From: Bradyrhizobium lablabi
Lineage (GTDB): Bacteria; Pseudomonadota; Alphaproteobacteria; Rhizobiales; Xanthobacteraceae
DNA: 64,000 nt
Assembly (NCBI RefSeq): GCF_001440475.1
Contig: NZ_LLYB01000065.1
Span: forward strand, 1 to 64,000
Direction: 5' to 3'
Both the position numbers and the translations under genes were made by a program. Shown in pieces: positions 1 to 64,000 of this stretch. Position 1 is the stretch's first letter; each line of letters begins with the position of its first letter. Under the pieces are notes generated by a model. The model worked only from the letters and a program-made list of their open reading frames with translations, did not search any database and had not been told where the DNA came from.

Positions 1-1
1 G

Positions 2-757
2 ACCGGGCCCAAGCCGAAGGCCGGCCTGCCGGCCGCGGCCCGCGCGGCGCGATATCGCCTGCTGGCGAAAGCAGCTCGGGCAAGCGGCGCCACGCGCATT
101 CTCACCGCGCACACCCGCGACGACCAGGCCGAGACGCTGTTGATGCGGATGCTGCGCGGCAGCGGCATCGCTGGCCTCGCGGCGATGGCGCGCGAGAGCG
201 AACGCGAGGGCGTGTGGCTGGCGCGGCCGTTGCTCGACGTTCCGAAATCGCGCCTGGTTGCGACGCTGGACAAGGCGAAGATCGCCTTTGCCGACGATCC
301 CACCAATCGCGACATGAGCTTCACGCGTCCGCGGCTGCGCGCGTTGATGCCTGTGCTGGCGGAGGAGGGCGGTGACAGCCGAAACCTGGCGCGGCTGGCA
401 TCGAGACTGGCACGGGCGAATGCGGCGATCGAAGTGCTGGCCGACGGCGCCGAGCGCTATCTCGCGTTGAGAGATCGCGATGATGCGGCGCGTTTCGGAT
501 TCGATGCCGGCGCGTTTGCCGGTCTGCCCGAGGAGATCCGGCTTCGGCTGCTCAAGCGCGCCATCGACCGCGCTGGTCACGAAGGGCCGGCGGAACTCGG
601 CAAGCTCGAGGCGCTGCTGGCGGTATTGGACAACGCCATTGCGAACGGCGCGAGGCAGACGAGGCTGAAACAGACGCTTGCCGGGGCGGCAATCAGCCTG
701 ATCGAAGGCCGAATTCATGTTAATCCGGCGCCGCCGCGCCGGGGTAGCCGAGCCTGA
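2..757 (+). CDS. tilS: tRNA(Ile)-lysidine synthetase TilS, 3' part only
   Basis: TilS modifies C34 of the CAU-anticodon isoleucine tRNA to lysidine in the cytoplasm, an essential step for reading AUA. The window opens inside the gene; frame 2 is open from the first base, so the start and the N-terminal ATP-binding loop lie outside. Visible is the end of the N-type ATP-pyrophosphatase domain with TAHTRDDQAETLLMRMLRGS, a very characteristic TilS stretch, then a helical region ending in a basic, proline-containing tail. It is followed by ftsH after 265 bases, the classic tilS-ftsH order. No intrinsic terminator is seen between them. Confidence 0.93.
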   Translation, partial: TGPKPKAGLPAAARAARYRLLAKAARASGATRILTAHTRDDQAETLLMRMLRGSGIAGLAAMARESEREGVWLARPLLDVPKSRLVATLDKAKIAFADDPTNRDMSFTRPRLRALMPVLAEEGGDSRNLARLASRLARANAAIEVLADGAERYLALRDRDDAARFGFDAGAFAGLPEEIRLRLLKRAIDRAGHEGPAELGKLEALLAVLDNAIANGARQTRLKQTLAGAAISLIEGRIHVNPAPPRRGSRA

Positions 758-890
758 GAAACTTCCCCATATGGGAATATCCGTGATATCAGGACGAAGA
801 GCCTTAACCACCCCGGAAAAACCCTGCTTTTCGCGTCATTTTTTGACCGGGAATCGCGTTAAGATGCGTTAAATAGTCCTGAGTGGTTCC

Positions 891-919
891 CTTGGCATTG
901 ACCCGGGCGCCACCTAAAT
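891..919 (+). promoter_or_regulatory. possible heat-shock (RpoH-type) promoter of ftsH
   Basis: CTTGGC at 891-896 is separated by 16 bases from CCTAAAT at 913-919. This resembles the alphaproteobacterial sigma-32 pattern CTTG-N16/17-CYTATNT only in part. ftsH is heat-shock controlled in many bacteria, so the site is plausible; it would leave a leader of about 95 bases. It is a motif reading and has not been tested. The rest of the 758-1022 spacer shows no gene. Confidence 0.3.
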
Positions 920-1022
920 TGGGTGCAGTGGACCGGGGATTCTCGCCTCACTACCCAAGGAATACTCAAGGTTACTGCCAAGGACATAGGGCCGCGATCC
1001 GCGCGACCACGAAGGAAGATCA

Positions 1023-2945
<1,923 letters not shown>

Positions 2946-2956
2946 GACATAGCGAC

Positions 2957-3376
2957 GTGGCCGGCTATTCCGGCAAATCCGTTGTGCAAAAGCTCGGCCT
3001 CAAGCCGGGCTTTTGTATTTTCACCGCCGGGCTGTCGCGCGCCTATGACGATGTCGTCGGCGAATTGCCCGGCGATGTGACGATCAGGCCGCGGCTCAAG
3101 GCGCCGCTCGACATGGTGCATCTGTTTGCGACCGAGGCGAAGGGGCTCACCGCAAAACTGCGCAGCTATCGCGCAGCGATTGAACCCGACGGCATGATCT
3201 GGGTGTCGTGGCCGAAGAAGGCCTCCGGCGTTGCGACCGACCTGACCGAGAACGTCATTCGCGATACCGCGCTGCCGCTCGGGCTCGTCGATATCAAGGT
3301 TTGTGCAATCGACGAGACCTGGTCCGGATTGAAATTCGTGATCCCTAGGGATCAGCGATCCAAGCGGTCGAAGTAA
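2957..3376 (+). CDS. DUF3052 family protein
   Basis: A 139-residue cytoplasmic protein of unknown function. The opening GYSGKSVVQKLGLKPGF and the central IWVSWPKK match the DUF3052 family as I know it. The family often resembles a shortened methyltransferase-like fold, but no catalytic residues can be assigned here. The start is a GTG 11 bases after the ftsH stop, and no good Shine-Dalgarno is visible, which suggests weak or coupled translation. A terminator-like hairpin lies inside codons 11-22 (see 2988-3021), so expression may depend on ribosomes reaching this region. The C-terminus is basic. Confidence 0.8.
   Translation: MAGYSGKSVVQKLGLKPGFCIFTAGLSRAYDDVVGELPGDVTIRPRLKAPLDMVHLFATEAKGLTAKLRSYRAAIEPDGMIWVSWPKKASGVATDLTENVIRDTALPLGLVDIKVCAIDETWSGLKFVIPRDQRSKRSK
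2988..3021 (+). terminator. terminator-like hairpin inside the start of the DUF3052 gene
   Basis: AAAAGCTCGGC (2988-2998) pairs with GCCGGGCTTTT (3004-3014) around a CTCAA loop: 11 pairs, one of them G-U. It is followed by a T-rich run TTTTGTATTTT (3011-3021). The shape is that of an intrinsic terminator for ftsH, yet it sits within the first codons of the next gene, where it also encodes KLGLKPG. Confidence 0.55.
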
Positions 3377-3379
3377 TCT

Positions 3380-3440
3380 ATGGTCTGTGGTTCGTAGGGT
3401 TGGCGTAGCCGGCTGTCCGCCGTAGCTCGAAGAGCGAAGG
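3380..3440. repeat. repeat-like spacer segment
   Basis: The segment with GTTGGCGTAGCCGGCTGTCC and GCTCGAAGAGCGAAGG, between the DUF3052 gene and the convergent small gene, resembles an intergenic element I associate with Bradyrhizobium and relatives. No second copy was seen in this window, so the call rests on recollection of its wording. Confidence 0.35.
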
Positions 3441-3459
3441 CACGAAACGTGCGTAACTG

Positions 3460-3657
3460 TCACGCCTTTCCCATCGCTCCGAAATGCCTTTCGAGAAGCT
3501 GCTCCGGCGTCTCAGTCACCTCGATCGTCTGTCCGTCGCCGCCGACAAAGGCGAGCACGGTGCGCTCGCCATCGCGCGACATGCTGCCGACCAGCGCGAT
3601 GTTGATGTGAATGGGCTGCCCCGTCTCGAACTTCGTACATTCAATCCAGAAGCGCAT
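3460..3657 (-). CDS. small conserved hypothetical protein (65 aa)
   Basis: The product begins MRFWIECTKF and ends HFGAMGKA. The true start is the ATG at 3657, because AAGGAG sits 6 bases upstream (reading the minus strand); the frame stays open further upstream only through a repeat element. No membrane segment or known motif is visible. The central part reads like a compact beta-rich domain (ALVGSMSRDGERTVLAFVGG). I do not recognise a function. It is transcribed towards the DUF3052 gene. Confidence 0.7.
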   Translation of the reverse strand: MRFWIECTKFETGQPIHINIALVGSMSRDGERTVLAFVGGDGQTIEVTETPEQLLERHFGAMGKA

Positions 3658-3704
3658 GGTGGTCTCCTTCGATCTCATCAGAGCGCGCAGAAGGTACGCT
3701 GAGC

Positions 3705-3860
3705 TGGGAGTAGGAATCCACTCATTGTCCCCGCCTGGTGCGCAATTGCGCACGGGCGCGGGGACCCATACCGCGTGATCGATCAATAAGGCACAAAGGG
3801 AGACGCCTGTCCTCCACGGCCGGCATCGGTGGTTATGGGTCCCTGCTTTCGCAGGGACAA
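3705..3860. repeat. palindromic intergenic repeat (PAKAGTH-type)
   Basis: Two nested palindromes are visible. GTCCCCGC (3727-3734) and GCGGGGAC (3758-3765) enclose the perfect palindrome GTGCGCAATTGCGCAC (3738-3753). Further on, GTCCCTGC-TTTC-GCAGGGAC forms a hairpin at 3839-3858. Read on the minus strand the second part encodes VPAKAGTHNHR, a signature of a widespread alphaproteobacterial spacer repeat. A shorter relative is at 10773-10792. It fills most of the spacer before the glycosyltransferase gene. Confidence 0.65.
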
Positions 3861-3970
3861 CGACGAAAACCGTCGTCACCGCGCCAAACCTTAAGATTTC
3901 CTCAATTCAGTCCGGCCTATTGCTTGGGGACGTGCGCTCTCGGACAGCGCGCGCCAGGCAAGGACCGCGC

Positions 3971-5194
3971 ATGACCGCCTCTGTTTCCGCACTCAGGCCC
4001 GCACCGGAGCAAACCGCAATTCCCGCGTGGCTCGTCAGGGTCTGCCTGGTGCTGGCGGTTGCGAATCTGACCCTGTGCGGGGCGGCGTATCTCTCACGGT
4101 GGTGGGTTTACGATACGAACGGCCTCGGCATTCCGACCGATTTCATCAACGTCTGGGCTGCCGGCCGCCTGGTGCTCGATGGTCTCCCGGCACAGGCCTA
4201 TGACTGGGACATCCAGAAGCAGGTCGAGGTCGCAAAACTCGGCAAGGATTTTGTCGGCTATTTCGCCTGGCACTATCCGCCGCCATTCCTGTTCGTCGCA
4301 TCCGTGCTGGCGCAGCTTCCCTATCAGGTCGCGTTCATCGGCTGGGTCGTGGTCAGTTTTGTGCCCTTTCTGGTCGCGATACGCGCGATCGTCGGCCGCA
4401 GCTTCGGCTATCTGCTCGCGTTCGCCATTCCGATGGCGTTCATCAATGCGCTGGTCGGGCAGAACGGCTTCCTCACCGCGGCGCTGATCGGCGGCACGCT
4501 CTATCTGATCCCGGCACGGCCGGTGCTGGCAGGCATCTGCCTCGGGCTTTTGACGTACAAGCCGCAATACGGGCTGCTGTTTCCGATTGCACTGATCGCG
4601 GCCGGGCATTGGCGCGTGTTCATCAGCGCTGCCGTAACGGCGCTCGTGGTGGCCTTCGCTTCCCTACTTGCCTTCGGCTTCGAAAGCTGGCTGGCATTCT
4701 TCCACTGGATGCCGAAATTCTCGCAAGCCTTCCTGACCGAAGGCAAGGCTCCCTGGTGGAAGATGCAAAGCATCTTCTCGATGGTGCGCTATTTCGGCGG
4801 CAGCGAGCCGCTCGGCTGGGCATTCCAATGGGTTCTCACCGCTTCCGTCGCCGTGGTGGTGGCGCTGGTATGGCGAAGCCGCGTGCCCTACACGTTGAAG
4901 GCCGCGGCGCTTGGCGCCGGAACGCTGCTGACCACGCCCTATCTCTTCATGTACGACATGATGGTGCTGGCGATCCCGGTCGCCTTCCTGGTCCGCATCG
5001 GATTGAAGACCGGCTTTCGTTCTTACGAGCTTCCGGCGCTCGGCGTCGTCGTCGCGCTCCTCGTATGCTACATGTTCAGCGGCATACCGACGGGCCTTGG
5101 CGCCACGCTGGTCGTGGCAGTGCTGGTTCTGCGCCGTGCCGGATCATGGTGGCGGCACGAGCCGGTGCCAGCGCTTGCCGCCATACGTGCCTGA
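3971..5194 (+). CDS. GT87/DUF2029-like polytopic membrane glycosyltransferase
   Basis: A 407-residue very hydrophobic protein with about ten membrane segments, resembling the GT87 (DUF2029) family of polyprenyl-phosphate-dependent sugar transferases. The first extracytoplasmic loop holds TDFINVWAAGRL and later WHYPPPFLF, both typical of this family, where acidic residues of that loop are important. I chose the ATG at 3971, with AAGGA about 7 bases upstream, over earlier frame extension. The sugar donor and acceptor cannot be told. The gene stands alone, with a convergent esterase gene 24 bases downstream. Confidence 0.7.
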   Translation: MTASVSALRPAPEQTAIPAWLVRVCLVLAVANLTLCGAAYLSRWWVYDTNGLGIPTDFINVWAAGRLVLDGLPAQAYDWDIQKQVEVAKLGKDFVGYFAWHYPPPFLFVASVLAQLPYQVAFIGWVVVSFVPFLVAIRAIVGRSFGYLLAFAIPMAFINALVGQNGFLTAALIGGTLYLIPARPVLAGICLGLLTYKPQYGLLFPIALIAAGHWRVFISAAVTALVVAFASLLAFGFESWLAFFHWMPKFSQAFLTEGKAPWWKMQSIFSMVRYFGGSEPLGWAFQWVLTASVAVVVALVWRSRVPYTLKAAALGAGTLLTTPYLFMYDMMVLAIPVAFLVRIGLKTGFRSYELPALGVVVALLVCYMFSGIPTGLGATLVVAVLVLRRAGSWWRHEPVPALAAIRA

Positions 5195-5218
5195 TAGCGG
5201 GCTTCGGATCGCCTGCCG

Positions 5219-6028
5219 CTATTTGATGAACGCCGCCCACAGGGCTGCATTCGCGAGCGTGCCGATTTCGTTCATATGGCAACCGTCGGAGCTGCGGCCT
5301 TCATTTCCGATCGTGTCGGTGTCGGGCCCCTGGCGGACGTCCAGCGCTTCATCGACCGCGGCCAATTGGCCGGCGCGTACCGCCGCTATGTTTGTCGGCC
5401 TGGCATAGTCGCATTTTGTGCTGCGTGACAGATAGAAGGGCGCATCGATACCGGCGTCGCGAAATCGCTTCACGAGTTGATGCAACAGCGAAGCATATTG
5501 TTCAGCCGACGTCGTCTCCAGCGCGTCCCTCTCGCCCTGCTGAAACAGAATGTGCGTCGGCGTCAGTCCTGCGGCCTTCAGCTTCGCGATGCCGTTGGTG
5601 ACCACCAGGGCGCCCTCGTTGTTCAGAAAGAAAAGCGAGGCGCCGCCGATGGCGAGCGGCACGAGGATCACGCGGTCGTAACGTCTGGCCTCGATCAGGA
5701 TGTCGCCGAGACGCGTTGCAAAGCTCCCGCCCATGCCATCGGTACCGAGCAAGGGGTCGGCCGCCGCGAAGCATTTGCCGGTCACGGGATCAAAATTATC
5801 GACGCCGTCTCGGGCCGTGTGCCGGGCGCTTCCAAAGTTGCCTGCGTTGCTCTGGCCGTGCACGACGATGACGGCGGTTCTTCCGTATACGGGAAGGCAC
5901 GGCCGTTCGATGCGTGCCGGCGGCGCGACCGCAGTCCAATCGACCTGGCGCGGGTCCCACGTCCAGAGCTTGCCGGCGATCGCGCCGATCAACAGGCCAC
6001 CAGCCAGGAACGCGACAAGGCGCAACAA
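5219..6028 (-). CDS. SGNH/sialate O-acetylesterase-like (SASA) hydrolase, membrane-anchored or secreted
   Basis: A 269-residue protein with an N-terminal hydrophobic segment (LRLVAFLAGGLLIGAIAG), then an SGNH-type domain. VIVVHGQSNAGN holds the nucleophile serine in the SASA/CE6-like context, followed by LVPLAIGGASL, FQQGERDAL and a C-terminal DGCHMNEIG with the probable catalytic Asp/His pair. It probably removes acetyl groups from a carbohydrate outside the cytoplasm; the substrate is unknown. The start is a TTG at 6028 preceded by GGAGAA at good spacing. It converges on the glycosyltransferase gene, which may hint at a shared glycan theme. Confidence 0.72.
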   Translation of the reverse strand: MLRLVAFLAGGLLIGAIAGKLWTWDPRQVDWTAVAPPARIERPCLPVYGRTAVIVVHGQSNAGNFGSARHTARDGVDNFDPVTGKCFAAADPLLGTDGMGGSFATRLGDILIEARRYDRVILVPLAIGGASLFFLNNEGALVVTNGIAKLKAAGLTPTHILFQQGERDALETTSAEQYASLLHQLVKRFRDAGIDAPFYLSRSTKCDYARPTNIAAVRAGQLAAVDEALDVRQGPDTDTIGNEGRSSDGCHMNEIGTLANAALWAAFIK

Positions 6029-6370
6029 GGGAAGGTTCTCCAGGATAGTTCAGCGCGGGCCTGCGTGCGCCGCTTGCTGCCAGATGGCGCGCTTCGGACG
6101 AAAATTCACCGCTTGCCCCAGCGTGAAGTGCGCGGGACGGCAATCTGAGGCTGCCCAATTCGGCCCATGTTAATCGGGCCGCGTTGAGAGCTTGTTAAAG
6201 GTGGAAAGCCCCACCGGCATCCGTGTTGCAAAACCAGCTTGTCATCAGGCGTGAATAGTTGTTCACTTCTTCAAAGCGATGACGGAGCTTATCGCTCAAG
6301 ACATTGAAGGTGCGCGCGTTCTGGCAGGCTCCCTGGGGCTCTAGGGCGCGCGGGGGACGGAAAGCGCGCC
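6029..6370. other. 342-base divergent spacer
   Basis: No gene is supported here. It must carry the promoters of the esterase (minus) and the TetR gene (plus). The only structure seen is an imperfect inverted repeat, GTGAAT-AGTT-GTTCAC, at 6251-6266, about 105 bases before the TetR start, which could be an operator. Confidence 0.4.
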
Positions 6371-7045
6371 ATGGTCTATCGGCGAACCCATCAGGTCGTG
6401 AAACGGCTGGCGGCCCGGCGCAGCGCTATCCTGGCGGCGGCGCGGGATGCCGCGGCCGAAGGCGGCATGGCGGCGGTGCAGATTGCCCCGGTTGCGGTCC
6501 GCGCCAATGTCGCGGCTGGCACCGTCTACCGCTACTTCCCCTCCAAGGCCGAGCTGATTTCCGAACTGATCGCCGAGGTCTCGCGCGACGGATTGGCGGC
6601 GATCCGCCGTGCGGCGGATGCAGCGCCGGGACCGTCCTCGGCGCTCGCCGCCGCTGTCACCACGGTCGCCGTGCAGGTGCTGTCGCAGCGCAAGCTCGCC
6701 TGGGGCATTCTCGCCGAGCCGGTCGATGTCGACGTCTCGGTGTCGCGCCTTGCCAGCCGCCGCGAAATATCCGGCGAGATTGCCGCCCGAATCGACGCCG
6801 CGGTGCGCGCCGGTCACCTGCCGGCGCAGGATACCGCGTTGGCCGCGACCGCGCTGCTCGGCGCGTTGCATGAATCGCTGGTTGGTCCGCTGGCGCCGGA
6901 GAACCTCGATGATCCGGCGAAGCTGCGCGACGCCGTGCAAACGGTCACGCTATTGGCGCTGCGTGCCGTCGGCGTGATGGATGCCCGCGCCCGTGGCCTC
7001 GTGGTGCAGGCGGTGCTGCCGGCGAAAGCGCTGGTCGGGGCGTAA
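6371..7045 (+). CDS. TetR family transcriptional regulator
   Basis: A 224-residue protein with an N-terminal TetR helix-turn-helix: ILAAARDAAAEGGMAAVQI, then VAVRANVAAGTVYRYFPSK with the recognition helix, at roughly residues 16-65. The C-terminal helical domain is the presumed ligand pocket. The ligand is unknown. The gene is followed after 88 bases by an osmC-like gene in the same direction, so it may control peroxide or organic-hydroperoxide defence; this is inference from position. A weak palindrome at 6251-6266 could be its own operator. Confidence 0.85.
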   Translation: MVYRRTHQVVKRLAARRSAILAAARDAAAEGGMAAVQIAPVAVRANVAAGTVYRYFPSKAELISELIAEVSRDGLAAIRRAADAAPGPSSALAAAVTTVAVQVLSQRKLAWGILAEPVDVDVSVSRLASRREISGEIAARIDAAVRAGHLPAQDTALAATALLGALHESLVGPLAPENLDDPAKLRDAVQTVTLLALRAVGVMDARARGLVVQAVLPAKALVGA

Positions 7046-7133
7046 GACGCTCTCCCGTCGGCGACACGCCACTGTCGCAACCATTTGCCACGCTGCGGCT
7101 TATCGACGGTTAAACCCGTGACAGGAGCATGCG

Positions 7134-7559
7134 ATGACGACGACATCAGGGTCCGCCAAGTGGCAGGGTGGCATCAAGGACGGCAAGGGTGCGATCTCGA
7201 CGAAAAGCGGCGCACTGAACGATTATCCCTACGGCTTCGCCAGCCGCTTCGAGGGCAAAGCCGGCTCCAATCCGGAAGAATTGATCGGCGCGGCGCATGC
7301 CGCCTGCTTCACCATGGCGCTGTCGCTGATTCTCGGCGAAGCCAAGCTGACCGCCGAGCAGATGGAAACCAGGGCCGACGTCACGCTGGAAAAGCAGGGC
7401 GACGGTTTTGCCATCACCTCAATTCATCTGACGCTGAATGCGAAAATCCCCGGCGCCGATGATGCGAAATTCCAGGAGCTGGCGGGCAAGGCCAAAGCCG
7501 GCTGTCCGGTGTCGAAGCTGCTCAATACGAACATCACGCTCGACGCGAAGCTGGTGTAG
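7134..7559 (+). CDS. OsmC family peroxiredoxin
   Basis: A 141-residue OsmC/Ohr-fold protein that probably reduces organic hydroperoxides with two redox cysteines. Cys in AAHAACFTMALSL (mid-protein) and Cys in KAGCPVSKLL near the C-terminus match the two catalytic positions, and the early Arg of FASRFEGK fits the conserved active-site arginine. It looks closer to OsmC than to Ohr by length and the C-terminal CPVSKLL. The ATG at 7134 follows AGGAGC. A TetR gene lies upstream. Confidence 0.88.
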   Translation: MTTTSGSAKWQGGIKDGKGAISTKSGALNDYPYGFASRFEGKAGSNPEELIGAAHAACFTMALSLILGEAKLTAEQMETRADVTLEKQGDGFAITSIHLTLNAKIPGADDAKFQELAGKAKAGCPVSKLLNTNITLDAKLV

Positions 7560-7568
7560 TTCTTTCGC

Positions 7569-7602
7569 GTCATTCCGGGTTCGCTTCGCGCCCCGGAATG
7601 AC
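7569..7602. repeat. palindromic repeat between convergent genes, possible bidirectional terminator
   Basis: GTCATTCCGGG (7569-7579) and CCCGGAATGAC (7592-7602) form a perfect 11-base inverted repeat around TTCGCTTCGCGC. This wording is a common intergenic palindrome in Rhizobiales. It sits between the ends of the osmC-like gene and the opposing pyruvate kinase gene, so it could stop transcription from both sides, although no long T run follows. Confidence 0.6.
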
Positions 7603-7609
7603 AGAGCCA

Positions 7610-9046
7610 TCACTTCTTCGTCTCGCCCTCCGGCTCGACATTGGCGATGCGCACCATGTTGGTGGTGCCGGGAATGCCGAGTGGCACGCCGGCGACGATG
7701 ATGACGCGCTGGCCGGCCTTGGCAAAACCGTCTCGAAAGGCGATCGAGCCGGCGCGATCGACCATGTCGTCCTGGTCGTGGGCGTCTTCGGCCACCACGC
7801 AGTGCACGCCCCAGACGACCGACAATTTGCGGCCCGTCGCGAGATTCGGCGTGATCGCGACCACCGGCGGCTTCGGCCGCTCGCGTGCCACGCGGATGCC
7901 GGTGGAGCCTGAAGAAGTCCAGCAGATGATCGCCGACAATTCCAGCGTCTCGGCGATCTGCCGAGCGGCGTCGGCAATGGCGTCGCCGACCGTGTTCTCC
8001 GGCTGCAGGCGCTGCGCCGTGAGAACCGAGCGATAGGTCGGGTCGCGCTCCACCTCTTCGCCGATGCGGTTCATGGTCGAGACCGCTTCGACCGGGAATT
8101 TGCCGGCGGCTGATTCGGCCGACAGCATGATGGCGTCGGCGCCTTCATAGACGGCGGTCGCGACGTCGGAGACTTCCGCGCGCGTCGGCACCGGCGCCTG
8201 GATCATCGATTCCAGCATCTGGGTCGCGATCACCACCGGCTTGCCGGCGCGGCGCGCCATCCGCGTCATCTGCTTCTGCAGGCTCGGCACCCGCTCCAGC
8301 GGCAGCTCGACGCCGAGGTCGCCGCGCGCCACCATCAGCGCGTCGGACGCATCGATGATCTCGGCGAGGCGGTCGATCGCCTGCGGCTTTTCGATCTTGG
8401 CCATCACGGCGGCGCGGCCGCGGATCATGCGCTTGGCTTCTTGGACGTCCTCGGCGCGCTGCACGAAGGAAAGCGCGATCCAGTCGACCCCGGTCACCAG
8501 CGCCGCTTCGAGATCGGCGCGGTCCTTCGGCGTCATCGCCGACACCGGCAGGTCGGTATCGGGCAGGCTGACGCCCTTGCGATCCGACATCTTGCCGCCG
8601 ATCACGACCCGCGTCACCGCGCGCTCTGGCGAGGTTTCCTCGGCGATCAGGCGCACCTTGCCGTCGTCGAGCAGCAGCGCATGGCCCGGCCGAAGCGCTG
8701 CGAGGATTTCCGGATGCGGCAGCTGCACGCGGTTGTTGTCGCCCGGTGCCTTGTCGGAATCGAGCACGAAGCTCTGGCCGTTCTTGAGCTGGGTCGAACC
8801 TTCGGCGAATGCGCCAAGGCGCAGCTTCGGTCCCTGCAGATCGACGAGGATGCCGATCGGGCGGCCGTAGCTCGATTCGACATTGCGGATGGTCGTGACC
8901 AGCTCGCGCATCTTGTCATGCGGCGTGTGGCTCATGTTGATGCGGAATAGGTCCGCGCCGGCCTCGAACAGCTTCCGGATCATCGCGCTGTCTGATGATG
9001 CCGGGCCGAGGGTCGCGAGGATCTTGATGCGACGAAGCCGTCTCAT
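7610..9046 (-). CDS. pyk: pyruvate kinase
   Basis: Pyruvate kinase converts phosphoenolpyruvate and ADP to pyruvate and ATP, the last step of glycolysis. The 478-residue protein starts MRRLRRIKILATLGPASS and carries the TIM-barrel signature with the catalytic lysine (MAKIEKPQAI), the metal-binding MVARGDLGVELPLE stretch and a full C-terminal allosteric domain. The ATG at 9046 overlaps the stop of the upstream DUF1036 gene as ATGA, which fixes the start and indicates translational coupling. The convergent osmC-like gene ends 50 bases away. Confidence 0.96.
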   Translation of the reverse strand: MRRLRRIKILATLGPASSDSAMIRKLFEAGADLFRINMSHTPHDKMRELVTTIRNVESSYGRPIGILVDLQGPKLRLGAFAEGSTQLKNGQSFVLDSDKAPGDNNRVQLPHPEILAALRPGHALLLDDGKVRLIAEETSPERAVTRVVIGGKMSDRKGVSLPDTDLPVSAMTPKDRADLEAALVTGVDWIALSFVQRAEDVQEAKRMIRGRAAVMAKIEKPQAIDRLAEIIDASDALMVARGDLGVELPLERVPSLQKQMTRMARRAGKPVVIATQMLESMIQAPVPTRAEVSDVATAVYEGADAIMLSAESAAGKFPVEAVSTMNRIGEEVERDPTYRSVLTAQRLQPENTVGDAIADAARQIAETLELSAIICWTSSGSTGIRVARERPKPPVVAITPNLATGRKLSVVWGVHCVVAEDAHDQDDMVDRAGSIAFRDGFAKAGQRVIIVAGVPLGIPGTTNMVRIANVEPEGETKK

Positions 9047-9624
9047 TGCTTGGGCGCCGGAGCTGGCGGCAGACCCGGTCCGCCCGGCTGGTTCGGCAGG
9101 CCGGGAACCCCGCCGGGGCCGCCCGGTCCCATCGTGCCTGGAATGCCCGGCACGCGCTGCGCGGGCTGCTCGTTGGCTTCGGTCAGTTGCACTGTCCACG
9201 CTCGCTGTTCGCCTGTGTCGACCTCGAAGAACCCGGTGCGGTCGTAGCCGCGCGCCAGGCAATTCTCGGTACCCTTGATGGTGAATTCCTTGTCTCGCGA
9301 ACACATGAAGGCCTGTCCCGACCATTCGCCGCCGCGGTCATAGTCGAGCGCGTAGATGTAATAGTAACGCGCGACAAGAGTTCCGCGCAGCAGCGTCTCG
9401 CAACTGCGCGATGATACGTTCCACCAGCCTTCGGTGGTCCAACCCTCGGCATCCTTGTAGCCCAGCGCGATGCCGACCCGGCTGGAAGTATTGTTGCAGA
9501 GCCGGAAATCGGCCGCCGCCGGACTGCTCCACAGGCATGTCGCCGCCAATGCAAGCACCGGCGCCAGGGCAACGGTCACGCGAGCGGAGAGGGGGGACAA
9601 GCAGCGGGGATCTTTTGCGGTCAT
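9043..9624 (-). CDS. DUF1036 domain secreted protein with Pro/Gly-rich tail
   Basis: A 193-residue protein with a probable signal peptide (hydrophobic VALAPVLALAATCLW, cleavage near AAADF). The DUF1036 domain follows: DFRLCNNTSSRVGIALGY, then WWNVSSRSCETLL, several tyrosines and paired cysteines that could form disulfides. The last 35 residues are collagen-like repeats of Gly-Pro-Gly and Pro-Gly. Its role is unknown; the family is periplasmic. It overlaps pyk by four bases, an arrangement common in this bacterial group. Confidence 0.8.
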   Translation of the reverse strand: MTAKDPRCLSPLSARVTVALAPVLALAATCLWSSPAAADFRLCNNTSSRVGIALGYKDAEGWTTEGWWNVSSRSCETLLRGTLVARYYYIYALDYDRGGEWSGQAFMCSRDKEFTIKGTENCLARGYDRTGFFEVDTGEQRAWTVQLTEANEQPAQRVPGIPGTMGPGGPGGVPGLPNQPGGPGLPPAPAPKQ

Positions 9625-9829
9625 GCAGGGAAGCTATATCAAATCATTGAAGATTTCGCGTGACCCGGCGGGACCTGTCAACGACCGGAGAACGGCTTTC
9701 CCGCGCTACGGGAAAACCGGGACTCCCCCGGTAAGGTTGGGCAATTTTGCCCGCAGATGTGGCAGAATCTGTGACAAATCCTACCTGATATCAATATGCT
9801 CGGCAGATGTGACGCGGGAGCCCAAGGCC

Positions 9830-10132
9830 ATGACGATCGACGACAAAACCAGAACGGAACTGGAAGCCGCCGTTTTCAGGCGCCTGGTCAGCCACCTGCG
9901 CGGCCGCACCGACGTCCAGAATATCGATTTGATGAATCTGGCCGGCTTCTGCCGCAACTGCCTGTCCAACTGGATGAAGGAAGAGGCCGACGCCAAGGGG
10001 GTCGCCGTCAGCAAGGACGAGAGCCGCGAGGCGGTCTACGGCATGCCCTATGAGGAGTGGAAGGCGAAATATCAGGGCACGGCCACGCCGGAGCAGTTGG
10101 CGGCGATGAAGAAGGTGCATCCCGGGCATTGA
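9830..10132 (+). CDS. DUF1244 family protein
   Basis: A 100-residue cytoplasmic protein. NLAGFCRNCLSNWM carries a Cys-x-x-Cys pair and the C-terminal half has YGMPYEEWKAKYQ, both typical of DUF1244. The function is not established; the CxxC could bind a metal. The ATG at 9830 was chosen because the family starts near MTIDDKTR. Longer in-frame extension upstream has no family similarity. No clear Shine-Dalgarno is seen beyond CCAAGG. Confidence 0.8.
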   Translation: MTIDDKTRTELEAAVFRRLVSHLRGRTDVQNIDLMNLAGFCRNCLSNWMKEEADAKGVAVSKDESREAVYGMPYEEWKAKYQGTATPEQLAAMKKVHPGH

Positions 10133-10148
10133 GGCATCGATCCGCCTC

Positions 10149-10227
10149 GTAGCCCGGATGAGCGCAGCGATATCCGGGGGCGGTGCTCAAGGCGTCCCGG
10201 ATGTCACGTTCGCTCACCCCGGGCCAC
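10149..10227. repeat. palindromic GTAGCCCGGATG repeat
   Basis: GTAGCCCGGATGAGCG at the left and CGCTCACCCCGGGCCAC at the right form an imperfect long inverted repeat. The wording GTAGCCCGGATGAGCGCAGC is a familiar REP-like element of Bradyrhizobium and other proteobacteria. A second relative lies at 10676-10736, on the other side of gapR. Confidence 0.65.
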
Positions 10228-10314
10228 GCTTCTTACCTTCCTGTGGGCGCGCTGTGGATGAGCGCGATGCTGCCTTGACGCAAGGCCCCCCGATCTTGAG
10301 GGTCATCCGCGCAA

Positions 10315-10351
10315 AAGCGCCGCGCGGTAACGCGTGCGGCGCTTGATTTTT
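10315..10351 (+). terminator. strong hairpin with T run upstream of gapR
   Basis: AAGCGCCGC (10315-10323) pairs with GCGGCGCTT (10336-10344); inside it GCG-GTAA-CGC forms a second helix. GATTTTT follows. It would end upstream transcripts, or act in the gapR leader, since gapR starts only 36 bases later. Confidence 0.6.
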
Positions 10352-10386
10352 CACCTTTACCCGTCAGTTCCATTCAGGAGTACCCG

Positions 10387-10659
10387 ATGGCCACCTCCGC
10401 CGCCGCCGTCCAGGACGAGCCCGCGACACGATTCGCCAAAGACCAGCTCAAGGCCATCATCGAGCGCATCGAGCGTCTGGAAGAGGAAAAGAAGACGATC
10501 TCCGACGACATCCGCGACGTCTATGCCGAAGCCAAGGGCAACGGCTTCGACACCAAGGCGTTGCGCACCATCGTGCGGATGCGCAAGCAGGACGCCAACG
10601 AGCGCGCCGAGCAGGAAACCATTCTGGAAACCTACATGCAGGCGCTTGGGATGCTGTGA
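10387..10659 (+). CDS. gapR: GapR family nucleoid-associated protein (DUF2312)
   Basis: A 90-residue protein of the DUF2312 family. GapR of Caulobacter binds overtwisted DNA ahead of replication and transcription forks and helps topoisomerases. The helical core is present: [20 protein letters not shown], then [20 protein letters not shown] and [16 protein letters not shown]. The start ATG follows AGGAG with 7 bases spacing. The gene stands alone between two palindromic repeats and behind a strong hairpin. Confidence 0.9.
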
Positions 10660-10675
10660 GGCGAACGCCTCGCAC

Positions 10676-10736
10676 GTAGCCCGGATGGAGCCAACAGGTC
10701 GCGCGAGTGCGCGCCCGATGGCTCCATTCGGGCTAC
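10676..10736. repeat. long inverted repeat (GTAGCCCGGATGGAGCC family)
   Basis: GTAGCCCGGATGGAGCCA (10676-10693) and TGGCTCCATTCGGGCTAC (10719-10736) pair over 18 bases with one mismatch, around a GC-rich loop. It follows gapR by 16 bases and may help end its transcript. Confidence 0.75.
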
Positions 10737-10772
10737 GGCCTACGGCACAGCAACTCGCATTTGTGGCTATGG

Positions 10773-10792
10773 GTCCTCGCGTTGGCGAGGAC
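10773..10792. repeat. short hairpin repeat, relative of the 3839-3858 element
   Basis: GTCCTCGC-GTTG-GCGAGGAC, preceded by TATGGG and followed by GACATC. The same frame (TATGGGTCC, hairpin, GGAC, ACGAC) occurs at 3833-3864, so both belong to one repeat family. Confidence 0.6.
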
Positions 10793-10828
10793 GACATCGA
10801 GCTTTGTAAAAGCGGTGCGGCGCGAGGC

Positions 10829-12475
10829 CTAGCGCAGCGCGGCGGTGCGCACCACGAATGACTGCGTCGGCAGTTGCGTGGTCGCCGATCCCGTGAAGCG
10901 GTCGCAGGTCATGCCCATCATCGGGTCATCCGAGAAGGTCATGGCGATCGCAGCGCGCGGCTTGACGAAATGGCTGCGCATCTGGGTCATTTCGGTGTCG
11001 CCGAGCACCGTCGTCGACATCGCGCTGCTTGCGCTCGGCGCCAGCATCATGACCCGCATCCAGATATCGTTGCCCTTCGCGGCGGCGAGGCGGGTCGAGG
11101 TGGCGACCACGGTGTCCTGACCCTGAGCGCCCTGCGGTGCCCCCTGTGGTCCCTTGGCGACCACGGTGTTGATTTCGGTCGATGCAGCACCAGCGCTGCG
11201 TACCGGACGCACGCTGCTGCGCGGCACTGGCGCGGAGGCCGCGACGATGTTGGCGCGGTCGACCGGCGAAGCAGCGGCCGGCGCATAGGCCATCGCCCTG
11301 TTGAAGCTCTCGTTGACGCTGGCGGTCGGTTGCGGGTCGGTGGCAGTGGCGAGGGCCTGGCGGGCGCGGAGGGCGGCGACCTGTGCGGGGGTCGCCTGAT
11401 TCGCCGCCTTCGGCACGTCGTCCCAGAAGCCGCGGGAATTGATGATATCGGCCGGCGTCTGCGGCTTCGGCTCGCTTGTCTCGGCGGAAACCGCCGCGGC
11501 CTGCTTCGCCTCGGGCTTGGACTCAGTTCTGGCCTTGGGCGCCGCTACGATCTGCGCGTCAGCCGCGGCAAGCTGGATGGTTGCGCCGACCGGCTTGGCT
11601 CGTGGGGTCGGGATCGGGTCGGCGGATTTCACAGCAGCCACACTGGCCGGTGCGGGCTTCTCGTTCTTGACGGGAGCGTTTGCGCCCTCGTCATCCTCTT
11701 CCGTCGACTTGCCGCCCTTGAACAGCGATGCGAACAGGTTAGGCATCTTGACGGTTGCGGCATTGTCGCCATTGCCGCGTCGCTCGATGTCGGCGCGGGC
11801 CAGCTCATAGCCCTTCATCGGACCGCTGGAAGACTGGTGGACGGTGCGCCCATCCGGGAAGACCTTGGCCAGCTGATCGTGGGTCATGCGTGGCCAGTGA
11901 CGGATGCTGCCGGTGTCGAGATGGACGAACGGCGATCCCGAGGTCGGGTAGAAGCCGACGCCGCCACGCTGCAGGCGGAGCCCGGCGGCGCGGACCTGCT
12001 CGAGCGACACGCCCGGAATGAAGAAGTCCATCGCATGGCCGAGCATGTGCTGGCTGAAGCGGGCCACGCCGGAAGAGCGGCGGCGGAGCATGGCGTTGGT
12101 GGCGGGGGAGCGGTAGGCGGAGATGATCTGGATCGGCTGCTTGCCGTCGACGTCGCGGTAGACTTCCCAGACGATGTCGAACAGGTGCCGATCCATCGTG
12201 GTGGAGTCCTGGCTGCGCCAGTCGCGGAGGAAATGATTGAGCTTTTTCAGCGCGTCTTCGTCGTAGCGGCCGTCGCGCTTGAAGGTGACGGTGAGGTCTT
12301 CGCCGGAATGGGTGTGGTGGAAGGAGAGGGTGCGGGTCTCGTTCAGCGCCGTCGCGTCATGCACCGTGCCGGCGCCCGCCAGGAGCAACAGCGAGGTCAG
12401 GCCGATCCGATATCCGGCTTTCGAAGACAGCGGATTGAATTGGCGCGCGAAACCAGCCAGCACGTATAAGCCCAC
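10829..12475 (-). CDS. DUF882 / peptidase M15-like cell-wall protein with long disordered tail
   Basis: A 548-residue protein with an N-terminal hydrophobic segment (RIGLTSLLLLAGAGTV). A DUF882 (YcbK-like, M15 peptidase fold) domain spans about residues 45-210: QIISAYRSPATNAMLR, the zinc-ligand stretch SQHMLGHAMDF and FVHLDTGSIRHW. This matches LAS/M15 metal sites, so a peptidoglycan-linked role is likely. The remaining 330 residues are Ala/Pro/Lys-rich and probably disordered. The start is GTG at 12475. It lies 256 bases downstream of an L,D-transpeptidase gene on the same strand. Confidence 0.82.
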   Translation of the reverse strand: MGLYVLAGFARQFNPLSSKAGYRIGLTSLLLLAGAGTVHDATALNETRTLSFHHTHSGEDLTVTFKRDGRYDEDALKKLNHFLRDWRSQDSTTMDRHLFDIVWEVYRDVDGKQPIQIISAYRSPATNAMLRRRSSGVARFSQHMLGHAMDFFIPGVSLEQVRAAGLRLQRGGVGFYPTSGSPFVHLDTGSIRHWPRMTHDQLAKVFPDGRTVHQSSSGPMKGYELARADIERRGNGDNAATVKMPNLFASLFKGGKSTEEDDEGANAPVKNEKPAPASVAAVKSADPIPTPRAKPVGATIQLAAADAQIVAAPKARTESKPEAKQAAAVSAETSEPKPQTPADIINSRGFWDDVPKAANQATPAQVAALRARQALATATDPQPTASVNESFNRAMAYAPAAASPVDRANIVAASAPVPRSSVRPVRSAGAASTEINTVVAKGPQGAPQGAQGQDTVVATSTRLAAAKGNDIWMRVMMLAPSASSAMSTTVLGDTEMTQMRSHFVKPRAAIAMTFSDDPMMGMTCDRFTGSATTQLPTQSFVVRTAALR

Positions 12476-12659
12476 CCAGTCGACGAGCGTTCACGGTTTT
12501 CTTTTGCAGACCCCCGGCAAAAGACGGTGAACGCTTTCTTAAAGCAGGAGGGTTAAACCGAGGTTTACCGACCTGCCCCCAAGCAAGCTTTAACCTAACG
12601 CGTGGACTATGGCGAAAAAGTGCCGGGCACCCGCTACGGCAGGGATAATGGTTAACGTA

Positions 12660-12688
12660 AACAACCTCTCCGCAAAGGAGAGGTTGTT
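12660..12688 (-). terminator. perfect 12-bp hairpin downstream of the L,D-transpeptidase gene
   Basis: AACAACCTCTCC (12660-12671) and GGAGAGGTTGTT (12677-12688) are exact reverse complements around GCAAA. It lies 44 bases past the stop of the transpeptidase gene. The tract after it on the minus strand (TTACGTTAAC) is only weakly T-rich, so termination is probable but not certain. Confidence 0.55.
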
Positions 12689-12731
12689 GATTTCATTAAT
12701 AGATTCTTGCCGTAGACCGTAGTCCTCCGGA

Positions 12732-14840
12732 TTACCGGGTGAACCGCGGCTGCGGCCGCCGGCCGACCGGCGCCGGCGGCGTCACGGGCGACGGACCGCC
12801 AAACAGGCGCTCGAAGAACGAGGGGCCGGAGGAATAGGTGTTGTCGCTGGCGAAGTTGACGCCGGCCGGCAGGCTCGAGCCGGACGGGCGCGTGTAGCTC
12901 GGCTGCGCATGGGCGACCAGCGCCTCGAGGTCCTTGCTGCGGCTGTTCTTGAGCAAGGCGATCATCACGGAGTCGCGGCCGTAGATGTCCTTGCGGATCT
13001 GCAGCTTGCCGGCGTCGTCCACGAACGCGGTCTGGTAGGTGATGTTGACCGGGATCGGTGTCGGGAATTTCAGGTCGATCTCGCTGCGGCCGTACATGCC
13101 GCGGATCCTCTCCGGCGTGTAGCGCTCGTTCGGCATCGTGATGTTGAGCAGGGTCGCGGCGTATTGATCCGGATTCTGCACCCGCATGCAGCCGTGGCTG
13201 AAGGCGCGTTCTTCCTTCGCGAACAGATGCTTGTCCGGGGTGTCGTGCTGATAGACCAGGAACTTGTTCGGGAAGTTGAAGCGGACGCGGCCAAGCGCGT
13301 TGGCTTCGCCCGGCGGCTGCGAAATGTGGATGCTGCCGTCGCGGTTACGCTCGAGCCTCAGGCCCATGCGCTGCAGCACGGTCGGATCCTGCTGCAGGGC
13401 CGGCAGATATTCGTTGTAGATGATCGACGGCGGCACGTTCCAGGTCGGGTTGACGGTGATGAACTTCATCGTTTCCGTCAGCATCGGTGTGGCGTGCTTG
13501 CCCGGCTTTCCGGTCACCACGCGGGTGTTCCAGACCTGGTGACCGTTCTGCATCACCTTGAGCGTGAAGTCGGGCACGTTGAGAATGACATAGGCGTTGC
13601 CGAGCGAACTCGCGCCGAGCTGGCGCGGCAGCCAGCGCCAGCGCTCCATGTTGACCAGGACCGTATCGATCTGCCGGTCACGCTTCGGGCTGTTGAGAGC
13701 CTTCACCGTGCGGTCGTCGAGCACGCCGGTCGGCTTGAGATCGGCGCTCTCCTGGAATTTGCGCACGGCGGCGGCGACCTTGGCGTCGTAACGCGCGTCG
13801 TCGTGGTTCTCGACGCCGAGCTTGGCGCGCAGTTGCGGCACGCGCGAATCTTCCGGCGCGACTTCACCCTGCTTCTTGGTGGCGGCCTTGAACGCCAGCG
13901 CCGGACCTTCGGCGATCTGCGCCATCGGTCCGTCGCCCTGGCCGCGCAGCTCGGCGAGCTTGGCCTTCAGCTCCTTGTAGAGCTTGTGCGGCGGGTTGTA
14001 GCCGTCGAGCGCGGCGGAAGCATCCTTGGCGGTCGAGATATTGGCGAGCACTTCGGCCGGATCGGTCGGGTGCTCGGGATATTGGATGTCGGCGGAGACC
14101 TGCGACCAGTGCATCCGGCCGCTCTGGGCCTGTCGCGCATAGTCGAGCATGCTCGCGGTCAGCTTCAGTTCGGCTTCGGCGAGTTGGTCCGGCGAAGCGG
14201 CGGCGGAGGCAAAATCCGGCACCGGATAGTCGGCCGGATTGAGGCCCTCGGAGGCGGCGTCCTTCAGGCGGGCGATCACGCCCTTGCCGCTGTCGGTCAA
14301 TTTGCCGGCTTGCGTCCATTGCGGCGCATAGTCACGCGCGGTGTAGAATTTCTCGACGGCGGCGCGCTCGTTCTTGCGATCGAAATAGCGCAGCGATTTG
14401 GTGCCGATCATGTCGCGCAGCCGCTCGGCAACCGGCTGGTCGGCCGGTGCGACGGTGCTGACCTTCACCGGCTCCTTGGCAGGTTCGGCGGCGGGCGCGG
14501 TGGCCGTCGCAGCCGGAGGCGTGACGGTCGCGTCGTCGGGCTTGGCAGCAGGCGCGGTAACGGTTTCGGCCGGTTTGGTCTCAGCTGGCTTGTCGACGGC
14601 CTTGGCTGCATCAGGCACCGAGGCGGTGGAGTCCACCTTGAAATCGCCGATGGTCGGAGGCGGAACGTTCGCGGGTTCGGGGCGCGGAACTGCTGCGTCG
14701 ATGGCGAGCTCGGCGGCGCTGGCACGTGGCGTGGTCGACTGACCCGCCAGGGCTGAGGTCGCAGACACCGTGAGGAAGGTTGCCGCGACGGCCATCAGCA
14801 CGCGGTCAAATCCTGCACGATTCGTCGAACAGTCACGCAT
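12732..14840 (-). CDS. L,D-transpeptidase (YcbB/YkuD family)
   Basis: Periplasmic enzyme expected to make 3-3 peptidoglycan cross-links. The 702-residue protein has a signal peptide (VLMAVAATFLTVSATSALA), an Ala/Pro/Lys-rich linker to about residue 135, a helical scaffold, a peptidoglycan-binding segment (VRKFQESADLKPTGVLDDRT, about 340-390) and a YkuD domain with SHGCMRVQNP; His549 and Cys551 are the catalytic pair. The ATG at 14840 is preferred to a GTG two codons upstream because AAGGGGGT sits 6-7 bases before it. Together with the downstream DUF882 gene it forms a cell-wall block. Confidence 0.9.
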   Translation of the reverse strand: MRDCSTNRAGFDRVLMAVAATFLTVSATSALAGQSTTPRASAAELAIDAAVPRPEPANVPPPTIGDFKVDSTASVPDAAKAVDKPAETKPAETVTAPAAKPDDATVTPPAATATAPAAEPAKEPVKVSTVAPADQPVAERLRDMIGTKSLRYFDRKNERAAVEKFYTARDYAPQWTQAGKLTDSGKGVIARLKDAASEGLNPADYPVPDFASAAASPDQLAEAELKLTASMLDYARQAQSGRMHWSQVSADIQYPEHPTDPAEVLANISTAKDASAALDGYNPPHKLYKELKAKLAELRGQGDGPMAQIAEGPALAFKAATKKQGEVAPEDSRVPQLRAKLGVENHDDARYDAKVAAAVRKFQESADLKPTGVLDDRTVKALNSPKRDRQIDTVLVNMERWRWLPRQLGASSLGNAYVILNVPDFTLKVMQNGHQVWNTRVVTGKPGKHATPMLTETMKFITVNPTWNVPPSIIYNEYLPALQQDPTVLQRMGLRLERNRDGSIHISQPPGEANALGRVRFNFPNKFLVYQHDTPDKHLFAKEERAFSHGCMRVQNPDQYAATLLNITMPNERYTPERIRGMYGRSEIDLKFPTPIPVNITYQTAFVDDAGKLQIRKDIYGRDSVMIALLKNSRSKDLEALVAHAQPSYTRPSGSSLPAGVNFASDNTYSSGPSFFERLFGGPSPVTPPAPVGRRPQPRFTR

Positions 14841-15204
14841 CGTCACACCCCCTTGGGCGAAACTGCCCCGGCATGGAACAGTTCGTTGGCATCGTCATAG
14901 CTTGCGCGGGAAGCGCCGGCTTCGATCGGTTTTCGTACGCCTGCACGCATTTGATTCAAACGCAGACGATACATGTGCCCCACTCATGCAGCCAGCGCCA
15001 TGCGGGACAACTCACGACAAACTGACCTCAAACTACCCGTTGAAATTTCGGGTCGCGTGTTTTTTGCCACGCCACCCGCCCTTTGTCTGTCACCGGCAAG
15101 CCACGGTTCAAAAGCTTCCGAGTATGTGATGTCGTTGGTTTGCCACGATCTTTGCCACGCGGACGCCATAATCCCGCGAGGTGCCGTTCGCCTGAATTTG
15201 CGTC
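14841..15204. other. 364-base spacer with three TTTGCCACG repeats
   Basis: No gene is supported. It is the upstream region of the L,D-transpeptidase gene. The nonamer TTTGCCACG occurs three times in direct orientation, at 15063-15071, 15139-15147 and 15151-15159; the last two are 12 bases apart, about one helical turn. These may be binding sites, possibly for the adjacent response regulator. No sigma-54 type promoter (TGGCAC-N5-TTGCA) with correct spacing was found. Confidence 0.4.
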
Positions 15205-16704
15205 TCAGTTGGCGTCCTGCGCGCCGCCTTCGGCCGGGTCGTTGGCCGCGGCCTCATCGAGCTTGCGGTAGAGCGTGGAGCGGCCGATCTTGAGCCGGCG
15301 CGCGACCTCCGACATCTGGCCGCGATAATGCGAGATCGCGAAACGGATGATCTCGTTCTCCATGTCCTCCAGCGGCCGCACCTCGCCGGCTGAGGTCAGC
15401 ATCGAGAGGCTGCCGGCAGTGGCGAGCGGAGCCATGGGTATTTCGCTACCCGATACCAGGGACGGTGCCGCTGACGGCGCGACGATCAAGGGTTCGCTGT
15501 GCGCGAACTGGCCGTCCGGAACGGCGTGACCGACGGTCTGCGGGAAATCGGACAGGCCGAGCTGGTCGCTCTCACTCATGACGACAGCGCGATAGACCGT
15601 GTTCTCGAGCTGGCGGATATTGCCCGGCCAATCGAGCTGGGCGAGATGGGCAACGGCCTCGCCGCTGATGCCGGTGATGGTGCGGTTTTCCTCGGCGGCA
15701 AAGCGCGCCAGGAAATGCCGCAACAGATGCGGAATGTCTTCGCGCCGCATCCGTAACGGCGGGATCGTCAGCGGCAGCACGTGCAGCCGGTAGAACAGGT
15801 CTTCGCGGAACGCGCCGCTCTTCACGAGGTCGAGCAGCTTGCGGTTGGTTGCGGAAATGATGCGGACGTCGACCTTCACCGGCTTGCGGCCGCCGACCGC
15901 CTCGACGGTGCCCTCCTGCAGCGCGCGCAGCAGTTTTACCTGCGCCGCCAGCGGCAACTCGCCGACCTCGTCGAGAAACAGCGTGCCGCCGGAAGCTTCG
16001 ACGAACTTGCCCATGTGGCGTTCGGTGGCGCCGGTGAAGGCGCCCTTCTCGTGACCGAACAGGATCGATTCCACGAGATTGTCGGGGATGGCACCGCAAT
16101 TGACCGCGACGAAGGGTTTTGACTTGCGTTCGCCGGAGCCATGGATGGCGCGGGCGAACAATTCCTTGCCGACGCCGGACTCGCCCTCGACCAGCACCGG
16201 AATGCTCGAGGCCGCCGCCTTCTGCGCGGTGCGCAGCACGGCCGCCATGGTTTCGCTGCGGGTGATGATGTCGGCAAACGTCAGCCGGCCTTCGCGGCTG
16301 TGGCGGATGCGTTGCAACTCGCCCTTGAGCGCCGAGGTGTTGAGCGCATTGCGCAGCGACACCTGCAGCCGTTCGAAGCTCGCCGGCTTGACCACGAAAT
16401 CCTGCGCGCCGGCGCGCATCGCCGAAACCACATTGTCGATGCCGCCATGGGCGGTCTGCACGATGACGGGGATGCTCAGGCCGGCTTCACGCATTTTTGA
16501 AAGCACGCCGAGGCCGTCGAGGCCGGGCATCACGAGGTCGAGCACCACCGCATCGATCGCCTGCGCATCCGGCGCGGTCAGCAGCGCGACGGCTGCATCG
16601 CCGCTATCGGCGACGAGGGCCTCATAGCCGCACTTCTGCACCATGTTCTCAACCAAACGGCGCTGCACGGCGTCGTCATCGGCAATCAAAATGGTGGCAG
16701 CCAT
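15205..16704 (-). CDS. orphan sigma-54-dependent response regulator (NtrC-like)
   Basis: A 499-residue activator with three parts. The receiver domain (1-120) has phospho-acceptor Asp56 in VVLDLVMPG. The AAA+ domain has Walker A GESGVGKE (174-181), the sigma-54 contact loop GAFTGA (221-226) and Walker B TLFLDEVGEL. The C-terminal Fis-type helix-turn-helix reads VARRLKIGRSTLYRKL. It would switch on RpoN promoters when phosphorylated. No histidine kinase gene is adjacent, so its sensor is elsewhere. The next gene on the strand is an L,D-transpeptidase. Confidence 0.93.
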   Translation of the reverse strand: MAATILIADDDAVQRRLVENMVQKCGYEALVADSGDAAVALLTAPDAQAIDAVVLDLVMPGLDGLGVLSKMREAGLSIPVIVQTAHGGIDNVVSAMRAGAQDFVVKPASFERLQVSLRNALNTSALKGELQRIRHSREGRLTFADIITRSETMAAVLRTAQKAAASSIPVLVEGESGVGKELFARAIHGSGERKSKPFVAVNCGAIPDNLVESILFGHEKGAFTGATERHMGKFVEASGGTLFLDEVGELPLAAQVKLLRALQEGTVEAVGGRKPVKVDVRIISATNRKLLDLVKSGAFREDLFYRLHVLPLTIPPLRMRREDIPHLLRHFLARFAAEENRTITGISGEAVAHLAQLDWPGNIRQLENTVYRAVVMSESDQLGLSDFPQTVGHAVPDGQFAHSEPLIVAPSAAPSLVSGSEIPMAPLATAGSLSMLTSAGEVRPLEDMENEIIRFAISHYRGQMSEVARRLKIGRSTLYRKLDEAAANDPAEGGAQDAN

Positions 16705-16806
16705 GGCTCTCCCCGCACGCTACACAATGTATCGAATCGGGGCACTTTCGCCGATGCCGATTAACGCCCTCTTAATCGTTGAAGAACGGCGATGTTGTGG
16801 AGGAAC

Positions 16807-17451
16807 CTAGAGGTTGAGGTGTGGCCACACCTCAAGCGCGCCGCGATAGCACATGTCCAGAGCCACATAGAGGATGATGGCGAGGCCGACATAGGCGATC
16901 CAGCGGTGCTTTTCCAGAAGCCGCGCGATGAAGTTGGCGGCGAGCCCCATCAGGGCGATGGAAAGCGCCAACCCGAAGATCAGGATCATCGGGTGCTCGC
17001 GCGCGGCGCCCGCGACGGCGAGCACGTTGTCGAGCGACATCGAGACGTCCGCGATCGTGATCTGCCACACGGCCTGGCCAAGCGTTTTCTGATGACGCGC
17101 CGCGGCTGACGCATCGATCGCGCTTGCCGCCGAGAGGCTCTGCATTTTGGGTTCGTGATGATGCGAGGTGTGCAACTCGCGCCACATCTTCCAGCACACC
17201 CAGAGCAGCAGAACGCCGCCGGCAAGCAACAGTCCGATGATCTGCAAGAGCTGGACCGTGATCGAGGCAAAGCCGATGCGCAGGATCGTGGCGGCCGCGA
17301 TGCCGATGAGAATTGCCTTCTTGCGCTGCCCTTCTGGCAGGCCTGCGGCTGCAAGGCCGATGACGATCGCATTGTCGCCGGCGAGCACCAGGTCGATCAT
17401 CACGACCTGGAAAAGTGCCGTCAGGGATTGTGAGGAGATTAGTTCCAGCAT
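16807..17451 (-). CDS. TerC family (YjbE-like) integral membrane protein
   Basis: A 214-residue protein with about seven membrane helices. The first helix has VVMIDLVLAGDNAIVIG, the acidic DN motif of the TerC/YjbE group, and a second charged helix has ITIADVSMSLDNVLAVAG, an internal repeat of it. The group is linked to metal export, often manganese. I placed the start at the ATG of MLELISSQ (17451) because GGAG precedes it. An ATG 11 codons upstream (17484) has no Shine-Dalgarno and sits against a hairpin (17486-17503). The substrate is not shown by the sequence. Confidence 0.82.
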   Translation of the reverse strand: MLELISSQSLTALFQVVMIDLVLAGDNAIVIGLAAAGLPEGQRKKAILIGIAAATILRIGFASITVQLLQIIGLLLAGGVLLLWVCWKMWRELHTSHHHEPKMQSLSAASAIDASAAARHQKTLGQAVWQITIADVSMSLDNVLAVAGAAREHPMILIFGLALSIALMGLAANFIARLLEKHRWIAYVGLAIILYVALDMCYRGALEVWPHLNL

Positions 17452-17485
17452 CCGGGCCACTCCGTTGAAAGTCCAATCCGACATC

Positions 17486-17555
17486 GCAGTTCGACTGAAC
17501 TGCCAGAGGGGCCCGGGCTTGGATGTGCGTAGAAGAAAGACGCAGTCAGACTGCG
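17486..17555. other. two palindromes in the upstream region of terC
   Basis: GCAGTTC-GACT-GAACTGC (17486-17503) is a perfect 7-bp hairpin beside the upstream alternative terC start. CGCAGTC-A-GACTGCG (17541-17555) is a perfect 7-bp palindrome with a one-base centre, better suited to a dimeric regulator than to an RNA hairpin. No manganese (yybP-ykoY) riboswitch could be recognised. Confidence 0.4.
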
Positions 17556-17571
17556 CACAAATGCGTTTCCG

Positions 17572-17913
17572 TTATTCAGGTTGATCCGAGAGGGCGAAGA
17601 GCCTGACCATCTGATCGGGCTCGATCAGAATGGAGAGGACGACGCCGATGAACGTCAGGCTTCCCGCGAGGTCGAACCACATGATGCGGAAGCGGTCGTG
17701 CCGGCAGAGCAGCGCAAATCCGGCCGTCAATGCCGCAACCGCAAAGAGCAGGGTGACGATCGCGGGCGCGAGCGCATCTGCCGGCACCACGTTCCGGATT
17801 CCCACGGTCGCAACCAGCGCCACGATCAGGATGCCGGCAAACAACTCCTTGCCGCGGGCCACAGGGGGCCGGGAAGGCGTCTCAACAATCTGACTGCGGT
17901 CCAAGAATGCCAT
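17572..17913 (-). CDS. small membrane protein, function unknown (113 aa)
   Basis: Three membrane segments are visible: LFAGILIVALVATVGI, ALAPAIVTLLFAVAALTAGF and IMWFDLAGSLTFIGVVLSIL. There is a short N-terminal cytoplasmic stretch and an acidic end. No family was recognised. The start is ATG at 17913. It lies upstream of terC on the same strand (88 bases between its stop and the longer terC frame), so the two may share a transcript, and it is divergent from the Xre gene. Confidence 0.65.
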   Translation of the reverse strand: MAFLDRSQIVETPSRPPVARGKELFAGILIVALVATVGIRNVVPADALAPAIVTLLFAVAALTAGFALLCRHDRFRIMWFDLAGSLTFIGVVLSILIEPDQMVRLFALSDQPE

Positions 17914-17971
17914 CTGATTCTTATTCGTGAACTGAGATTGTGGTAGGGAACATCACCCATCCCGTCATTCA

Positions 17972-17991
17972 GTTTAGATAGTTTAGTAAAC
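17972..17991 (+). promoter_or_regulatory. AT-rich repeat abutting the Xre start, candidate operator
   Basis: GTTTAGATAGTTTAGTAAAC directly precedes the ATG at 17992. It contains GTTTAG twice and the palindrome GTTTA-G-TAAAC. There is no Shine-Dalgarno, so the transcript may begin at or very near the ATG (leaderless) and the repeat could be both -10 region and operator. Confidence 0.4.
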
Positions 17992-18324
17992 ATGAAACGA
18001 GGAAAACATCAAGACGTTTTCGCTGAACGGGCTGCCGGCAAGGCTGTGCCGGAAGCAAGGCAATTGCGGAAACTAGCCGGGGATTGGCTCAAGCAGCGAC
18101 GGGCGGATGCCGAATTGTCGCAGGCGGATCTCGCTGCACGCCTTGGCCTGAAGTATTACACTTTCATTTCACAGGTGGAGAACGGCTTCAGCCGTGTTCC
18201 AACCGAAATCATGGGGGCATGGGCCAGCGAATTGGGTATTGAACAGTCGGCCTTCGCTAGGCATTTGTTAATGTACTACGAGCCGGAATTACATCGGCTG
18301 CTGTTCGGAGCGGAGAACAAATGA
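17992..18324 (+). CDS. Xre family helix-turn-helix regulator (110 aa)
   Basis: A lambda-repressor-type HTH spans about residues 30-85: LKQRRADAELSQADLAARLG, then YYTFISQVENGFSRVPTEI, with the recognition helix around YTFISQVENG. The C-terminus is short and has no sensor domain. The gene overlaps the next one by ATGA, so both are made together. It is the first ATG after an in-frame stop at 17977-17979, which fixes the start. It probably represses its own operon; the target set is unknown. Confidence 0.85.
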   Translation: MKRGKHQDVFAERAAGKAVPEARQLRKLAGDWLKQRRADAELSQADLAARLGLKYYTFISQVENGFSRVPTEIMGAWASELGIEQSAFARHLLMYYEPELHRLLFGAENK

Positions 18325-18764
18325 GCGTCGTTGCGTTCGAGCGCAAACAGAACACCGGCGAGTGGAGCGAAAGGGAACTGAGCACCATCCTGGCCGCACT
18401 GAGCGCCGCGACCGCGCCGGGCACCGGACGCGAATGGGAAATCGGCACGACGGAAAAGGGCGACGTCCAGTTTTATCTGCTGGGCTCGCTGCCGGATCAG
18501 GCCTGTGAATTGTGCGTTTCTCGAATCGGCGGCCGCTACATCCTGGAAGACGGACTCGGCCGGCTGCTGTTCGAGCATCGAAACCTCGATCTTGTTGCCC
18601 TGCACGCCAAGGCCGCCGTCCCGTCGACATCGTGGATCATGGTCCGCGCGATCACATTGTGGTGTGCGGTTCGCAGCGCGTTCCACGAAAAGGCCGAGCC
18701 GTGGCTCGTCGAAGGTGAAGAACTGTTCGTCCAGTTCGTCCCACAGCTCGCGGCGTTCGCCTGA
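18321..18764 (+). CDS. hypothetical protein coupled to the Xre regulator (147 aa)
   Basis: The product has no recognised domain. It reads as a compact alpha/beta protein: TILAALSAATAPGTGREWEI, then GDVQFYLLG, CELCVSRIGGRYILEDG and a C-terminal VEGEELFVQFVPQLAAF. There is no membrane segment or signal peptide. Its ATG overlaps the Xre stop, so the pair is translationally coupled and the protein may be a partner or effector of the regulator; this is inferred from arrangement alone. A toxin role is possible but nothing in the sequence shows it. Confidence 0.7.
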   Translation: MSVVAFERKQNTGEWSERELSTILAALSAATAPGTGREWEIGTTEKGDVQFYLLGSLPDQACELCVSRIGGRYILEDGLGRLLFEHRNLDLVALHAKAAVPSTSWIMVRAITLWCAVRSAFHEKAEPWLVEGEELFVQFVPQLAAFA

Positions 18765-18807
18765 TCTCCTGCCCATTTCCTGATCACCTCCCAATTTTGA
18801 AAGTGTC

Positions 18808-20670
18808 ATGAGCGCAAAATCTGCGACATCCCGAGCTGTCAAAACGTCCCGCAAGCCCGCCAAGGGCGGCAGGGCAAGTGCGGCCAAATCCAAAACTGGC
18901 AAATTGCCGGAGTGGAACCTCGCCGACCTTTATTCCGGCATCGACGCGCCTGAAATCGCGCGCGATCTGCAGAAGATGGATGCGGACTGCGTTGCGTTCG
19001 AGGGGGATTACAAAGGCAAGCTGGCGGAAGGCGTCGCCAGGGATGACGGCGGAAGCTGGCTCGCTGCGGCCGTCAGGCGCTATGAGGCGATCGACGATCT
19101 TGCCGGGCGGCTCGGCTCCTATGCCGGCCTCGTCCATGCCGGCGACAGCGTCGATCCCGCGATCTCCAAATTTTATGGCGATGTCTCCGAGCGGCTGACC
19201 GCGGCCTCGCTGCATTTGCTGTTCTTCGCGCTTGAACTCAACCGCGTCGACGATGCCGCGATCGAGCGCGCGATGCAGACGCCGGAGCTCGGCCACTACC
19301 GTCCCTGGATCGAGGATCTGCGCAAGGACAAGCCGTATCAGTTAGAGGATCGTGTCGAGCAGCTGTTTCATGAAAAATCCCAGAGCGGCTATGCCGCCTG
19401 GAACCGGCTGTTCGACCAGACCATCTCCGGCCTGCGCTTCAAGGTCGGGGCCAAGGAGCTCGCGATCGAGCCGACGCTCAATCTGTTGCAGGACCGCGCG
19501 CCGGAAAAGCGCAAGGCTGCGGGTCAGGCGCTGGCCAAGACCTTCAAGGACAATGAGCGCACCTTTGCGCTCATTACCAACACGCTCGCCAAGGACAAGG
19601 AAATTTCCGACCGCTGGCGCGGCTTCAAGGATGTCGCGGATTCGCGCCACCTGAATAACCGCGTCGAGCGCGACGTCGTCGATGCCCTGGTCGCTTCGGT
19701 GCGCGCGGCGTATCCGCGGCTGTCGCACCGCTACTACAATCTGAAAGCCGGCTGGTTCAAAAAGAAGAAGCTCGCACACTGGGATCGCAACGCGCCGCTG
19801 CCGTTTGCGGCGACCGGCACCATCGCCTGGCCCGACGCGCAGAAGATGGTGCTGACGGCGTATCGCGGCTTCTCCGCCGAAATGGCCGCGATCGCCGAAC
19901 GCTTCTTCACCGATCGCTGGATCGATGCGCCGGTGCGGCCGGGCAAGGCGCCGGGCGCGTTCTCGCACCCGACCACGCCCTCGGCGCATCCCTATGTGCT
20001 GATGAACTACCAGGGCAAGCCGCGCGACGTGATGACGCTGGCGCACGAGCTGGGCCATGGCGTGCATCAGGTGCTGGCGGCGAAGAACGGCGCGCTGATG
20101 GCGCCGACGCCGCTGACGTTGGCCGAGACCGCGAGCGTGTTCGGCGAGATGCTGACCTTCAAGCGCCTGCTGTCGCAGACCAGCAACGTCAAGCAGCGCC
20201 AGGCGCTGTTGGCCGGCAAGGTCGAGGACATGATCAACACCGTGGTGCGGCAGATCGCGTTCTATTCGTTCGAGCGCGCCGTGCATACCGAGCGCAAGGA
20301 CGGCGAACTGACCGCCGAGCGCATCGGCCAGATCTGGCTCAGCGTGCAAACCGAAAGCCTCGGGCCGGCCATCGACATCCGTCCTGGCTACGAAAACTTC
20401 TGGATGTACATCCCGCACTTCATCCATTCGCCGTTCTACGTCTACGCCTATGCGTTCGGCGATTGCCTGGTGAACTCGCTCTATGCGGTCTACGAGAACG
20501 CCGCCGAGGGCTTTGCCGAGCGCTATCTCGCCATGCTCGCGGCCGGCGGCACCAAGCATTATTCCGAACTGCTGAAGCCGTTCGGACTCGACGCCAAGGA
20601 TCCCAAATTCTGGGACGGCGGGCTGTCGGTGATCGCAGGCATGATCGACGAACTCGAAGCGATGGACTGA
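18808..20670 (+). CDS. pepF: M3 family oligoendopeptidase F
   Basis: A zinc metallopeptidase that cuts short peptides in the cytoplasm. The 620-residue protein has a basic, Lys/Ala/Ser-rich N-terminal 30 residues, the long helical M3 domain and the zinc motif HELGHGVHQ at 413-421, with the third ligand Glu in TLAETASVFGEML. The C-terminal motif FWMYIPHFIHSPFYVYAYAF is typical of PepF. It begins 43 bases after the Xre-linked unknown gene. The length matches the family. Confidence 0.93.
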   Translation: MSAKSATSRAVKTSRKPAKGGRASAAKSKTGKLPEWNLADLYSGIDAPEIARDLQKMDADCVAFEGDYKGKLAEGVARDDGGSWLAAAVRRYEAIDDLAGRLGSYAGLVHAGDSVDPAISKFYGDVSERLTAASLHLLFFALELNRVDDAAIERAMQTPELGHYRPWIEDLRKDKPYQLEDRVEQLFHEKSQSGYAAWNRLFDQTISGLRFKVGAKELAIEPTLNLLQDRAPEKRKAAGQALAKTFKDNERTFALITNTLAKDKEISDRWRGFKDVADSRHLNNRVERDVVDALVASVRAAYPRLSHRYYNLKAGWFKKKKLAHWDRNAPLPFAATGTIAWPDAQKMVLTAYRGFSAEMAAIAERFFTDRWIDAPVRPGKAPGAFSHPTTPSAHPYVLMNYQGKPRDVMTLAHELGHGVHQVLAAKNGALMAPTPLTLAETASVFGEMLTFKRLLSQTSNVKQRQALLAGKVEDMINTVVRQIAFYSFERAVHTERKDGELTAERIGQIWLSVQTESLGPAIDIRPGYENFWMYIPHFIHSPFYVYAYAFGDCLVNSLYAVYENAAEGFAERYLAMLAAGGTKHYSELLKPFGLDAKDPKFWDGGLSVIAGMIDELEAMD

Positions 20671-20770
20671 CGGGTTCGCCCGCGGGCACGAAACGAACTT
20701 GTGATGGGCGCGGACACAATTTCAGCCGCCGTCGCCTATCATGGTGGTGGCGACAGGAGGGGAGGGCCCC

Positions 20771-21358
20771 ATGATCGACACCCCGACGCGGCGCACAGTG
20801 CTTGGAGCGGGCGTCTTCGCAGCCGGCTCACTGCTCTCCATCGACGCTGCCTTGGCTCAAGCCCCGCTTGCTCCCACGCCCGCATGCCATGACGGCGACG
20901 CCGCAACCCTGGCGCAGACCGAGGGGCCGTATTTCAAGCCGTCGTCGCCCGAGCGCTTCGAGCTGTTTGAGGAAGGCATGGCCGGGCAGCCGATCGAACT
21001 GGTCGGCTTCGTTCTTACCCGCGCCTGCAAACCGGTCGCCGGTGCCTTGCTCGATTTCTGGCAGGCCGACGACAAGGGCCGCTACGACAATTCCGGTTTC
21101 CGCCTGCGCGGCCATCAGTTCACCGACGCGGAAGGGCGCTACCGGTTGCGCAGCATCGTGCCCGGCATTTACCCCGGACGTACGCGCCATATCCATGTGA
21201 AGGTGCAGCCGCATGGCGGCCGCGTGCTGACCACCCAGCTTTATTTCCCCGGTGAGCAACAGAACCGCTCCGACGGCCTGTTTCGCAAGGAATTGCTGGT
21301 GCGCACGGCCAAGAACGCGGGCTGGCTCGCCGGGCGTTTCGATTTCGTCGTGGGGTAG
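20771..21358 (+). CDS. intradiol ring-cleavage dioxygenase-like protein, Tat-exported
   Basis: A 195-residue protein related to the beta-sandwich core of protocatechuate 3,4-dioxygenase. A twin-arginine type signal (TRRTVLGAGVFAAGS) ends near ALAQAP. The domain shows QTEGPYF, LDFWQADDKGRYDNSGF, FRLRGHQFTDAEGRYRL and the iron-ligand stretch TRHIHVKV. Tyr and the two His fit the usual ferric ligands. Exported members of this group exist, but their substrates are mostly unknown. The ATG at 20771 follows a strong GGAGGGGAGGG. It lies 100 bases after pepF. Confidence 0.8.
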   Translation: MIDTPTRRTVLGAGVFAAGSLLSIDAALAQAPLAPTPACHDGDAATLAQTEGPYFKPSSPERFELFEEGMAGQPIELVGFVLTRACKPVAGALLDFWQADDKGRYDNSGFRLRGHQFTDAEGRYRLRSIVPGIYPGRTRHIHVKVQPHGGRVLTTQLYFPGEQQNRSDGLFRKELLVRTAKNAGWLAGRFDFVVG

Positions 21359-21404
21359 GCCGCTTCGGAAGATGTTCCCGGATGGGCTAGGCGTAAAACA
21401 TTTG

Positions 21405-21444
21405 TTGAACCAAGGCATCAGGTGTGTTATACAGGTTGTATAAC
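21405..21444 (+). promoter_or_regulatory. promoter and operator of the toxin-antitoxin pair
   Basis: TTGAAC (21405-21410) is followed after exactly 17 bases by TATACA (21428-21433), a good sigma-70 promoter. The -10 is embedded in the perfect inverted repeat GTTATACA-GGT-TGTATAAC (21426-21444), as expected for an operator bound by the antitoxin. The antitoxin start lies 12 bases further, after CGGAG. Confidence 0.75.
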
Positions 21445-21456
21445 GGAGCTAATGCC

Positions 21457-21738
21457 ATGACCAAAACCCCCCGCGGAATGGAAGGGGCCTCCCGCGAATA
21501 CAAGCTGGAGGAGACCGCCCTTCAAATCCGGAAGATTGGCAATTCGGTCGGTGTGATCCTGCCGAAGGAGCTTCTTGCGCGGCTCAATCTCAAGGAGGGG
21601 GACAAGTTCTATCCGGTCGAGCAGCCGGATGGCAGCCTGCGGCTTTCGCCCTTCAACCCCAAGCACGCGCGGACCATGGAAATAGCCCGCCAGGTCATGC
21701 ACGAATATCGCGATACGTTTGCTGCGCTTGCAAAATGA
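21457..21738 (+). CDS. AbrB/MazE-type antitoxin of a Doc toxin
   Basis: A 93-residue protein with a swapped-hairpin AbrB DNA-binding segment, ALQIRKIGNSVGVILPKELL, at about residues 22-41, and a helical C-terminus ARTMEIARQVMHEYRDTFA that likely binds and blocks the toxin. The ATG at 21457 follows CGGAG. The gene overlaps the toxin by ATGA and is preceded by a palindromic operator, so autorepression by the toxin-antitoxin complex is expected. Doc is more often paired with Phd; AbrB-type partners also occur. Confidence 0.85.
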   Translation: MTKTPRGMEGASREYKLEETALQIRKIGNSVGVILPKELLARLNLKEGDKFYPVEQPDGSLRLSPFNPKHARTMEIARQVMHEYRDTFAALAK

Positions 21739-22121
21739 GTGAGCCAATTCGGCTCGATGTCGATGAAGTCATCGACATGCATGCCGAGCAACTGGCGATA
21801 TTCGGCGGACCGGAAGGCATTCGGGATCACGGCCTTCTTGAGTCTGCGGTATTGCGGCCTGTCAACCAATGGAATTACGGGACGACGGATATGGCCGCAC
21901 TTGCTGCGGCCTATGCCTTCGGTCTCGCCCGTAACCACGCTTTCGTCGACGGCAACAAGCGGATCGCGTTCCACGCCATGATGGTCTTCTTGCGCGTCAA
22001 CGACATACCCTTTGCGCCCGATCCGGCGCACGCCACCGCCATCATCCTCTCCCTCGCCGCGGGCGAGGTCAGCGAGGAGAGCCTGACCCGCTGGATCCGG
22101 GATAATTGGCCTTCCGAATGA
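21735..22121 (+). CDS. Doc-type Fic toxin (death-on-curing family)
   Basis: A 128-residue Fic-fold protein. The active-site motif HAFVDGNKR (68-76) has the Lys-Arg ending of Doc, in place of the Gly-Arg of AMP-transferring Fic proteins. Doc of phage P1 phosphorylates EF-Tu and arrests translation. Family features include an N-terminal LDVDEVIDMHAEQLAIFGG and ESAVLRP. Coupled to the antitoxin by overlapping ATGA. The pair sits between a metabolic gene and the oxidase/transhydrogenase cluster, so it was probably inserted here as a small cassette. Confidence 0.88.
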   Translation: MSEPIRLDVDEVIDMHAEQLAIFGGPEGIRDHGLLESAVLRPVNQWNYGTTDMAALAAAYAFGLARNHAFVDGNKRIAFHAMMVFLRVNDIPFAPDPAHATAIILSLAAGEVSEESLTRWIRDNWPSE

Positions 22122-22204
22122 CCCGATAGGCAGGGGGCCGTTGCCCTCCCAAACGCTTTGCGGTAATTGCACGCGAGAAACACGGATTTTCACTGGGGAT
22201 ACCG

Positions 22205-22357
22205 ATGGCAGACCATAACGAAGTGGCCTACACGACCGCTGACGGCAACGACTACGTGGCCCATGAGCAGACCTATGAAGGTTTCATCATGCTGGTCAAA
22301 TACGGCACCGCCGCCGTCGTGATCATCGTCGCCCTGATGGGCTATTTCCTGACCTGA
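22205..22357 (+). CDS. aa3-type cytochrome c oxidase subunit IV (50 aa)
   Basis: A very short gene encoding a 50-residue protein with a polar N-terminal half (ADHNEVAYTTADGNDY, then EQTYEGFI) and one membrane helix (MLVKYGTAAVVIIVALMGYF). This is the pattern of the small bacterial aa3 oxidase subunit IV, which packs against the core oxidase. It lies 135 bases in front of pntAA, an arrangement usual in Bradyrhizobium and relatives, although the oxidase core genes are not here. The ATG at 22205 has only a weak upstream site. Confidence 0.8.
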   Translation: MADHNEVAYTTADGNDYVAHEQTYEGFIMLVKYGTAAVVIIVALMGYFLT

Positions 22358-22492
22358 CGCATCGCTGCCTGCACCCGCCCACGCCGGCGGTAAAAAAATT
22401 GCACGCATGCCGGTCGCGAAACCGGTATCCAACTAAGCGAAAAAGACGCTAGTTTGCTTGCGTGCGCGCTTGCCGCGCCGCCGGGAGGGCTC

Positions 22493-23620
22493 ATGAAGAT
22501 TGCCGTTGCCAAGGAAATCGATCCGTCCGAACCGCGGGTTGCCGCTTCCCCGGACACCGTCAAGAAATTCAAGGCGCTCGGCGCCGAAGTCGCGATCGAG
22601 CCGGGCGCGGGCATCAAGTCGGGCCTGCCGGATTCCGAATTCACTGCGGTTGGAGCCACCGTCAGCGCGGACGCGCTGAAGGACGCCGACATCATCATCA
22701 AGGTGAAGCGGCCCGAGGCCTCAGAACTCGCGCAGTACAAGCGCGGCGCGCTGGTGATCGCGATCATGGATCCTTACGGCAATGAAGCGGCGCTGAAGAC
22801 GATCGCGGACGCCGGCGTCGCGGCATTTGCGATGGAATTGATGCCGCGCATCACCCGCGCGCAGGTGATGGACGTGCTGTCGAGCCAGGCGAACCTCGCC
22901 GGCTATCGCGCGGTGATCGAGGCGGCCGAGTCCTTTGGCCGCGCGTTTCCGATGATGATGACCGCGGCCGGCACCGTTCCGGCGGCGAAGGTGTTCGTGA
23001 TGGGCGTCGGCGTTGCCGGCCTGCAGGCGATCGCGACCGCACGCCGTCTCGGCGCCGTCGTCACCGCGACCGACGTGCGGCCGGCCACGAAAGAGCAGGT
23101 CGAATCGCTCGGCGCCAAATTCCTCGCGGTCGAGGACGAGGAATTCAAGAACGCCCAGACCGCCGGCGGCTACGCCAAGGAAATGTCGAAAGAGTATCAG
23201 GCCAAGCAGGCCGCACTCACCGCCGAGCACCTCAAGAAGCAGGACATCGTCATCACGACGGCGCTGATCCCGGGCCGGCCGGCGCCAAAGCTCGTCAGCG
23301 CCGAGATGGTGAAGTCGATGAAGCCGGGCTCGGTGCTGGTCGATCTCGCCGTCGAGCGTGGCGGCAATGTCGAAGGTGCCAAGGCGGGCGAGGTCGTCGA
23401 CGTCGATGGCATCAAGATCGTCGGCTACACCAATGTCGCCGGCCGCGTGGCGCAATCGGCCTCCGGCCTCTACGCCCGCAACCTGTTTTCCTTCATCGAG
23501 ACGCTGGTCGACAAGGCCAACAAGGCGCTTGCGGTCAATTGGGACGACGAACTGGTGAAGGCCACCGCGCTGACCAAGGACGGCGCCGTCATCCATCCGA
23601 ACTTCCAGCCGAAGGCCTAA
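22493..23620 (+). CDS. pntAA: NAD(P) transhydrogenase subunit alpha part 1
   Basis: The NAD(H)-binding domain I of proton-translocating transhydrogenase. The 375-residue protein begins [20 protein letters not shown], has the Rossmann region [20 protein letters not shown] and the mobile-loop segment around [17 protein letters not shown]. Its length matches the split alpha1 subunit of alphaproteobacteria. The ATG at 22493 follows GGGAGGG; a longer in-frame leader with an upstream TTG has no family similarity. The operon pntAA-pntAB-pntB is intact and supplies NADPH at the cost of the proton gradient. Confidence 0.96.
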
Positions 23621-23631
23621 GGAGAGAAGCC

Positions 23632-23949
23632 ATGGAGCATGCTGCCCAAGTCGTCGACCCCTTCGTATTCCGGCTTTCGATTTTCGTTCTCGCCGTCTTC
23701 GTCGGCTATTTCGTGGTCTGGTCGGTGACCCCTGCGCTGCACACGCCGCTGATGTCGGTGACCAACGCCATCTCCTCGGTGATCGTGGTCGGCGCGCTGC
23801 TCGCGGGCGGCGTCGCCAATGTTTCCAGCGGCAGCGGTTGGGCGCGCGGCTTCGGCTTCGTGGCGCTGGTCTTCGCCTGCATCAACATCTTCGGCGGCTT
23901 CCTTGTCACCCAGCGCATGCTGGCGATGTACAAGAAGAAGGCCAAGTGA
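23632..23949 (+). CDS. pntAB: NAD(P) transhydrogenase subunit alpha part 2
   Basis: A 105-residue membrane subunit with three helices: [18 protein letters not shown], then [14 protein letters not shown] and [17 protein letters not shown]. It forms part of the proton channel domain II. The ATG at 23632 follows AGGAGA with short spacing, 11 bases after pntAA. Other in-frame starts upstream lie inside pntAA. The C-terminal KKKAK is a positive-inside end. Confidence 0.95.
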
Positions 23950-24014
23950 GACTGAAACTGAAGCGTGAGCGGCAAGCACCTCGGGGTGTCGAAGGCATAT
24001 AATGGGGACCTGAG

Positions 24015-25412
24015 ATGAGCGCCAATCTCTCTGCACTTCTCTATCTGGTGGCGGGTGTACTATTCATCCTGTCGCTGCGTGGCCTGTCGAGCCCGGCGTC
24101 GTCTCGCCAGGGCAATCTGTTCGGCATGATCGGCATGGCGATCGCAGTCGCCACCACGCTCGCCAATCATCCGCCGGCTGACGCTTTCGCCTGGATCCTC
24201 GTCATCGTCGGCATCGCGATCGGTGCCGCCATCGGCGCAGTGATCGCCCGCCGCGTGCCGATGACCTCGATGCCGGAACTGGTCGCGGCCTTCCACTCGC
24301 TGGTCGGTATGGCCGCGGTGCTGGTCGCCGCCGGCGCCTTCTATGCGCCGGAAGCCTTCGACATCGGGACGCCCGGCAACATCCATAAGCAGAGCCTCGT
24401 CGAAATGTCGCTCGGCGTCGCCATCGGCGCGCTGACCTTCACCGGCTCGGTGATCGCGTTCCTCAAGCTTTCGGCCCGCATGAGTGGCGCGCCGATCATT
24501 CTGCCGGCGCGCCACCTCATCAATATCGGTCTCGGTATCGCCCTCGTGGTCTTCATCGTGCGCCTGGTCATGACCGGCAGCGCGATCGACTTCTGGCTGA
24601 TCACCATCATCGCGCTGGTGCTCGGCGTCCTCATCATCATCCCGATCGGCGGCGCCGACATGCCGGTCGTGATCTCGATGCTGAACTCCTATTCGGGCTG
24701 GGCCGCGGCCGGCATCGGCTTCACGCTCGGCAACTCTGCGCTGATCATCACCGGTGCGCTGGTCGGCTCCTCGGGCGCGATCCTGTCCTACATCATGTGC
24801 CACGCGATGAACCGCTCGTTCATCTCGGTCATCCTTGGCGGCTTCGGCGGCGAGACCGCGGCAGCGAGCGGCGGTTCCGGCGAACAGAAGCCGGCAAAGC
24901 TCGGCTCGGCCGACGATGCCGCCTTCATCATGAAGAACGCCTCGAAGGTCATCATCGTCCCCGGCTACGGCATGGCGGTGGCGCAGGCGCAGCACGCGCT
25001 GCGTGAAATGGCCGACCTCCTGAAGAAGGAAGGCGTCGAGGTGAAGTACGCGATTCACCCGGTCGCGGGCCGCATGCCCGGCCACATGAACGTGCTGCTC
25101 GCCGAAGCCAACGTGCCCTATGACGAGGTGTTCGAGCTCGAGGACATCAATTCCGAATTCGCCCAGGCCGACATCGCCTTCGTGATCGGCGCCAACGACG
25201 TCACCAATCCGGCCGCCGAGGAAGACAAGACCTCGCCGATCTACGGCATGCCGGTGCTTCAGGTCTGGAAGGCCGGCACGGTGATGTTCATCAAGCGCTC
25301 GCTGGCGTCGGGTTATGCCGGCATCGACAATCCGCTATTCTATCGCGACAACACCATGATGCTCCTTGGTGACGCCAAGAAGGTCACCGAGAATATCGTC
25401 AAGGGGATGTAA
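24015..25412 (+). CDS. pntB: NAD(P) transhydrogenase subunit beta
   Basis: A 465-residue protein. The N-terminal 270 residues contain about nine membrane helices of the proton channel, and the C-terminal 190 residues form the NADP(H)-binding domain III with IIVPGYGMAVAQAQHALREM and FVIGANDVTNPAAEED, both signature stretches. It follows pntAB by 65 bases and completes the complex. The reaction is NADH + NADP to NAD + NADPH driven by proton entry. Confidence 0.97.
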   Translation: MSANLSALLYLVAGVLFILSLRGLSSPASSRQGNLFGMIGMAIAVATTLANHPPADAFAWILVIVGIAIGAAIGAVIARRVPMTSMPELVAAFHSLVGMAAVLVAAGAFYAPEAFDIGTPGNIHKQSLVEMSLGVAIGALTFTGSVIAFLKLSARMSGAPIILPARHLINIGLGIALVVFIVRLVMTGSAIDFWLITIIALVLGVLIIIPIGGADMPVVISMLNSYSGWAAAGIGFTLGNSALIITGALVGSSGAILSYIMCHAMNRSFISVILGGFGGETAAASGGSGEQKPAKLGSADDAAFIMKNASKVIIVPGYGMAVAQAQHALREMADLLKKEGVEVKYAIHPVAGRMPGHMNVLLAEANVPYDEVFELEDINSEFAQADIAFVIGANDVTNPAAEEDKTSPIYGMPVLQVWKAGTVMFIKRSLASGYAGIDNPLFYRDNTMMLLGDAKKVTENIVKGM

Positions 25413-25430
25413 CGCGATCGAAGGAAATTC

Positions 25431-26285
25431 ATGACCGCGCTGAAATGGCTGCTGATTATCGTTTCGGCGGGTTATGTCTCTGTTCTGCTTGCGCTGTTCT
25501 TTGCGCAGCGCGCCGTCCTGTATCCCGCCCCGACGAGCGCGCGCACGGCGCCCGCGGCGGCGGGCTTTCCCGAAGCTGAAGAACATGCCCTGGCCACGGC
25601 TGATGGTGAGAGGGTCATCCTCTGGCATGTACCGGCGAAGCCCGGACGTCCGGTCGTCCTCTATTTCCACGGCAATGGCGATTATCTCGCCGGTTTCTTC
25701 GGTCGCTTTCGCGGCCTGATTGCCGACGGGATCGGGATCGTCGCGCTGTCCTATCGCGGCTATGCCGGCTCCAGCGGAAAACCGAGCGAGCAGGGATTGC
25801 TGCTGGATGCCGCGGTTGCCTATGCCTTCGCGGCGACGCGATACAGCACGGACAGAATCGTGGCTTGGGGATTTTCTCTCGGCACCGGCGTCGCCGTCGC
25901 GGTGGCGGCCGAACAGCCGGTCGGAAAGTTGATTCTGGAGGCCCCCTATACGTCCATCGCGGACGTCGCCGCCTCGGCGTTCTGGTTTGCGCCGGTACGG
26001 CTATTGATGCGGGATCGGTTCCACTCCGACCAGCGCATTCCCCGGATCAGGGTTCCGCTGCTCGTGATGCATGGTGCGCTCGATCCCACGATACCCGTTG
26101 TGTTTGGCGAGCGGCTGTTTGCGCTGGCGAACGAGCCGAAACGGTTCGTCCGCCTTGCCCGCGGCGGTCATAACGATCTGGACAATTTCGGTGCGATTGA
26201 AATCGCGCGGAATTTCATCAACCTTGCGAAGGGGGCGATGCAGGGACGGACGTATCTTCCGTCTCCGAACCGGTTGGGAACTTGA
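25431..26285 (+). CDS. alpha/beta hydrolase, membrane-anchored (BEM46/ABHD-like)
   Basis: A 284-residue hydrolase. An N-terminal membrane segment, WLLIIVSAGYVSVLLALFFA, anchors it. The fold shows YFHGNGDY (oxyanion), the nucleophile elbow GFSLGTGVA, an acid in MHGALDPTIPVVFG and the histidine in RGGHNDLDNFG. The match to the ABHD13/BEM46 group is good; substrates of the bacterial members are unknown. It starts 18 bases after pntB and the next gene starts 4 bases after its end, so all may be co-transcribed. Confidence 0.85.
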   Translation: MTALKWLLIIVSAGYVSVLLALFFAQRAVLYPAPTSARTAPAAAGFPEAEEHALATADGERVILWHVPAKPGRPVVLYFHGNGDYLAGFFGRFRGLIADGIGIVALSYRGYAGSSGKPSEQGLLLDAAVAYAFAATRYSTDRIVAWGFSLGTGVAVAVAAEQPVGKLILEAPYTSIADVAASAFWFAPVRLLMRDRFHSDQRIPRIRVPLLVMHGALDPTIPVVFGERLFALANEPKRFVRLARGGHNDLDNFGAIEIARNFINLAKGAMQGRTYLPSPNRLGT

Positions 26286-26289
26286 TCGC

Positions 26290-27390
26290 ATGAGCGCACA
26301 CGGACCGATGCCGCGATCGGCCTGGATATTTCCTGCGCTGGCGGTGCTGCTGTTTGCCGTCGCCACCGGTCTCGGGTTGGAGTTCACGCCGTCGGCCGGT
26401 GGGCTGTTGTTCGCGGCCGTTCTGCTCGCGATCCTGTTCGGCACCGTATTCGCGGCTGTGCACCATGCCGAGGTGATCGCCGAGCGGGTAGGCGAGCCCT
26501 ACGGCACGTTGCTGCTGACGTTAGCGGTCACCATCATCGAGGTCGCGCTGATCTCGACCATCATGCTCGGCGTGAAACCAGTGCCGGCCTTGGCGCGCGA
26601 CACTGTGTTTGCGGTCGTGATGATCGTATGCAATGGGCTGGTCGGCCTCTGCATCTTCATCGGCGGGCTGCGCTATCGCGAGCAGGATTTCCAGGTTTCC
26701 GGCGCCAACCTTTACCTCAGCGTGCTGTTCGTGCTGGCGACGATAACGCTGGTGCTGCCGAACTACACGCTGACCACGCCGGGCCCGGTCTATTCGGCGG
26801 CGCAGCTCGGGTTCGTCAGCGTCGTCACGCTCGTCCTCTACGGCGTGTTCCTCTATACCCAGACCATCCTGCACAGCGATTATTTCGTCGGCAGCGGTAG
26901 CGATGCGGCACATGGCGAAGCGCCGCTGTCGAACCGGATGCTCGCGCTGAGCGTAGCCTTGCTTCTGGTGTCGCTGCTGGCAGTGGTGCTGCTGGCGAAG
27001 AAATTCTCGCTGGTGGTTGACGTCGTGACCGCGATGATCGGCGCGCCGCCGGCCTTTGCCGGCGTGCTGGTGGCGGTGCTGGTCCTGTTGCCGGAAAGCG
27101 TCGCGGCCATTGGCGCCGCGCGCAAGAACTACCTGCAAAAGAGCATCAATCTCGCGCTCGGCTCCTCGCTCGCCACCATCGGGCTGACGATCCCGGCCGT
27201 CGCGGTTGCCGCCTACGTGTTCGACAAGCCGCCGCTGGTCCTCGGGCTCAACACCCAGGAGATGGTGCTGCTGATGCTGACTTTCGTCATCAGCATGCTC
27301 ACCTTTGGCACCGGCCGGACCAACATCCTGTTCGGGCTGGTACATATGGTGGTGTTTGCCGTATTCCTGTTCATGGTGTTCGTGCCGTAA
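26290..27390 (+). CDS. ChaA-type calcium/proton (sodium/proton) antiporter
   Basis: A 366-residue cation exchanger with about eleven membrane segments. Two inverted halves carry the acidic ion-binding repeats: GTLLLTLAVTIIEVALIST in the first and VLVAVLVLLPESVAAIGAA in the second. This is the CaCA superfamily ChaA pattern. The length and the absence of a regulatory domain match ChaA. I chose the ATG at 26290, 4 bases after the hydrolase stop, because the frame upstream lies inside that gene. Ion preference cannot be read from the sequence. Confidence 0.88.
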   Translation: MSAHGPMPRSAWIFPALAVLLFAVATGLGLEFTPSAGGLLFAAVLLAILFGTVFAAVHHAEVIAERVGEPYGTLLLTLAVTIIEVALISTIMLGVKPVPALARDTVFAVVMIVCNGLVGLCIFIGGLRYREQDFQVSGANLYLSVLFVLATITLVLPNYTLTTPGPVYSAAQLGFVSVVTLVLYGVFLYTQTILHSDYFVGSGSDAAHGEAPLSNRMLALSVALLLVSLLAVVLLAKKFSLVVDVVTAMIGAPPAFAGVLVAVLVLLPESVAAIGAARKNYLQKSINLALGSSLATIGLTIPAVAVAAYVFDKPPLVLGLNTQEMVLLMLTFVISMLTFGTGRTNILFGLVHMVVFAVFLFMVFVP

Positions 27391-27404
27391 TCGGAGAAAA
27401 ACAA

Positions 27405-27689
27405 ATGCTTGCCGCCAAATCCGACGTTCAGGTCGATACCCCCGAGGTCCGCGTCACCGAATGGCGGCTGGCGCCGGGCAGCGCCACCGGCCATCATACC
27501 CACGAGATGGACTACGTGATCGTGCCGGTAACCTCGGGCGAGATGACCATCGTCGCGCCGAACGGCGAGCGCACCAAGGCGCAGCTCGGGGCCGGAAAAT
27601 CCTATTTCCGGAAAGCCGGCGTCCAGCACGACGTGCTGAACGAGACCGCAAACGAGATCGTGTTTCTGGAGGTCGAACTGAAGCCCTGA
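27405..27689 (+). CDS. cupin domain protein (94 aa)
   Basis: A single-domain cupin. The metal-binding motif 1 region reads GSATGHHTHEMDYVIVP with two or three His and a Glu-like position, and motif 2 GVQHDVLNETANEIVFLEVE with one His. Such small cupins bind a metal and may be isomerases, dioxygenases or sensors; no substrate can be named. It begins 14 bases after the antiporter stop and probably ends the operon. Confidence 0.82.
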   Translation: MLAAKSDVQVDTPEVRVTEWRLAPGSATGHHTHEMDYVIVPVTSGEMTIVAPNGERTKAQLGAGKSYFRKAGVQHDVLNETANEIVFLEVELKP

Positions 27690-27886
27690 CCCTCCACCTC
27701 AGGTCCAGGTTTGCGTGACCGGGCAGGGACGTCGTATGCTGCGCTGCGGCCTGGAGAAGGGGCAGACGCAAGCCGGTTCCACCCGACCTGCACAGGAACT
27801 GCTGAGTTGCCACCGATCTGTCGCAGTTGATCCCTGAATGTGCCTCAAAGTTCCGGCAATTGAGATACCCGCGGGGAGTGGTCTGA

Positions 27887-28915
27887 ATGCTGAATTACCT
27901 CAAGAAATTTGCGGTGGACATCTTCCCCTCGGTGGCTGCCACCGTCATCGGGGCGTACATCGTCAACCACTACATCGTGAGCAAGCCCGCGGACGCTCCT
28001 CCCTCTGCGGCGGTATCGCCCGCCACCCCCAAGGGGGACGGCAAGGCCGAAGCTAAATCCGATCCAAAATCTGATGCCAAGCCGGCCGAGAGCACGGCCA
28101 GCAATCTGCCGGCCGCAGGCGTCAAGGCGCGCGGCATCTCCGAGAAGGCCGTCATGGAGAAGACCGCTGCCGAACGGCCGGCGGTGGCCGAAAAGGCCCA
28201 GAAGGCCGACGAAAAGGCTGAGGCCAAAGCTGACTCGAATAAGTCCGATACGAACAAGTCTGACGCGAACAAGTCCGACGTGAAATCGGCCGAAAGCGCT
28301 GCTGACGCCGATCGCCGTCACGCTGCGCCGCCGCGTGAAAAGGAAAAGATCAGGGTCGTGCTGCCATCGCCGATCCAGCCTGCGAATGCCTCGCCGGCTC
28401 CGGTTGCGGCGGCTGCCCCGGCCCCTCCTGCTGCCCAGACCGCCCCGGTCGAGACTTCGGCTGCGCCGGAGGAACGCCGCGATGCCAATGATCTGGCGCG
28501 CGCCGCGATCGAGCGCCTGCGCGCCAACGGCGAAACCTCACCGCGCGTTGCCGAGCCTGCCCGCACCCCCGAGGCGCCGAAGGTCGCGGCTGCGCCCGCG
28601 GTCACGAACGCGCCTGCCACCGCGAATCCGCCCGCGCTTCGTCCGCTGCCGCCGCCGATCATGGTCTCGGGCCCGCCTGCCGGCGAACCCTATGGTCAGG
28701 CTTCGTCTGCTCAGCGCTCGTCGCAGCCGCGTCCGCCTTATGCCGAGGCCGTCGACCCGAACCGCCCGACCCCGCCGGCCGATATTCCCGTCTCGCGTCC
28801 GCTCGATCTGCGAGCCGAAGTCGCAGAACCCTCCGTACGCGAACGCGCAACGGCGGCTGCAGAGGATGCGCTGTCGACCGCCAAGTCGATCTTCCACTCG
28901 GTGCTGCCGAGGTAG
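27887..28915 (+). CDS. membrane-anchored low-complexity protein (342 aa)
   Basis: One N-terminal membrane helix (VDIFPSVAATVIGAYIVNHY) is followed by about 310 residues rich in Ala, Pro, Lys and Asp, probably disordered. There is a short tandem repeat of the type DSNKSDTNKSDANKSD and a conserved-looking end with RERATAAAEDALSTAKSIFH. No enzyme domain is visible. The ATG at 27887 follows GGGGAG. A clear terminator closes the gene. It may link the inner membrane to the periplasm or cell wall, but this is a guess from composition. Confidence 0.72.
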   Translation: MLNYLKKFAVDIFPSVAATVIGAYIVNHYIVSKPADAPPSAAVSPATPKGDGKAEAKSDPKSDAKPAESTASNLPAAGVKARGISEKAVMEKTAAERPAVAEKAQKADEKAEAKADSNKSDTNKSDANKSDVKSAESAADADRRHAAPPREKEKIRVVLPSPIQPANASPAPVAAAAPAPPAAQTAPVETSAAPEERRDANDLARAAIERLRANGETSPRVAEPARTPEAPKVAAAPAVTNAPATANPPALRPLPPPIMVSGPPAGEPYGQASSAQRSSQPRPPYAEAVDPNRPTPPADIPVSRPLDLRAEVAEPSVRERATAAAEDALSTAKSIFHSVLPR

Positions 28916-28943
28916 CCCAACCCATCGCGTTTCAGCGATGCAA

Positions 28944-28976
28944 GCCCTCGGATTTGATCCGGGGGCTTTTTGTTTT
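28944..28976 (+). terminator. rho-independent terminator
   Basis: GCCCTCGGAT (28944-28953) pairs with ATCCGGGGGC (28957-28966) across a TTG loop, 10 pairs with one G-U, followed by TTTTTGTTTT. It ends the low-complexity membrane protein gene. Confidence 0.9.
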
Positions 28977-29028
28977 GCGCGCGCAAGTGCGCCGGGCCAG
29001 ACTGCAGCGAGATGTCAATCCGGCAGAG

Positions 29029-29673
29029 CTAGCCGCCGGTGCGCGCCAGCCCGCTTCGCGCGGCTTCATCCTTGGGCCGGAGCGCGAGCGCACGGCCGTA
29101 GGATGCGAACGCCTTGGCCTTGTCGCCGAGCCGCTCATAGGTGACGCCACGGGCGGACCAGGCTTGCGCGCTGTTGGGATCGGTCTGCACGGCTTCGTCG
29201 AGATCGGAAGCGGCTTCCTTGGCCTTGTCGATGGCGAGGTAGCTGGTGGCACGCGCCAGCAGCGGCTCGACCCTTTGCGGCGTCAGGCCATTGGCTGCAG
29301 TGAAATCCGCGATCGCCTGCTCATGCTGCTTCTCGCCCTGATAGATCAGGCCGCGGCCATACAGGGCCGGCACATTGTAGGGATCGAGTGCGAGCGCGCG
29401 GTCGAATTCCGCGAGCGCCTCTTCGGTCTTGCCGGCTTTGGCGAGCGCCTGGCCGCGTGCAGCGTGGCCTTGCGCATCGCTGACGCTTTGTCCGCTGATC
29501 GTGCCGGTCGGCTTCTGTTCGAGGACCTGCGGCTTTTCCTTATCCGGTCCCCATGATCCCAGGTCGAACGAACAGCCGCAGAGGGGAAGCGCAACAACGG
29601 TTGCGAGCAGCGCGACAGATGCGGCCGTCAGGCGCGAGGCGCGGGAACAGGCATTGCAATCCGTAACGGCCAT
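29029..29673 (-). CDS. TPR-repeat lipoprotein
   Basis: A 214-residue lipoprotein. The signal ends in a lipobox-like LPLCGC, so the mature protein would begin at a lipid-modified cysteine. The rest is a stack of tetratricopeptide repeats: AARGQALAKAGKTEEALAEF, then ALYGRGLIYQGEKQHEQAIA, ATSYLAIDKAKEAASDL and SARGVTYERLGDKAKAFASY. It probably serves as a periplasmic scaffold. I chose the ATG at 29673; a TTG 18 codons upstream would put extra polar residues before the signal. Confidence 0.82.
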   Translation of the reverse strand: MAVTDCNACSRASRLTAASVALLATVVALPLCGCSFDLGSWGPDKEKPQVLEQKPTGTISGQSVSDAQGHAARGQALAKAGKTEEALAEFDRALALDPYNVPALYGRGLIYQGEKQHEQAIADFTAANGLTPQRVEPLLARATSYLAIDKAKEAASDLDEAVQTDPNSAQAWSARGVTYERLGDKAKAFASYGRALALRPKDEAARSGLARTGG

Positions 29674-29865
29674 GCAGTGGAAGACTTTCGGATTCGATGC
29701 AGTAATTCGTAACCCGCCGGAACGCAAAATGCATCGACCAAAATAGCCGCAACGCGGCCGGGCGATTGCCGTCCAACGTTTTTCCGGATCGCGGCACCGT
29801 GCAAGTGATGCACGAGATCGGGGAGTGGTCGCGCACGACGTATTCCGGTCGGATCGCCTGCGCTC

Positions 29866-29895
29866 AAAAACAAAAACGCGGACCCGAGGTCCGCG
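29866..29895 (-). terminator. rho-independent terminator of rpsU
   Basis: On the minus strand CGCGGACC-TCG-GGTCCGCG (29895-29877) is followed by TTTTTGTTTTT. The perfect 8-bp stem with a 3-base loop lies 30 bases past the rpsU stop. Confidence 0.92.
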
Positions 29896-29924
29896 TCTTC
29901 AATTTAGATCTCTTAGAGACGCGC

Positions 29925-30230
29925 TCAGCGCGGTCCGCGTGGACCTGCGCCCGGGCCACCGCGGCCGCCAGCGCCACCACGGTCGCCGCCGGGACCGGCG
30001 CCGAACACCGGCTTCGGCTTCATCGGCAGCAGGCCTTCGCGCTGCAGCTTCTTGCGGGCCAGCTTGCGCGCGCGGCGCACGGCTTCGGCCTTTTCGCGGG
30101 CCTTCTTCTCGGAGGGCTTTTCGTAGTGTCCGCGGAGCTTCATCTCGCGGAAAATACCCTCACGCTGCATCTTCTTCTTCAGCGCCTTGAGGGCTTGATC
30201 GACATTGTTATCGCGAACGAGAACCTGCAC
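29925..30230 (-). CDS. rpsU: 30S ribosomal protein bS21 with Gly/Arg tail
   Basis: bS21 sits on the small subunit near the anti-Shine-Dalgarno and assists initiation. The family core is complete: [20 protein letters not shown], then [20 protein letters not shown]. The protein has 101 residues, longer than the roughly 70 of enterobacteria, because of a tail rich in Gly, Arg and Pro (about 75-101). The tail could bind RNA. A strong terminator follows. The gene is alone, divergent from aqpZ. Confidence 0.95.
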
Positions 30231-30327
30231 GCGGCATCCTCTTTCAATTGATCGGATAGGAATTCTGGTAAAGTGAAGGGCCGGCGAAAGGCCTGGTCCT
30301 CAACCCTGAGCGCGGGCATGTAGCAGA

Positions 30328-30363
30328 CAAAACCGCCAATGTCCACCGGAGAAGGCGGTTTTG
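30328..30363. other. inverted repeat between rpsU and aqpZ
   Basis: CAAAACCGCC (30328-30337) and GGCGGTTTTG (30354-30363) are perfect reverse complements with a 16-base loop. It lies in the divergent spacer 30231-30485, about 98 bases before the rpsU start on the minus strand, and has T-rich flanks in both directions. It could be a leader structure or a terminator-like element; nothing else of note is seen in the spacer. Confidence 0.45.
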
Positions 30364-30485
30364 GGCCCGGGAATGCCACGAAAATCGGCGGGATTCGGCC
30401 AATACGGTCCCGGTTTCCGCAGATAACGAGCCCCTCACGGGCCCTCCCTAGCATCCGGGAACGCAAAACACGCGGGAGGCGAGTT

Positions 30486-31208
30486 ATGAATACAAAAAAA
30501 TATACCGCTGAAGCGATCGGCACGTTTTGGCTCACTTTTGCGGGATGCGGCAGTGCGGTCATTGCGGCCGGCTTTCCGGAGGTCGGTATCGGCCTGGTCG
30601 GCGTATCCTTGGCGTTCGGGCTGAGCGTGGTGACCATGGCCTATGCGATCGGCCACGTTTCCGGCTGCCATCTCAATCCCGCCGTGACGATCGGCCTCGC
30701 TGCTGGCGGCCGCTTTCCGACCGGTCAGATCCTGCCTTATGTGATCGCGCAGGTGATTGGCGCGATCGTTGCCGCAGGCGTGCTCTATGTGATCGCAAGC
30801 GGTGCGCCCGGCTTCGATCTGGCCAAGGGCTTTGCCTCCAACGGCTATGACGCGCATTCGCCCGGCCAGTACGGCATGGTGGCTTGCTTCATCACCGAGG
30901 TGGTGATGACCATGATGTTCCTGTTCATCATCATGGGTGCCACCCACGGCAAGGCGCCCGCCGGCTTTGCGCCGCTGGCGATTGGCCTCGCGCTGGTGAT
31001 GATCCATCTCGTCAGCATTCCCGTCACCAATACGTCGGTGAATCCGGCGCGCAGCACAGGCCCCGCGCTGTTCGTCGGCGGCTGGGCGCTGGCGCAGCTC
31101 TGGATGTTCTGGGTAGCGCCGCTGATCGGCGGTGCGCTCGGCGGCGTGCTCTATCGCTGGCTCAGCGAGGAGCCTGTCGGCATCGTCGAAGGCGTAAGGA
31201 CGGCCTGA
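30486..31208 (+). CDS. aqpZ: aquaporin Z
   Basis: A 240-residue water channel with six membrane helices and the two half-helix signatures HLNPAVTIG (NPA at 64-66) and [12 protein letters not shown], where the Arg of the selectivity filter is present. The narrow-filter residues, including the His in [14 protein letters not shown], fit a water-specific AqpZ and argue against a glycerol facilitator. I chose the ATG at 30486, preceded by a GAGGCGAG site; the frame upstream shows no family similarity. Confidence 0.94.
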
Positions 31209-31220
31209 TCTGCGACCGAG

Positions 31221-31257
31221 CCCGGCGAGCTCACCGCGCTATTTGTTGCTCGCCGGG
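31221..31257. other. inverted repeat across the aqpZ-purK convergent end
   Basis: CCCGGCGAGC (31221-31230) and GCTCGCCGGG (31248-31257) form a perfect 10-bp repeat with a 17-base spacer. The right arm lies in the last codons of purK. It could act as a weak bidirectional transcription stop, though there is no T run. Confidence 0.4.
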
Positions 31258-32342
31258 ACCACTTCGGTGACATGGCCCATCTTGCGGCCCGGCCGCGGCG
31301 GGCCCTTGCCGTAGAGGTGCACGGTGGCGCCGGGAACCGTCAGCCACTGCTCGTAGTCGAGGATATCGTCGCCGATCAGGTTGGTCATGACGACCGCGCC
31401 GTGACGGACCGGCTTGGCGAGCGGCCAGCCGGCGATGGCGCGGATGTGCTGCTCGAACTGGGAGACCGAGGCGCCATCCAGCGTCCAGTGCCCGGAATTA
31501 TGCACCCGTGGCGCGATCTCGTTGACCAGCACGTGCGGTCCGCCGTTTCCGGCAACGACGAACAGCTCGACCGCGAGCACGCCGACATAGTCGAGCGCAT
31601 GGGCGATCTTCTCGGCGACCGCGCGCGCCTGTGCCCCCAGCTCATCCGAAATCGCCGCCGGAACGCGCGAGAATTTCAGGATGTGGTCGCGGTGCTCGTT
31701 TTCGGTGACGTCGTAACATTCGACCGTGCCGTCGGCCCCGCGCGCGGCGATCACCGAGACCTCGCGCTCGTAGGGAACGAAGGCTTCGAGGATCGCGGAT
31801 TTGGTGCCGAGGTCTTCCCAGACCTGAGCCGGATCATCGCCCTCGCGAATGATCGCCTGGCCCTTGCCGTCGTAACCGAAGCGGCGGGTCTTGATCACGG
31901 CGGGAAGGCCGATGCGCCCAATGGCGCTCTGCAGGGTCTCCACCGACGACACGTCGGCATAGTCAGCGGTGCCGATGCCGAGCCGCTTGACGAAATCCTT
32001 TTCGATCAGCCGGTCCTGCGTGGTCTCGAGGATCTTCTGCGCCGGCAATACCGGACGCCGCGCATCCAGCACCATGGCGGTGGCGGCCGGCACGTTCTCG
32101 AATTCATAGGTGATGACGTCGACATCGTTGGCGAACAGCTCGAGCGCCTCGACGTCGGCATATTCGGCGCAGGTTGCGTTCAGCACCACGTCGAAGGCGG
32201 GCGAGTCCGGGTCCGGCGAAAACACCTGGCATTTGAGGCCAAGGCGCGCCGCCGCCATAGCCAGCATCCGGCCCAATTGTCCGCCGCCGAGAATTCCGAT
32301 GGTATCGCCCGGCTTCAGCTTCCCCTTGCCTGAAGCGGTCAC
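31239..32342 (-). CDS. purK: N5-carboxyaminoimidazole ribonucleotide synthase
   Basis: PurK uses ATP and bicarbonate to carboxylate aminoimidazole ribonucleotide in purine synthesis. The 367-residue ATP-grasp enzyme starts with [20 protein letters not shown], has the ATP-grasp core [14 protein letters not shown] and the end [18 protein letters not shown], all typical. Its GTG start (32342) overlaps the purE stop as GTGA, which fixes it and couples translation. The products of purE and purK act in sequence. Confidence 0.96.
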
Positions 32343-32827
32343 GCCGATCCCTCCGGACGCTCCTTGACCGCATCGGTCTGCTGCTGGCGCCAGGCTGCGA
32401 GCCGGCCTGCGAGCGGTGCGTCATTGAGTGCGAGCACAGCGGCCGCAAGCAGGGCGGCGTTGATGGCGCCGGCCTTGCCGATCGCCAGCGTGCCGACGGG
32501 AACGCCGGCCGGCATCTGCACGATCGAGTAGAGCGAATCGACCCCGGACAGGGCCTTGGATTCGACGGGAACGCCGAAGACGGGCAGTTCGGTCAGCGCC
32601 GCCGCCATGCCGGGCAGATGCGCGGCGCCGCCGGCGCCGGCAATGATGACCTTGAAGCCGGCGGCCTTGGCGCCCTTGGCGAAGGCAAACAGCCGGTCGG
32701 GGGTCCGGTGGGCCGAAACGATGCGTTTTTCGCAGTCGACTCCGAGTGCAGCCAAGGTCTCGGCGGCGTGGCGCATGGTCTCCCAGTCGGACTGGCTGCC
32801 CATAATGATGGCGATCGGTGCGGTCAT
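32339..32827 (-). CDS. purE: N5-carboxyaminoimidazole ribonucleotide mutase
   Basis: PurE moves the carboxyl group to make carboxyaminoimidazole ribonucleotide. The 162-residue protein has [26 protein letters not shown] with the catalytic His, and [12 protein letters not shown], the signature stretches of class I PurE. It is first in a two-gene operon with purK, joined by a four-base overlap. The diverging diguanylate cyclase gene begins 151 bases away. Confidence 0.97.
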
Positions 32828-32978
32828 CTCGTCAATTCTGTTCGGGAATCCAGAAACATAGGCCGATTATAGGGTCGGCCAGGGGCTCATCCAAGGCGTG
32901 GCAAGGGATCAGGAATGGACTATCCTGTCTTGGTGAATCCCGGCAAGCCTTCATAAGCGTGCCTGCACAGGGAAGGCC

Positions 32979-33659
32979 ATGAAGAAGAAAACCAGGTCGA
33001 CCGCCTCGAGGGCTCGAAAACGCCCCAAAAGCGCGGCTTCCGGGCGGAAAATCGCGCCCCGGCGGGCGTCCGGACAGGGGTCCCGGCCGCCGGCGGTATC
33101 CAACGGCACCAAGGCAACGATTCGCCGGCTCAAGGCCGAGCTGGCCCAGACGCAGGCGCAGATCGAGCAACTTCAGGCCTCTGCCGATACCGACTTCCTG
33201 CTGGGAATTCCGAACCGGCGCGGTTTCGAGCGCGAGCTCAATCGCGCGATCGCCTACATCAAACGCTATCGCGCCTCCGGCGCCCTTGTCGTGCTCGACG
33301 TCGATCGCTTGAAGCCGATCAACGACGCCTTCGGACATGCCGCCGGCGACCAGGTGCTCAAGGCCATTGTCGCGGCGTTGCTGGCGCAGGTGCGCGCTTC
33401 CGACGTGGTTGGCCGGCTCGGCGGCGACGAGTTTGCACTGCTGCTCTGGAATCTCAGCGAGACCGACGCGAAGGCCAAGGCGGCCGCGCTGGAGGAAGCG
33501 ATCGATCGCCTCACCTTCGTGTTCGATGGCCGCACCATCACCGCGGGCGCTTCCGCAGGCGTCTCCGTTCTCGATACCCATTCCGAAGTGAGCCGCGCCC
33601 TGGAAGCGGCCGACAGCGCCATGTATGTGCGCAAGGCGCTGCGGCGGCACGAGCGCTGA
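32979..33659 (+). CDS. diguanylate cyclase (GGDEF)
   Basis: A 226-residue enzyme expected to make cyclic di-GMP. A strongly basic N-terminus of 45 residues is followed by a short coiled coil (IRRLKAELAQTQAQIEQLQ), then a GGDEF domain (about 70-222) with DTDFLLGIPNRRGFERE, the intact active site GGDEF at 148-152 and an inhibitory I-site RASD (139-142) exactly five residues before it. There is no sensor or membrane segment, so the basic tail may direct localisation or nucleic-acid binding. Confidence 0.88.
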   Translation: MKKKTRSTASRARKRPKSAASGRKIAPRRASGQGSRPPAVSNGTKATIRRLKAELAQTQAQIEQLQASADTDFLLGIPNRRGFERELNRAIAYIKRYRASGALVVLDVDRLKPINDAFGHAAGDQVLKAIVAALLAQVRASDVVGRLGGDEFALLLWNLSETDAKAKAAALEEAIDRLTFVFDGRTITAGASAGVSVLDTHSEVSRALEAADSAMYVRKALRRHER

Positions 33660-33719
33660 AATCGCGCCGCGCTCAGGCGTTGGATTGCGCGAACATGCGT
33701 TGCGCAGCAACGGAGCGCG

Positions 33720-34148
33720 ATGATGGTGATTGCAGTTTCCGAGCGTTTGCCGACATCCGCGGAATACATCGATCTGCGCGCGCGAATGGGCTGGGGCGCA
33801 ATTGACGAGGAAACCGCGATCAAGACAATGCAGGCGGCGTCATTCACGACCTGCTTGCGTGACGACGATCGTTTGATCGGACTAGCCCGCGTGATGGGTG
33901 ATGGCGTCCTGTACTTTTTCCTCGCGGACCTGATCGTCGATCCCAAGTATCGTGGTGGCGGGCACGGCGACACGCTGATGCGGCTTGTCACTGAATATTT
34001 CGATCGAAGCGCCAAGCCTGGTGCGTCCATCACCCTCGTTGCCTTGAACGGTCGCGAGACGTTCTACGAGCGCTTTGGTTTCGTGCGCTGCCCGAATGGC
34101 CCGTTCGGCATGGGCATGCACTACGCCTCGGCTCCCGCTCCGGGATAG
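33720..34148 (+). CDS. GNAT family N-acetyltransferase
   Basis: A 142-residue single-domain acetyltransferase. The acetyl-CoA loop is VDPKYRGGGHGDTLMRLV, matching the R/Q-x-x-G-x-G pattern, preceded by the strand VLYFFLADLIV and followed by ITLVALNGRETFYERFGF, the typical last part of the fold. The acceptor is unknown. The ATG at 33720 is followed directly by a second ATG. The gene stands alone after the diguanylate cyclase. Confidence 0.85.
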   Translation: MMVIAVSERLPTSAEYIDLRARMGWGAIDEETAIKTMQAASFTTCLRDDDRLIGLARVMGDGVLYFFLADLIVDPKYRGGGHGDTLMRLVTEYFDRSAKPGASITLVALNGRETFYERFGFVRCPNGPFGMGMHYASAPAPG

Positions 34149-34178
34149 AGATGCGCAAACCAGGCCAAATACGATCAG

Positions 34179-34430
34179 TTACAGCTCGCTGAGATCGTCC
34201 GGCACGTTGCCGAACTTGTGCAGCAGTTTCGCGTCGCCGAATTCGCCGAGCATTGGGTCGCCGCTGCGGCTGAAGGCGACGGCACCGATGCTGCCGGCCA
34301 TCCGCGACATCATCTCGGCGCGCCGCAACGCGGTGGTCGGGCTCTGGCATTCTTCCGCGGCGCCCGCCACCGGCGAGCCGCTATCGTCATGCAGGAATGG
34401 CATTGCGACGTAATAGGTGACATCGGCCAT
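34179..34430 (-). CDS. conserved hypothetical protein (83 aa)
   Basis: Starts MADVTYYVAMPFLHDDSG and continues with ALRRAEMMSRMAGSIGAVAF; the end is acidic (NVPDDLSEL). No membrane segment. GGAGC stands 6-7 bases before the ATG at 34430, which fixes the start. A second small gene lies just upstream on the same strand (23 bases), so the two are probably co-transcribed. No function recognised. Confidence 0.72.
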   Translation of the reverse strand: MADVTYYVAMPFLHDDSGSPVAGAAEECQSPTTALRRAEMMSRMAGSIGAVAFSRSGDPMLGEFGDAKLLHKFGNVPDDLSEL

Positions 34431-34453
34431 GGTCTTGCTCCGGGTTTGAATGA

Positions 34454-34666
34454 TCAGGCGGCGTCGCTCTCCACACGGGAGGCTCTCGCCGGCACGCAGC
34501 CGGCGGCGATGGCCGCCTGCAATTCCTCCAGCTCGATTTCCAGATACTCGTTCGCCATGATCAGGGCCTTGATGGTCGAGCGCAGATTGCCGTCGCACAT
34601 CGCGATGGCCTGGTCGCAGGCCTGCTCATAACGGCTATTGTCGGAAAGGGGCGATGGGGCGGACAT
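34454..34666 (-). CDS. small hypothetical protein (70 aa)
   Basis: The product begins MSAPSPLSDN and is mainly helical: ACDQAIAMCDGNLRSTIKAL, then ANEYLEIELEELQAAIAAG. It looks like a compact helical protein that may bind a partner. I chose the ATG at 34666 because GGGAG lies 7 bases upstream; the frame continues 11 codons further. It precedes the 83-residue gene on the same strand. No family recognised. Confidence 0.65.
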   Translation of the reverse strand: MSAPSPLSDNSRYEQACDQAIAMCDGNLRSTIKALIMANEYLEIELEELQAAIAAGCVPARASRVESDAA

Positions 34667-34878
34667 GGCAGGCTCCCGAGGCTGGCGGCAGGAAGGCATG
34701 TTCTCTTTTTGTTCTCATCGAGTCAAGTCTCATCCACCGACCGGGAGGTCTGTTTTTTCCGGTCGGGCACCGCAGGCTCGTCGCAACACCGCGGCGTGTG
34801 TGGATGTCGGGGAAAAGGGCCTGCCGAAACGCCGATGGCTTCACGCGCCGAGCTTGCCGAACCAGGCAAGCACAACGA

Positions 34879-35085
34879 TCAGGCGATGATGTCAGGCGTG
34901 ATCTGGTCTTCGATGAAGGCGATGCGGTCGCGCAATTGCAGTTTGCGCTTCTTCAGCCGCTGCAGCCGTAACAAGTCCGGTGCCGGCGACTGATGCAGCG
35001 CGTCGATCGCTGCATCGAGATCGCGATGCTCCTGCTGCAGGCGGGCGAGCTCGTTTTCGAGCTCGCGCTCATCTTCGTCGGTCAT
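34879..35085 (-). CDS. DUF465 (YdcH-like) protein, copy A
   Basis: A 68-residue protein that is almost entirely helical: RELENELARLQQEHRDLDAA, then DLLRLQRLKKRKLQLRDRIA. The LKKRKLQLRDRI end is the DUF465/YdcH signature. Function unknown; a short coiled-coil dimer is likely. A second member is divergent from it at 35325-35510 and the two share a 239-base spacer. Confidence 0.82.
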   Translation of the reverse strand: MTDEDERELENELARLQQEHRDLDAAIDALHQSPAPDLLRLQRLKKRKLQLRDRIAFIEDQITPDIIA

Positions 35086-35324
35086 GGTGTACGTTAGCTG
35101 AAAGCGCGATCAGGTTGCGAACGGATTCTTCGAAGGCTGGCGGTGAATATCGTCGCTGCGCGGCCTCTCCGCAAGCTGCCCGGTTCCATAGTCACGATTG
35201 GTTACAGATAAATCCGAAAATATGAGGAGGCCCGATTCTGGATACCCATCGACAGATTCCAAGGCTGGTGTACACTTCGCCGTCCGGATCGAATCTGAGG
35301 TTTCACCCACCGAGGAGATTTCGT

Positions 35325-35510
35325 ATGGCTCTACAGGCGCATCTTGTTGAACTTGAACGTAAACACAAGATCCTCGAGAACGAATTGCACGAAGCGCTCG
35401 TGCACCTTTCCACAGACGACCTGCAAATTGTCGAGTTGAAGCGCCGCAAGCTAATGGTCAAGGACCAGATCGAGCGGTTGAAGCAAACCGCCGACGAAAC
35501 CCTCCACTAA
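35325..35510 (+). CDS. DUF465 (YdcH-like) protein, copy B
   Basis: A 61-residue helical protein: LVELERKHKILENELHEALV, then QIVELKRRKLMVKDQIERLK, the conserved LKRRKL-x-x-KDQI end of DUF465. The ATG at 35325 follows GAGGAG. It is divergent from copy A. The spacer between them contains no further gene and must hold both promoters. Confidence 0.85.
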   Translation: MALQAHLVELERKHKILENELHEALVHLSTDDLQIVELKRRKLMVKDQIERLKQTADETLH

Positions 35511-35595
35511 CCAGTCCCACAGAGTAATCGAAACGCCACGCAGCCGATGGGCGCAAAAGCGCTCATCGGATTGATGTTGGCTTGCGCGGTCCCGT

Positions 35596-36699
35596 TCAGC
35601 GTTCGGCCAGCGTGCCGACATGATCGGCGATCGCGAGCGACGACGTCAGTCCGGGCGATTCGATACCGAACAGGTTGATCAATCCGGCCACGCCATGATC
35701 GGCGGGGCCCTGGATCAGAAAATCCTGCGTGGCGACGGCCGGCGGCACGATCTTCGGCCGGATTCCGGAATAGCTCGGCATCAGCGCGCCGTCCGGCAGC
35801 GTCGGCCAGTAGCGCCGGATCGCGGGATAGAATCGCTCGGCGCGGGCAGGGTCCACCGCATAGTCGATGCTCTCGACCCATTCGACGTCGGGGCCGAACC
35901 GGGCCTGTCCGGCCATGTCGAGGGTGAGGTGCACGCCTAATCCGCCGGGCTCCGGCACCGGATAGATCAGCCGTGAAAACGGGGCCCGCGCGCTGCAGCT
36001 GAAATAATTGCCCTTGGCCAGATAGGCGCAGGGAATCATTTCGATCGGCATGCCCTCGATGCTGCGCGCGACAGCGGGCGCGCTCAAGCCCGCCGAATTG
36101 ATCAGCAGGTTGCACGCCAGCGTCATCGGTGCATCGCCACCGGCTTCGATTTCGATGCGGCCGGCATTGGCCCGGGCGTGCAGCAGCGGGGTGTGAAACG
36201 CATAGGCCGCGCCGGCTGCTTCCGCATCGCCCCGCAGCGCCAGCATGTAGGCGTGGCTGTCGATGATGCCGGTAGAGGGCGAGAGCAGGGCCGCATCGCA
36301 ATTCAGCGCCGGCTCCAGTTCGCGCGCCGCTGCGCCCGTCAGCAACTGCATGTCGTCGACGCCATTGGCTTGCGCATGCGAGCGGATCGATTGCAGCTTT
36401 TCGGTTTCCTTCGGCGTCGTCGCCACGATCAGCTTGCCGCAATTGCGGTGCGGGATGCCGTGGTCCTGGCAATACCGGTACAGCGCGTGCTTGCCGCTGA
36501 CGCACATCTGCGCCATCAGGCTGCCGGCGCGATAATAGATGCCGGCATGGATCACCTCGCTGTTGCGCGAGGAGGTGATGGTACCGATACCCTCGGCGGC
36601 TTCGAGCACGATCACTTCACGGCCCGCCTGGGCCAGGCGTCGCGCGATCGCGAGCCCGACGACCCCCGCTCCGATGACGACGCAATCGACCTTGTCCAT
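35596..36699 (-). CDS. FAD-dependent oxidoreductase, L-2-hydroxyglutarate oxidase (LhgO)-like
   Basis: A 367-residue flavoprotein of the DAO family. The dinucleotide fold [20 protein letters not shown] begins the protein, and the LhgO-type stretch [20 protein letters not shown] follows. Further family parts are [16 protein letters not shown] and a C-terminal [20 protein letters not shown]. Related enzymes oxidise L-2-hydroxyglutarate to 2-oxoglutarate and pass electrons to quinone; the exact substrate here is inferred. The gene is single. Confidence 0.83.
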
Positions 36700-36956
36700 G
36701 CTGCTTCAGGCCCGGAAAACTGGCGCAGGAATCGGCGCTTGCCACGCCCGGTGATGACAGCTTCGTTCGCCGAAGCCGTCGAACAACCCGTTGGTTTGTC
36801 TCGACATACGCCGCCAACGCAGTCCCGTTAGTAAAGCATTAATCATGTCAGGCCAATTGCCGTAATTTGGGTCACATTTTAGAATTGAGTGGGTAGGCGT
36901 TTACCCGATCCAAACCCGTCAAGCCAGACACTCCGCCCGCAAACCTCGGGGCGGTA

Positions 36957-39662
36957 ATGGCTGACAGGAACTGGCAGGCAGGACGGAAGAATTCGATTCC
37001 GGCGCAGGCCCTCGTCTGTCTGCTCGCCACCGCCATGCCGTGCGGAATGGCGTGGGGCGCCGGGCCGTCCGCGGGCTTTGCGCCGGCGAGCTATATCGGC
37101 GAATTCGATCCCAACCGGGTGTGGGAGTTCCTGATCGGCGGAATCGTCGTCGTGTCCTTCCTGGCTGCGATCGGCATCTGGATTTTGGCGGCGTTGCGCG
37201 GTGCCAAGAGCGCGCAAATGCAGCGCAGCGCCTTCATCAGCTCGGCGCTCAACAATCTCAACCAGGGCGTGATGATGACCAACGCGCAAAACCGCGTGGT
37301 CTTCGTTAACGACCGCTTTCTCGAAATGTACGGGCTCAGCCGCGCCGAGATTTCGAGCCGCATGACCGGCCGCGAACTGCTCGAAGTGCGCCGTGCGCGG
37401 GGGCTGCTCAGTCTCACCGTCGAGGAATTCAGCAAGCTTGCCCGCCGCCCCGAAGGCGTCGTCACCGAACTGCCGGACGGGCGATCGGTGCTGTCGAAGA
37501 TCTTCCGCCTGCCCAACGGCGGGACGATCGGAACGCATGAAGATTGCACCGAGCAGCGCCAGCTCTCGCGCAAACTGGCATCGACCACCAAGTTCCTGGA
37601 ATCGGTGCTCGACAACGTTCCGGTCTGTGTCGCCGCCAAGAACATCGAGGACGGCCGCTATATCTTCGCCAACCGCGCGTTCGAGCGCTTTTCGCGCTTC
37701 TCCCGCGATCACGTCGTCGGCAAGCGCGCCGATGAGATCTTCCGGCCCGAAACCGCGAAGAGCATTGAGGCGGCAGACCAGGCGGCGTTGACAGCGCCGG
37801 AAGGTTACCATCGCAGCGAATACGTCGTCGAACGCGGCGACGACGAACGCGTTCTCTCTTCCAACCGCGTGGTCGCACGCAACGAGAACAACAAGCCGGA
37901 ATTCCTGATCACGCTGTTCGACGACGTCACCGACCGGCGGTCGCTGTCGCGCGAACTCGAAAACACCAAGAAATTCCTCGAGCTGGTGGTCGACAACATC
38001 CCGGTGTCGCTGATCGTCGAGCGCGTCAGCGACGGGCGTTATCTGCTCGCCAACCGCAGCGCCGAGACCATTCTCAATCGCCGCCGCGAGGACGCTACCG
38101 GCCTTACCGCCGCCGATATCTTCAATCCGCGCGAGGCCAAGCTGATCATTGCGCGTGACGAGGCCGCGATTAAGAAGCGCGGCCTGCTCACCGAAGAGCA
38201 CCCGATCTCCACCAAGGATGGCTTGCGGCTGTTCCTGACCCGCCGCATGACCGTGCTCGACGAGGCCGGCGAGCCGCAATATCTGATCAAGACCCATGAG
38301 GACGTCACCGACCGCCGCCAGACCGAGTCGCGGATGGCGCACATGGCCTATCATGACGGCCTGACGGACCTGCCGAACCGCGCCGCCTTCCTGCAGGCGC
38401 TGGCGCAGATGATCGAGGCTTGCGCCGGCACCGACGAGGAATTCGCGGTCTTGTGCGTCGACCTCGACGGATTGAAGGAAATCAACGACGTGTTCGGCCA
38501 CGCCATGGGCGACAAGCTCCTGATCGAGGTCGCCGGCCGCATCCAGGCCTGCGCCCGCGGCGGCGTGGTCGCCCGGCTGTCCGGCGACGAGTTCGGCCTG
38601 ATCATTGACGGCAAGCAGCCGGAAGCGGGCAAGGCGCTCGCCGAAAAACTCGCGCAAACGCTGTCGGACGAGTTCGTGATCGACGGCAAGTCGGTGCGAA
38701 CCGGTGTCACGACCGGCATCTCGGTATTTCCGCATAACGGTTCTGACGCAGCTTCGCTGCTGGCCAATTCCGGCGCGGCGCTGTTCCGCGCCAAGCAGAA
38801 GTCGCGCGGCTCGATCAGCGTCTTCGAGCCGGAGATGGACCAGCAGATCCGCGACCGTCGCGTGCTGCACCAGGACCTCTCGATGGCGATCCGGAACGGC
38901 GAATTGTCGCTGTATTACCAGCCGCAGGCCGCGGCGGGCCCCACAATCGGCGCCAGCAAGGTCATCGGTTTCGAGGCGCTGGCGCGTTGGATCCATCCGG
39001 TGCGCGGTTTTGTGTCGCCCGGCGAATTCATTCCGCTCGCCGAAGAAAGCGGCCTGATCGTCGAGATGGGCGTCTGGATCCTGCGCGAAGCCTGCCGCGA
39101 GGCGGCCTCCTGGCCGGTGCCGATGCAGATCGCCGTCAACCTGTCGCCGGCGCAGTTCATGCATGGCGACGTCGTCAGCCTGGTGCATTCGATCCTGCTC
39201 GAGACGGGTCTGGCGCCCGACCGGCTCGAACTCGAAATCACCGAAGGCGTGCTGATCGAGGATTTCGACCGCGGTCTCGCCCTGTTGAGGCGGCTGAAGT
39301 CGCTCGGTGTGCGGATCTCGATGGACGATTTCGGCTCCGGCTATTCCTCGCTGAGCTATCTGCAGGCGTTCCCGTTCGACAAGATCAAGATCGACCGCGC
39401 CTTTGTCATGAATCTCGGGCGCAATCCGCAATCGGCCGCGATCGTTCGCGCCGTCATCGACCTCGGCCACGGCCTCGAAATGTCGATCGTCGCCGAAGGC
39501 GTGGAGACCCAGGAGCAGCTCAGCTTCCTCGCCGACGAAGGCTGCGACGCCGTGCAGGGCTTTTTGCTCGGCAAGCCCCAACCGATCGGGCACTACGCCG
39601 CGCTGGTCGGCCGCAGCGCCGCCAACGACGTCGAGACCGAGCGCAAGCTCGCCAGCGCCTGA
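36957..39662 (+). CDS. membrane PAS-GGDEF-EAL cyclic-di-GMP protein
   Basis: A 901-residue signalling protein. An N-terminal hydrophobic segment and a membrane helix (VVSFLAAIGIWILAAL) anchor it. Three PAS-like units follow, about 95-205, 210-325 and 330-450, then a GGDEF domain (about 463-620) and a complete EAL domain with FEALARWIHP (Glu near 673), LELEITEGVLIED, DDFGSGYSSLSYL and EGVETQEQL. The GGDEF site reads SGDEF and the I-site is absent, so cyclase activity is doubtful while the phosphodiesterase looks intact. It probably breaks down cyclic di-GMP in response to an internal signal. Confidence 0.9.
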   Translation: MADRNWQAGRKNSIPAQALVCLLATAMPCGMAWGAGPSAGFAPASYIGEFDPNRVWEFLIGGIVVVSFLAAIGIWILAALRGAKSAQMQRSAFISSALNNLNQGVMMTNAQNRVVFVNDRFLEMYGLSRAEISSRMTGRELLEVRRARGLLSLTVEEFSKLARRPEGVVTELPDGRSVLSKIFRLPNGGTIGTHEDCTEQRQLSRKLASTTKFLESVLDNVPVCVAAKNIEDGRYIFANRAFERFSRFSRDHVVGKRADEIFRPETAKSIEAADQAALTAPEGYHRSEYVVERGDDERVLSSNRVVARNENNKPEFLITLFDDVTDRRSLSRELENTKKFLELVVDNIPVSLIVERVSDGRYLLANRSAETILNRRREDATGLTAADIFNPREAKLIIARDEAAIKKRGLLTEEHPISTKDGLRLFLTRRMTVLDEAGEPQYLIKTHEDVTDRRQTESRMAHMAYHDGLTDLPNRAAFLQALAQMIEACAGTDEEFAVLCVDLDGLKEINDVFGHAMGDKLLIEVAGRIQACARGGVVARLSGDEFGLIIDGKQPEAGKALAEKLAQTLSDEFVIDGKSVRTGVTTGISVFPHNGSDAASLLANSGAALFRAKQKSRGSISVFEPEMDQQIRDRRVLHQDLSMAIRNGELSLYYQPQAAAGPTIGASKVIGFEALARWIHPVRGFVSPGEFIPLAEESGLIVEMGVWILREACREAASWPVPMQIAVNLSPAQFMHGDVVSLVHSILLETGLAPDRLELEITEGVLIEDFDRGLALLRRLKSLGVRISMDDFGSGYSSLSYLQAFPFDKIKIDRAFVMNLGRNPQSAAIVRAVIDLGHGLEMSIVAEGVETQEQLSFLADEGCDAVQGFLLGKPQPIGHYAALVGRSAANDVETERKLASA

Positions 39663-39756
39663 TTTCTCTAATCTCTGTCACCCTGTGCTCACCACCATGA
39701 TGCCAACGGCCGCGTGACCTCGCGGGCTGTTCGAATGTGAGCTCGACCAGGCCTTC

Positions 39757-39785
39757 TTGCCTTCCATGGCAGCCCCGGTTAGTTT
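39757..39785 (+). promoter_or_regulatory. possible promoter of the leader-ABC-F transcript
   Basis: TTGCCT (39757-39762), 17 bases, then TAGTTT (39780-39785). Only a partial match to sigma-70. It lies 36 bases before the leader ORF, so its start would include the leader Shine-Dalgarno. Confidence 0.3.
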
Positions 39786-39820
39786 AGCGGCCTACCTGAT
39801 CGAGAAAGGAGGGCTGCGCG

Positions 39821-39892
39821 GTGACGACATTTTTCCACCACTATCGCCAGCGTGGCCCCGTCAACGCCCTGCAAATGCGTTTGCAGGGCTGA
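39821..39892 (+). CDS. 23-residue leader peptide upstream of the ABC-F gene
   Basis: GTG at 39821, 23 codons, TGA at 39890-39892, with AAAGGAGGG (39805-39813) 7-8 bases before the start, the best ribosome-binding site in the region. The peptide opens with MTTFFHHY and has Arg-Gln-Arg at residues 9-11, then Gly-Pro. Arg/Lys-x-Arg/Lys is the known motif at which macrolides arrest ribosomes. The last eight sense codons coincide with a perfect 10-bp hairpin. Peptide and hairpin therefore overlap as in attenuation leaders. It is too short for homology to be judged by eye; the call rests on initiation signal, motif and position. Confidence 0.6.
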   Translation: MTTFFHHYRQRGPVNALQMRLQG

Positions 39893-39905
39893 CCAGAGGC
39901 TTTTT
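39855..39905 (+). terminator. attenuator hairpin at the end of the leader ORF
   Basis: The core GCCCTGCAAA-TGCG-TTTGCAGGGC (39866-39889) is a perfect 10-bp stem. It extends outward: GTCA (39860-39863) pairs with TGAC (39890-39893) past a two-base bulge, and GCC (39855-39857) pairs with GGC (39898-39900) across a small internal loop. TTTTT (39901-39905) follows directly. The outer stem is what brings the hairpin next to the T run. Confidence 0.6.
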
Positions 39906-39915
39906 CGTAAATCTC

Positions 39916-40057
39916 TTCCTGGTCTGCCCCTCGTGGCAATGCGGCGTCGAACGTCTGATCGTTCGCGCCTGCATTTTCCGTAGCTCGCCGCGCTCCGACA
40001 CCACGTCCGATGATGGCTGCATGCCCCGGACGTCGTGGTCGCCGGCAAGACCAGGGA
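39916..40057 (+). promoter_or_regulatory. possible anti-Shine-Dalgarno pairing in the ABC-F leader
   Basis: TTCCTGGTC (39916-39924) can pair over 9 bases (one G-U) with GACCAGGGA (40049-40057), which holds the ABC-F ribosome-binding site. The same CTGGTC can instead pair with GACCAG at 39891-39896, at the leader stop codon. The remaining spacer (39925-40048) shows no gene. Confidence 0.35.
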
Positions 40058-40063
40058 ACGATC

Positions 40064-41590
<1,527 letters not shown>

Positions 41591-41690
41591 AGCGTTTTCC
41601 AGCGAAGTGGAGACCGGTTCGCGTCAAGAAAACGCGTCAAAACAAAAATTAGAGCCCCGTTCCGATTCCATCGGAACGGAAAAGGCTCGA
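41591..41690. repeat. composite palindromic repeat after the ABC-F gene
   Basis: Two hairpins: GCGTTTTC (41592-41599) with GAAAACGC (41628-41635), and CCGTTCCGAT-TCC-ATCGGAACGG (41657-41679) flanked by GAGCC and GGCTC (41652-41688). This wording, with AAAACGCGTCAAAACAAAAA between, resembles a repeat common in spacers of Bradyrhizobium. It may also end the ABC-F transcript. The rest of the spacer to 41801 holds only the promoter side of glpD. Confidence 0.65.
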
Positions 41691-41801
41691 CTGCGGCGGC
41701 CGCATGTTTCATCCCCCGACATGATTTCCAGGAGTGACATCCACTTTTGGCCATCATGCCCTAGTGTAGTGAAATCAGATTCTCTCCAGTAGCGCTTGCG
41801 T

Positions 41802-43286
41802 ATGGCGGACTACGATCTCGCGATCATTGGCGGCGGGTTGAACGGCGTCAGCATCGCGCGCGACGCCGTCGGCCGTGGCTTGCGCGTCATTCTGCTGGAG
41901 CAGGGCGATCTCGGCGCGGGCGCCTCGTCGGCCTCGCCGCGGCTGATCCATGGCGATCTGGCGGGGCTGGAGCGCCGGCATTTCCTGCGCGTCCGTTCCG
42001 CGCTCGGCGAGCGCGACACCTGGCTCAGGATCGCGCCGCATCTGGTGCGCCCGATGCGCTTTGCCATCCCCGCCCATTCCGACGAGCGTCCGGACTGGCA
42101 GTTGCGCTCATGGCTGCTGCTGTATGACCGGCTGGCCTCGCGCAGCGGCCTGCCGGCCTCGGCGACCATCGACGTCACGCATCATCCGGTCGGCAACGCG
42201 CTGAAGCGGCCGTTCGGCACCGCCTTTGAATATTCCGACTGCATCGTGGACGATTCGCGCCTGGTGGTTCTCACCGCCGTCGATGCCGCGGCACGCGGCG
42301 CGGTGATTCGCACCGGCGCGCGCTGCAGCCGGGCCGAACGCGGCAGGGAATGGCGGCTGGTGACGATCGATCGTGGGTTTCGCCAGGTGGTCACGGCAAG
42401 GGCGGTCGCGAACGCCACCGGCGCCTGGACGCCGTCCGTTGCCGAGACGGTGTTGCGCGTGCCGCCGCCGAAGCTCGCCGCCGTGCAGATGGACCAGATC
42501 ATCGTCCGCCGCCTGTTCGACAGCGACAACATCTATGTGTTCCAGAACAGCGATGGGCGGCTGATTTTCGCCAGTCCCTATGAGCGCGATTTCACCCTGA
42601 TCGGCACCGTCAGCCATGCCTTCAAGGGTGATCCCGCCATCGTCGCGATGGCGGCTAATGACGTCGCCCATCTCTGCGACGCGGCGAACCGCTATTTCCG
42701 CGAGCGGATCGAGACGGTCGACGTGGTGCGCACGCTTTCCGGCGCCAACATGGTGCTGCCAGCCGCGAGCGGGCGCGACGGGGCGATCACGCTCGACCAC
42801 GGGCGGGGCAAGGCGCCGCTGCTCACGGTGTTCGGCGGCGACGTCACCACCTCGCGGCTGCGCGCCGAGCGGGCGGTCTCGGAACTCACGCCGTTCTATC
42901 CGATGTCGGCGCGCTGGACCGCCAAGGCGCCGCTGCCCGGCGGCGATTTTGCCTGGGACCGCTTCGACAACGAGGTCGAGGACGTCCGCGACCGCTGGCG
43001 GTTTCTCGGCGAGGAGCAGGCGAGGCGGCTGGTTGCTGCCTATGGAACCAACGCCAGGGAGATCCTCGGCGAGGCCAAAGCGCGCAGCGAACTCGGCCCG
43101 GCCTTCGGACCGGAGTTGACGGGCGCTGAAGTGCACTATCTCATGAATAAGGAATGGGCGCGTTTTCCGGACGATATCCTGTGGCGGCGCACGAAGCTTG
43201 GCCTCGCCATGGAGCCTGAGGATCGCGACGCCCTCGCAGCGTTCATGGCGACTGCAGCACCGGAACTCACATGCGGCGCGCGATAA
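41802..43286 (+). CDS. glpD: glycerol-3-phosphate dehydrogenase (FAD, GlpD family)
   Basis: A 494-residue flavoenzyme that oxidises glycerol 3-phosphate to dihydroxyacetone phosphate at the membrane and feeds electrons to quinone. The FAD fold reads [20 protein letters not shown]. The family motif [20 protein letters not shown] follows, then [11 protein letters not shown] and [19 protein letters not shown]. The length matches. The ATG at 41802 is preferred to a TTG two codons upstream. No glp kinase or transporter gene is adjacent. Its end overlaps a cyclase gene by 16 bases. Confidence 0.9.
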
Positions 43287-44287
43287 ATCCGACGATCGTG
43301 ATTGCCTTGGGCGGCCTGCTTTTGGGAATGGGCTATCGCCATTTCGTGGATCTCGCGATCGAAGCCTCGCCCTTGAATTATCTTCGCAGCGGTCTTCACG
43401 GCATGGGTATGGCGCTCGCGGCCTGGGGCGTTCATCTCTACTTCACCTCGCGCCGGAGCGAATGGGTATCCAGGTGGCCGCTGCTGGCGGATCTGGCGGT
43501 GCGGTCCGCAACCATGGCCGTCGTCGTTGCATCAACCGTTCTGATCTTGGAGTCGCTTCTTTATTGGCATCGGATCGAGGCCCACTGGTTGTTTGACGCT
43601 TTCCCCCGGATCGTTGCGCTGGGGTTTCTCGCCTCGTTGTGCGGCCACGCCGTCTACGAACTGACACGGCTGGTCGGCAGCCGCGTGCTGTTCAACGTGG
43701 CGCTCGGGCGCTACCGGACCCCGGTACGGGAAGCACGCGTGCTGATGTTCCTCGACCTTGCCGGCTCGACCTCGCTCGCCGAGGAGATGGGAGAGTTGCG
43801 CGTACAAGGCCTGCTTACCCGCTTCTTCTTCGACATCGACGATGCGATCGTCGCGCATGGCGGCGAGGTCCATGCCTATGTCGGCGATGAGGTCATCGTG
43901 ACCTGGCCGCTCGACGGCAGGATGTCGGCCGGGCGCTGCATCGACTGCTTCTTCGCCATTGCCGACTGCATCGCGGAGAAGGCGGAGTCTTACCGGCAGG
44001 AATTCGGCATGGTGCCGAGCTTCCGCGCCGGCCTGCATGCCGGTCAGGTGGCGATCAGCGAGTGCGGCAGCTCGCGCCGTCAGCTCGCCTATTTCGGCGA
44101 TACCGTGAACGTGACGGCGCGGCTGCAGGAGCACTGCAAGGAGGCCGGCCGGAATTTGCTGGTCTCGGCCGATTTGCTGCATCACATGAAGCTCAAGCCA
44201 GCCTTCGCCGTCGAAGCGCTCGGAGAGGTTCGCTTGCGGGGCCGGACGGCAGCTATTGAGGTTTTCGCCGTGGAGCGCCGTGTCTGA
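43271..44287 (+). CDS. membrane class III nucleotide cyclase
   Basis: A 338-residue protein with an N-terminal membrane part of about four helices (for example [15 protein letters not shown] and [18 protein letters not shown]) and a C-terminal cyclase domain (about 155-335). The metal-binding Asp162 ([11 protein letters not shown]) and Asp206 (YVGDEVIV) and the transition-state pair Asn280/Arg284 ([10 protein letters not shown]) are present. The positions that usually choose adenine, Lys and Asp, appear as Ala202 and Gln271, so the substrate is uncertain. The start overlaps glpD by 16 bases, indicating coupled expression. The membrane part may sense a signal. Confidence 0.82.
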
Positions 44288-44301
44288 TTGCAGCGGCGAG
44301 C

Positions 44302-45612
44302 CTAGTTTCGCTGCGCCGCGCGCGCCCAGGCCTCGTCGCGTGGCGAAGGCCTGCGGTCGAGCCGGCTCGAGATGATTCCGGCGGCCTTGTCGCCGTGACC
44401 TGCGCGGATATACGCGACGATCAGCGTGTCCTCCCACAATTCGCGCTGGGCGTGGCTGCCGCCGATCCGCGCAAGCTCGGCAATTGCCGGCTCGAGCAGG
44501 CGGATCGCCTCCGCATGATCGCCACCCGCAAATGCCCGGATACCGCGGCAGAGCTCGATGGCGGCGCGGCCCGGCAGCAGCTTGCCGTCGGCGGCGCGCG
44601 CTTCGAGTTGCGCCAGTCGCGTTTCCAGCGCATCGCCGCCGGTCATCGCGGTGGCCAGCGCAAAATGCACATCGGCAAAATGCGCGCCCGCCTGCGGAAA
44701 GTATTTTTCGCCGTAGGCGGCGACATCGCGCCAATGCGGCTCCAGCCCGGTCTGGCCGGCCAGCGCAAGCCGCCACAGCAGCGAGGCGCCATCGGTGAAG
44801 ATGTTCAGCGGCGGGTAGGGGCGGCCCGCCGGCTTGATATGCTGCTCGTAGATATCAAGCGCGCCGTCGAGATCGCCGGCGTCGAGCAGGGTCAGTGCGA
44901 CATGCCAGGCCAGATGCCCGTGCAGAAAACTCCGGCGATCATGCGCGGGCATCCACTGCGACAGAAACTGGCGGCCCGTTGCCATGTCGCCCTGCTCGAA
45001 CATGGCGTGCGACAGGCCATGCGCGGCATTGGCATTGGCCGCGCGCAACCCCATCGCGCGTTCGGATAGCTCCCGCCCGGTGGAGAGATTTCCTGCCTCG
45101 GTATGCGACCAGCCGAGATAGGAGACGAACCACCAGTCTTCGCCATAATGCCGCGCGTGACGTTCGCAGATCGCGAGTTTTGCCGCATCGTGGTCGGGAC
45201 GGCCCGAGAACGCGTAGAGACCGAACGCGCCGAGCAGGATCGACAGCACCTGCGCGTCGCGCGGATATTCATCGAGATGCGCCTCGGCGCCGGTCACGGC
45301 CAGTTTCGGCTTGCTCTCGATCACGGCGGCCATGATCTCGACATGGCTTTTTTCGCGTGGGCTGGCGGCTGCGGCCAGTTCACGGGCCTGCGCGGCGACA
45401 GCGCGCGCCTTGCCGCCCTCCATGTTGAGCTGATGCAGTCGCGCCCTTCCGATATGCGCGAGCGCAAAGGTCGGATCTTCCGCGATGGCCTTGTCGAAGG
45501 CGTCCTCGGCGCCGTGCCAGGCCGACAGCATGCAGTCGACGCCGTCGCGGTAATGCGCCGCGGCGCGTTCGGAGTTGGTCGTCAGCGGGAGGTCATATCT
45601 GTCGCGGTTCAT
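44302..45612 (-). CDS. TPR-fold protein (TTC38-like)
   Basis: A 436-residue soluble helical protein similar in layout to the eukaryotic TTC38 family: NSERAAAHYRDGVDCML, then EDAFDKAIAEDPTFALAHIG, YGEDWWFVSYLGWSHTEAGN, AAHGLSHAMFEQGD and HLAWHVALTLLDAGDLDGAL. Repeated helix pairs of TPR type make up the whole chain. The role is unknown. The ATG at 45612 (MNRDRYDLPL) follows AAGGAC; the frame extends ten codons upstream without support. It converges on the cyclase gene and is separated from the next upstream gene by 38 bases. Confidence 0.75.
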   Translation of the reverse strand: MNRDRYDLPLTTNSERAAAHYRDGVDCMLSAWHGAEDAFDKAIAEDPTFALAHIGRARLHQLNMEGGKARAVAAQARELAAAASPREKSHVEIMAAVIESKPKLAVTGAEAHLDEYPRDAQVLSILLGAFGLYAFSGRPDHDAAKLAICERHARHYGEDWWFVSYLGWSHTEAGNLSTGRELSERAMGLRAANANAAHGLSHAMFEQGDMATGRQFLSQWMPAHDRRSFLHGHLAWHVALTLLDAGDLDGALDIYEQHIKPAGRPYPPLNIFTDGASLLWRLALAGQTGLEPHWRDVAAYGEKYFPQAGAHFADVHFALATAMTGGDALETRLAQLEARAADGKLLPGRAAIELCRGIRAFAGGDHAEAIRLLEPAIAELARIGGSHAQRELWEDTLIVAYIRAGHGDKAAGIISSRLDRRPSPRDEAWARAAQRN

Positions 45613-45650
45613 TGTTTTTGTCCTTGGGGCACGCGATGGCATCGTCAGGC

Positions 45651-46151
45651 TTAGAAATCGAGCTTGTCGCGGACGGCGTCGATACCTGCCTTGGCGCAGG
45701 CCTCGTCCGCGTCGCCACCGGGAGCTCCGGAAACGCCAACAGCACCCAGCAGCGAGCCTGCCGCTTCCACCGTCACACCGCCGCCGACGATGACGGCACC
45801 CGGCAGGTTACGGATTCCGGCCTGCATCATCCCGGGCTGGCTGATGGCATTGAGTTCGGTCGTGCTGGTCCGAAAACTGGCCGCGGTCCATGCCTTGCCC
45901 GAAGCGGTCGATACGGTGTGTGGGCCCGCGAAACGGTCGCGCAGCAAGACCTGCGTGACGCCGAAGCGGTCGACGACGGCGACCGTCACCTGAAAGCCGC
46001 GCTTTCTGCAATCCGCCAGCGTCGCGCGCGCCAGGTCGAGCGCCAGTTCGGGGCTCAGAGACTTGTAGGTCACGATGGCTTCCTGTGCGGCGGCTGCGCT
46101 GGCGAGCAGGGAAGAAATTGCCGTCGCAGCCAGAAGATTCCGAACGGTCAT
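45651..46151 (-). CDS. GlcG/HbpS family protein, exported
   Basis: A 166-residue protein with a signal peptide (TVRNLLAATAISSLLASAA, cut near AAAAQE) and a GlcG/HbpS domain: LSPELALDLARATLADCRKR, then VAVVDRFGVTQVLLRDRFAG and a Gly-rich NLPGAVIVGGGVTVEAAGSL. Some members bind haem or act as redox-linked accessory proteins. The function here is not known. The ATG at 46151 follows GGAGC. It precedes the TPR gene on the same strand, 38 bases apart, so they may be one unit. Confidence 0.82.
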   Translation of the reverse strand: MTVRNLLAATAISSLLASAAAAQEAIVTYKSLSPELALDLARATLADCRKRGFQVTVAVVDRFGVTQVLLRDRFAGPHTVSTASGKAWTAASFRTSTTELNAISQPGMMQAGIRNLPGAVIVGGGVTVEAAGSLLGAVGVSGAPGGDADEACAKAGIDAVRDKLDF

Positions 46152-46227
46152 CAAGTCGCTCCCGATCCTTCATACACGCGCGGCGGCCGGCTTTCCGCGA
46201 GCTACGACCTTACCAGAGACGGGACCC

Positions 46228-46249
46228 GCAGCCAGAATATTGTGGCTGC
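46228..46249. promoter_or_regulatory. inverted repeat in the divergent GlcG-potA spacer
   Basis: GCAGCCA-GAATATTG-TGGCTGC is a perfect 7-bp inverted repeat with an 8-base, AT-rich centre, 50 bases before the transporter ATPase start. The shape suits a dimeric regulator. No protein can be assigned to it. Confidence 0.35.
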
Positions 46250-46298
46250 CTGTTCCAGGCCGGTTGAGCGGATAGCGATCCGTCGCTAGCGTGCGGCC

Positions 46299-47504
46299 AT
46301 GACGGCGCAGGCAAATGGCAAGACCGGGGAATCGCCCGAGATCGACACGGCGAAAATCGATTCGGCCGTAGCGCAGGCCATGCCCGCGCGGTCGGCCGAC
46401 GATATGCCGCTGCTCCGTATCGAGGGGGTCTCCAAGAAGTTCGGCACTTTCCCCGCGGTGGACGGGCTCTCGCTCGACATCAGGACCGGCGAGTTCTTTG
46501 CGCTGTTGGGCCCGAGCGGCTGCGGCAAGACCACGCTGCTTCGGATGCTCGCCGGCTTCGAGACGCCTGACGAGGGCCGCATCCTGCTCGGCGGCCGCGA
46601 CATCGCGCCGGTGCTGCCGCATGAGCGGCCCGTCAACATGATGTTCCAGAACTACGCGTTGTTTCCGCATCTTTCGGTGCGGGACAATATCGCGTTCGGC
46701 CTGAAGCGCGCCGGGATGGCCCGCGCCGCCATCGATACCCGCGTTGCCGAGATGGTCGCGCTGGTCAAGCTCGACGGCATGGAGAAGCGAAAACCCGATC
46801 AGCTCTCCGGCGGCCAGAAGCAGCGCGTGGCGCTGGCGCGTTCGCTGGCGCGGCGGCCCAAGGTTCTCCTGCTCGATGAACCCCTGGCGGCGCTCGACAA
46901 GAAGCTGCGCGAGAGCACACAACTGGAATTGATGGAGCTGCAGCGCCGGCTCGGCATGACCTTCATCGTCGTCACCCACGATCAGGAAGAGGCGATGACG
47001 ATGGCAAACCGGATCGGCGTGATGGATGCCGGCCGGCTGCAACAGGTCGCAACCCCGCGCGACCTCTACGAGGCGCCAGCCTCGCGCTGGGTCGCCGAGT
47101 TCGTCGGCGACGTCAACCTGTTCAACGGCGACGTAACATCGCGCGACCATCGTCGCCTGACGATCGCGACCCGCGACGGCGGAGCCATTGTGGTTTCCGA
47201 GCCGCGTGAGCCCGTCACCAGGACCGTCGTCTCGGTCGCTATCCGCCCCGAGAAGGTGAAGATGTCGCGCCGTGGTCCGGCGCCGGATGCAGCCGGTTCG
47301 CAGGCGATCAACCGGCTCGAAGGCGTCGTCGCCGACGTCAGCTATCTCGGCGGCTCGACGGTCTACAAGGTCAAGCTCGATTCCGGCGCGGTGGTGCGCT
47401 CGTCGGTGGCCAATACCGCCCGGTTCGATACCGATACCTACGACGCCGGCCAGCGCGTGGTGGCGTGGTTCACGCCCGACGATTGCGTGGTGCTGGAACG
47501 ATGA
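46299..47504 (+). CDS. polyamine-type ABC transporter ATP-binding protein (PotA/PotG-like)
   Basis: A 401-residue ATPase. The ABC domain (about 45-280) has Walker A LGPSGCGKTTLL, the Q-loop MMFQNYALFPHLSV, signature LSGGQKQRVALARSL and Walker B VLLLDEPLAALD. A C-terminal TOBE-type domain (about 300-400) with SVAIRPEKVKM is typical of spermidine/putrescine importers. The family segment ENF-type end is not needed here. Its stop overlaps the first permease start as ATGA. It likely energises uptake of a polyamine or related compound; no binding-protein gene is adjacent. Confidence 0.88.
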   Translation: MTAQANGKTGESPEIDTAKIDSAVAQAMPARSADDMPLLRIEGVSKKFGTFPAVDGLSLDIRTGEFFALLGPSGCGKTTLLRMLAGFETPDEGRILLGGRDIAPVLPHERPVNMMFQNYALFPHLSVRDNIAFGLKRAGMARAAIDTRVAEMVALVKLDGMEKRKPDQLSGGQKQRVALARSLARRPKVLLLDEPLAALDKKLRESTQLELMELQRRLGMTFIVVTHDQEEAMTMANRIGVMDAGRLQQVATPRDLYEAPASRWVAEFVGDVNLFNGDVTSRDHRRLTIATRDGGAIVVSEPREPVTRTVVSVAIRPEKVKMSRRGPAPDAAGSQAINRLEGVVADVSYLGGSTVYKVKLDSGAVVRSSVANTARFDTDTYDAGQRVVAWFTPDDCVVLER

Positions 47505-48415
47505 GCACACGCCGCATCTTTGCACAGCCGGCGCGGTATGCCGCCATCGCGCCTTATCTCTGGATGGTGCTGTTCTTCCTGGTGCCGTTCGGCTTCGTGC
47601 TGAAGATCAGCCTGTCGCAGACGGCGATCGCGCAACCGCCTTACCTGCCGGTGTTCGATTTTGCCGAAGGATGGGCCGCGATCACTGCGGCCTTCTCGCA
47701 GTTGTCGCTGGATAATTTCGGGCTGCTGGCTTCGGACAGTCTCTACATCAGCTCTTATCTGCGAAGCGTCGTGGTCGCCGTGATCTCGACATTGATGCTG
47801 CTCTTGATCGGCTACCCCGTCGCCTACGGCATGGCGCGGCTGCCGCAGCGCTGGCAGCCGATCGCGATGATGCTGGTGATCGTGCCGTTCTGGACCTCGT
47901 TCCTGATCCGCATCTATGCCTGGATCAACATCCTGCAGCATGACGGCCTGCTCAATAAAGTGCTGCTCGCATTGCACGTCGTCTCCACGCCGGTGGTATG
48001 GCTGTCGACCGACACCGCAATGTATATCGGCATCGTCTATTCCTATCTGCCGTTCATGATCCTGCCGCTCTATGCGACGCTCTCCAAGCTGGACGCCTCG
48101 CTGCTGGAAGCGGCCGCCGATCTTGGCGCCTCGCCACGGCGGGCGTTCTGGCTGGTGACATTTCCGCTGTCGTTGCCCGGCGTCGGCGCCGGCGCGCTGC
48201 TCTGCTTCATCCCGATCCTCGGCGAGTTCGTGATTCCGGACCTTTTGGCCGGCTCCGGCTCGATGATGATCGGCCAGACGCTGTGGCTGGAATTCTTCAC
48301 CAACAAGGATTGGCCGGTCGCCGCCGCCGCCGCGGTCGCATTGCTGGTTCTGCTGGTGCCGCCATTGGTGCTGTACGACCGGCTGCAGCGCCGGACGCTG
48401 GAGAGTGCGAAGTGA
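47501..48415 (+). CDS. polyamine-type ABC transporter permease (PotB/PotH-like)
   Basis: A 304-residue inner-membrane permease with six helices. The cytoplasmic EAA loop that contacts the ATPase reads LEAAADLGASPRRAFWLVTFPLSLPG, and the family stretch VPFWTSFLIRIYAWINILQ is present (each is only part of a longer conserved region). The first helix begins AIAPYLWMVLFFLVPFGF. The ATG at 47501 overlaps the ATPase stop; the frame runs 12 codons upstream without support. The next permease overlaps by one base. Confidence 0.92.
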   Translation: MSTRRIFAQPARYAAIAPYLWMVLFFLVPFGFVLKISLSQTAIAQPPYLPVFDFAEGWAAITAAFSQLSLDNFGLLASDSLYISSYLRSVVVAVISTLMLLLIGYPVAYGMARLPQRWQPIAMMLVIVPFWTSFLIRIYAWINILQHDGLLNKVLLALHVVSTPVVWLSTDTAMYIGIVYSYLPFMILPLYATLSKLDASLLEAAADLGASPRRAFWLVTFPLSLPGVGAGALLCFIPILGEFVIPDLLAGSGSMMIGQTLWLEFFTNKDWPVAAAAAVALLVLLVPPLVLYDRLQRRTLESAK

Positions 48416-49230
48416 TGGCCCGGCAGGTCAACCGGATGTCGGCATTCAACGTCACCTCGCTGGCGCTGGGGCTGGCGTTCCTGTACCTGCCGATCGTCAT
48501 TCTCGTCATCTATTCGTTCAACGCCTCGCGGCTGGTGACGGTGTGGGGTGGCTGGTCGCTGCGCTGGTACTTTGAGTTCTTCAACGACCGCGCCATGCTG
48601 GATGCCGCCTGGATGAGCCTGCGCGTTGCTGCTGTATCGGCCACGATAGCGACCCTGCTCGGCACGCTGGCAGCCGTCGGCCTGGCGCGCGGCGAGCGCT
48701 TCAGGGGCCGGGCGCTGTTTTCCGGCATGCTCTATGCGCCGCTGGTGATGCCCGAGGTGATTTCGGGGTTGTCCCTGCTGCTATTATTCGTGGCGCTGAA
48801 TGCCGAGCGCGGATTCTGGACGGTGACGATCGCCCACACCACGCTGACGATGTGCTTCGTCACCGTGGTGGTGCAGTCGCGCCTTGCCTCGCTCGACCGC
48901 AGCCTGGAAGAGGCCGCGATGGATCTCGGCTGCAATCCGGTGCAGGCATTCATTCGCGTGACGCTGCCGCTCATCGTTCCCGCGATTGCGGCGGGCTGGA
49001 TGCTGGCCTTCACGCTGTCGCTCGACGACGTCGTGATCGCGAGTTTTACGACCGGTCCCGGCTCGGCGACGCTGCCGATCCGGATCTATTCCGAGGTGCG
49101 GCTCGGCGTGAAGCCCGAGATCAATGCGATCTGCACCATGGTGATCGCGCTGATCGCCGTGCTGATCGTGATCGCTTCGCTCGCCTCGAAGCTGTCGAGC
49201 ACGCAGGGCGAGAGCGCGGCGCCGCTTTGA
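48415..49230 (+). CDS. polyamine-type ABC transporter permease (PotC/PotI-like)
   Basis: A 271-residue partner permease with six helices: LALGLAFLYLPIVILVIYSF at the start, the PotC-type WGGWSLRWYFEFFND after it, and an EAA loop LEEAAMDLGCNPVQAFIRVT. Downstream LSLDDVVIASFTTGPGS is a strong PotC/PotI marker. The ATG overlaps the preceding stop; a GTG one codon earlier is also possible. A hairpin at 49231-49252 directly after the stop may end the operon. Confidence 0.92.
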   Translation: MARQVNRMSAFNVTSLALGLAFLYLPIVILVIYSFNASRLVTVWGGWSLRWYFEFFNDRAMLDAAWMSLRVAAVSATIATLLGTLAAVGLARGERFRGRALFSGMLYAPLVMPEVISGLSLLLLFVALNAERGFWTVTIAHTTLTMCFVTVVVQSRLASLDRSLEEAAMDLGCNPVQAFIRVTLPLIVPAIAAGWMLAFTLSLDDVVIASFTTGPGSATLPIRIYSEVRLGVKPEINAICTMVIALIAVLIVIASLASKLSSTQGESAAPL

Positions 49231-49252
49231 TCTCGTCCTTACGGGGACGAGA
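49231..49252 (+). terminator. hairpin after the ABC transporter operon
   Basis: TCTCGTCC (49231-49238) and GGACGAGA (49245-49252) are exact reverse complements around TTACGG, immediately after the permease stop. There is no T run, so its efficiency is doubtful. Confidence 0.4.
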
Positions 49253-49269
49253 CCACCGGACCTGTCTGC

Positions 49270-50352
49270 TCAATCGTCCACATCCTCCTGCGGCCGTCCG
49301 AACAGATGCACGATGCCCGGCGTCGTGATCGAGACGAACACGAAGCGCGACAGATGATGGGCGCCGACGAAGATCGGGTCGATATGCAGCGTGAGCGCTA
49401 GCGCCAGCATGGCGTCCATCGCGCCCGGCGCAAACGCCACCACGACGTCGGCGAAGCGCACATGGGTGGTCAGCACGATCACCGTGATGAAAACGGCTGA
49501 AATGACGATGGCAACCGCGAACGAGCCCAGCCCGGCATTGATGTGGCTGACGAGCGTCTTCTTGCTGATCCGCGCAAAGCGCGTGCCGATCACGGCGCCG
49601 ATGCCGACCAGCGCCACGCCGCGCATCCAGGTCGGCAGGCCGCCCTCGATCAGGCCGGTGCCGTGCAGCATGGCCGAGGCAATCATTGCGCCGAACATCC
49701 AGCTTGCCGGGAATTTGGCGAGCCGAAGCAGCAGCGCGACGGCGACGGCAGCCGTCGCCAGCACCGCGAGTTCGAGCGGCGAGGCGACGCCGGTACTGAT
49801 CAGCTCCATGGGCGCGCTCGGCGCCACGCCGGTCATTGCCAGCAGCAGCGGCAGCGCCGCGGTCAGGATGATCACGCGGATGGTCTGCACCACGGCGATC
49901 GCGGCGACATCGGCGCCTTTCTCGGCGGCCAGCATGGTGATCTGCGACAGCGCGCCGGGGCTCCCCGCCAGCAGCGCCGAAGTCTGGTCCCAGCCGTGGA
50001 TGCGCTGCAGATAGAAGCTGGAGCCGAAGGTCGAGCAGAACGTCGCCAGCGCCAGCAGGCCGATGGTCAGGGGATAGGCGCTCATGTGCTGGATCAATTG
50101 CCGCGACACCAGCGAGCCCAGCGTGATACCGAGCAGCACGAGCACGGTCTGGGTCAGGATCGGCGGCATGGTCACCGGCCGGCCTGCGAGAGCGGCGATG
50201 CCGACGGCAAACATCGCGCCGGAGATCAGTCCGCCCGGCAGGTTGAACCACAGAAACAGCGCGCCACCGGCAGCACCGAGGACGAGTGCCTCCAGGGTGC
50301 CCAGAATCTTGGCGCGATCAGCAATGGCGGCGGAAATCGAGGCGGGGATCAT
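49270..50352 (-). CDS. AbrB family integral membrane protein
   Basis: A 360-residue protein with about ten helices in two similar halves, the layout of the Pfam AbrB (putative ammonia monooxygenase) membrane family, unrelated to the small DNA-binding AbrB. Typical parts are LPGGLISGAMFAVGIAALAG, TLGSLVSRQLIQHMSAYPL, LLAGSPGALSQITMLA and VVAFAPGAMDAMLAL; the last two are the paired Gly-rich motifs. It is probably a transporter, with unknown substrate. The ATG at 50352 is used; a GTG two codons upstream is possible. It converges on the polyamine transporter operon. Confidence 0.82.
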   Translation of the reverse strand: MIPASISAAIADRAKILGTLEALVLGAAGGALFLWFNLPGGLISGAMFAVGIAALAGRPVTMPPILTQTVLVLLGITLGSLVSRQLIQHMSAYPLTIGLLALATFCSTFGSSFYLQRIHGWDQTSALLAGSPGALSQITMLAAEKGADVAAIAVVQTIRVIILTAALPLLLAMTGVAPSAPMELISTGVASPLELAVLATAAVAVALLLRLAKFPASWMFGAMIASAMLHGTGLIEGGLPTWMRGVALVGIGAVIGTRFARISKKTLVSHINAGLGSFAVAIVISAVFITVIVLTTHVRFADVVVAFAPGAMDAMLALALTLHIDPIFVGAHHLSRFVFVSITTPGIVHLFGRPQEDVDD

Positions 50353-50459
50353 GGTCACGCCGCCTTATGGCAAATCCGTCACCGTCGTACAAATGCGTCA
50401 CGCGATTGCAGCAATGCGCGGGCAATGTTGGTGGACGACCTCTTCGACAGGAAAGGCGA

Positions 50460-50726
50460 TCACTTCGCCTTTCCAGCCGCGGCTCGCTTGCATTCCGAGC
50501 GGAATTTCCTGCGTTCCTTGCCGTGAAGTCCCTTGGCGTCGGCTTCCTTCGAACATTCGAGCGAGGCAGCGGTCCGCGGTTTCTCCGCCTTCTTCTCAGC
50601 CGGTGCCTTGGTTTCGGCCTTGGTGGCATCGGTCTTGGCGGGAGCCGTGGTTTGCGCGGTCGCGGCGCCCATCAACAGAAGGGAAGCCACGGCGACCGCG
50701 GTGGCAAGGGAGGACATCTTCGTCAT
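50460..50726 (-). CDS. exported PsiF-repeat protein (88 aa)
   Basis: A signal peptide (SLATAVAVASLLLMGAATA) is followed by a Lys/Ala/Thr-rich linker and one PsiF repeat, AASLECSKEADAKGLHGKER then RKFRSECKRA, with two cysteines that may form a disulfide. PsiF of E. coli is phosphate-starvation induced and has no known activity. The ATG at 50726 gives a proper signal peptide; the frame upstream adds none. It is divergent from another small exported Cys-pair protein. Confidence 0.82.
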   Translation of the reverse strand: MTKMSSLATAVAVASLLLMGAATAQTTAPAKTDATKAETKAPAEKKAEKPRTAASLECSKEADAKGLHGKERRKFRSECKRAAAGKAK

Positions 50727-50904
50727 GAGGCACCTCGGCTTGAAAACAAGGGCGCAAGCGTCGTGCTCTGATGCTGAACCGCGGGTGAACGAAGCGGAAT
50801 CGCTCGTCACGAAATTTTGCTCAGGCGCGGCCTGTTCGCGTTGTCGCAAGCTTTGGTTGCGGTAGGATGGTAGCCGCAGATGACTATCCCCAAGGAGACC
50901 AGGG

Positions 50905-51393
50905 ATGACTATTCAAGCAAGAATACTAGGTGCGATTGCAGTATCGGGTATGGCCGCGTTGGTGATGACGACGCAGGCGAACGCCCTAACGGCGCAGGAA
51001 TGCAGCGCCAAATACCAGGCAGCGAAAGCCGCCGGCACGCTCGGCGACCAGAAGTGGAATGACTTCCGCAAGGCGCAATGCGGCGCCGATGCTGCGGCCG
51101 CTCCGGCGGCAGCGGCGCCCGCTGCCGCGCCAAAGGAAACCGCCAAGAAAGAATCCAAGAAGGAAGCCGCCAAGGAGGCCGCGGCGCCTGCCACTCCGTC
51201 GGGCCCCGCGGTCTATCCGAGCGCGGTCGATCCGAAATACTCCAAGGAGACTGCTGGCAAGGCCCGCATGCACACTTGCGTGGATCAGTACAACGCCAAC
51301 AAGGCGACCAATGCCAATGGCGGGCTGAAGTGGATCCAGAAGGGCGGCGGTTATTACAGCGAATGCTCCAAGAAGCTGAAGGGCGCGGCCTGA
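50905..51393 (+). CDS. exported protein with two Cys-pair motifs (162 aa)
   Basis: A signal peptide (ILGAIAVSGMAALVMTTQANA) leads to a first motif ECSAKYQAAKAAGTLGDQKW then FRKAQC, a charged Ala/Lys/Pro linker, and a second motif CVDQYNANKATNANGGLKW ending YYSECSKKLK. The two halves resemble each other and, more distantly, the PsiF repeat of the divergent neighbour at 50460-50726. No activity is known. The ATG follows GGAGACC. The 178-base spacer between the two genes must carry both promoters. Confidence 0.75.
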   Translation: MTIQARILGAIAVSGMAALVMTTQANALTAQECSAKYQAAKAAGTLGDQKWNDFRKAQCGADAAAAPAAAAPAAAPKETAKKESKKEAAKEAAAPATPSGPAVYPSAVDPKYSKETAGKARMHTCVDQYNANKATNANGGLKWIQKGGGYYSECSKKLKGAA

Positions 51394-51429
51394 CGCTCCA
51401 CCGGGCGCGGCCGGATGTTTCGGCCGCGC

Positions 51430-52011
51430 CTACAGGTCGCGGAGCAATGTTTCGGCGGACTTCGCCACCAGTTGCGCGCGTTTGCGCTGGCCGCGTTCGA
51501 GAAACAGCAGGCCCTGGCCGAATATGAAGCAGTAGAACATGAACGCCCGCGCGTCGGCTTCCTCGGGCGGTAAGCCCGTCGCGCGAAAGAGCTGCCCGAC
51601 ATTCTTCAGCCGCGCGGCATCGACGTGGGCAGCCACGTTGGCCGCAAGTTCGTCGGACCGCGCCCATTGCCGGATCGCCAGTTCGACCGCCATGCCTTCG
51701 GTATTGATGTGCTCGGAATAGCGCGCGGTCAGCGCCTTCAGCCGCTCGCGCGCGCTCGTGCCGTCGAGGCTGGTGTGTTTTTCGATCGCGGCGATACGGC
51801 CCGCGCTCCAGTGCTGCAACATGGCTTCCAGCAGCGCCGCGCGGTCGCGGAAGCGGCGATAGAAGCCGCCCTTGGTTACGCCGAGGTTCTTGGCCAGCAC
51901 CTCGACCCGCACCCCTTCGACACCGGCCCGGGCGATTTCCTCAAGGCCGGCCTCGATCCAGCGCTCGCTCCTTACCTCGCCGGTCCGGGTGTCTGCCTTG
52001 GCGTCGCTCAT
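51430..52011 (-). CDS. TetR family transcriptional regulator
   Basis: A 193-residue repressor. The HTH reads GLEEIARAGVEGVRVEVLAK, then LGVTKGGFYRRFRDRAALLE, with the recognition helix at KGGFYRRF, about residues 20-65. The C-terminal part ends ARAFMFYCFIFGQGLLFLE, a probable ligand and dimer region. Two similar inverted repeats lie between it and the divergent thioesterase genes (52032-52049, 52067-52084), so it very likely controls both itself and them, in the manner of fatty acyl-CoA-sensing TetR proteins. Confidence 0.88.
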   Translation of the reverse strand: MSDAKADTRTGEVRSERWIEAGLEEIARAGVEGVRVEVLAKNLGVTKGGFYRRFRDRAALLEAMLQHWSAGRIAAIEKHTSLDGTSARERLKALTARYSEHINTEGMAVELAIRQWARSDELAANVAAHVDAARLKNVGQLFRATGLPPEEADARAFMFYCFIFGQGLLFLERGQRKRAQLVAKSAETLLRDL

Positions 52012-52031
52012 GGTCCGCTCTCACCGATTGT

Positions 52032-52084
52032 TGATACGGTGCCGTATTGCTAACCCAGAGGCGGCCTGATACGCTACCGTATCA
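52032..52084. promoter_or_regulatory. twin TetR operators
   Basis: TGATACG-GTGC-CGTATTG (52032-52049) and TGATACG-CTAC-CGTATCA (52067-52084). The second is a perfect 7-bp inverted repeat with 4-base centre; the first differs at its last bases. Their centres are 35 bases apart. They lie between the TetR start (52011) and the thioesterase start (52111). Confidence 0.75.
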
Positions 52085-52110
52085 ACATCAGCAAAAAGGC
52101 GGAGCAAACG

Positions 52111-52536
52111 ATGGAGACGGACGCGACCTATCGCGGCACGGTCTATCCCTGGCAATGCGATCATGTCGGGCACATGAACATCATGTGGTATGTCGGCAAG
52201 TTCGACGAGGCGAACTGGAACCTATTCGCCAGGCTCGGCCTGACCCCGTCCTATCTGCGCACGTCCGGCCGCGGCATGGCCGCCGTGCAGCAGACCGTCA
52301 CCTACAAGCGTGAACTCCTGGCCGGCGACATCGTCGAGGTCAAAAGCCGGCTCGTGGAAATCCGCGACAAGTCGATCCGCTTCGTCCACGAGATGCGCAA
52401 CGCCGAAACCGGTGAGATCGCCGCGAGCTGCGAATTCGTCGGCGTCCACATGGACCGGCAGGCGCGCAAGTCGACCGCCTTCGCGCCCGCGATCCGCGAC
52501 GCCGCGACCAGGCATCTCGAACCGGCGATGGCCTGA
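52111..52536 (+). CDS. hotdog acyl-CoA thioesterase (4HBT/FadM-like)
   Basis: A 141-residue single hotdog domain. The active-site region CDHVGHMNIMWYVGKFDEA has the Asp and the HxxHMN pattern of 4-hydroxybenzoyl-CoA type thioesterases. VTYKRELLAGDIVEVKSRL follows as the central strand. It hydrolyses an acyl-CoA of unknown chain. The first gene of a unit facing a TetR gene; a second thioesterase starts 4 bases after its stop. Confidence 0.85.
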   Translation: METDATYRGTVYPWQCDHVGHMNIMWYVGKFDEANWNLFARLGLTPSYLRTSGRGMAAVQQTVTYKRELLAGDIVEVKSRLVEIRDKSIRFVHEMRNAETGEIAASCEFVGVHMDRQARKSTAFAPAIRDAATRHLEPAMA

Positions 52537-52539
52537 CCC

Positions 52540-53016
52540 GTGACGCGCTTCCTGCCGAAAAATCCGCAATTTCGCGAGATTGCGACCGATACGTTCAACC
52601 AGCAGCGCGCGATGAAGACGCTCGGCATTTCGATCGCCCGGCTGGAGCCCGGCGAGGTCGATCTCGCGATGAGCTATCGGGACGAACTAACCCAGCAGCA
52701 TGGCTTCATTCATGCCGGCATCATCACGGCGGCGCTCGACAATGCCTGCGGCATTGCCGCGTTCACGCTGATGCCGGCGGGCGCGGGGATTCTCACCGTG
52801 GAATTCAAGACCAACCTCCTGGCGCCCGCGCGCGGCGAGCGGTTCATCTTCCGCGCCACCGTCGTCAAGCCCGGCCGTACGCTGACCGTGTGCGAAGCCC
52901 GCGCCTATGCCGCGCATGACGGGGTCGAGACGCTGATTGCGACCATGAGCGGCACGCTGATGGCGCTGCTGCCGCGCGAGGGGGCCGCCGCGGACAAGGC
53001 GCTCGCACCGGCCTGA
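52540..53016 (+). CDS. PaaI family hotdog thioesterase
   Basis: A 158-residue hotdog protein. The PaaI-type motif ELTQQHGFIHAGIITAALDN includes the HGG-like turn and the catalytic acid region, and ILTVEFKTNLLAPARGE is the core strand. The start is GTG at 52540, 4 bases after the first thioesterase. Two thioesterases of different subtypes under one TetR operator suggest removal or recycling of acyl-CoA or aryl-CoA compounds; the actual substrates are not known. Confidence 0.85.
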   Translation: MTRFLPKNPQFREIATDTFNQQRAMKTLGISIARLEPGEVDLAMSYRDELTQQHGFIHAGIITAALDNACGIAAFTLMPAGAGILTVEFKTNLLAPARGERFIFRATVVKPGRTLTVCEARAYAAHDGVETLIATMSGTLMALLPREGAAADKALAPA

Positions 53017-53103
53017 CCCTGCTGCAGTGCATACTTATGCTAACGGCATAGCAGGATGTGAAAAATCCTTCTATGGTCGCGGCGTGCAACAGAGTCTTTC
53101 AAC

Positions 53104-53892
53104 TTGATCATCTCCACCGCGCAGGGCGTGCTGGGACTGGCGTCGGGGATGCTGGTCGGGTTTTCGCTTGGCCTGGTCGGCGGCGGCGGCTCGATCCTGG
53201 CAGTGCCGCTGATGGTCTATCTGGTCGGCGTGGCGGAGCCCCATGTCGCGATCGGCACCAGCGCAATCGCGGTCGCCGCCAACGCCGCGGTCAACCTCTC
53301 CAACCATGCGCGCGGCGGCACCGTGATCTGGTCCTGCGCGCTGATCTTTGCCGCCGCCGGCATGGTCGGCGCCTTCGGCGGATCGATCCTCGGCAAGATG
53401 GTGGATGGTCAACGGCTATTGGCGCTGTTCGCGCTGGTCATGATCGTCATCGCGCTTCTGATGCTGAAGACGCGCTCACGCACCGGCCTGCCTGATGTCA
53501 AGATCTCGATGTCGAACATCCCCGCCATCGTCAGCCTGGGCCTCACGACCGGGACGGTGTCGGGCTTCTTCGGCATCGGCGGCGGCTTCCTGATCGTGCC
53601 GGCCCTGATGCTGGCGACCGGCATGCCGATCCTGAACGCGGTGTCCTCCTCGCTGGTCGCGGTCACCGCGTTCGGCCTGACCACGGCGGCCAGCTATGCC
53701 TGGTCCGGGCTGGTGTCATGGGCGCTGGCCGGCCTGTTCGTGGCAGGTGGCATCGCCGGCGGCTTGGCCGGCACGCGTTCGGCGCGGCATCTCGCCGAGC
53801 GGCGCGGCGCGCTCAATATCGTGTTCGCCGTGGTCATTATTGCCGTGGCGCTCTATATGCTGGCGCGTAACATGTCCCTGTTTCAGCCGTAG
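53104..53892 (+). CDS. TauE/SafE family exporter
   Basis: A 262-residue membrane protein with about eight helices in two halves. Each half has the family Gly-rich loop: SLGLVGGGGSILAVPLMVYL and SGFFGIGGGFLIVPALMLAT. Such proteins move sulfite, sulfoacetate or related organic anions out. The start is uncertain: TTG at 53104 begins a frame with a proper first helix, but has no clear Shine-Dalgarno. The DsbA-like gene follows 7 bases after its stop. Confidence 0.85.
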   Translation: MIISTAQGVLGLASGMLVGFSLGLVGGGGSILAVPLMVYLVGVAEPHVAIGTSAIAVAANAAVNLSNHARGGTVIWSCALIFAAAGMVGAFGGSILGKMVDGQRLLALFALVMIVIALLMLKTRSRTGLPDVKISMSNIPAIVSLGLTTGTVSGFFGIGGGFLIVPALMLATGMPILNAVSSSLVAVTAFGLTTAASYAWSGLVSWALAGLFVAGGIAGGLAGTRSARHLAERRGALNIVFAVVIIAVALYMLARNMSLFQP

Positions 53893-53899
53893 ACAGGAA

Positions 53900-54592
53900 A
53901 TGCAGCCCTTCGCGAGACCAAAGATGAAGCGATCGAACAATCCGGCCGGGATCATCCTGCAGCCTACGCGGCGCGAAGCTCTCGGCTTGCTCGGCGGTGC
54001 CGCGTTGCTGGGCGCCACGTCGCGACCGGCCTCTGCGCAGCGCGTGGACGATGTGTTGAACGAAGCGCTGGTGCTGCGCGACCCCGAGGTGCCCGCGACC
54101 GGCAATCCCGACGGCGACATCAATATCGTCGAATGGTTCGATTACAACTGTCCGTATTGCCGCAAGATCGCGCCCGAGATCCAGCAGGTGGTGCAGGACG
54201 ACGGCAAGGTGCGCCTGGTGCTGAAGGACTGGCCGATCCTCGGCGAGGTCTCGAAGTTCGGGGCGCGCATGGCGCTGGCCGCGAAGTATCAGGGCAAGTA
54301 CATGGCTGCGCATGAGGCGATGATCGGCGTCAGCTCGAAATTGACCGAACCGCGCATCCGCGAATTGCTGGCGGGTGCCGGCATCGACATGGACCGCCTC
54401 AACCGCGACGCCACGGCCAACGCCAAGGCGATCGACACCGTTCTCACCCGCAACCACGATCAGGCCTTGGCGTTCGGATTCAAGGGGACGCCGTCCTTCA
54501 TCGTCGGCAAGTTCCGCGTGCCGGGCATCCTGACCATGGCGGAATTCGAGATGGTGATCGCCGACGCCCGCAAGGCGAAGAAAGCCAACTGA
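53900..54592 (+). CDS. DsbA family thiol oxidoreductase, Tat-type signal
   Basis: A 230-residue periplasmic thioredoxin-fold protein. The N-terminus PTRREALGLLGGAALLGATS looks like a twin-arginine signal. The active site is CPYC at 84-87 in EWFDYNCPYCRK, and the cis-proline loop is GFKGTPSFIVG. This is the DsbA/DsbG/ScsC-like group that makes or rearranges disulfides. The ATG at 53900 follows AGGA; a second ATG at 53924 is also possible. It is coupled to the TauE-like exporter. Confidence 0.87.
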   Translation: MQPFARPKMKRSNNPAGIILQPTRREALGLLGGAALLGATSRPASAQRVDDVLNEALVLRDPEVPATGNPDGDINIVEWFDYNCPYCRKIAPEIQQVVQDDGKVRLVLKDWPILGEVSKFGARMALAAKYQGKYMAAHEAMIGVSSKLTEPRIRELLAGAGIDMDRLNRDATANAKAIDTVLTRNHDQALAFGFKGTPSFIVGKFRVPGILTMAEFEMVIADARKAKKAN

Positions 54593-54605
54593 CCGCCGTC
54601 ACAGC

Positions 54606-54636
54606 AAAACACGCCGTCGTTGGGAACGACGGCGTG
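54606..54636 (-). terminator. terminator between convergent genes
   Basis: CACGCCGTCGTT (54610-54621) and AACGACGGCGTG (54625-54636) are a perfect 12-bp stem with a GGG loop. On the minus strand TTTTGC follows, so it mainly ends the small membrane-protein gene at 54665-54871; it may also stop the dsbA-like transcript. Confidence 0.85.
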
Positions 54637-54664
54637 CTATTGTCAAGACGATCCTGTTGGCAAA

Positions 54665-54871
54665 TTACTTCGACGAAATCTTCACCCAGCCCTCATGGGC
54701 GCGCGTCGTCAGCTTGTCCCAGTCGGCCTTCGCCACATCCCAGTTGACGATGGTGCGATTGGCCTGCGCGATCTGGCCGCTGGCCACGCTCGACGTCTGC
54801 AAGGAATCGTAGATGTAGACGCCACCAACCAGCAGCAGCGCACCCAAAATCATTCCGACAAACGTCTGCAT
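54665..54871 (-). CDS. small membrane-anchored protein (68 aa)
   Basis: One N-terminal membrane helix (FVGMILGALLLVGGVYIYDS) followed by a polar helix with WDVAKADWDKLTTRAHEGW. GGAGGA stands 6 bases before the ATG at 54871 and fixes the start. No known family was recognised. It has a strong terminator downstream and an esterase gene just upstream on the same strand. Confidence 0.72.
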   Translation of the reverse strand: MQTFVGMILGALLLVGGVYIYDSLQTSSVASGQIAQANRTIVNWDVAKADWDKLTTRAHEGWVKISSK

Positions 54872-54922
54872 TGTAGTTCCTCCGTTGCGACTGATAACGC
54901 CGAACATGGAGGATGGTTCCAC

Positions 54923-55993
54923 TTACGCGCCGTTCAGCCATTGCAGCATTTCCGCGTTCATTTCGCGCGGATAGGTGTGGCTGAGATCGTCGAGTTCGCG
55001 GTAGGTGACGTCAGCGCCCGCGGCCGACAGCGCCTGGCTGGTCTGCCGCGCCACCTGCACCGGAAACATCCAGTCGAGCCGGCCATGCACGATATGAACG
55101 GGCAGGCCGCGCAGCCGGTCGGCGTCAGCCATTTCCGCCATCAACGGATGGAAGGTCGCCGACACCGGCGCGAGATGGGTGAACGGCGAGGCGCTCTCGA
55201 AACCAGAGACGTAGCAGAAGGTGCCGCCGTCGCTCATTCCGGTCAGCAACATCCGCTGCGGATCGACGTTCCAGCGTGCGCGCACCGATTCCAGGATGCG
55301 CATCAGGTTAGGCGTATCGGTGTCGTCGCCCTGCAGCGCCCAGGTGTTACCCGTGGCGGTCGGCGCGACCAGGATCGCGCCGCGGCTGCGGGCGTCGCGC
55401 AGCCAGCTCCACAAAAAGTTGCGGCCATTGCCGCTGCCGCCGTGCAGCGCCATCACCAGCGGCCAGGCGCGGTCGGGCGTGTAATACTCCGGCACATAGA
55501 GCGAGAAGCCGCCGCGGCTACCGGACTCGTTATGATGGTGAAAGATGCCGGTGTTCTCATGCGCCGGCGCCGCCAGCCGCGCCGCAAGCTCTGCGTCTCC
55601 CCGCAACGAGGGATCGATGAAGAACTCGTTTACCGGCGGCAACCTCGCCGACAGCGGGTAGAGCGCCTCCTGCGCGCGTGGGGCGTATCGAAGCGCGCGA
55701 AACAGGCTGACGAAATCGCCGTTGCCATTCTGGACGACGCGCAAGCCCGCGAACGCGGCCAGTGCGGCCAGGCTCGCTGCCTCCAGCGGGGCCTTGATGT
55801 CGGCGAACCCGTCGGGCCATTGCGCCAGCCGCGGCCGAACCGCGCGCAGATCGTCGTCCGGCTGTCCCGCCGCCACCATCACCCGGTCGAAATCCGGCGG
55901 GTTGAGGTAGCGCGCGACGAAAGCGAGGGCTTCGAGCGACTGCAGCAGCGGCGGCAGCACGGCCACGATGTCGTCCACCACGGCCTCACTCAT
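54923..55993 (-). CDS. alpha/beta hydrolase / esterase (PHB depolymerase-like)
   Basis: A 356-residue protein. The N-terminal 140 residues form a helical region without recognised motifs; the hydrolase domain follows with VMALHGGSGNGRNFLW (oxyanion loop), nucleophile LLTGMSDGGTFCYV, acid in HGRLDWMFPV and histidine in DDLSHTYPREM. The domain looks like phospholipase/carboxylesterase or PHB-depolymerase type. The substrate is unknown. The start is ATG at 55993; the previous gene on the strand ends 63 bases upstream. Confidence 0.8.
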   Translation of the reverse strand: MSEAVVDDIVAVLPPLLQSLEALAFVARYLNPPDFDRVMVAAGQPDDDLRAVRPRLAQWPDGFADIKAPLEAASLAALAAFAGLRVVQNGNGDFVSLFRALRYAPRAQEALYPLSARLPPVNEFFIDPSLRGDAELAARLAAPAHENTGIFHHHNESGSRGGFSLYVPEYYTPDRAWPLVMALHGGSGNGRNFLWSWLRDARSRGAILVAPTATGNTWALQGDDTDTPNLMRILESVRARWNVDPQRMLLTGMSDGGTFCYVSGFESASPFTHLAPVSATFHPLMAEMADADRLRGLPVHIVHGRLDWMFPVQVARQTSQALSAAGADVTYRELDDLSHTYPREMNAEMLQWLNGA

Positions 55994-56056
55994 CGGGCAC
56001 TCTCTGCGTTCAATGGAGTCTCTAACTCAATGCGGCCTTGGTTCAATGCAGCCTTT

Positions 56057-57028
56057 TCAGTGAAGCCTTGGCGCCTTCAACAGCTTGCCGCGGTCGGTTG
56101 AGCTCAGCACCACGTCGAAGGTGACGCCCTCATGATAGACCGTAAGCGGCACGTCGACGCCGGCATTTCCGAGCGACCAGAGCTTGCGATAGAAGCCGGT
56201 CTGGCTCGTGATCTTGTCGCCGTTCACCGCGAGGATGACATCACCGGTCTTCAGTTCGGCGCGCGCCGCCGGTCCCTTGCTGGCGATGCCGACCACCACG
56301 ACGCGGTTGTCGATTTCGGTGGTGTACATGCCGAGCCACGGCCGCGCCGGCTTGTTGACGCGGCCGAATTTCCTGATGTCGTCGAGCACCGGCTTGAGCA
56401 GATCAATCGGCACGATCATGTTGACATGCTCGGCCTTGCCCTCGCGCTCGCGTTCGAGCTGCAGCGAGCCGATCCCGATCAGTTCGCCGCGGTTCGAGAT
56501 CAGCCCGGTGCCGCCCCAGTTGGGGTGCGCGGGATGGGTGAAGATCGCCTCATCCAGCAGGTATTCCCAGTAGCCGGCAAATTCCTGCTTTGCCGCGATC
56601 TGGCTGGCAACCGAGCGTGTGCGTCCGCCGGCGCCGCCGACTACCACGCGGTCGCCGACTTGAGCAGCGGCGGAAGAACCGAGCGGCAAGGGATCGAGAT
56701 CGAGGTCGCCGAGCGCCTGCACCAGGCCGAAGCCAGATTCGAAATCGAAGCCGAGCGCGTGGCCCTCCACAACGCGGCCGTCGCCGCGATGCAGCCAGAC
56801 CGCCTCGGCCTCGGTGATCAGATAACCGATGGTCAACACCAGCCCGTCATCGATCAGCACGCCATTGCCGGCGCGTTCGGTGCCGAGCGTCTCCGCGCTG
56901 AACGCATCGGGCGGAATGATCGAATGCAGCCCGACCACCGACGACAGGGTTCTGTCGAGGTCGAAACCATAGTCGCCCGCGCGCGGCTGGTTTGCGGGCG
57001 GCACTCTCCATTCGGTCAAGGAAGGCAT
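56057..57028 (-). CDS. HtrA-fold pseudoprotease with PDZ domain
   Basis: A 323-residue protein with the trypsin-like HtrA layout followed by one PDZ domain (about 228-312, with GPAARAELKTGDVILAVNGD). Aligned to HtrA by eye, the catalytic His is Tyr69 (VLTIGYLITE), the Asp is Gly99 (DFESGFGLVQ) and the Ser is Trp171 (PNWGGTGLIS). All three catalytic residues are therefore lost, so it cannot be a normal protease. It may bind peptides or regulate. No signal peptide is seen, so it is probably cytoplasmic. The ATG at 57028 follows AGGAGA. Confidence 0.8.
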   Translation of the reverse strand: MPSLTEWRVPPANQPRAGDYGFDLDRTLSSVVGLHSIIPPDAFSAETLGTERAGNGVLIDDGLVLTIGYLITEAEAVWLHRGDGRVVEGHALGFDFESGFGLVQALGDLDLDPLPLGSSAAAQVGDRVVVGGAGGRTRSVASQIAAKQEFAGYWEYLLDEAIFTHPAHPNWGGTGLISNRGELIGIGSLQLEREREGKAEHVNMIVPIDLLKPVLDDIRKFGRVNKPARPWLGMYTTEIDNRVVVVGIASKGPAARAELKTGDVILAVNGDKITSQTGFYRKLWSLGNAGVDVPLTVYHEGVTFDVVLSSTDRGKLLKAPRLH

Positions 57029-57196
57029 GGATGGGTCTCCTGGCGAACCGGCAGGCTTTTCCGCGAGGTGCGGAAGCGCGGGAAATTTCATCATAATTCT
57101 ATGCTGCAAACGGCCGTCTTGAAAGTGTCCCCCAAAATGGCCGCGATGTGACCCATAAGAGGGCCAATTCGGAATTGTTCCAGCGGTAATCGAGGA

Positions 57197-58714
57197 TCAG
57201 TCCGCTTTGGCCCGTTCGCGTGCAGGCATGATCCGAAAGCTGCGATTTTCCCGCAGCCATTGCGCACGTTCGTCGCGCAACAGCGTACGCCGTACCTTGC
57301 CGGAATCGTCGCGCAGGCTGATCTGGACGGCCTCGAAACTTTCCGGATGCTTGTAGCGGCTGAGCCGGTCGGAGAGAAAATCTGCCATGCCGTCGGCGAC
57401 GCCTTGCGCTTCCGTGCCACGGTCGAGCTCGAGGATGGCATGGACGCGCTGTCCGAATTCCGGATCCGGCAGGCCGACGACGACGCAGGAGCGCACGTCG
57501 GGATACGCCGATACCGCAGCCTCGACCTCGGCCGGATAGATGTTGGCGCCGCCGCGCAGGATCATGTCGGCGAGCCGGTCACCGAGATAGAGATAACCCT
57601 CCGCATCCAGCCGTCCGATATCGCCGAGCGATTCCCAGCCGTCGGCGCGGCGCTTCGGCTCGGCGCCGAGATAGTGATAGGTCGAGCCGGCGCCGTCATT
57701 GGGCAGGAAATAGATCTCGCCGGTTTCGCCCGGCGCGACATCGTTGCCGTCCTCGCCGATGATCCTCAAGCGGCAGGTCTCGCCGATCTTGCCGACGGAG
57801 CCCTTGTGCGTCAGCCACTCGGTGCCGGAAATGATCGTGGCGCCCTGCCGCTCGGTGCCGCCATAGAGCTCGTAGATGCGCTCCGGCCCGAGCCACTCGA
57901 TCCATTTCTCCTTCAGCCACGGCGGCATCGGCGCCGCCATGTGGAACACGATCTGCAGGCTCGAGAGGTCGTAACTCTTACGCACCGCATCGGGCAGCGA
58001 CCAGATCCGGTGCATCATGGTCGGCACGAAATTCACCCATTGCACGCGGTTTCTCTCGATCAGCCGCAGCGTCTCCTCGGCGTCGAACTTGACGAGGCCG
58101 GTCACGCGGCCACCGTTGAACAGCGCGGTGTGCGAGACGATGAACGGCGCGTTGTGATAGAGCGGCCCCGGGTTGAGCAGCGAGGCGTCCTGCGGGATGC
58201 CGAGCGGGGACGGGAAGGTGGTTTCCACCACCGCCGGCATGTGATCGAGGATCACCTTGGGCCGCCCGGTCGAGCCGCCGCTGGTCATCGCCTTCCAGTA
58301 GCGTGCCACCGGATTGGTCACGGGCTCGTCCGAAAAACCTTCAGGCACGAAATCCGCCGGCAGCGAGTTCGGCGCGTTCCAGTCCGGCTGGCCGCCGACC
58401 ACCAGCGACGGCTTGAGAATATCGAGCACGGCCGCGGCCTCGCCGCGCGGCAGCCGCCAGGTCAGCGATGTCGGCGTCGCCCCGCATTTCCACACCGCAA
58501 AGGTGGTTTCGAAAAACACATTGCTGTTAGGCAAGCCAATGGCGACGAAATCCCCGGGCTTGACGCCTTTTGCTGCAAACGCCCGCGCGCGTCGGTTGGC
58601 GCTGCGCTCGAGTTGCTCCCAGGTAATTGCGTCGGCGCCGTGACTGACTGCGATGGTGTCTTTGGGTTTCCGTTCGGCATACCAGCGCGGCACGTCGGCG
58701 ATGGGAATGAGCAT
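57197..58714 (-). CDS. acyl-CoA synthetase / AMP-dependent ligase
   Basis: A 505-residue adenylate-forming enzyme that activates a carboxylic acid with ATP and couples it to CoA. It has the P-loop-like TSGGSTGRPK, the A5 region YELYGGTERQG, the A8 hinge GDRLADMILRGGANIYPAEV and the C-terminal lysine in DDSGKVRRTLLRDE. The acid substrate cannot be told. I chose the ATG at 58714, start of MLIPIADVPRWY, as the family begins there; the frame is open much further upstream without similarity. The LysR gene lies 124 bases upstream on the same strand. Confidence 0.88.
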   Translation of the reverse strand: MLIPIADVPRWYAERKPKDTIAVSHGADAITWEQLERSANRRARAFAAKGVKPGDFVAIGLPNSNVFFETTFAVWKCGATPTSLTWRLPRGEAAAVLDILKPSLVVGGQPDWNAPNSLPADFVPEGFSDEPVTNPVARYWKAMTSGGSTGRPKVILDHMPAVVETTFPSPLGIPQDASLLNPGPLYHNAPFIVSHTALFNGGRVTGLVKFDAEETLRLIERNRVQWVNFVPTMMHRIWSLPDAVRKSYDLSSLQIVFHMAAPMPPWLKEKWIEWLGPERIYELYGGTERQGATIISGTEWLTHKGSVGKIGETCRLRIIGEDGNDVAPGETGEIYFLPNDGAGSTYHYLGAEPKRRADGWESLGDIGRLDAEGYLYLGDRLADMILRGGANIYPAEVEAAVSAYPDVRSCVVVGLPDPEFGQRVHAILELDRGTEAQGVADGMADFLSDRLSRYKHPESFEAVQISLRDDSGKVRRTLLRDERAQWLRENRSFRIMPARERAKAD

Positions 58715-58838
58715 GGGGCGTATCCGTTGGGGCGTTGAGGCCGCTCTTGTGGTTGTGATGAGGCAGGAGCCTCTGGGCATCGTGACAGAATTGGATGGCT
58801 GAGTGAAGGCGCAGAATGCCTCCATGAATCGCGTGCCG

Positions 58839-59714
58839 TCATGTCCGGCCCAAACGCTCACCGAGAAATTCAATGAAGCGCTGCGTCTTCGCGGGCAATA
58901 GCCGGGTCTCGGTGATGGCATAGACGGAGATTGGAGAGGCCTGCCACTTCGGCAGCACGCGGCGTAACCGGCCTGAAGCCAGATCGTCGGCGACGATCGC
59001 TTCCGCGTGCAAGGCTATGCCGAGGTCGAGTGTCGCGAGACGGCGGATCATGCCGACGCTGTTGAGCGTGAAGCGGCCGCCCACCGCGATCTCGATCTTT
59101 TTCGTCCCGTCATCCAGCGTCCAGGTATTGGCTCGCGGCATGCACAGGCATTGGTGTTTCACCAGATCATCGGGCCTTTTCGGTTCGCCGAACAGTTCCA
59201 GATAGCGCGGCGAGGCGTAGAGAAAGCGCGCCAGGTGTGCGAGCCGGCGTGCGATCAGGTGGGAGTCCGCCAGTTCGCCCATGCGGATCGCTACGTCGAA
59301 CGGCTCGGCCACCAGGTCGACCCGGCGCGGCGTCAGGTCGAATTCGAAGCTGATGCCGGGATAGCGCTGCGCGAATTCGGCGACCAGCGGCGCGAGATAG
59401 ATGGTTCCGAAATCCACCGGCAGCGAGACGCGCAGGAGGCCGCTCGGCTGCGCCAGCATCTCGCCGAGTTGCTCATGCGCCAGCCGCGCTTCGTCGACGA
59501 TGCGCTTGCTGCGCTCGAAATAGAGCTGGCCGGCCTCGGTGAGTTCGATCCGGCGCGTGGTCCGGTGCAGCAGCCGGAGCCCGATCGCTTTCTCCAGCGC
59601 GCTGATCCTTCGCGACAGCGTCGAGTTCGGCATGCCGATGGTCTCCGCTGCCCGCCGGAAGCTGCGGACTTTCACCACCTCGACGAACAGGGCCATGTCG
59701 TTCAGCAGCGCCAT
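58839..59714 (-). CDS. LysR family transcriptional regulator
   Basis: A 291-residue LysR protein. The winged HTH reads MALFVEVVKVRSFRRAAETI, then STLSRRISALEKAIGLRLLH, followed by the substrate-binding domain. The last part has LGIALHAEAIVADDLASGRL, typical of this family. It is divergent from an SDR gene at 59823, with a perfect palindrome TCCATTAATGGA at 59724-59735 in the short spacer, its probable binding site. It likely controls the SDR gene. Confidence 0.9.
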   Translation of the reverse strand: MALLNDMALFVEVVKVRSFRRAAETIGMPNSTLSRRISALEKAIGLRLLHRTTRRIELTEAGQLYFERSKRIVDEARLAHEQLGEMLAQPSGLLRVSLPVDFGTIYLAPLVAEFAQRYPGISFEFDLTPRRVDLVAEPFDVAIRMGELADSHLIARRLAHLARFLYASPRYLELFGEPKRPDDLVKHQCLCMPRANTWTLDDGTKKIEIAVGGRFTLNSVGMIRRLATLDLGIALHAEAIVADDLASGRLRRVLPKWQASPISVYAITETRLLPAKTQRFIEFLGERLGRT

Positions 59715-59723
59715 CGCGATTGC

Positions 59724-59735
59724 TCCATTAATGGA
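59724..59735. promoter_or_regulatory. palindrome between LysR and SDR genes
   Basis: TCCATTAATGGA is a perfect 12-base palindrome, 10 bases from the LysR start and 88 from the SDR start. It does not fully fit the T-N11-A core of LysR boxes but is the only candidate site in the spacer. Confidence 0.45.
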
Positions 59736-59822
59736 TCAATATGTTCCAGTATGGCTACTTTATCCCACGAATGGCTCGCTCATCTACGGGGTGTTCACCC
59801 ATGAGACCTGATCGAGGAAGCC

Positions 59823-60692
59823 ATGAAGCGCGACAAGAATTTCACACGGAGCCGTGCCGACGCCGCACGCGCTGACTTCAGCGGATTGAAGGTTGCAATT
59901 GTCGGCGGAACGGGCGGCATCGGCCGCGCCTTCAGCCGATTGCTGGCCTCGCGCGGCGCCAGCGTCGTTGTCGTCGGCCAGAGCTTTCGCGATAGCGACG
60001 TGCCGGGCATCGAGTTCATCAAGGCTGACCTGAGCCTGATGCGCGAGGCCCAGCGCGTCGCCCATCTGTTACCCGCGGAGGGGCTCGACCTTGTCATTTT
60101 CACGACCGGGATCATGGCCGGGCCGACACGCGAAGTGACCGCGGAGAATATCGAGCGCGACATGGCTGTCAGCTATCTGAGCCGGCTGGCGATCGTGCGC
60201 GAGATCGGCCCGCGTCTCGGAAAGCGCCAGGCTGCAGGTCAGATGAAGCCGCGCGTCTTCATCATGGGCTTTCCCGGTAACGGCCAGGCTGGGAATCTCG
60301 ACGACCTCAATTCGGAGAAATCCTACGGCCGCTGGGCCGCGCATATGAACACCGTCGCCGGCAATGAGGCGCTCGTGCTCGACGGCGCTAAGCGCTACCC
60401 GAACGCGAACTTCTTCGGCCTGAATCCCGGCTTCATCAAGAGCAACATCCGCAGCAATCTGTTCGGCGGAAAGACGCTTCTGTATCGCTTCATCGAGTGG
60501 ATGACCGGCCTCGTGGCGTCCAGCGCGGAAGACTATGCCGAGCGCCTGGCGCCGCTCCTGGTCTCTCCGGATCTCGAAGCGCATAGCGGCGTGATGTTCG
60601 ACCGCAAGGGACAGGCGATCCTGCCGTCACCGGAACTGACGGACGGCAATTACGTGGCGGCTTTCATTGCCGCCTCGGAAGCATTGGTGTAG
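59823..60692 (+). CDS. short-chain dehydrogenase-like protein with altered active site
   Basis: A 289-residue Rossmann protein. The nucleotide-binding motif GLKVAIVGGTGGIGRAFSRL is intact (21-40). The usual catalytic Ser and the Tyr-x-x-x-Lys pair are not seen in their normal places; the corresponding segment reads AAHMNTVAGNEALV (172-185), with Met and Ala where Tyr and Lys are expected. It may bind NAD(P) without classical activity, or use other residues. It is divergent from LysR. Confidence 0.8.
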   Translation: MKRDKNFTRSRADAARADFSGLKVAIVGGTGGIGRAFSRLLASRGASVVVVGQSFRDSDVPGIEFIKADLSLMREAQRVAHLLPAEGLDLVIFTTGIMAGPTREVTAENIERDMAVSYLSRLAIVREIGPRLGKRQAAGQMKPRVFIMGFPGNGQAGNLDDLNSEKSYGRWAAHMNTVAGNEALVLDGAKRYPNANFFGLNPGFIKSNIRSNLFGGKTLLYRFIEWMTGLVASSAEDYAERLAPLLVSPDLEAHSGVMFDRKGQAILPSPELTDGNYVAAFIAASEALV

Positions 60693-60752
60693 CGGACGAA
60701 TCTTCGCATCGCATCCTAGCGATTGCTCTCTTCCAACCTCTGGAGAACCAAG

Positions 60753-61336
60753 ATGGGTTACGAAAGTTCAGTGCCGGGAATGCCGCAATGCTGCTGATCG
60801 ACCATCAGGTCGGCACCATGAGCTGGGTAAAATCCATTCCGCTCGATGAACTGAAGCGCAATACGCTGTTGCTGGCGAAAACGGCTGGGATTCTGAAGCT
60901 GCCGGTGGTGCTCACCTCCAGCATGGAGGATCACGCGCAGGGCCCGCTGCTCAGCGAACTCGGCCAGATATTGCCGGATGCGTTCGCCGCCCGCATCAAG
61001 CGCGTCGGCATCGTCAACGCGATGGACGATGAAAACTTCGCGGCTGCAGTCAGGGCTACCGGCCGCAAGAAGCTGGTCATCGCTGGTGTCACCAACGATG
61101 TCTGCACGGTGTTTCCGGCGCTCAGCCTGGTGCGCGAAGGTTTCGAGGTGCAGGTCGTCGCCGATGCCGGCGGCTCGCCAAGCCGAATCGGCGACGACAT
61201 GGCGTTGCGCCGGATGGAGCGCGGCGGTGTTACGCTAACGAGCACCAATCAACTGGTTGCAGAGCTTGTCGGCAATTGGACCACGCCGGAAAGCAGCCAA
61301 GTGGTGCAGGTGGTGATGGAGGCGTTGCAGGCCTGA
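60753..61336 (+). pseudogene. isochorismatase-like cysteine hydrolase, probable one-base frameshift near the start
   Basis: The body (from 60788) encodes AMLLIDHQVGTMSWVKS, then KLPVVLTSSMEDHAQGPLL and VIAGVTNDVCTVFPAL with the catalytic Cys, the YcaC-type isochorismatase hydrolase pattern. The strong start, ATG at 60753 with GGAGA seven bases before, opens MGYESSVPG in another frame and hits TGA at 60795-60797. Adding one base near 60777-60779 would join both parts into a normal N-terminus (SVPGNAAMLLIDHQ). So this is either a frameshifted gene, a sequence error, or a gene restarting at the ATG 60788, which overlaps the upstream stop. The body alone gives 182 residues. Confidence 0.65.
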
Positions 61337-61433
61337 GCAAGGCCGGCCGAGATTTGCGATCGAGCCCGGTTCCCAATAAAGATAAGCCAGCTAGCGTGCT
61401 GCTGTTCGGCCGAAACATCTTGGCCTGCTCTTA

Positions 61434-62486
61434 TCAGCTTCGCCATTCTTCATAGTCACGCTCGACCGCCCTTGCCGCGGCTTTGGCGGCGGCATTTAAC
61501 CAGCCGGGTGGCCGCTTTCGGAGGTCGTGCCGGATCGCGCGCGTGGTGGCCGAGCCGGCGGCATGAATAGACGCCAGATCGAATCCCATCGCCCGCAGCA
61601 GTCCGAGCCGGAGCATTGCGCCGGCATCGTCACCGAGCTCGATCTTGTGGGCATCGGCGGCGATGCGCCGGAGGATGAACTTGTCGCGAACACTGAGGAA
61701 TGGGTCCGGCGCGCGATAGCGGCCGTTCGCCAATTCGAGGAAATTCGACGTTCGGCTCTTCTTGCCGCTGGCCCAAACCCATGCCGATGGCACCAGCGCC
61801 TTGGCCTCACGCAACGCGTGGCCGCCGCGCCAATAGGCGACCGCAACGTAGCGCGGCCTGCCAAGGCCGCCACCGCCCTTGCGGCGCGAGCACAGCCGAA
61901 TCTTCTCCACGTCCTTTGGCAGGCTGGCGATCAGCGCCTCGGCGATCCTCGCCGGCGGCCTTGCCTTGGGATATTCGGAAACCTCCTTCCAGAATTTCTC
62001 CGGCCGGAGATCGGCACGTTCCGCATAGGGTCGCAGCCAGGTCTCGCCTTCGTACAGCAGCGCCGGCTGCGGGCCGTCGAGGCCCTCGCGATAACCCTTG
62101 AGTACGGCCTCTGCCGCAGCCCGATTGCTGAGCGCGAGATCGGGGGCGAGCCGGATGCTCGCCGCGAGGCGGACCAGGTCGAGCACATAAGGCATGACGG
62201 CGGCTTCGTCGAAATCGTTGACGCCCCGCACCAGGCGGCCGTCCGCATCGCGCCAGGTTCCGAAATTTTCCAGATGCAGATCGCCGACCGAGAGCACGGA
62301 CGGCGCATCCATCAACTCCGGACACCAGTCGCCGATCTTCCTCGCCCAGCGAAAATAGGTCGCGCGCAAGAATATGAAGGCGCTCTTCTTCATCCGCTGG
62401 TGCTTGTAATCGATATCCGCCTTGACGACGTCGCACTGCGTACCCAGCCAGGCTTCGAAGTCGTCATTATCCGTGCGGAAAGACAT
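61434..62486 (-). CDS. DUF2252 family protein
   Basis: A 350-residue protein. DUF2252 proteins resemble aminoglycoside-phosphotransferase-type kinases. SVLSVGDLHLENFGTW carries the catalytic-loop-like GDLHLEN and VRGVNDFDEAAVMPYVLDL the metal-binding DFDE, both in the usual order. A target is unknown. The ATG at 62486 (MSFRTDNDDFEAWL) follows GAGG with seven bases spacing; the frame continues nine codons upstream. It converges on the isochorismatase-like gene. Confidence 0.85.
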   Translation of the reverse strand: MSFRTDNDDFEAWLGTQCDVVKADIDYKHQRMKKSAFIFLRATYFRWARKIGDWCPELMDAPSVLSVGDLHLENFGTWRDADGRLVRGVNDFDEAAVMPYVLDLVRLAASIRLAPDLALSNRAAAEAVLKGYREGLDGPQPALLYEGETWLRPYAERADLRPEKFWKEVSEYPKARPPARIAEALIASLPKDVEKIRLCSRRKGGGGLGRPRYVAVAYWRGGHALREAKALVPSAWVWASGKKSRTSNFLELANGRYRAPDPFLSVRDKFILRRIAADAHKIELGDDAGAMLRLGLLRAMGFDLASIHAAGSATTRAIRHDLRKRPPGWLNAAAKAAARAVERDYEEWRS

Positions 62487-62642
62487 TGCAGGACCTCGCA
62501 GGTTCGCCGGCAATGACGTGATTGTGGCGGCTGCAAAATCCTATCTCAGGATGAATCGACTTGAAACCGCGCAGATCACGATTTCGCGGCGGCAAGCGGC
62601 TACACCGCTGCGCGCGCCGATCGGGGAAGCCAGGAGTATGGC

Positions 62643-63200
62643 TTACGGATCGAGCTCGGTGTCCCAGTACAAATAGTCGAGCCAGCTATCATGCAGATAG
62701 TTTGGCGGAAACAGCCGGCCGTTGCGGTGGAGCTGATGCACGGTCGGCGCGAACGGCGCTTGTCGCGGAAACATCTTGGCCTGCTGCGGCGTCAGGTTGC
62801 CCTTGCGCAGATTACACGGCGAGCAGGCTGCGACGACATTTTCCCAGGTGGTTTGACCACCTTTGCTGCGCGGGATGATGTGGTCGAAGGTCAGGTCGTC
62901 ATGCGCATGACAATACTGGCAGACGAAGCGGTCGCGCAGGAAGACGTTGAAGCGGGTGAAGGCGGGATGGGTGGTCGGCTTGACGAAGGATTTTAGCGAC
63001 ACCACGCTCGGGAGCTGCATCTCGAAGGTCGGGCTGTGTACGGCGCGGTCGTAATGCTCGACGATATTGACGCGTTCGAGGAACACCGCCTTGATCGCGT
63101 CCTGCCACGACCAGAGAGACAGCGGATAGTAGCTCAGCGGCCGGAAGTCCGCGTTCAGCACCAGTACCGGCCAACCGCCCTGCGAGACATGTGCGTTCAA
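62643..63200 (-). CDS. HNH endonuclease domain protein
   Basis: A 185-residue protein. The HNH/zinc core is CQYCHAHDDLTFDHIIPRSK followed by ENVVAACSPCNLRKGN, with two Cys-x-x-Cys pairs binding zinc and His of the ββα-metal motif. The N-terminal half (VLVLNADFRPLSYYPLSLWS) is the conserved extension of a chromosomal HNH family found widely in bacteria, not an intron-type homing nuclease. The start is TTG at 63200 with AGGAG seven bases upstream. The DNA target is unknown. Confidence 0.87.
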   Translation of the reverse strand: MNAHVSQGGWPVLVLNADFRPLSYYPLSLWSWQDAIKAVFLERVNIVEHYDRAVHSPTFEMQLPSVVSLKSFVKPTTHPAFTRFNVFLRDRFVCQYCHAHDDLTFDHIIPRSKGGQTTWENVVAACSPCNLRKGNLTPQQAKMFPRQAPFAPTVHQLHRNGRLFPPNYLHDSWLDYLYWDTELDP

Positions 63201-63315
63201 GTAACGCTCCTGACCCCCATGTTAGCTGCGAAGCAGCATGCGCCCTGCATACTACAGGCAGCGTGACGGGATTGTGAAGAGCGTTCCGGGACTTATCCGA
63301 AGCTGTCACCGTTCC

Positions 63316-63335
63316 GCCCCGATTTGCATCGGGGC
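63316..63335. other. hairpin in the HNH-ClC divergent spacer
   Basis: GCCCCGAT-TTGC-ATCGGGGC, a perfect 8-bp stem with a 4-base loop, 60 bases before the ClC start. There is no T run. The spacer 63201-63394 holds no other recognised feature. Confidence 0.4.
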
Positions 63336-63394
63336 CGAGAAGACCGCTAAATCGTGACCCAACGGGCAATGTTCAGCGCTGGCGGACCCCAGGA

Positions 63395-64000
63395 ATGGTC
63401 ACCCCTTCACGTTATCTTGAGGCGCCGCGCCGGTTGCGGGCGTTTGTTCGCGCCCATGAAACGAGCCTGGTGGTCCTGGCCGCGATGATCGGAACCATTG
63501 GCGGCCTGGTGGTGCTGGCGATGAGCGTGGCGGTGGCTGCCCTGCACGCACTGCTGTTCAACATCAGCATGACGGAGCGGCTTTCCAGCCAGCCTGACAT
63601 CGAGACGCTGCGCGCCGTACTGGTTCCAAGTCTCGGCGGCTTGGTGCTGGGCGCAGCCCTCCTGCTGTTGCTGCGCTGGCGGCCCGCGCGCGAGATCGAT
63701 CCCATCGAAGCCAACGCCCTGCATGGCGGGCGGATGTCGTTTCGCGGCAGCGTCATCGTGGCCCTGCAGACCACCTGGTCGAGCGGGGTCGGGGCATCGG
63801 TCGGCCTTGAAGCCGGATATACACAGCTTGCGAGCGGCCTTGCCGCTTCGCTCGGCCGTGGATTTCACCTGCGCCGCGCCGACCAGCGCATCATGGTCGG
63901 TTGCGGGGCGGCGGCTGCGATCGCTGGTGCGTTCGGTGCTCCGCTTGCCGGCGCCTTCTATGCCTTCGAACTCGTGATCGGAGGCTATACCCCGGCGAGC
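63395..64000 (+). CDS. ClC family chloride channel/transporter, 5' part
   Basis: Open from ATG 63395 to the window edge, 202 codons without stop. The first helix follows RAHETSLVVLAAMIGTIGGL. The ion-path motifs are WSSGVGASVGLEAGYTQLAS, where Glu in GLEAGY is at the place of the gating/proton glutamate of ClC antiporters, and GCGAAAAIAGAFGAPLAGAF. This is the N-terminal half of a ClC protein that moves chloride, perhaps with proton exchange. The C-terminal half lies outside. The start has a weak AGGA just before the ATG. Confidence 0.88.
   Translation, partial: MVTPSRYLEAPRRLRAFVRAHETSLVVLAAMIGTIGGLVVLAMSVAVAALHALLFNISMTERLSSQPDIETLRAVLVPSLGGLVLGAALLLLLRWRPAREIDPIEANALHGGRMSFRGSVIVALQTTWSSGVGASVGLEAGYTQLASGLAASLGRGFHLRRADQRIMVGCGAAAAIAGAFGAPLAGAFYAFELVIGGYTPAS

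Follow-up and report, generated by a model that had tools for sequence, protein, structure and literature searches.

The 64,000 nucleotides of Bradyrhizobium lablabi DNA analysed here (the window) carry on their plus strand, at positions 40064–41590, a gene for an ABC-F ATPase of 508 amino acids with an ATG start at 40064, which was assigned by domain, profile and fold matches. Two stretches of the protein match Pfam ABC_tran and represent its two ABC domains. The best NCBIfam model is ribo_prot_ABC_F (NF000355), whose score of 281.7 bits lies below the cut-off of 380 for curated ribosomal-protection proteins, and scores against the named ARE models of NCBIfam stay far below their respective cut-offs. 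Solved relatives are ABC-F proteins, with VmlR2 ranking first by profile and by fold, followed by a mixture of housekeeping and resistance proteins; the TM-scores of the fold matches are low (0.36). An AlphaFold model calculated from seven sequences is of moderate confidence (pLDDT 75.5, pTM 0.45) and places helices 209–249 and 252–277 between the two ABC domains, with pLDDT values below 50 at residues 199–218 and 274–293. The model confirms the predicted ABC-F fold only: two ABC domains joined by a helical linker are expected of an ARE protein but are also common to housekeeping ABC-Fs. What defines an ARE is that it confers resistance to a ribosome-targeting drug (PMC6723617).

On the same strand the gene is preceded by one for a PAS-GGDEF-EAL protein (36957–39662) and followed by a glycerol-3-phosphate dehydrogenase gene (41796–43286); annotated plasmid copies of the ABC-F gene are flanked by other genes. 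Inspection by eye revealed inverted repeats right after the ABC-F gene (41592–41700), namely GCGTTTTC...GAAAACGC and GTTCCGATTCCATCGGAAC, and a similar sequence lies 3' of the ABC-F gene at one orthologous locus (L006). Far upstream, at 17469–17524 on the minus strand, the window contains a terC RNA (RF03067) that scores 50.1 bits, above the gathering threshold of 39.9. Within the genus, copies of the ABC-F protein are present in 12 of 36 genomes at 76–100% identity and in two more at 54–55%. This patchy presence is compatible with a resistance role, although it is suggestive only. Matches were found in 41 of 297 genomes at the level of the order (E 1e-120) and in 21 of 385 at that of the class (E 1e-100). 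Named carriers include Rhizobium, Aminobacter, Brucella pseudintermedia and a Rhodospirillales MAG, and plasmid-borne copies occur in Sinorhizobium meliloti (two psymA records), Pararhizobium, Shinella, Ketogulonicigenium and Gemmobacter.

Upstream of the ABC-F gene lies a putative leader peptide ORF, MTTFFHHYRQRGPVNALQMRLQG, which extends on the plus strand from a GTG start to a TGA stop (39821–39892; 23 codons plus TGA) and follows a Shine-Dalgarno sequence, AAAGGAGGG, at 39805–39813. The leader stop is separated from the ABC-F start by 171 nt. The ORF encodes Arg9-Gln10-Arg11-Gly12-Pro13, and its last codons form a 10-bp hairpin (39866–39875 paired with 39880–39889), outside of which GTCA (39860–39863) stands opposite TGAC (39890–39893). 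A TTTTT run follows at 39901–39905. All these elements had been pointed out by a sequence-only reading of the window, and both sequence and translation agree with it. The 111-nt leader region folds with a z-score of −4.35, and none of 200 shuffled sequences was equally stable. A repeat-derived origin of the hairpin was ruled out, as a search of the 8.8-Mb genome that allowed up to three mismatches found its 22-nt core in a single place, its own reverse complement aside. Likewise, Rfam scans ruled out a known Rfam element: no family reached its gathering score in the leader region, and a permissive scan gave only a weak match to IRES_Bip (E 0.12).

A candidate promoter for the leader transcript was recognized at 39757–39784 on the plus strand (TTGCCT followed by TTAGTT). 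The corresponding pattern, CTTGCC-N17-TTAGTT, resembles rhizobial promoters, and a similar strict pattern was found in 21 of the 97 leader loci described below. A sigma-70 scan built on the E. coli consensus detected no promoter.

The leader was then looked for upstream of orthologous genes. From 116 ABC-F loci, seven were dropped whose last 200 upstream bases repeat those of another locus, and the upstream regions of the remaining 109 distinct loci were searched for ORFs of 12–36 codons containing (GP|GS|QP)..A[LP]. Such an ORF was present at 97 of the 109 loci, that is, at 97 of 100 whose ABC-F protein is at least 48% identical to that of the window and at none of nine with less than 44% identity. 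In 92 of the 97 cases it is preceded by a Shine-Dalgarno sequence matching GGAGGG in at least five of six positions; a short ORF of this kind, predicted to be translated, is what a ribosome-mediated translational attenuator requires. One of the three misses, L205 (genome G549), does have the leader according to a covariance model; it escaped the search since the match to ABC-F starts only well within the protein sequence. In this genome the leader (L230 and L205) precedes an ABC-F copy whose sole reported match starts at residue 209, and the copy seems to be devoid of much of its N-terminal part. The other two, L174 and L176, have kept the ABC-F gene, and the pattern scan recognized no leader in their upstream regions. 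In five annotated plasmid records no gene is listed over the leader, in a gene table known to be incomplete.

Most of the leaders are about 20–24 codons long. Their most conserved peptide element corresponds to Gly12-Pro13-Val14 of the window (39854–39862, plus strand), with glycine in 96, proline in 96 and valine in 84 of the 97, frequencies that for Gly and Pro are partly conditioned by the search pattern, which itself asks for Gly-Pro-like residues. An alanine and a leucine or proline near the core, found in all 97, are imposed by that pattern. All four synonymous codons are used for glycine (GGC 71, GGT 16, GGA 7, GGG 2) as well as for proline (CCC 47, CCT 28, CCG 15, CCA 6). The residue following Gly-Pro is V in 84 leaders, I in 5, R in 3, G in 2 and N, D or F in one each, and never Pro. 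Residues N-terminal to Gly-Pro are highly variable. Arg(−3) is present in 73 leaders and Arg(−1) in 75, the latter being replaced elsewhere by H, Y, C, L, P or F. By contrast with Gly-Pro, a basic-x-basic motif such as that of the window occurs in only 58 of the 97. These counts place the peptide constraint on Gly-Pro(-Val) and rule out Arg-Gln-Arg, which had been put forward as the arrest motif, as the defining feature of the leader. The leader stop codon coincides with the end of the right hairpin arm in 87 leaders, lies inside the hairpin in six and beyond it in four; because its position varies in this way, what is kept is the hairpin rather than the end of the peptide. Pairing of the leader Shine-Dalgarno with the Gly-Pro codons, as seen in the window fold, was considered as the cause of their conservation and rejected, since by eye it is absent in leaders of the Rhodobacterales type.

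Four leaders have Asp or Arg instead of Val after Gly-Pro, namely L142 (1294–1365; Shinella), L177, L169 and L201, and the last three of these also end inside the hairpin. Such natural variants could serve to separate a role of the peptide from that of the RNA. A different ORF was noted at L146 (1305–1388) on a plasmid of Rahnella sikkimica, where an AAGGAGG-led sequence of 27 codons, MLTREVFLISLVLSDRHCSSVTGIVLR, lies upstream of an ABC-F gene whose product is 34% identical; it is devoid of the Gly-Pro motif and perhaps represents a separate attenuator of an enterobacterial ABC-F.

Several controls addressed the specificity of the association between the leader and this ABC-F family. No ORF with the family motif was found upstream of other ABC-F loci (0 of 84, these being the ones with enough upstream sequence among 88). 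At 2000 random window positions, 17 such ORFs were encountered, and in four cases the Shine-Dalgarno sequence matched at 5/6 positions or more. A stricter DNA pattern of the leader matched in 25 of 391 genomes of the family, and at every such locus the ABC-F gene of this family was present. A covariance model built from 59 leaders yielded 16 matches in 385 genomes of the class (E 0.01) and 25 in 398 of the phylum (E 0.001). Those of at least 37.7 bits (13 and 24, respectively) adjoin this ABC-F gene, as judged from the loci examined or from known positions. Through this model 11 genomes outside the set of 97 gained a leader (G974, G245, G1259, G1301, G1328, G1340, G1350, G1391, G1396, G1398 and G549), each with at least 39.7 bits and beside this ABC-F gene, that of G549 being the truncated copy. 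Four weak matches of 28.1–34.7 bits (G783, G816, G824 and G1168) had no ABC-F gene in the stretch fetched and were taken as chance.

Comparison and computed folding point to alternating helices between the leader and the ABC-F gene. The left arm of the leader hairpin (39866–39875) is designated segment 2, and its right arm together with a GACCAG tail (39880–39898) segment 3. Segment 4 is a conserved switch element, TTCCTGGTCTGCCC, at 39916–39929, and segment 5 the Shine-Dalgarno region of the ABC-F gene, GGCAAGACCAGGGAA, at 40044–40058 (all on the plus strand). Segment 3 and segment 5 mimic each other around GACCAG. Segment 4 can pair either with the right arm and its tail (39886–39896, in a helix involving 39919–39929) or with the ABC-F Shine-Dalgarno region, which it sequesters in the unmasked fold of the window.

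Pairing was counted on the alignment of the 97 sequences, with structures drawn on that of the window. For the leader hairpin, 96.6% of the cells are paired, 54 cells are changed on both sides, and such changes affect 6 of 13 pairs. The corresponding values are 94.8% of 969 cells, 15 cells and 4 of 10 pairs for helix 3:4, and 80.9% of 1056 cells, 30 cells and 7 of 13 pairs for helix 4:5. When the partners were slid by one to three columns, pairing reached at most 51.5, 57.6 and 55.3%, respectively. The number of both-side cells exceeded that in 500, 499 and 500 of 500 column shuffles, a control that ignores relatedness, as do all shuffle controls used here. The number of changed pairs was reached by 21 shuffles for the leader hairpin, 35 for helix 3:4 and 83 for helix 4:5; for the latter helix, neither changed pairs nor pair types (equalled in 224 of 500) go beyond shuffles. 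In an independent duplex test, the spacer segments that pair best with the right-arm tail and with the ABC-F Shine-Dalgarno overlap at 81 of the 97 loci, whereas tests of single loci were modest, with no more than 10 of 200 shuffles matching at 53 loci (right arm) and 32 loci (Shine-Dalgarno). By eye, the alternation is also preserved, with different bases, in leaders of the Rhodobacterales type, whose hairpin is CCCCGCG...CGCGGGG. The alignment shows three covarying predicted helices that cannot all form at once, one of which would hide the ABC-F Shine-Dalgarno.

The effect of ribosome position was modelled with a mask of 30 nt, its front edge set at +15 as counted from the first nucleotide of the codon in the P site, and with the cost of opening the ABC-F Shine-Dalgarno as readout. 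With glycine, proline or valine in the P site this cost is predicted to drop by at least 2 kcal/mol at 64, 61 and 61 of the 97 loci, respectively, as compared with 47 for the residue before glycine and six for the fifth codon. In dinucleotide-shuffled spacers, glycine in the P site led to such a drop in 11 of 291 cases. A ribosome at the start codon lowers the opening cost at 12 loci and raises it at 16, and one at the last codon raises it at 27. At 33 of the 97 loci the modelled stall produced no drop of 2 kcal/mol. In the window, the minimum-energy fold swaps partners when Gly12 occupies the P site but not when Arg11 does. However, Arg11 in the A site also reduces the cost at 44 loci, and with a longer footprint (front edge +17) Arg11 in the P site does so at 65 loci as against 60 for glycine, which weakens a sharp assignment of the codon by folding. 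It is conservation of the sequence, rather than folding, that points to Gly-Pro as the pause site.

The leader appears to be part of a genuine and conserved RNA switch that is very probably controlled by the ribosome. A translated leader whose ribosome position governs the ABC-F gene, as the sequence-only reading had envisaged, is indicated by the comparison of orthologues that it had called for: conservation was found for the reading frame, for the codons that precede the hairpin and, with compensatory changes, for the stem, whereas Arg-Gln-Arg was not conserved. That reading is to be corrected on two points, which are the motif and the level of control. We consider it likely that the ABC-F gene is controlled by translational attenuation of the erm/CplR type, the pause site being a Gly-Pro within the leader. 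If no pause occurred, the leader would be translated and released, its 3' codons would refold into the hairpin (39866–39889), and segment 4 would remain on the ABC-F Shine-Dalgarno region, so that little ABC-F protein would be made. A ribosome pausing near Gly12-Pro13 would mask the left hairpin arm in part and leave the right arm and its GACCAG tail free to capture segment 4, and the ABC-F Shine-Dalgarno would be released. The ABC-F protein then translated would act on stalled ribosomes. We infer that the ribosome does pause at Gly-Pro and that expression rises thereby, and the usual inducer would be a ribosome-targeting compound that acts in mid-elongation and not on ribosomes at the start codon. 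Poor induction is expected of drugs that arrest ribosomes on that codon, because a ribosome modelled there eases access to the ABC-F Shine-Dalgarno at so few loci.

The trigger of the pause may be a ribosome-targeting drug or, alternatively, an intrinsic pause that the ABC-F protein relieves. The second option would make the leader a monitor of the SecM/MifM type, in which a drug-free pause at Gly-Pro(-Val) induces the ABC-F gene when ABC-F activity is low and is relieved by its product. Although unlikely on balance, such feedback has a basis in related systems. Among the RAPP-like motifs tested in one study, RGPP generally gave the most robust arrest (PMC12992588), and RGPV, which is present in 68 of the 97 leaders, has the first three residues in common with it; moreover, MsrD is described to repress its own induction via its leader (PMC10314930), and TiaA and Are5sc to tune their own expression (PMC12421871). 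On the other hand, replacement of the A-site proline is reported to relieve RAPP arrest (PMC10951233), and at this position 89 of the 97 leaders have Val or Ile and none has Pro. Val or Ile there would suit a conditional pause. The presence of the gene in only 14 of 36 genomes of the genus (more than 50% identity) also suggests that its role is accessory and not that of a housekeeping gene. It is conceivable, if somewhat doubtful, that the leader bears an arrest code not described before, (Arg)-Gly-Pro-(Val/Ile), through which the ribosome would itself sense a Gly-Pro-dependent pause. Such a pause would be induced by a drug under a new context rule, or else it would be intrinsic and subject to relief by ABC-F. 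If an intrinsic pause were true, this alphaproteobacterial ABC-F family would be a self-monitoring stall-relief factor that displays its natural substrate in its own leader.

Less probable still is transcription attenuation of the MsrD/VmlR type, which had been proposed from the window alone and in which the hairpin, its outer stem and the T-run would terminate transcription unless a ribosome stalled on Arg-Gln-Arg opened the hairpin. The T-run adjoins the extended stem in the window and could, together with the hairpin, form a weak intrinsic terminator in this strain (39901–39905, plus strand). Precedents are MsrD, which uses a terminator (PMC10314930), and CplR, for which a combination of transcriptional and translational attenuation is described (PMC10201436). 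Yet an uninterrupted run of five Ts lies no farther than 25 nt from the right arm at only four of the 97 loci, that of the window included, and five or more Ts in eight positions at 15, which rules out a terminator as the conserved output. Furthermore, it is Gly-Pro and not Arg-x-Arg that is conserved, and the pairing of the switch element that has been conserved is with the ABC-F Shine-Dalgarno, a target at the level of translation. A simple terminator scan of 39600–40100 detected no terminator-like site, probably because the T-run sits 11 nt from the core hairpin. By analogy with CplR, an extra transcriptional layer may exist in the window strain.

A structured RNA that responds to a small molecule, a protein or an sRNA, with the ORF being incidental, would account for the strong conservation of the RNA helices, but it is very hard to reconcile with synonymous variation at the Gly and Pro codons, the Shine-Dalgarno match in 92 of 97 leaders and preservation of the frame as far as the hairpin; the Rfam scans, too, offered no such family. 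Equally improbable is an action in trans of the released leader peptide, for which rhizobial peTrpL of Sinorhizobium meliloti is a precedent (PMC7298713), given the wide variation N-terminal to Gly-Pro, the six leaders whose stop codon falls within the hairpin, and the location of the switch in cis.

The leader–ABC-F arrangement is widespread in Alphaproteobacteria and is found in Rhizobiaceae, Aminobacter, Brucella pseudintermedia, Rhodobacterales and others. Since its Gly-Pro site is internal and strongly conserved, conservation predicts the codon of the pause and, if a panel of drugs is applied as well, could reveal which substrate this uncharacterised family of ABC-F proteins has. Searches of one open-access library yielded no description of an alphaproteobacterial ABC-F leader.

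Among known attenuators, that of ermC has a leader of about 20 codons with alternating helices, and its arrest motif is different from Gly-Pro. In systems of the ermC type the regulated gene encodes a methyltransferase, unlike the gene studied here. The common principle is that stalling in the leader, which there depends on erythromycin, exposes the Shine-Dalgarno of the downstream gene (PMC10219788). The macrolide arrest motif +X+ is present in the window leader and in 58 of the 97 leaders, and hence not throughout the family. Many of the leaders share an Arg-Gly-Pro core with RAPP/RGPP arrest peptides (PMC12992588, PMC10951233). They differ in having Val or Ile as the next residue, so that none of the 97 contains the Arg-(Ala/Gly)-Pro-Pro motif proper, and in their downstream gene, which is an ABC-F gene. 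In addition, a leader of about 23 residues leaves no room for an export signal plus an arrest region, unlike those peptides.

In the literature compared, ABC-F attenuators come from Gram-positive bacteria, and their leaders are very short. Conserved uORFs precede the ABC-F genes vmlR, vmlR2, lsaA, tiaA and are5sc (PMC10201436, PMC12421871, PMC9226507). The sequences given in these reports are MIN, MR[I/M], MK[L/Q] and MAGN (PMC10201436) as well as MVGDDDISG and MLV (PMC12421871), which amounts to 3–9 residues as opposed to about 20–24 codons in most leaders described here. Lincosamides, tiamulin and pristinamycin IIA are described to stall ribosomes on the start codon of the TiaA and Are5sc leaders (PMC12421871). 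MsrDL-MsrD resembles the window locus in that a leader peptide is combined with an ABC-F gene, the stall is drug-dependent, and the ABC-F protein acts on the stalled complex; it differs by a leader of six residues (MYLIFM), a stall at the stop codon and transcriptional attenuation (PMC10314930). Similar in principle is the CplR attenuator of Clostridioides, where a ribosome stalled on a uORF likewise exposes the Shine-Dalgarno of an ABC-F gene (PMC10201436). In that system, however, the uORF has three codons (MRI), the stall is thought to occur just after initiation, and a terminator also acts (PMC10201436). By contrast, leaders of the window type comprise about 20–24 codons with an internal Gly-Pro and a hairpin inside the ORF, are not followed by a conserved T-run, and belong to Alphaproteobacteria.
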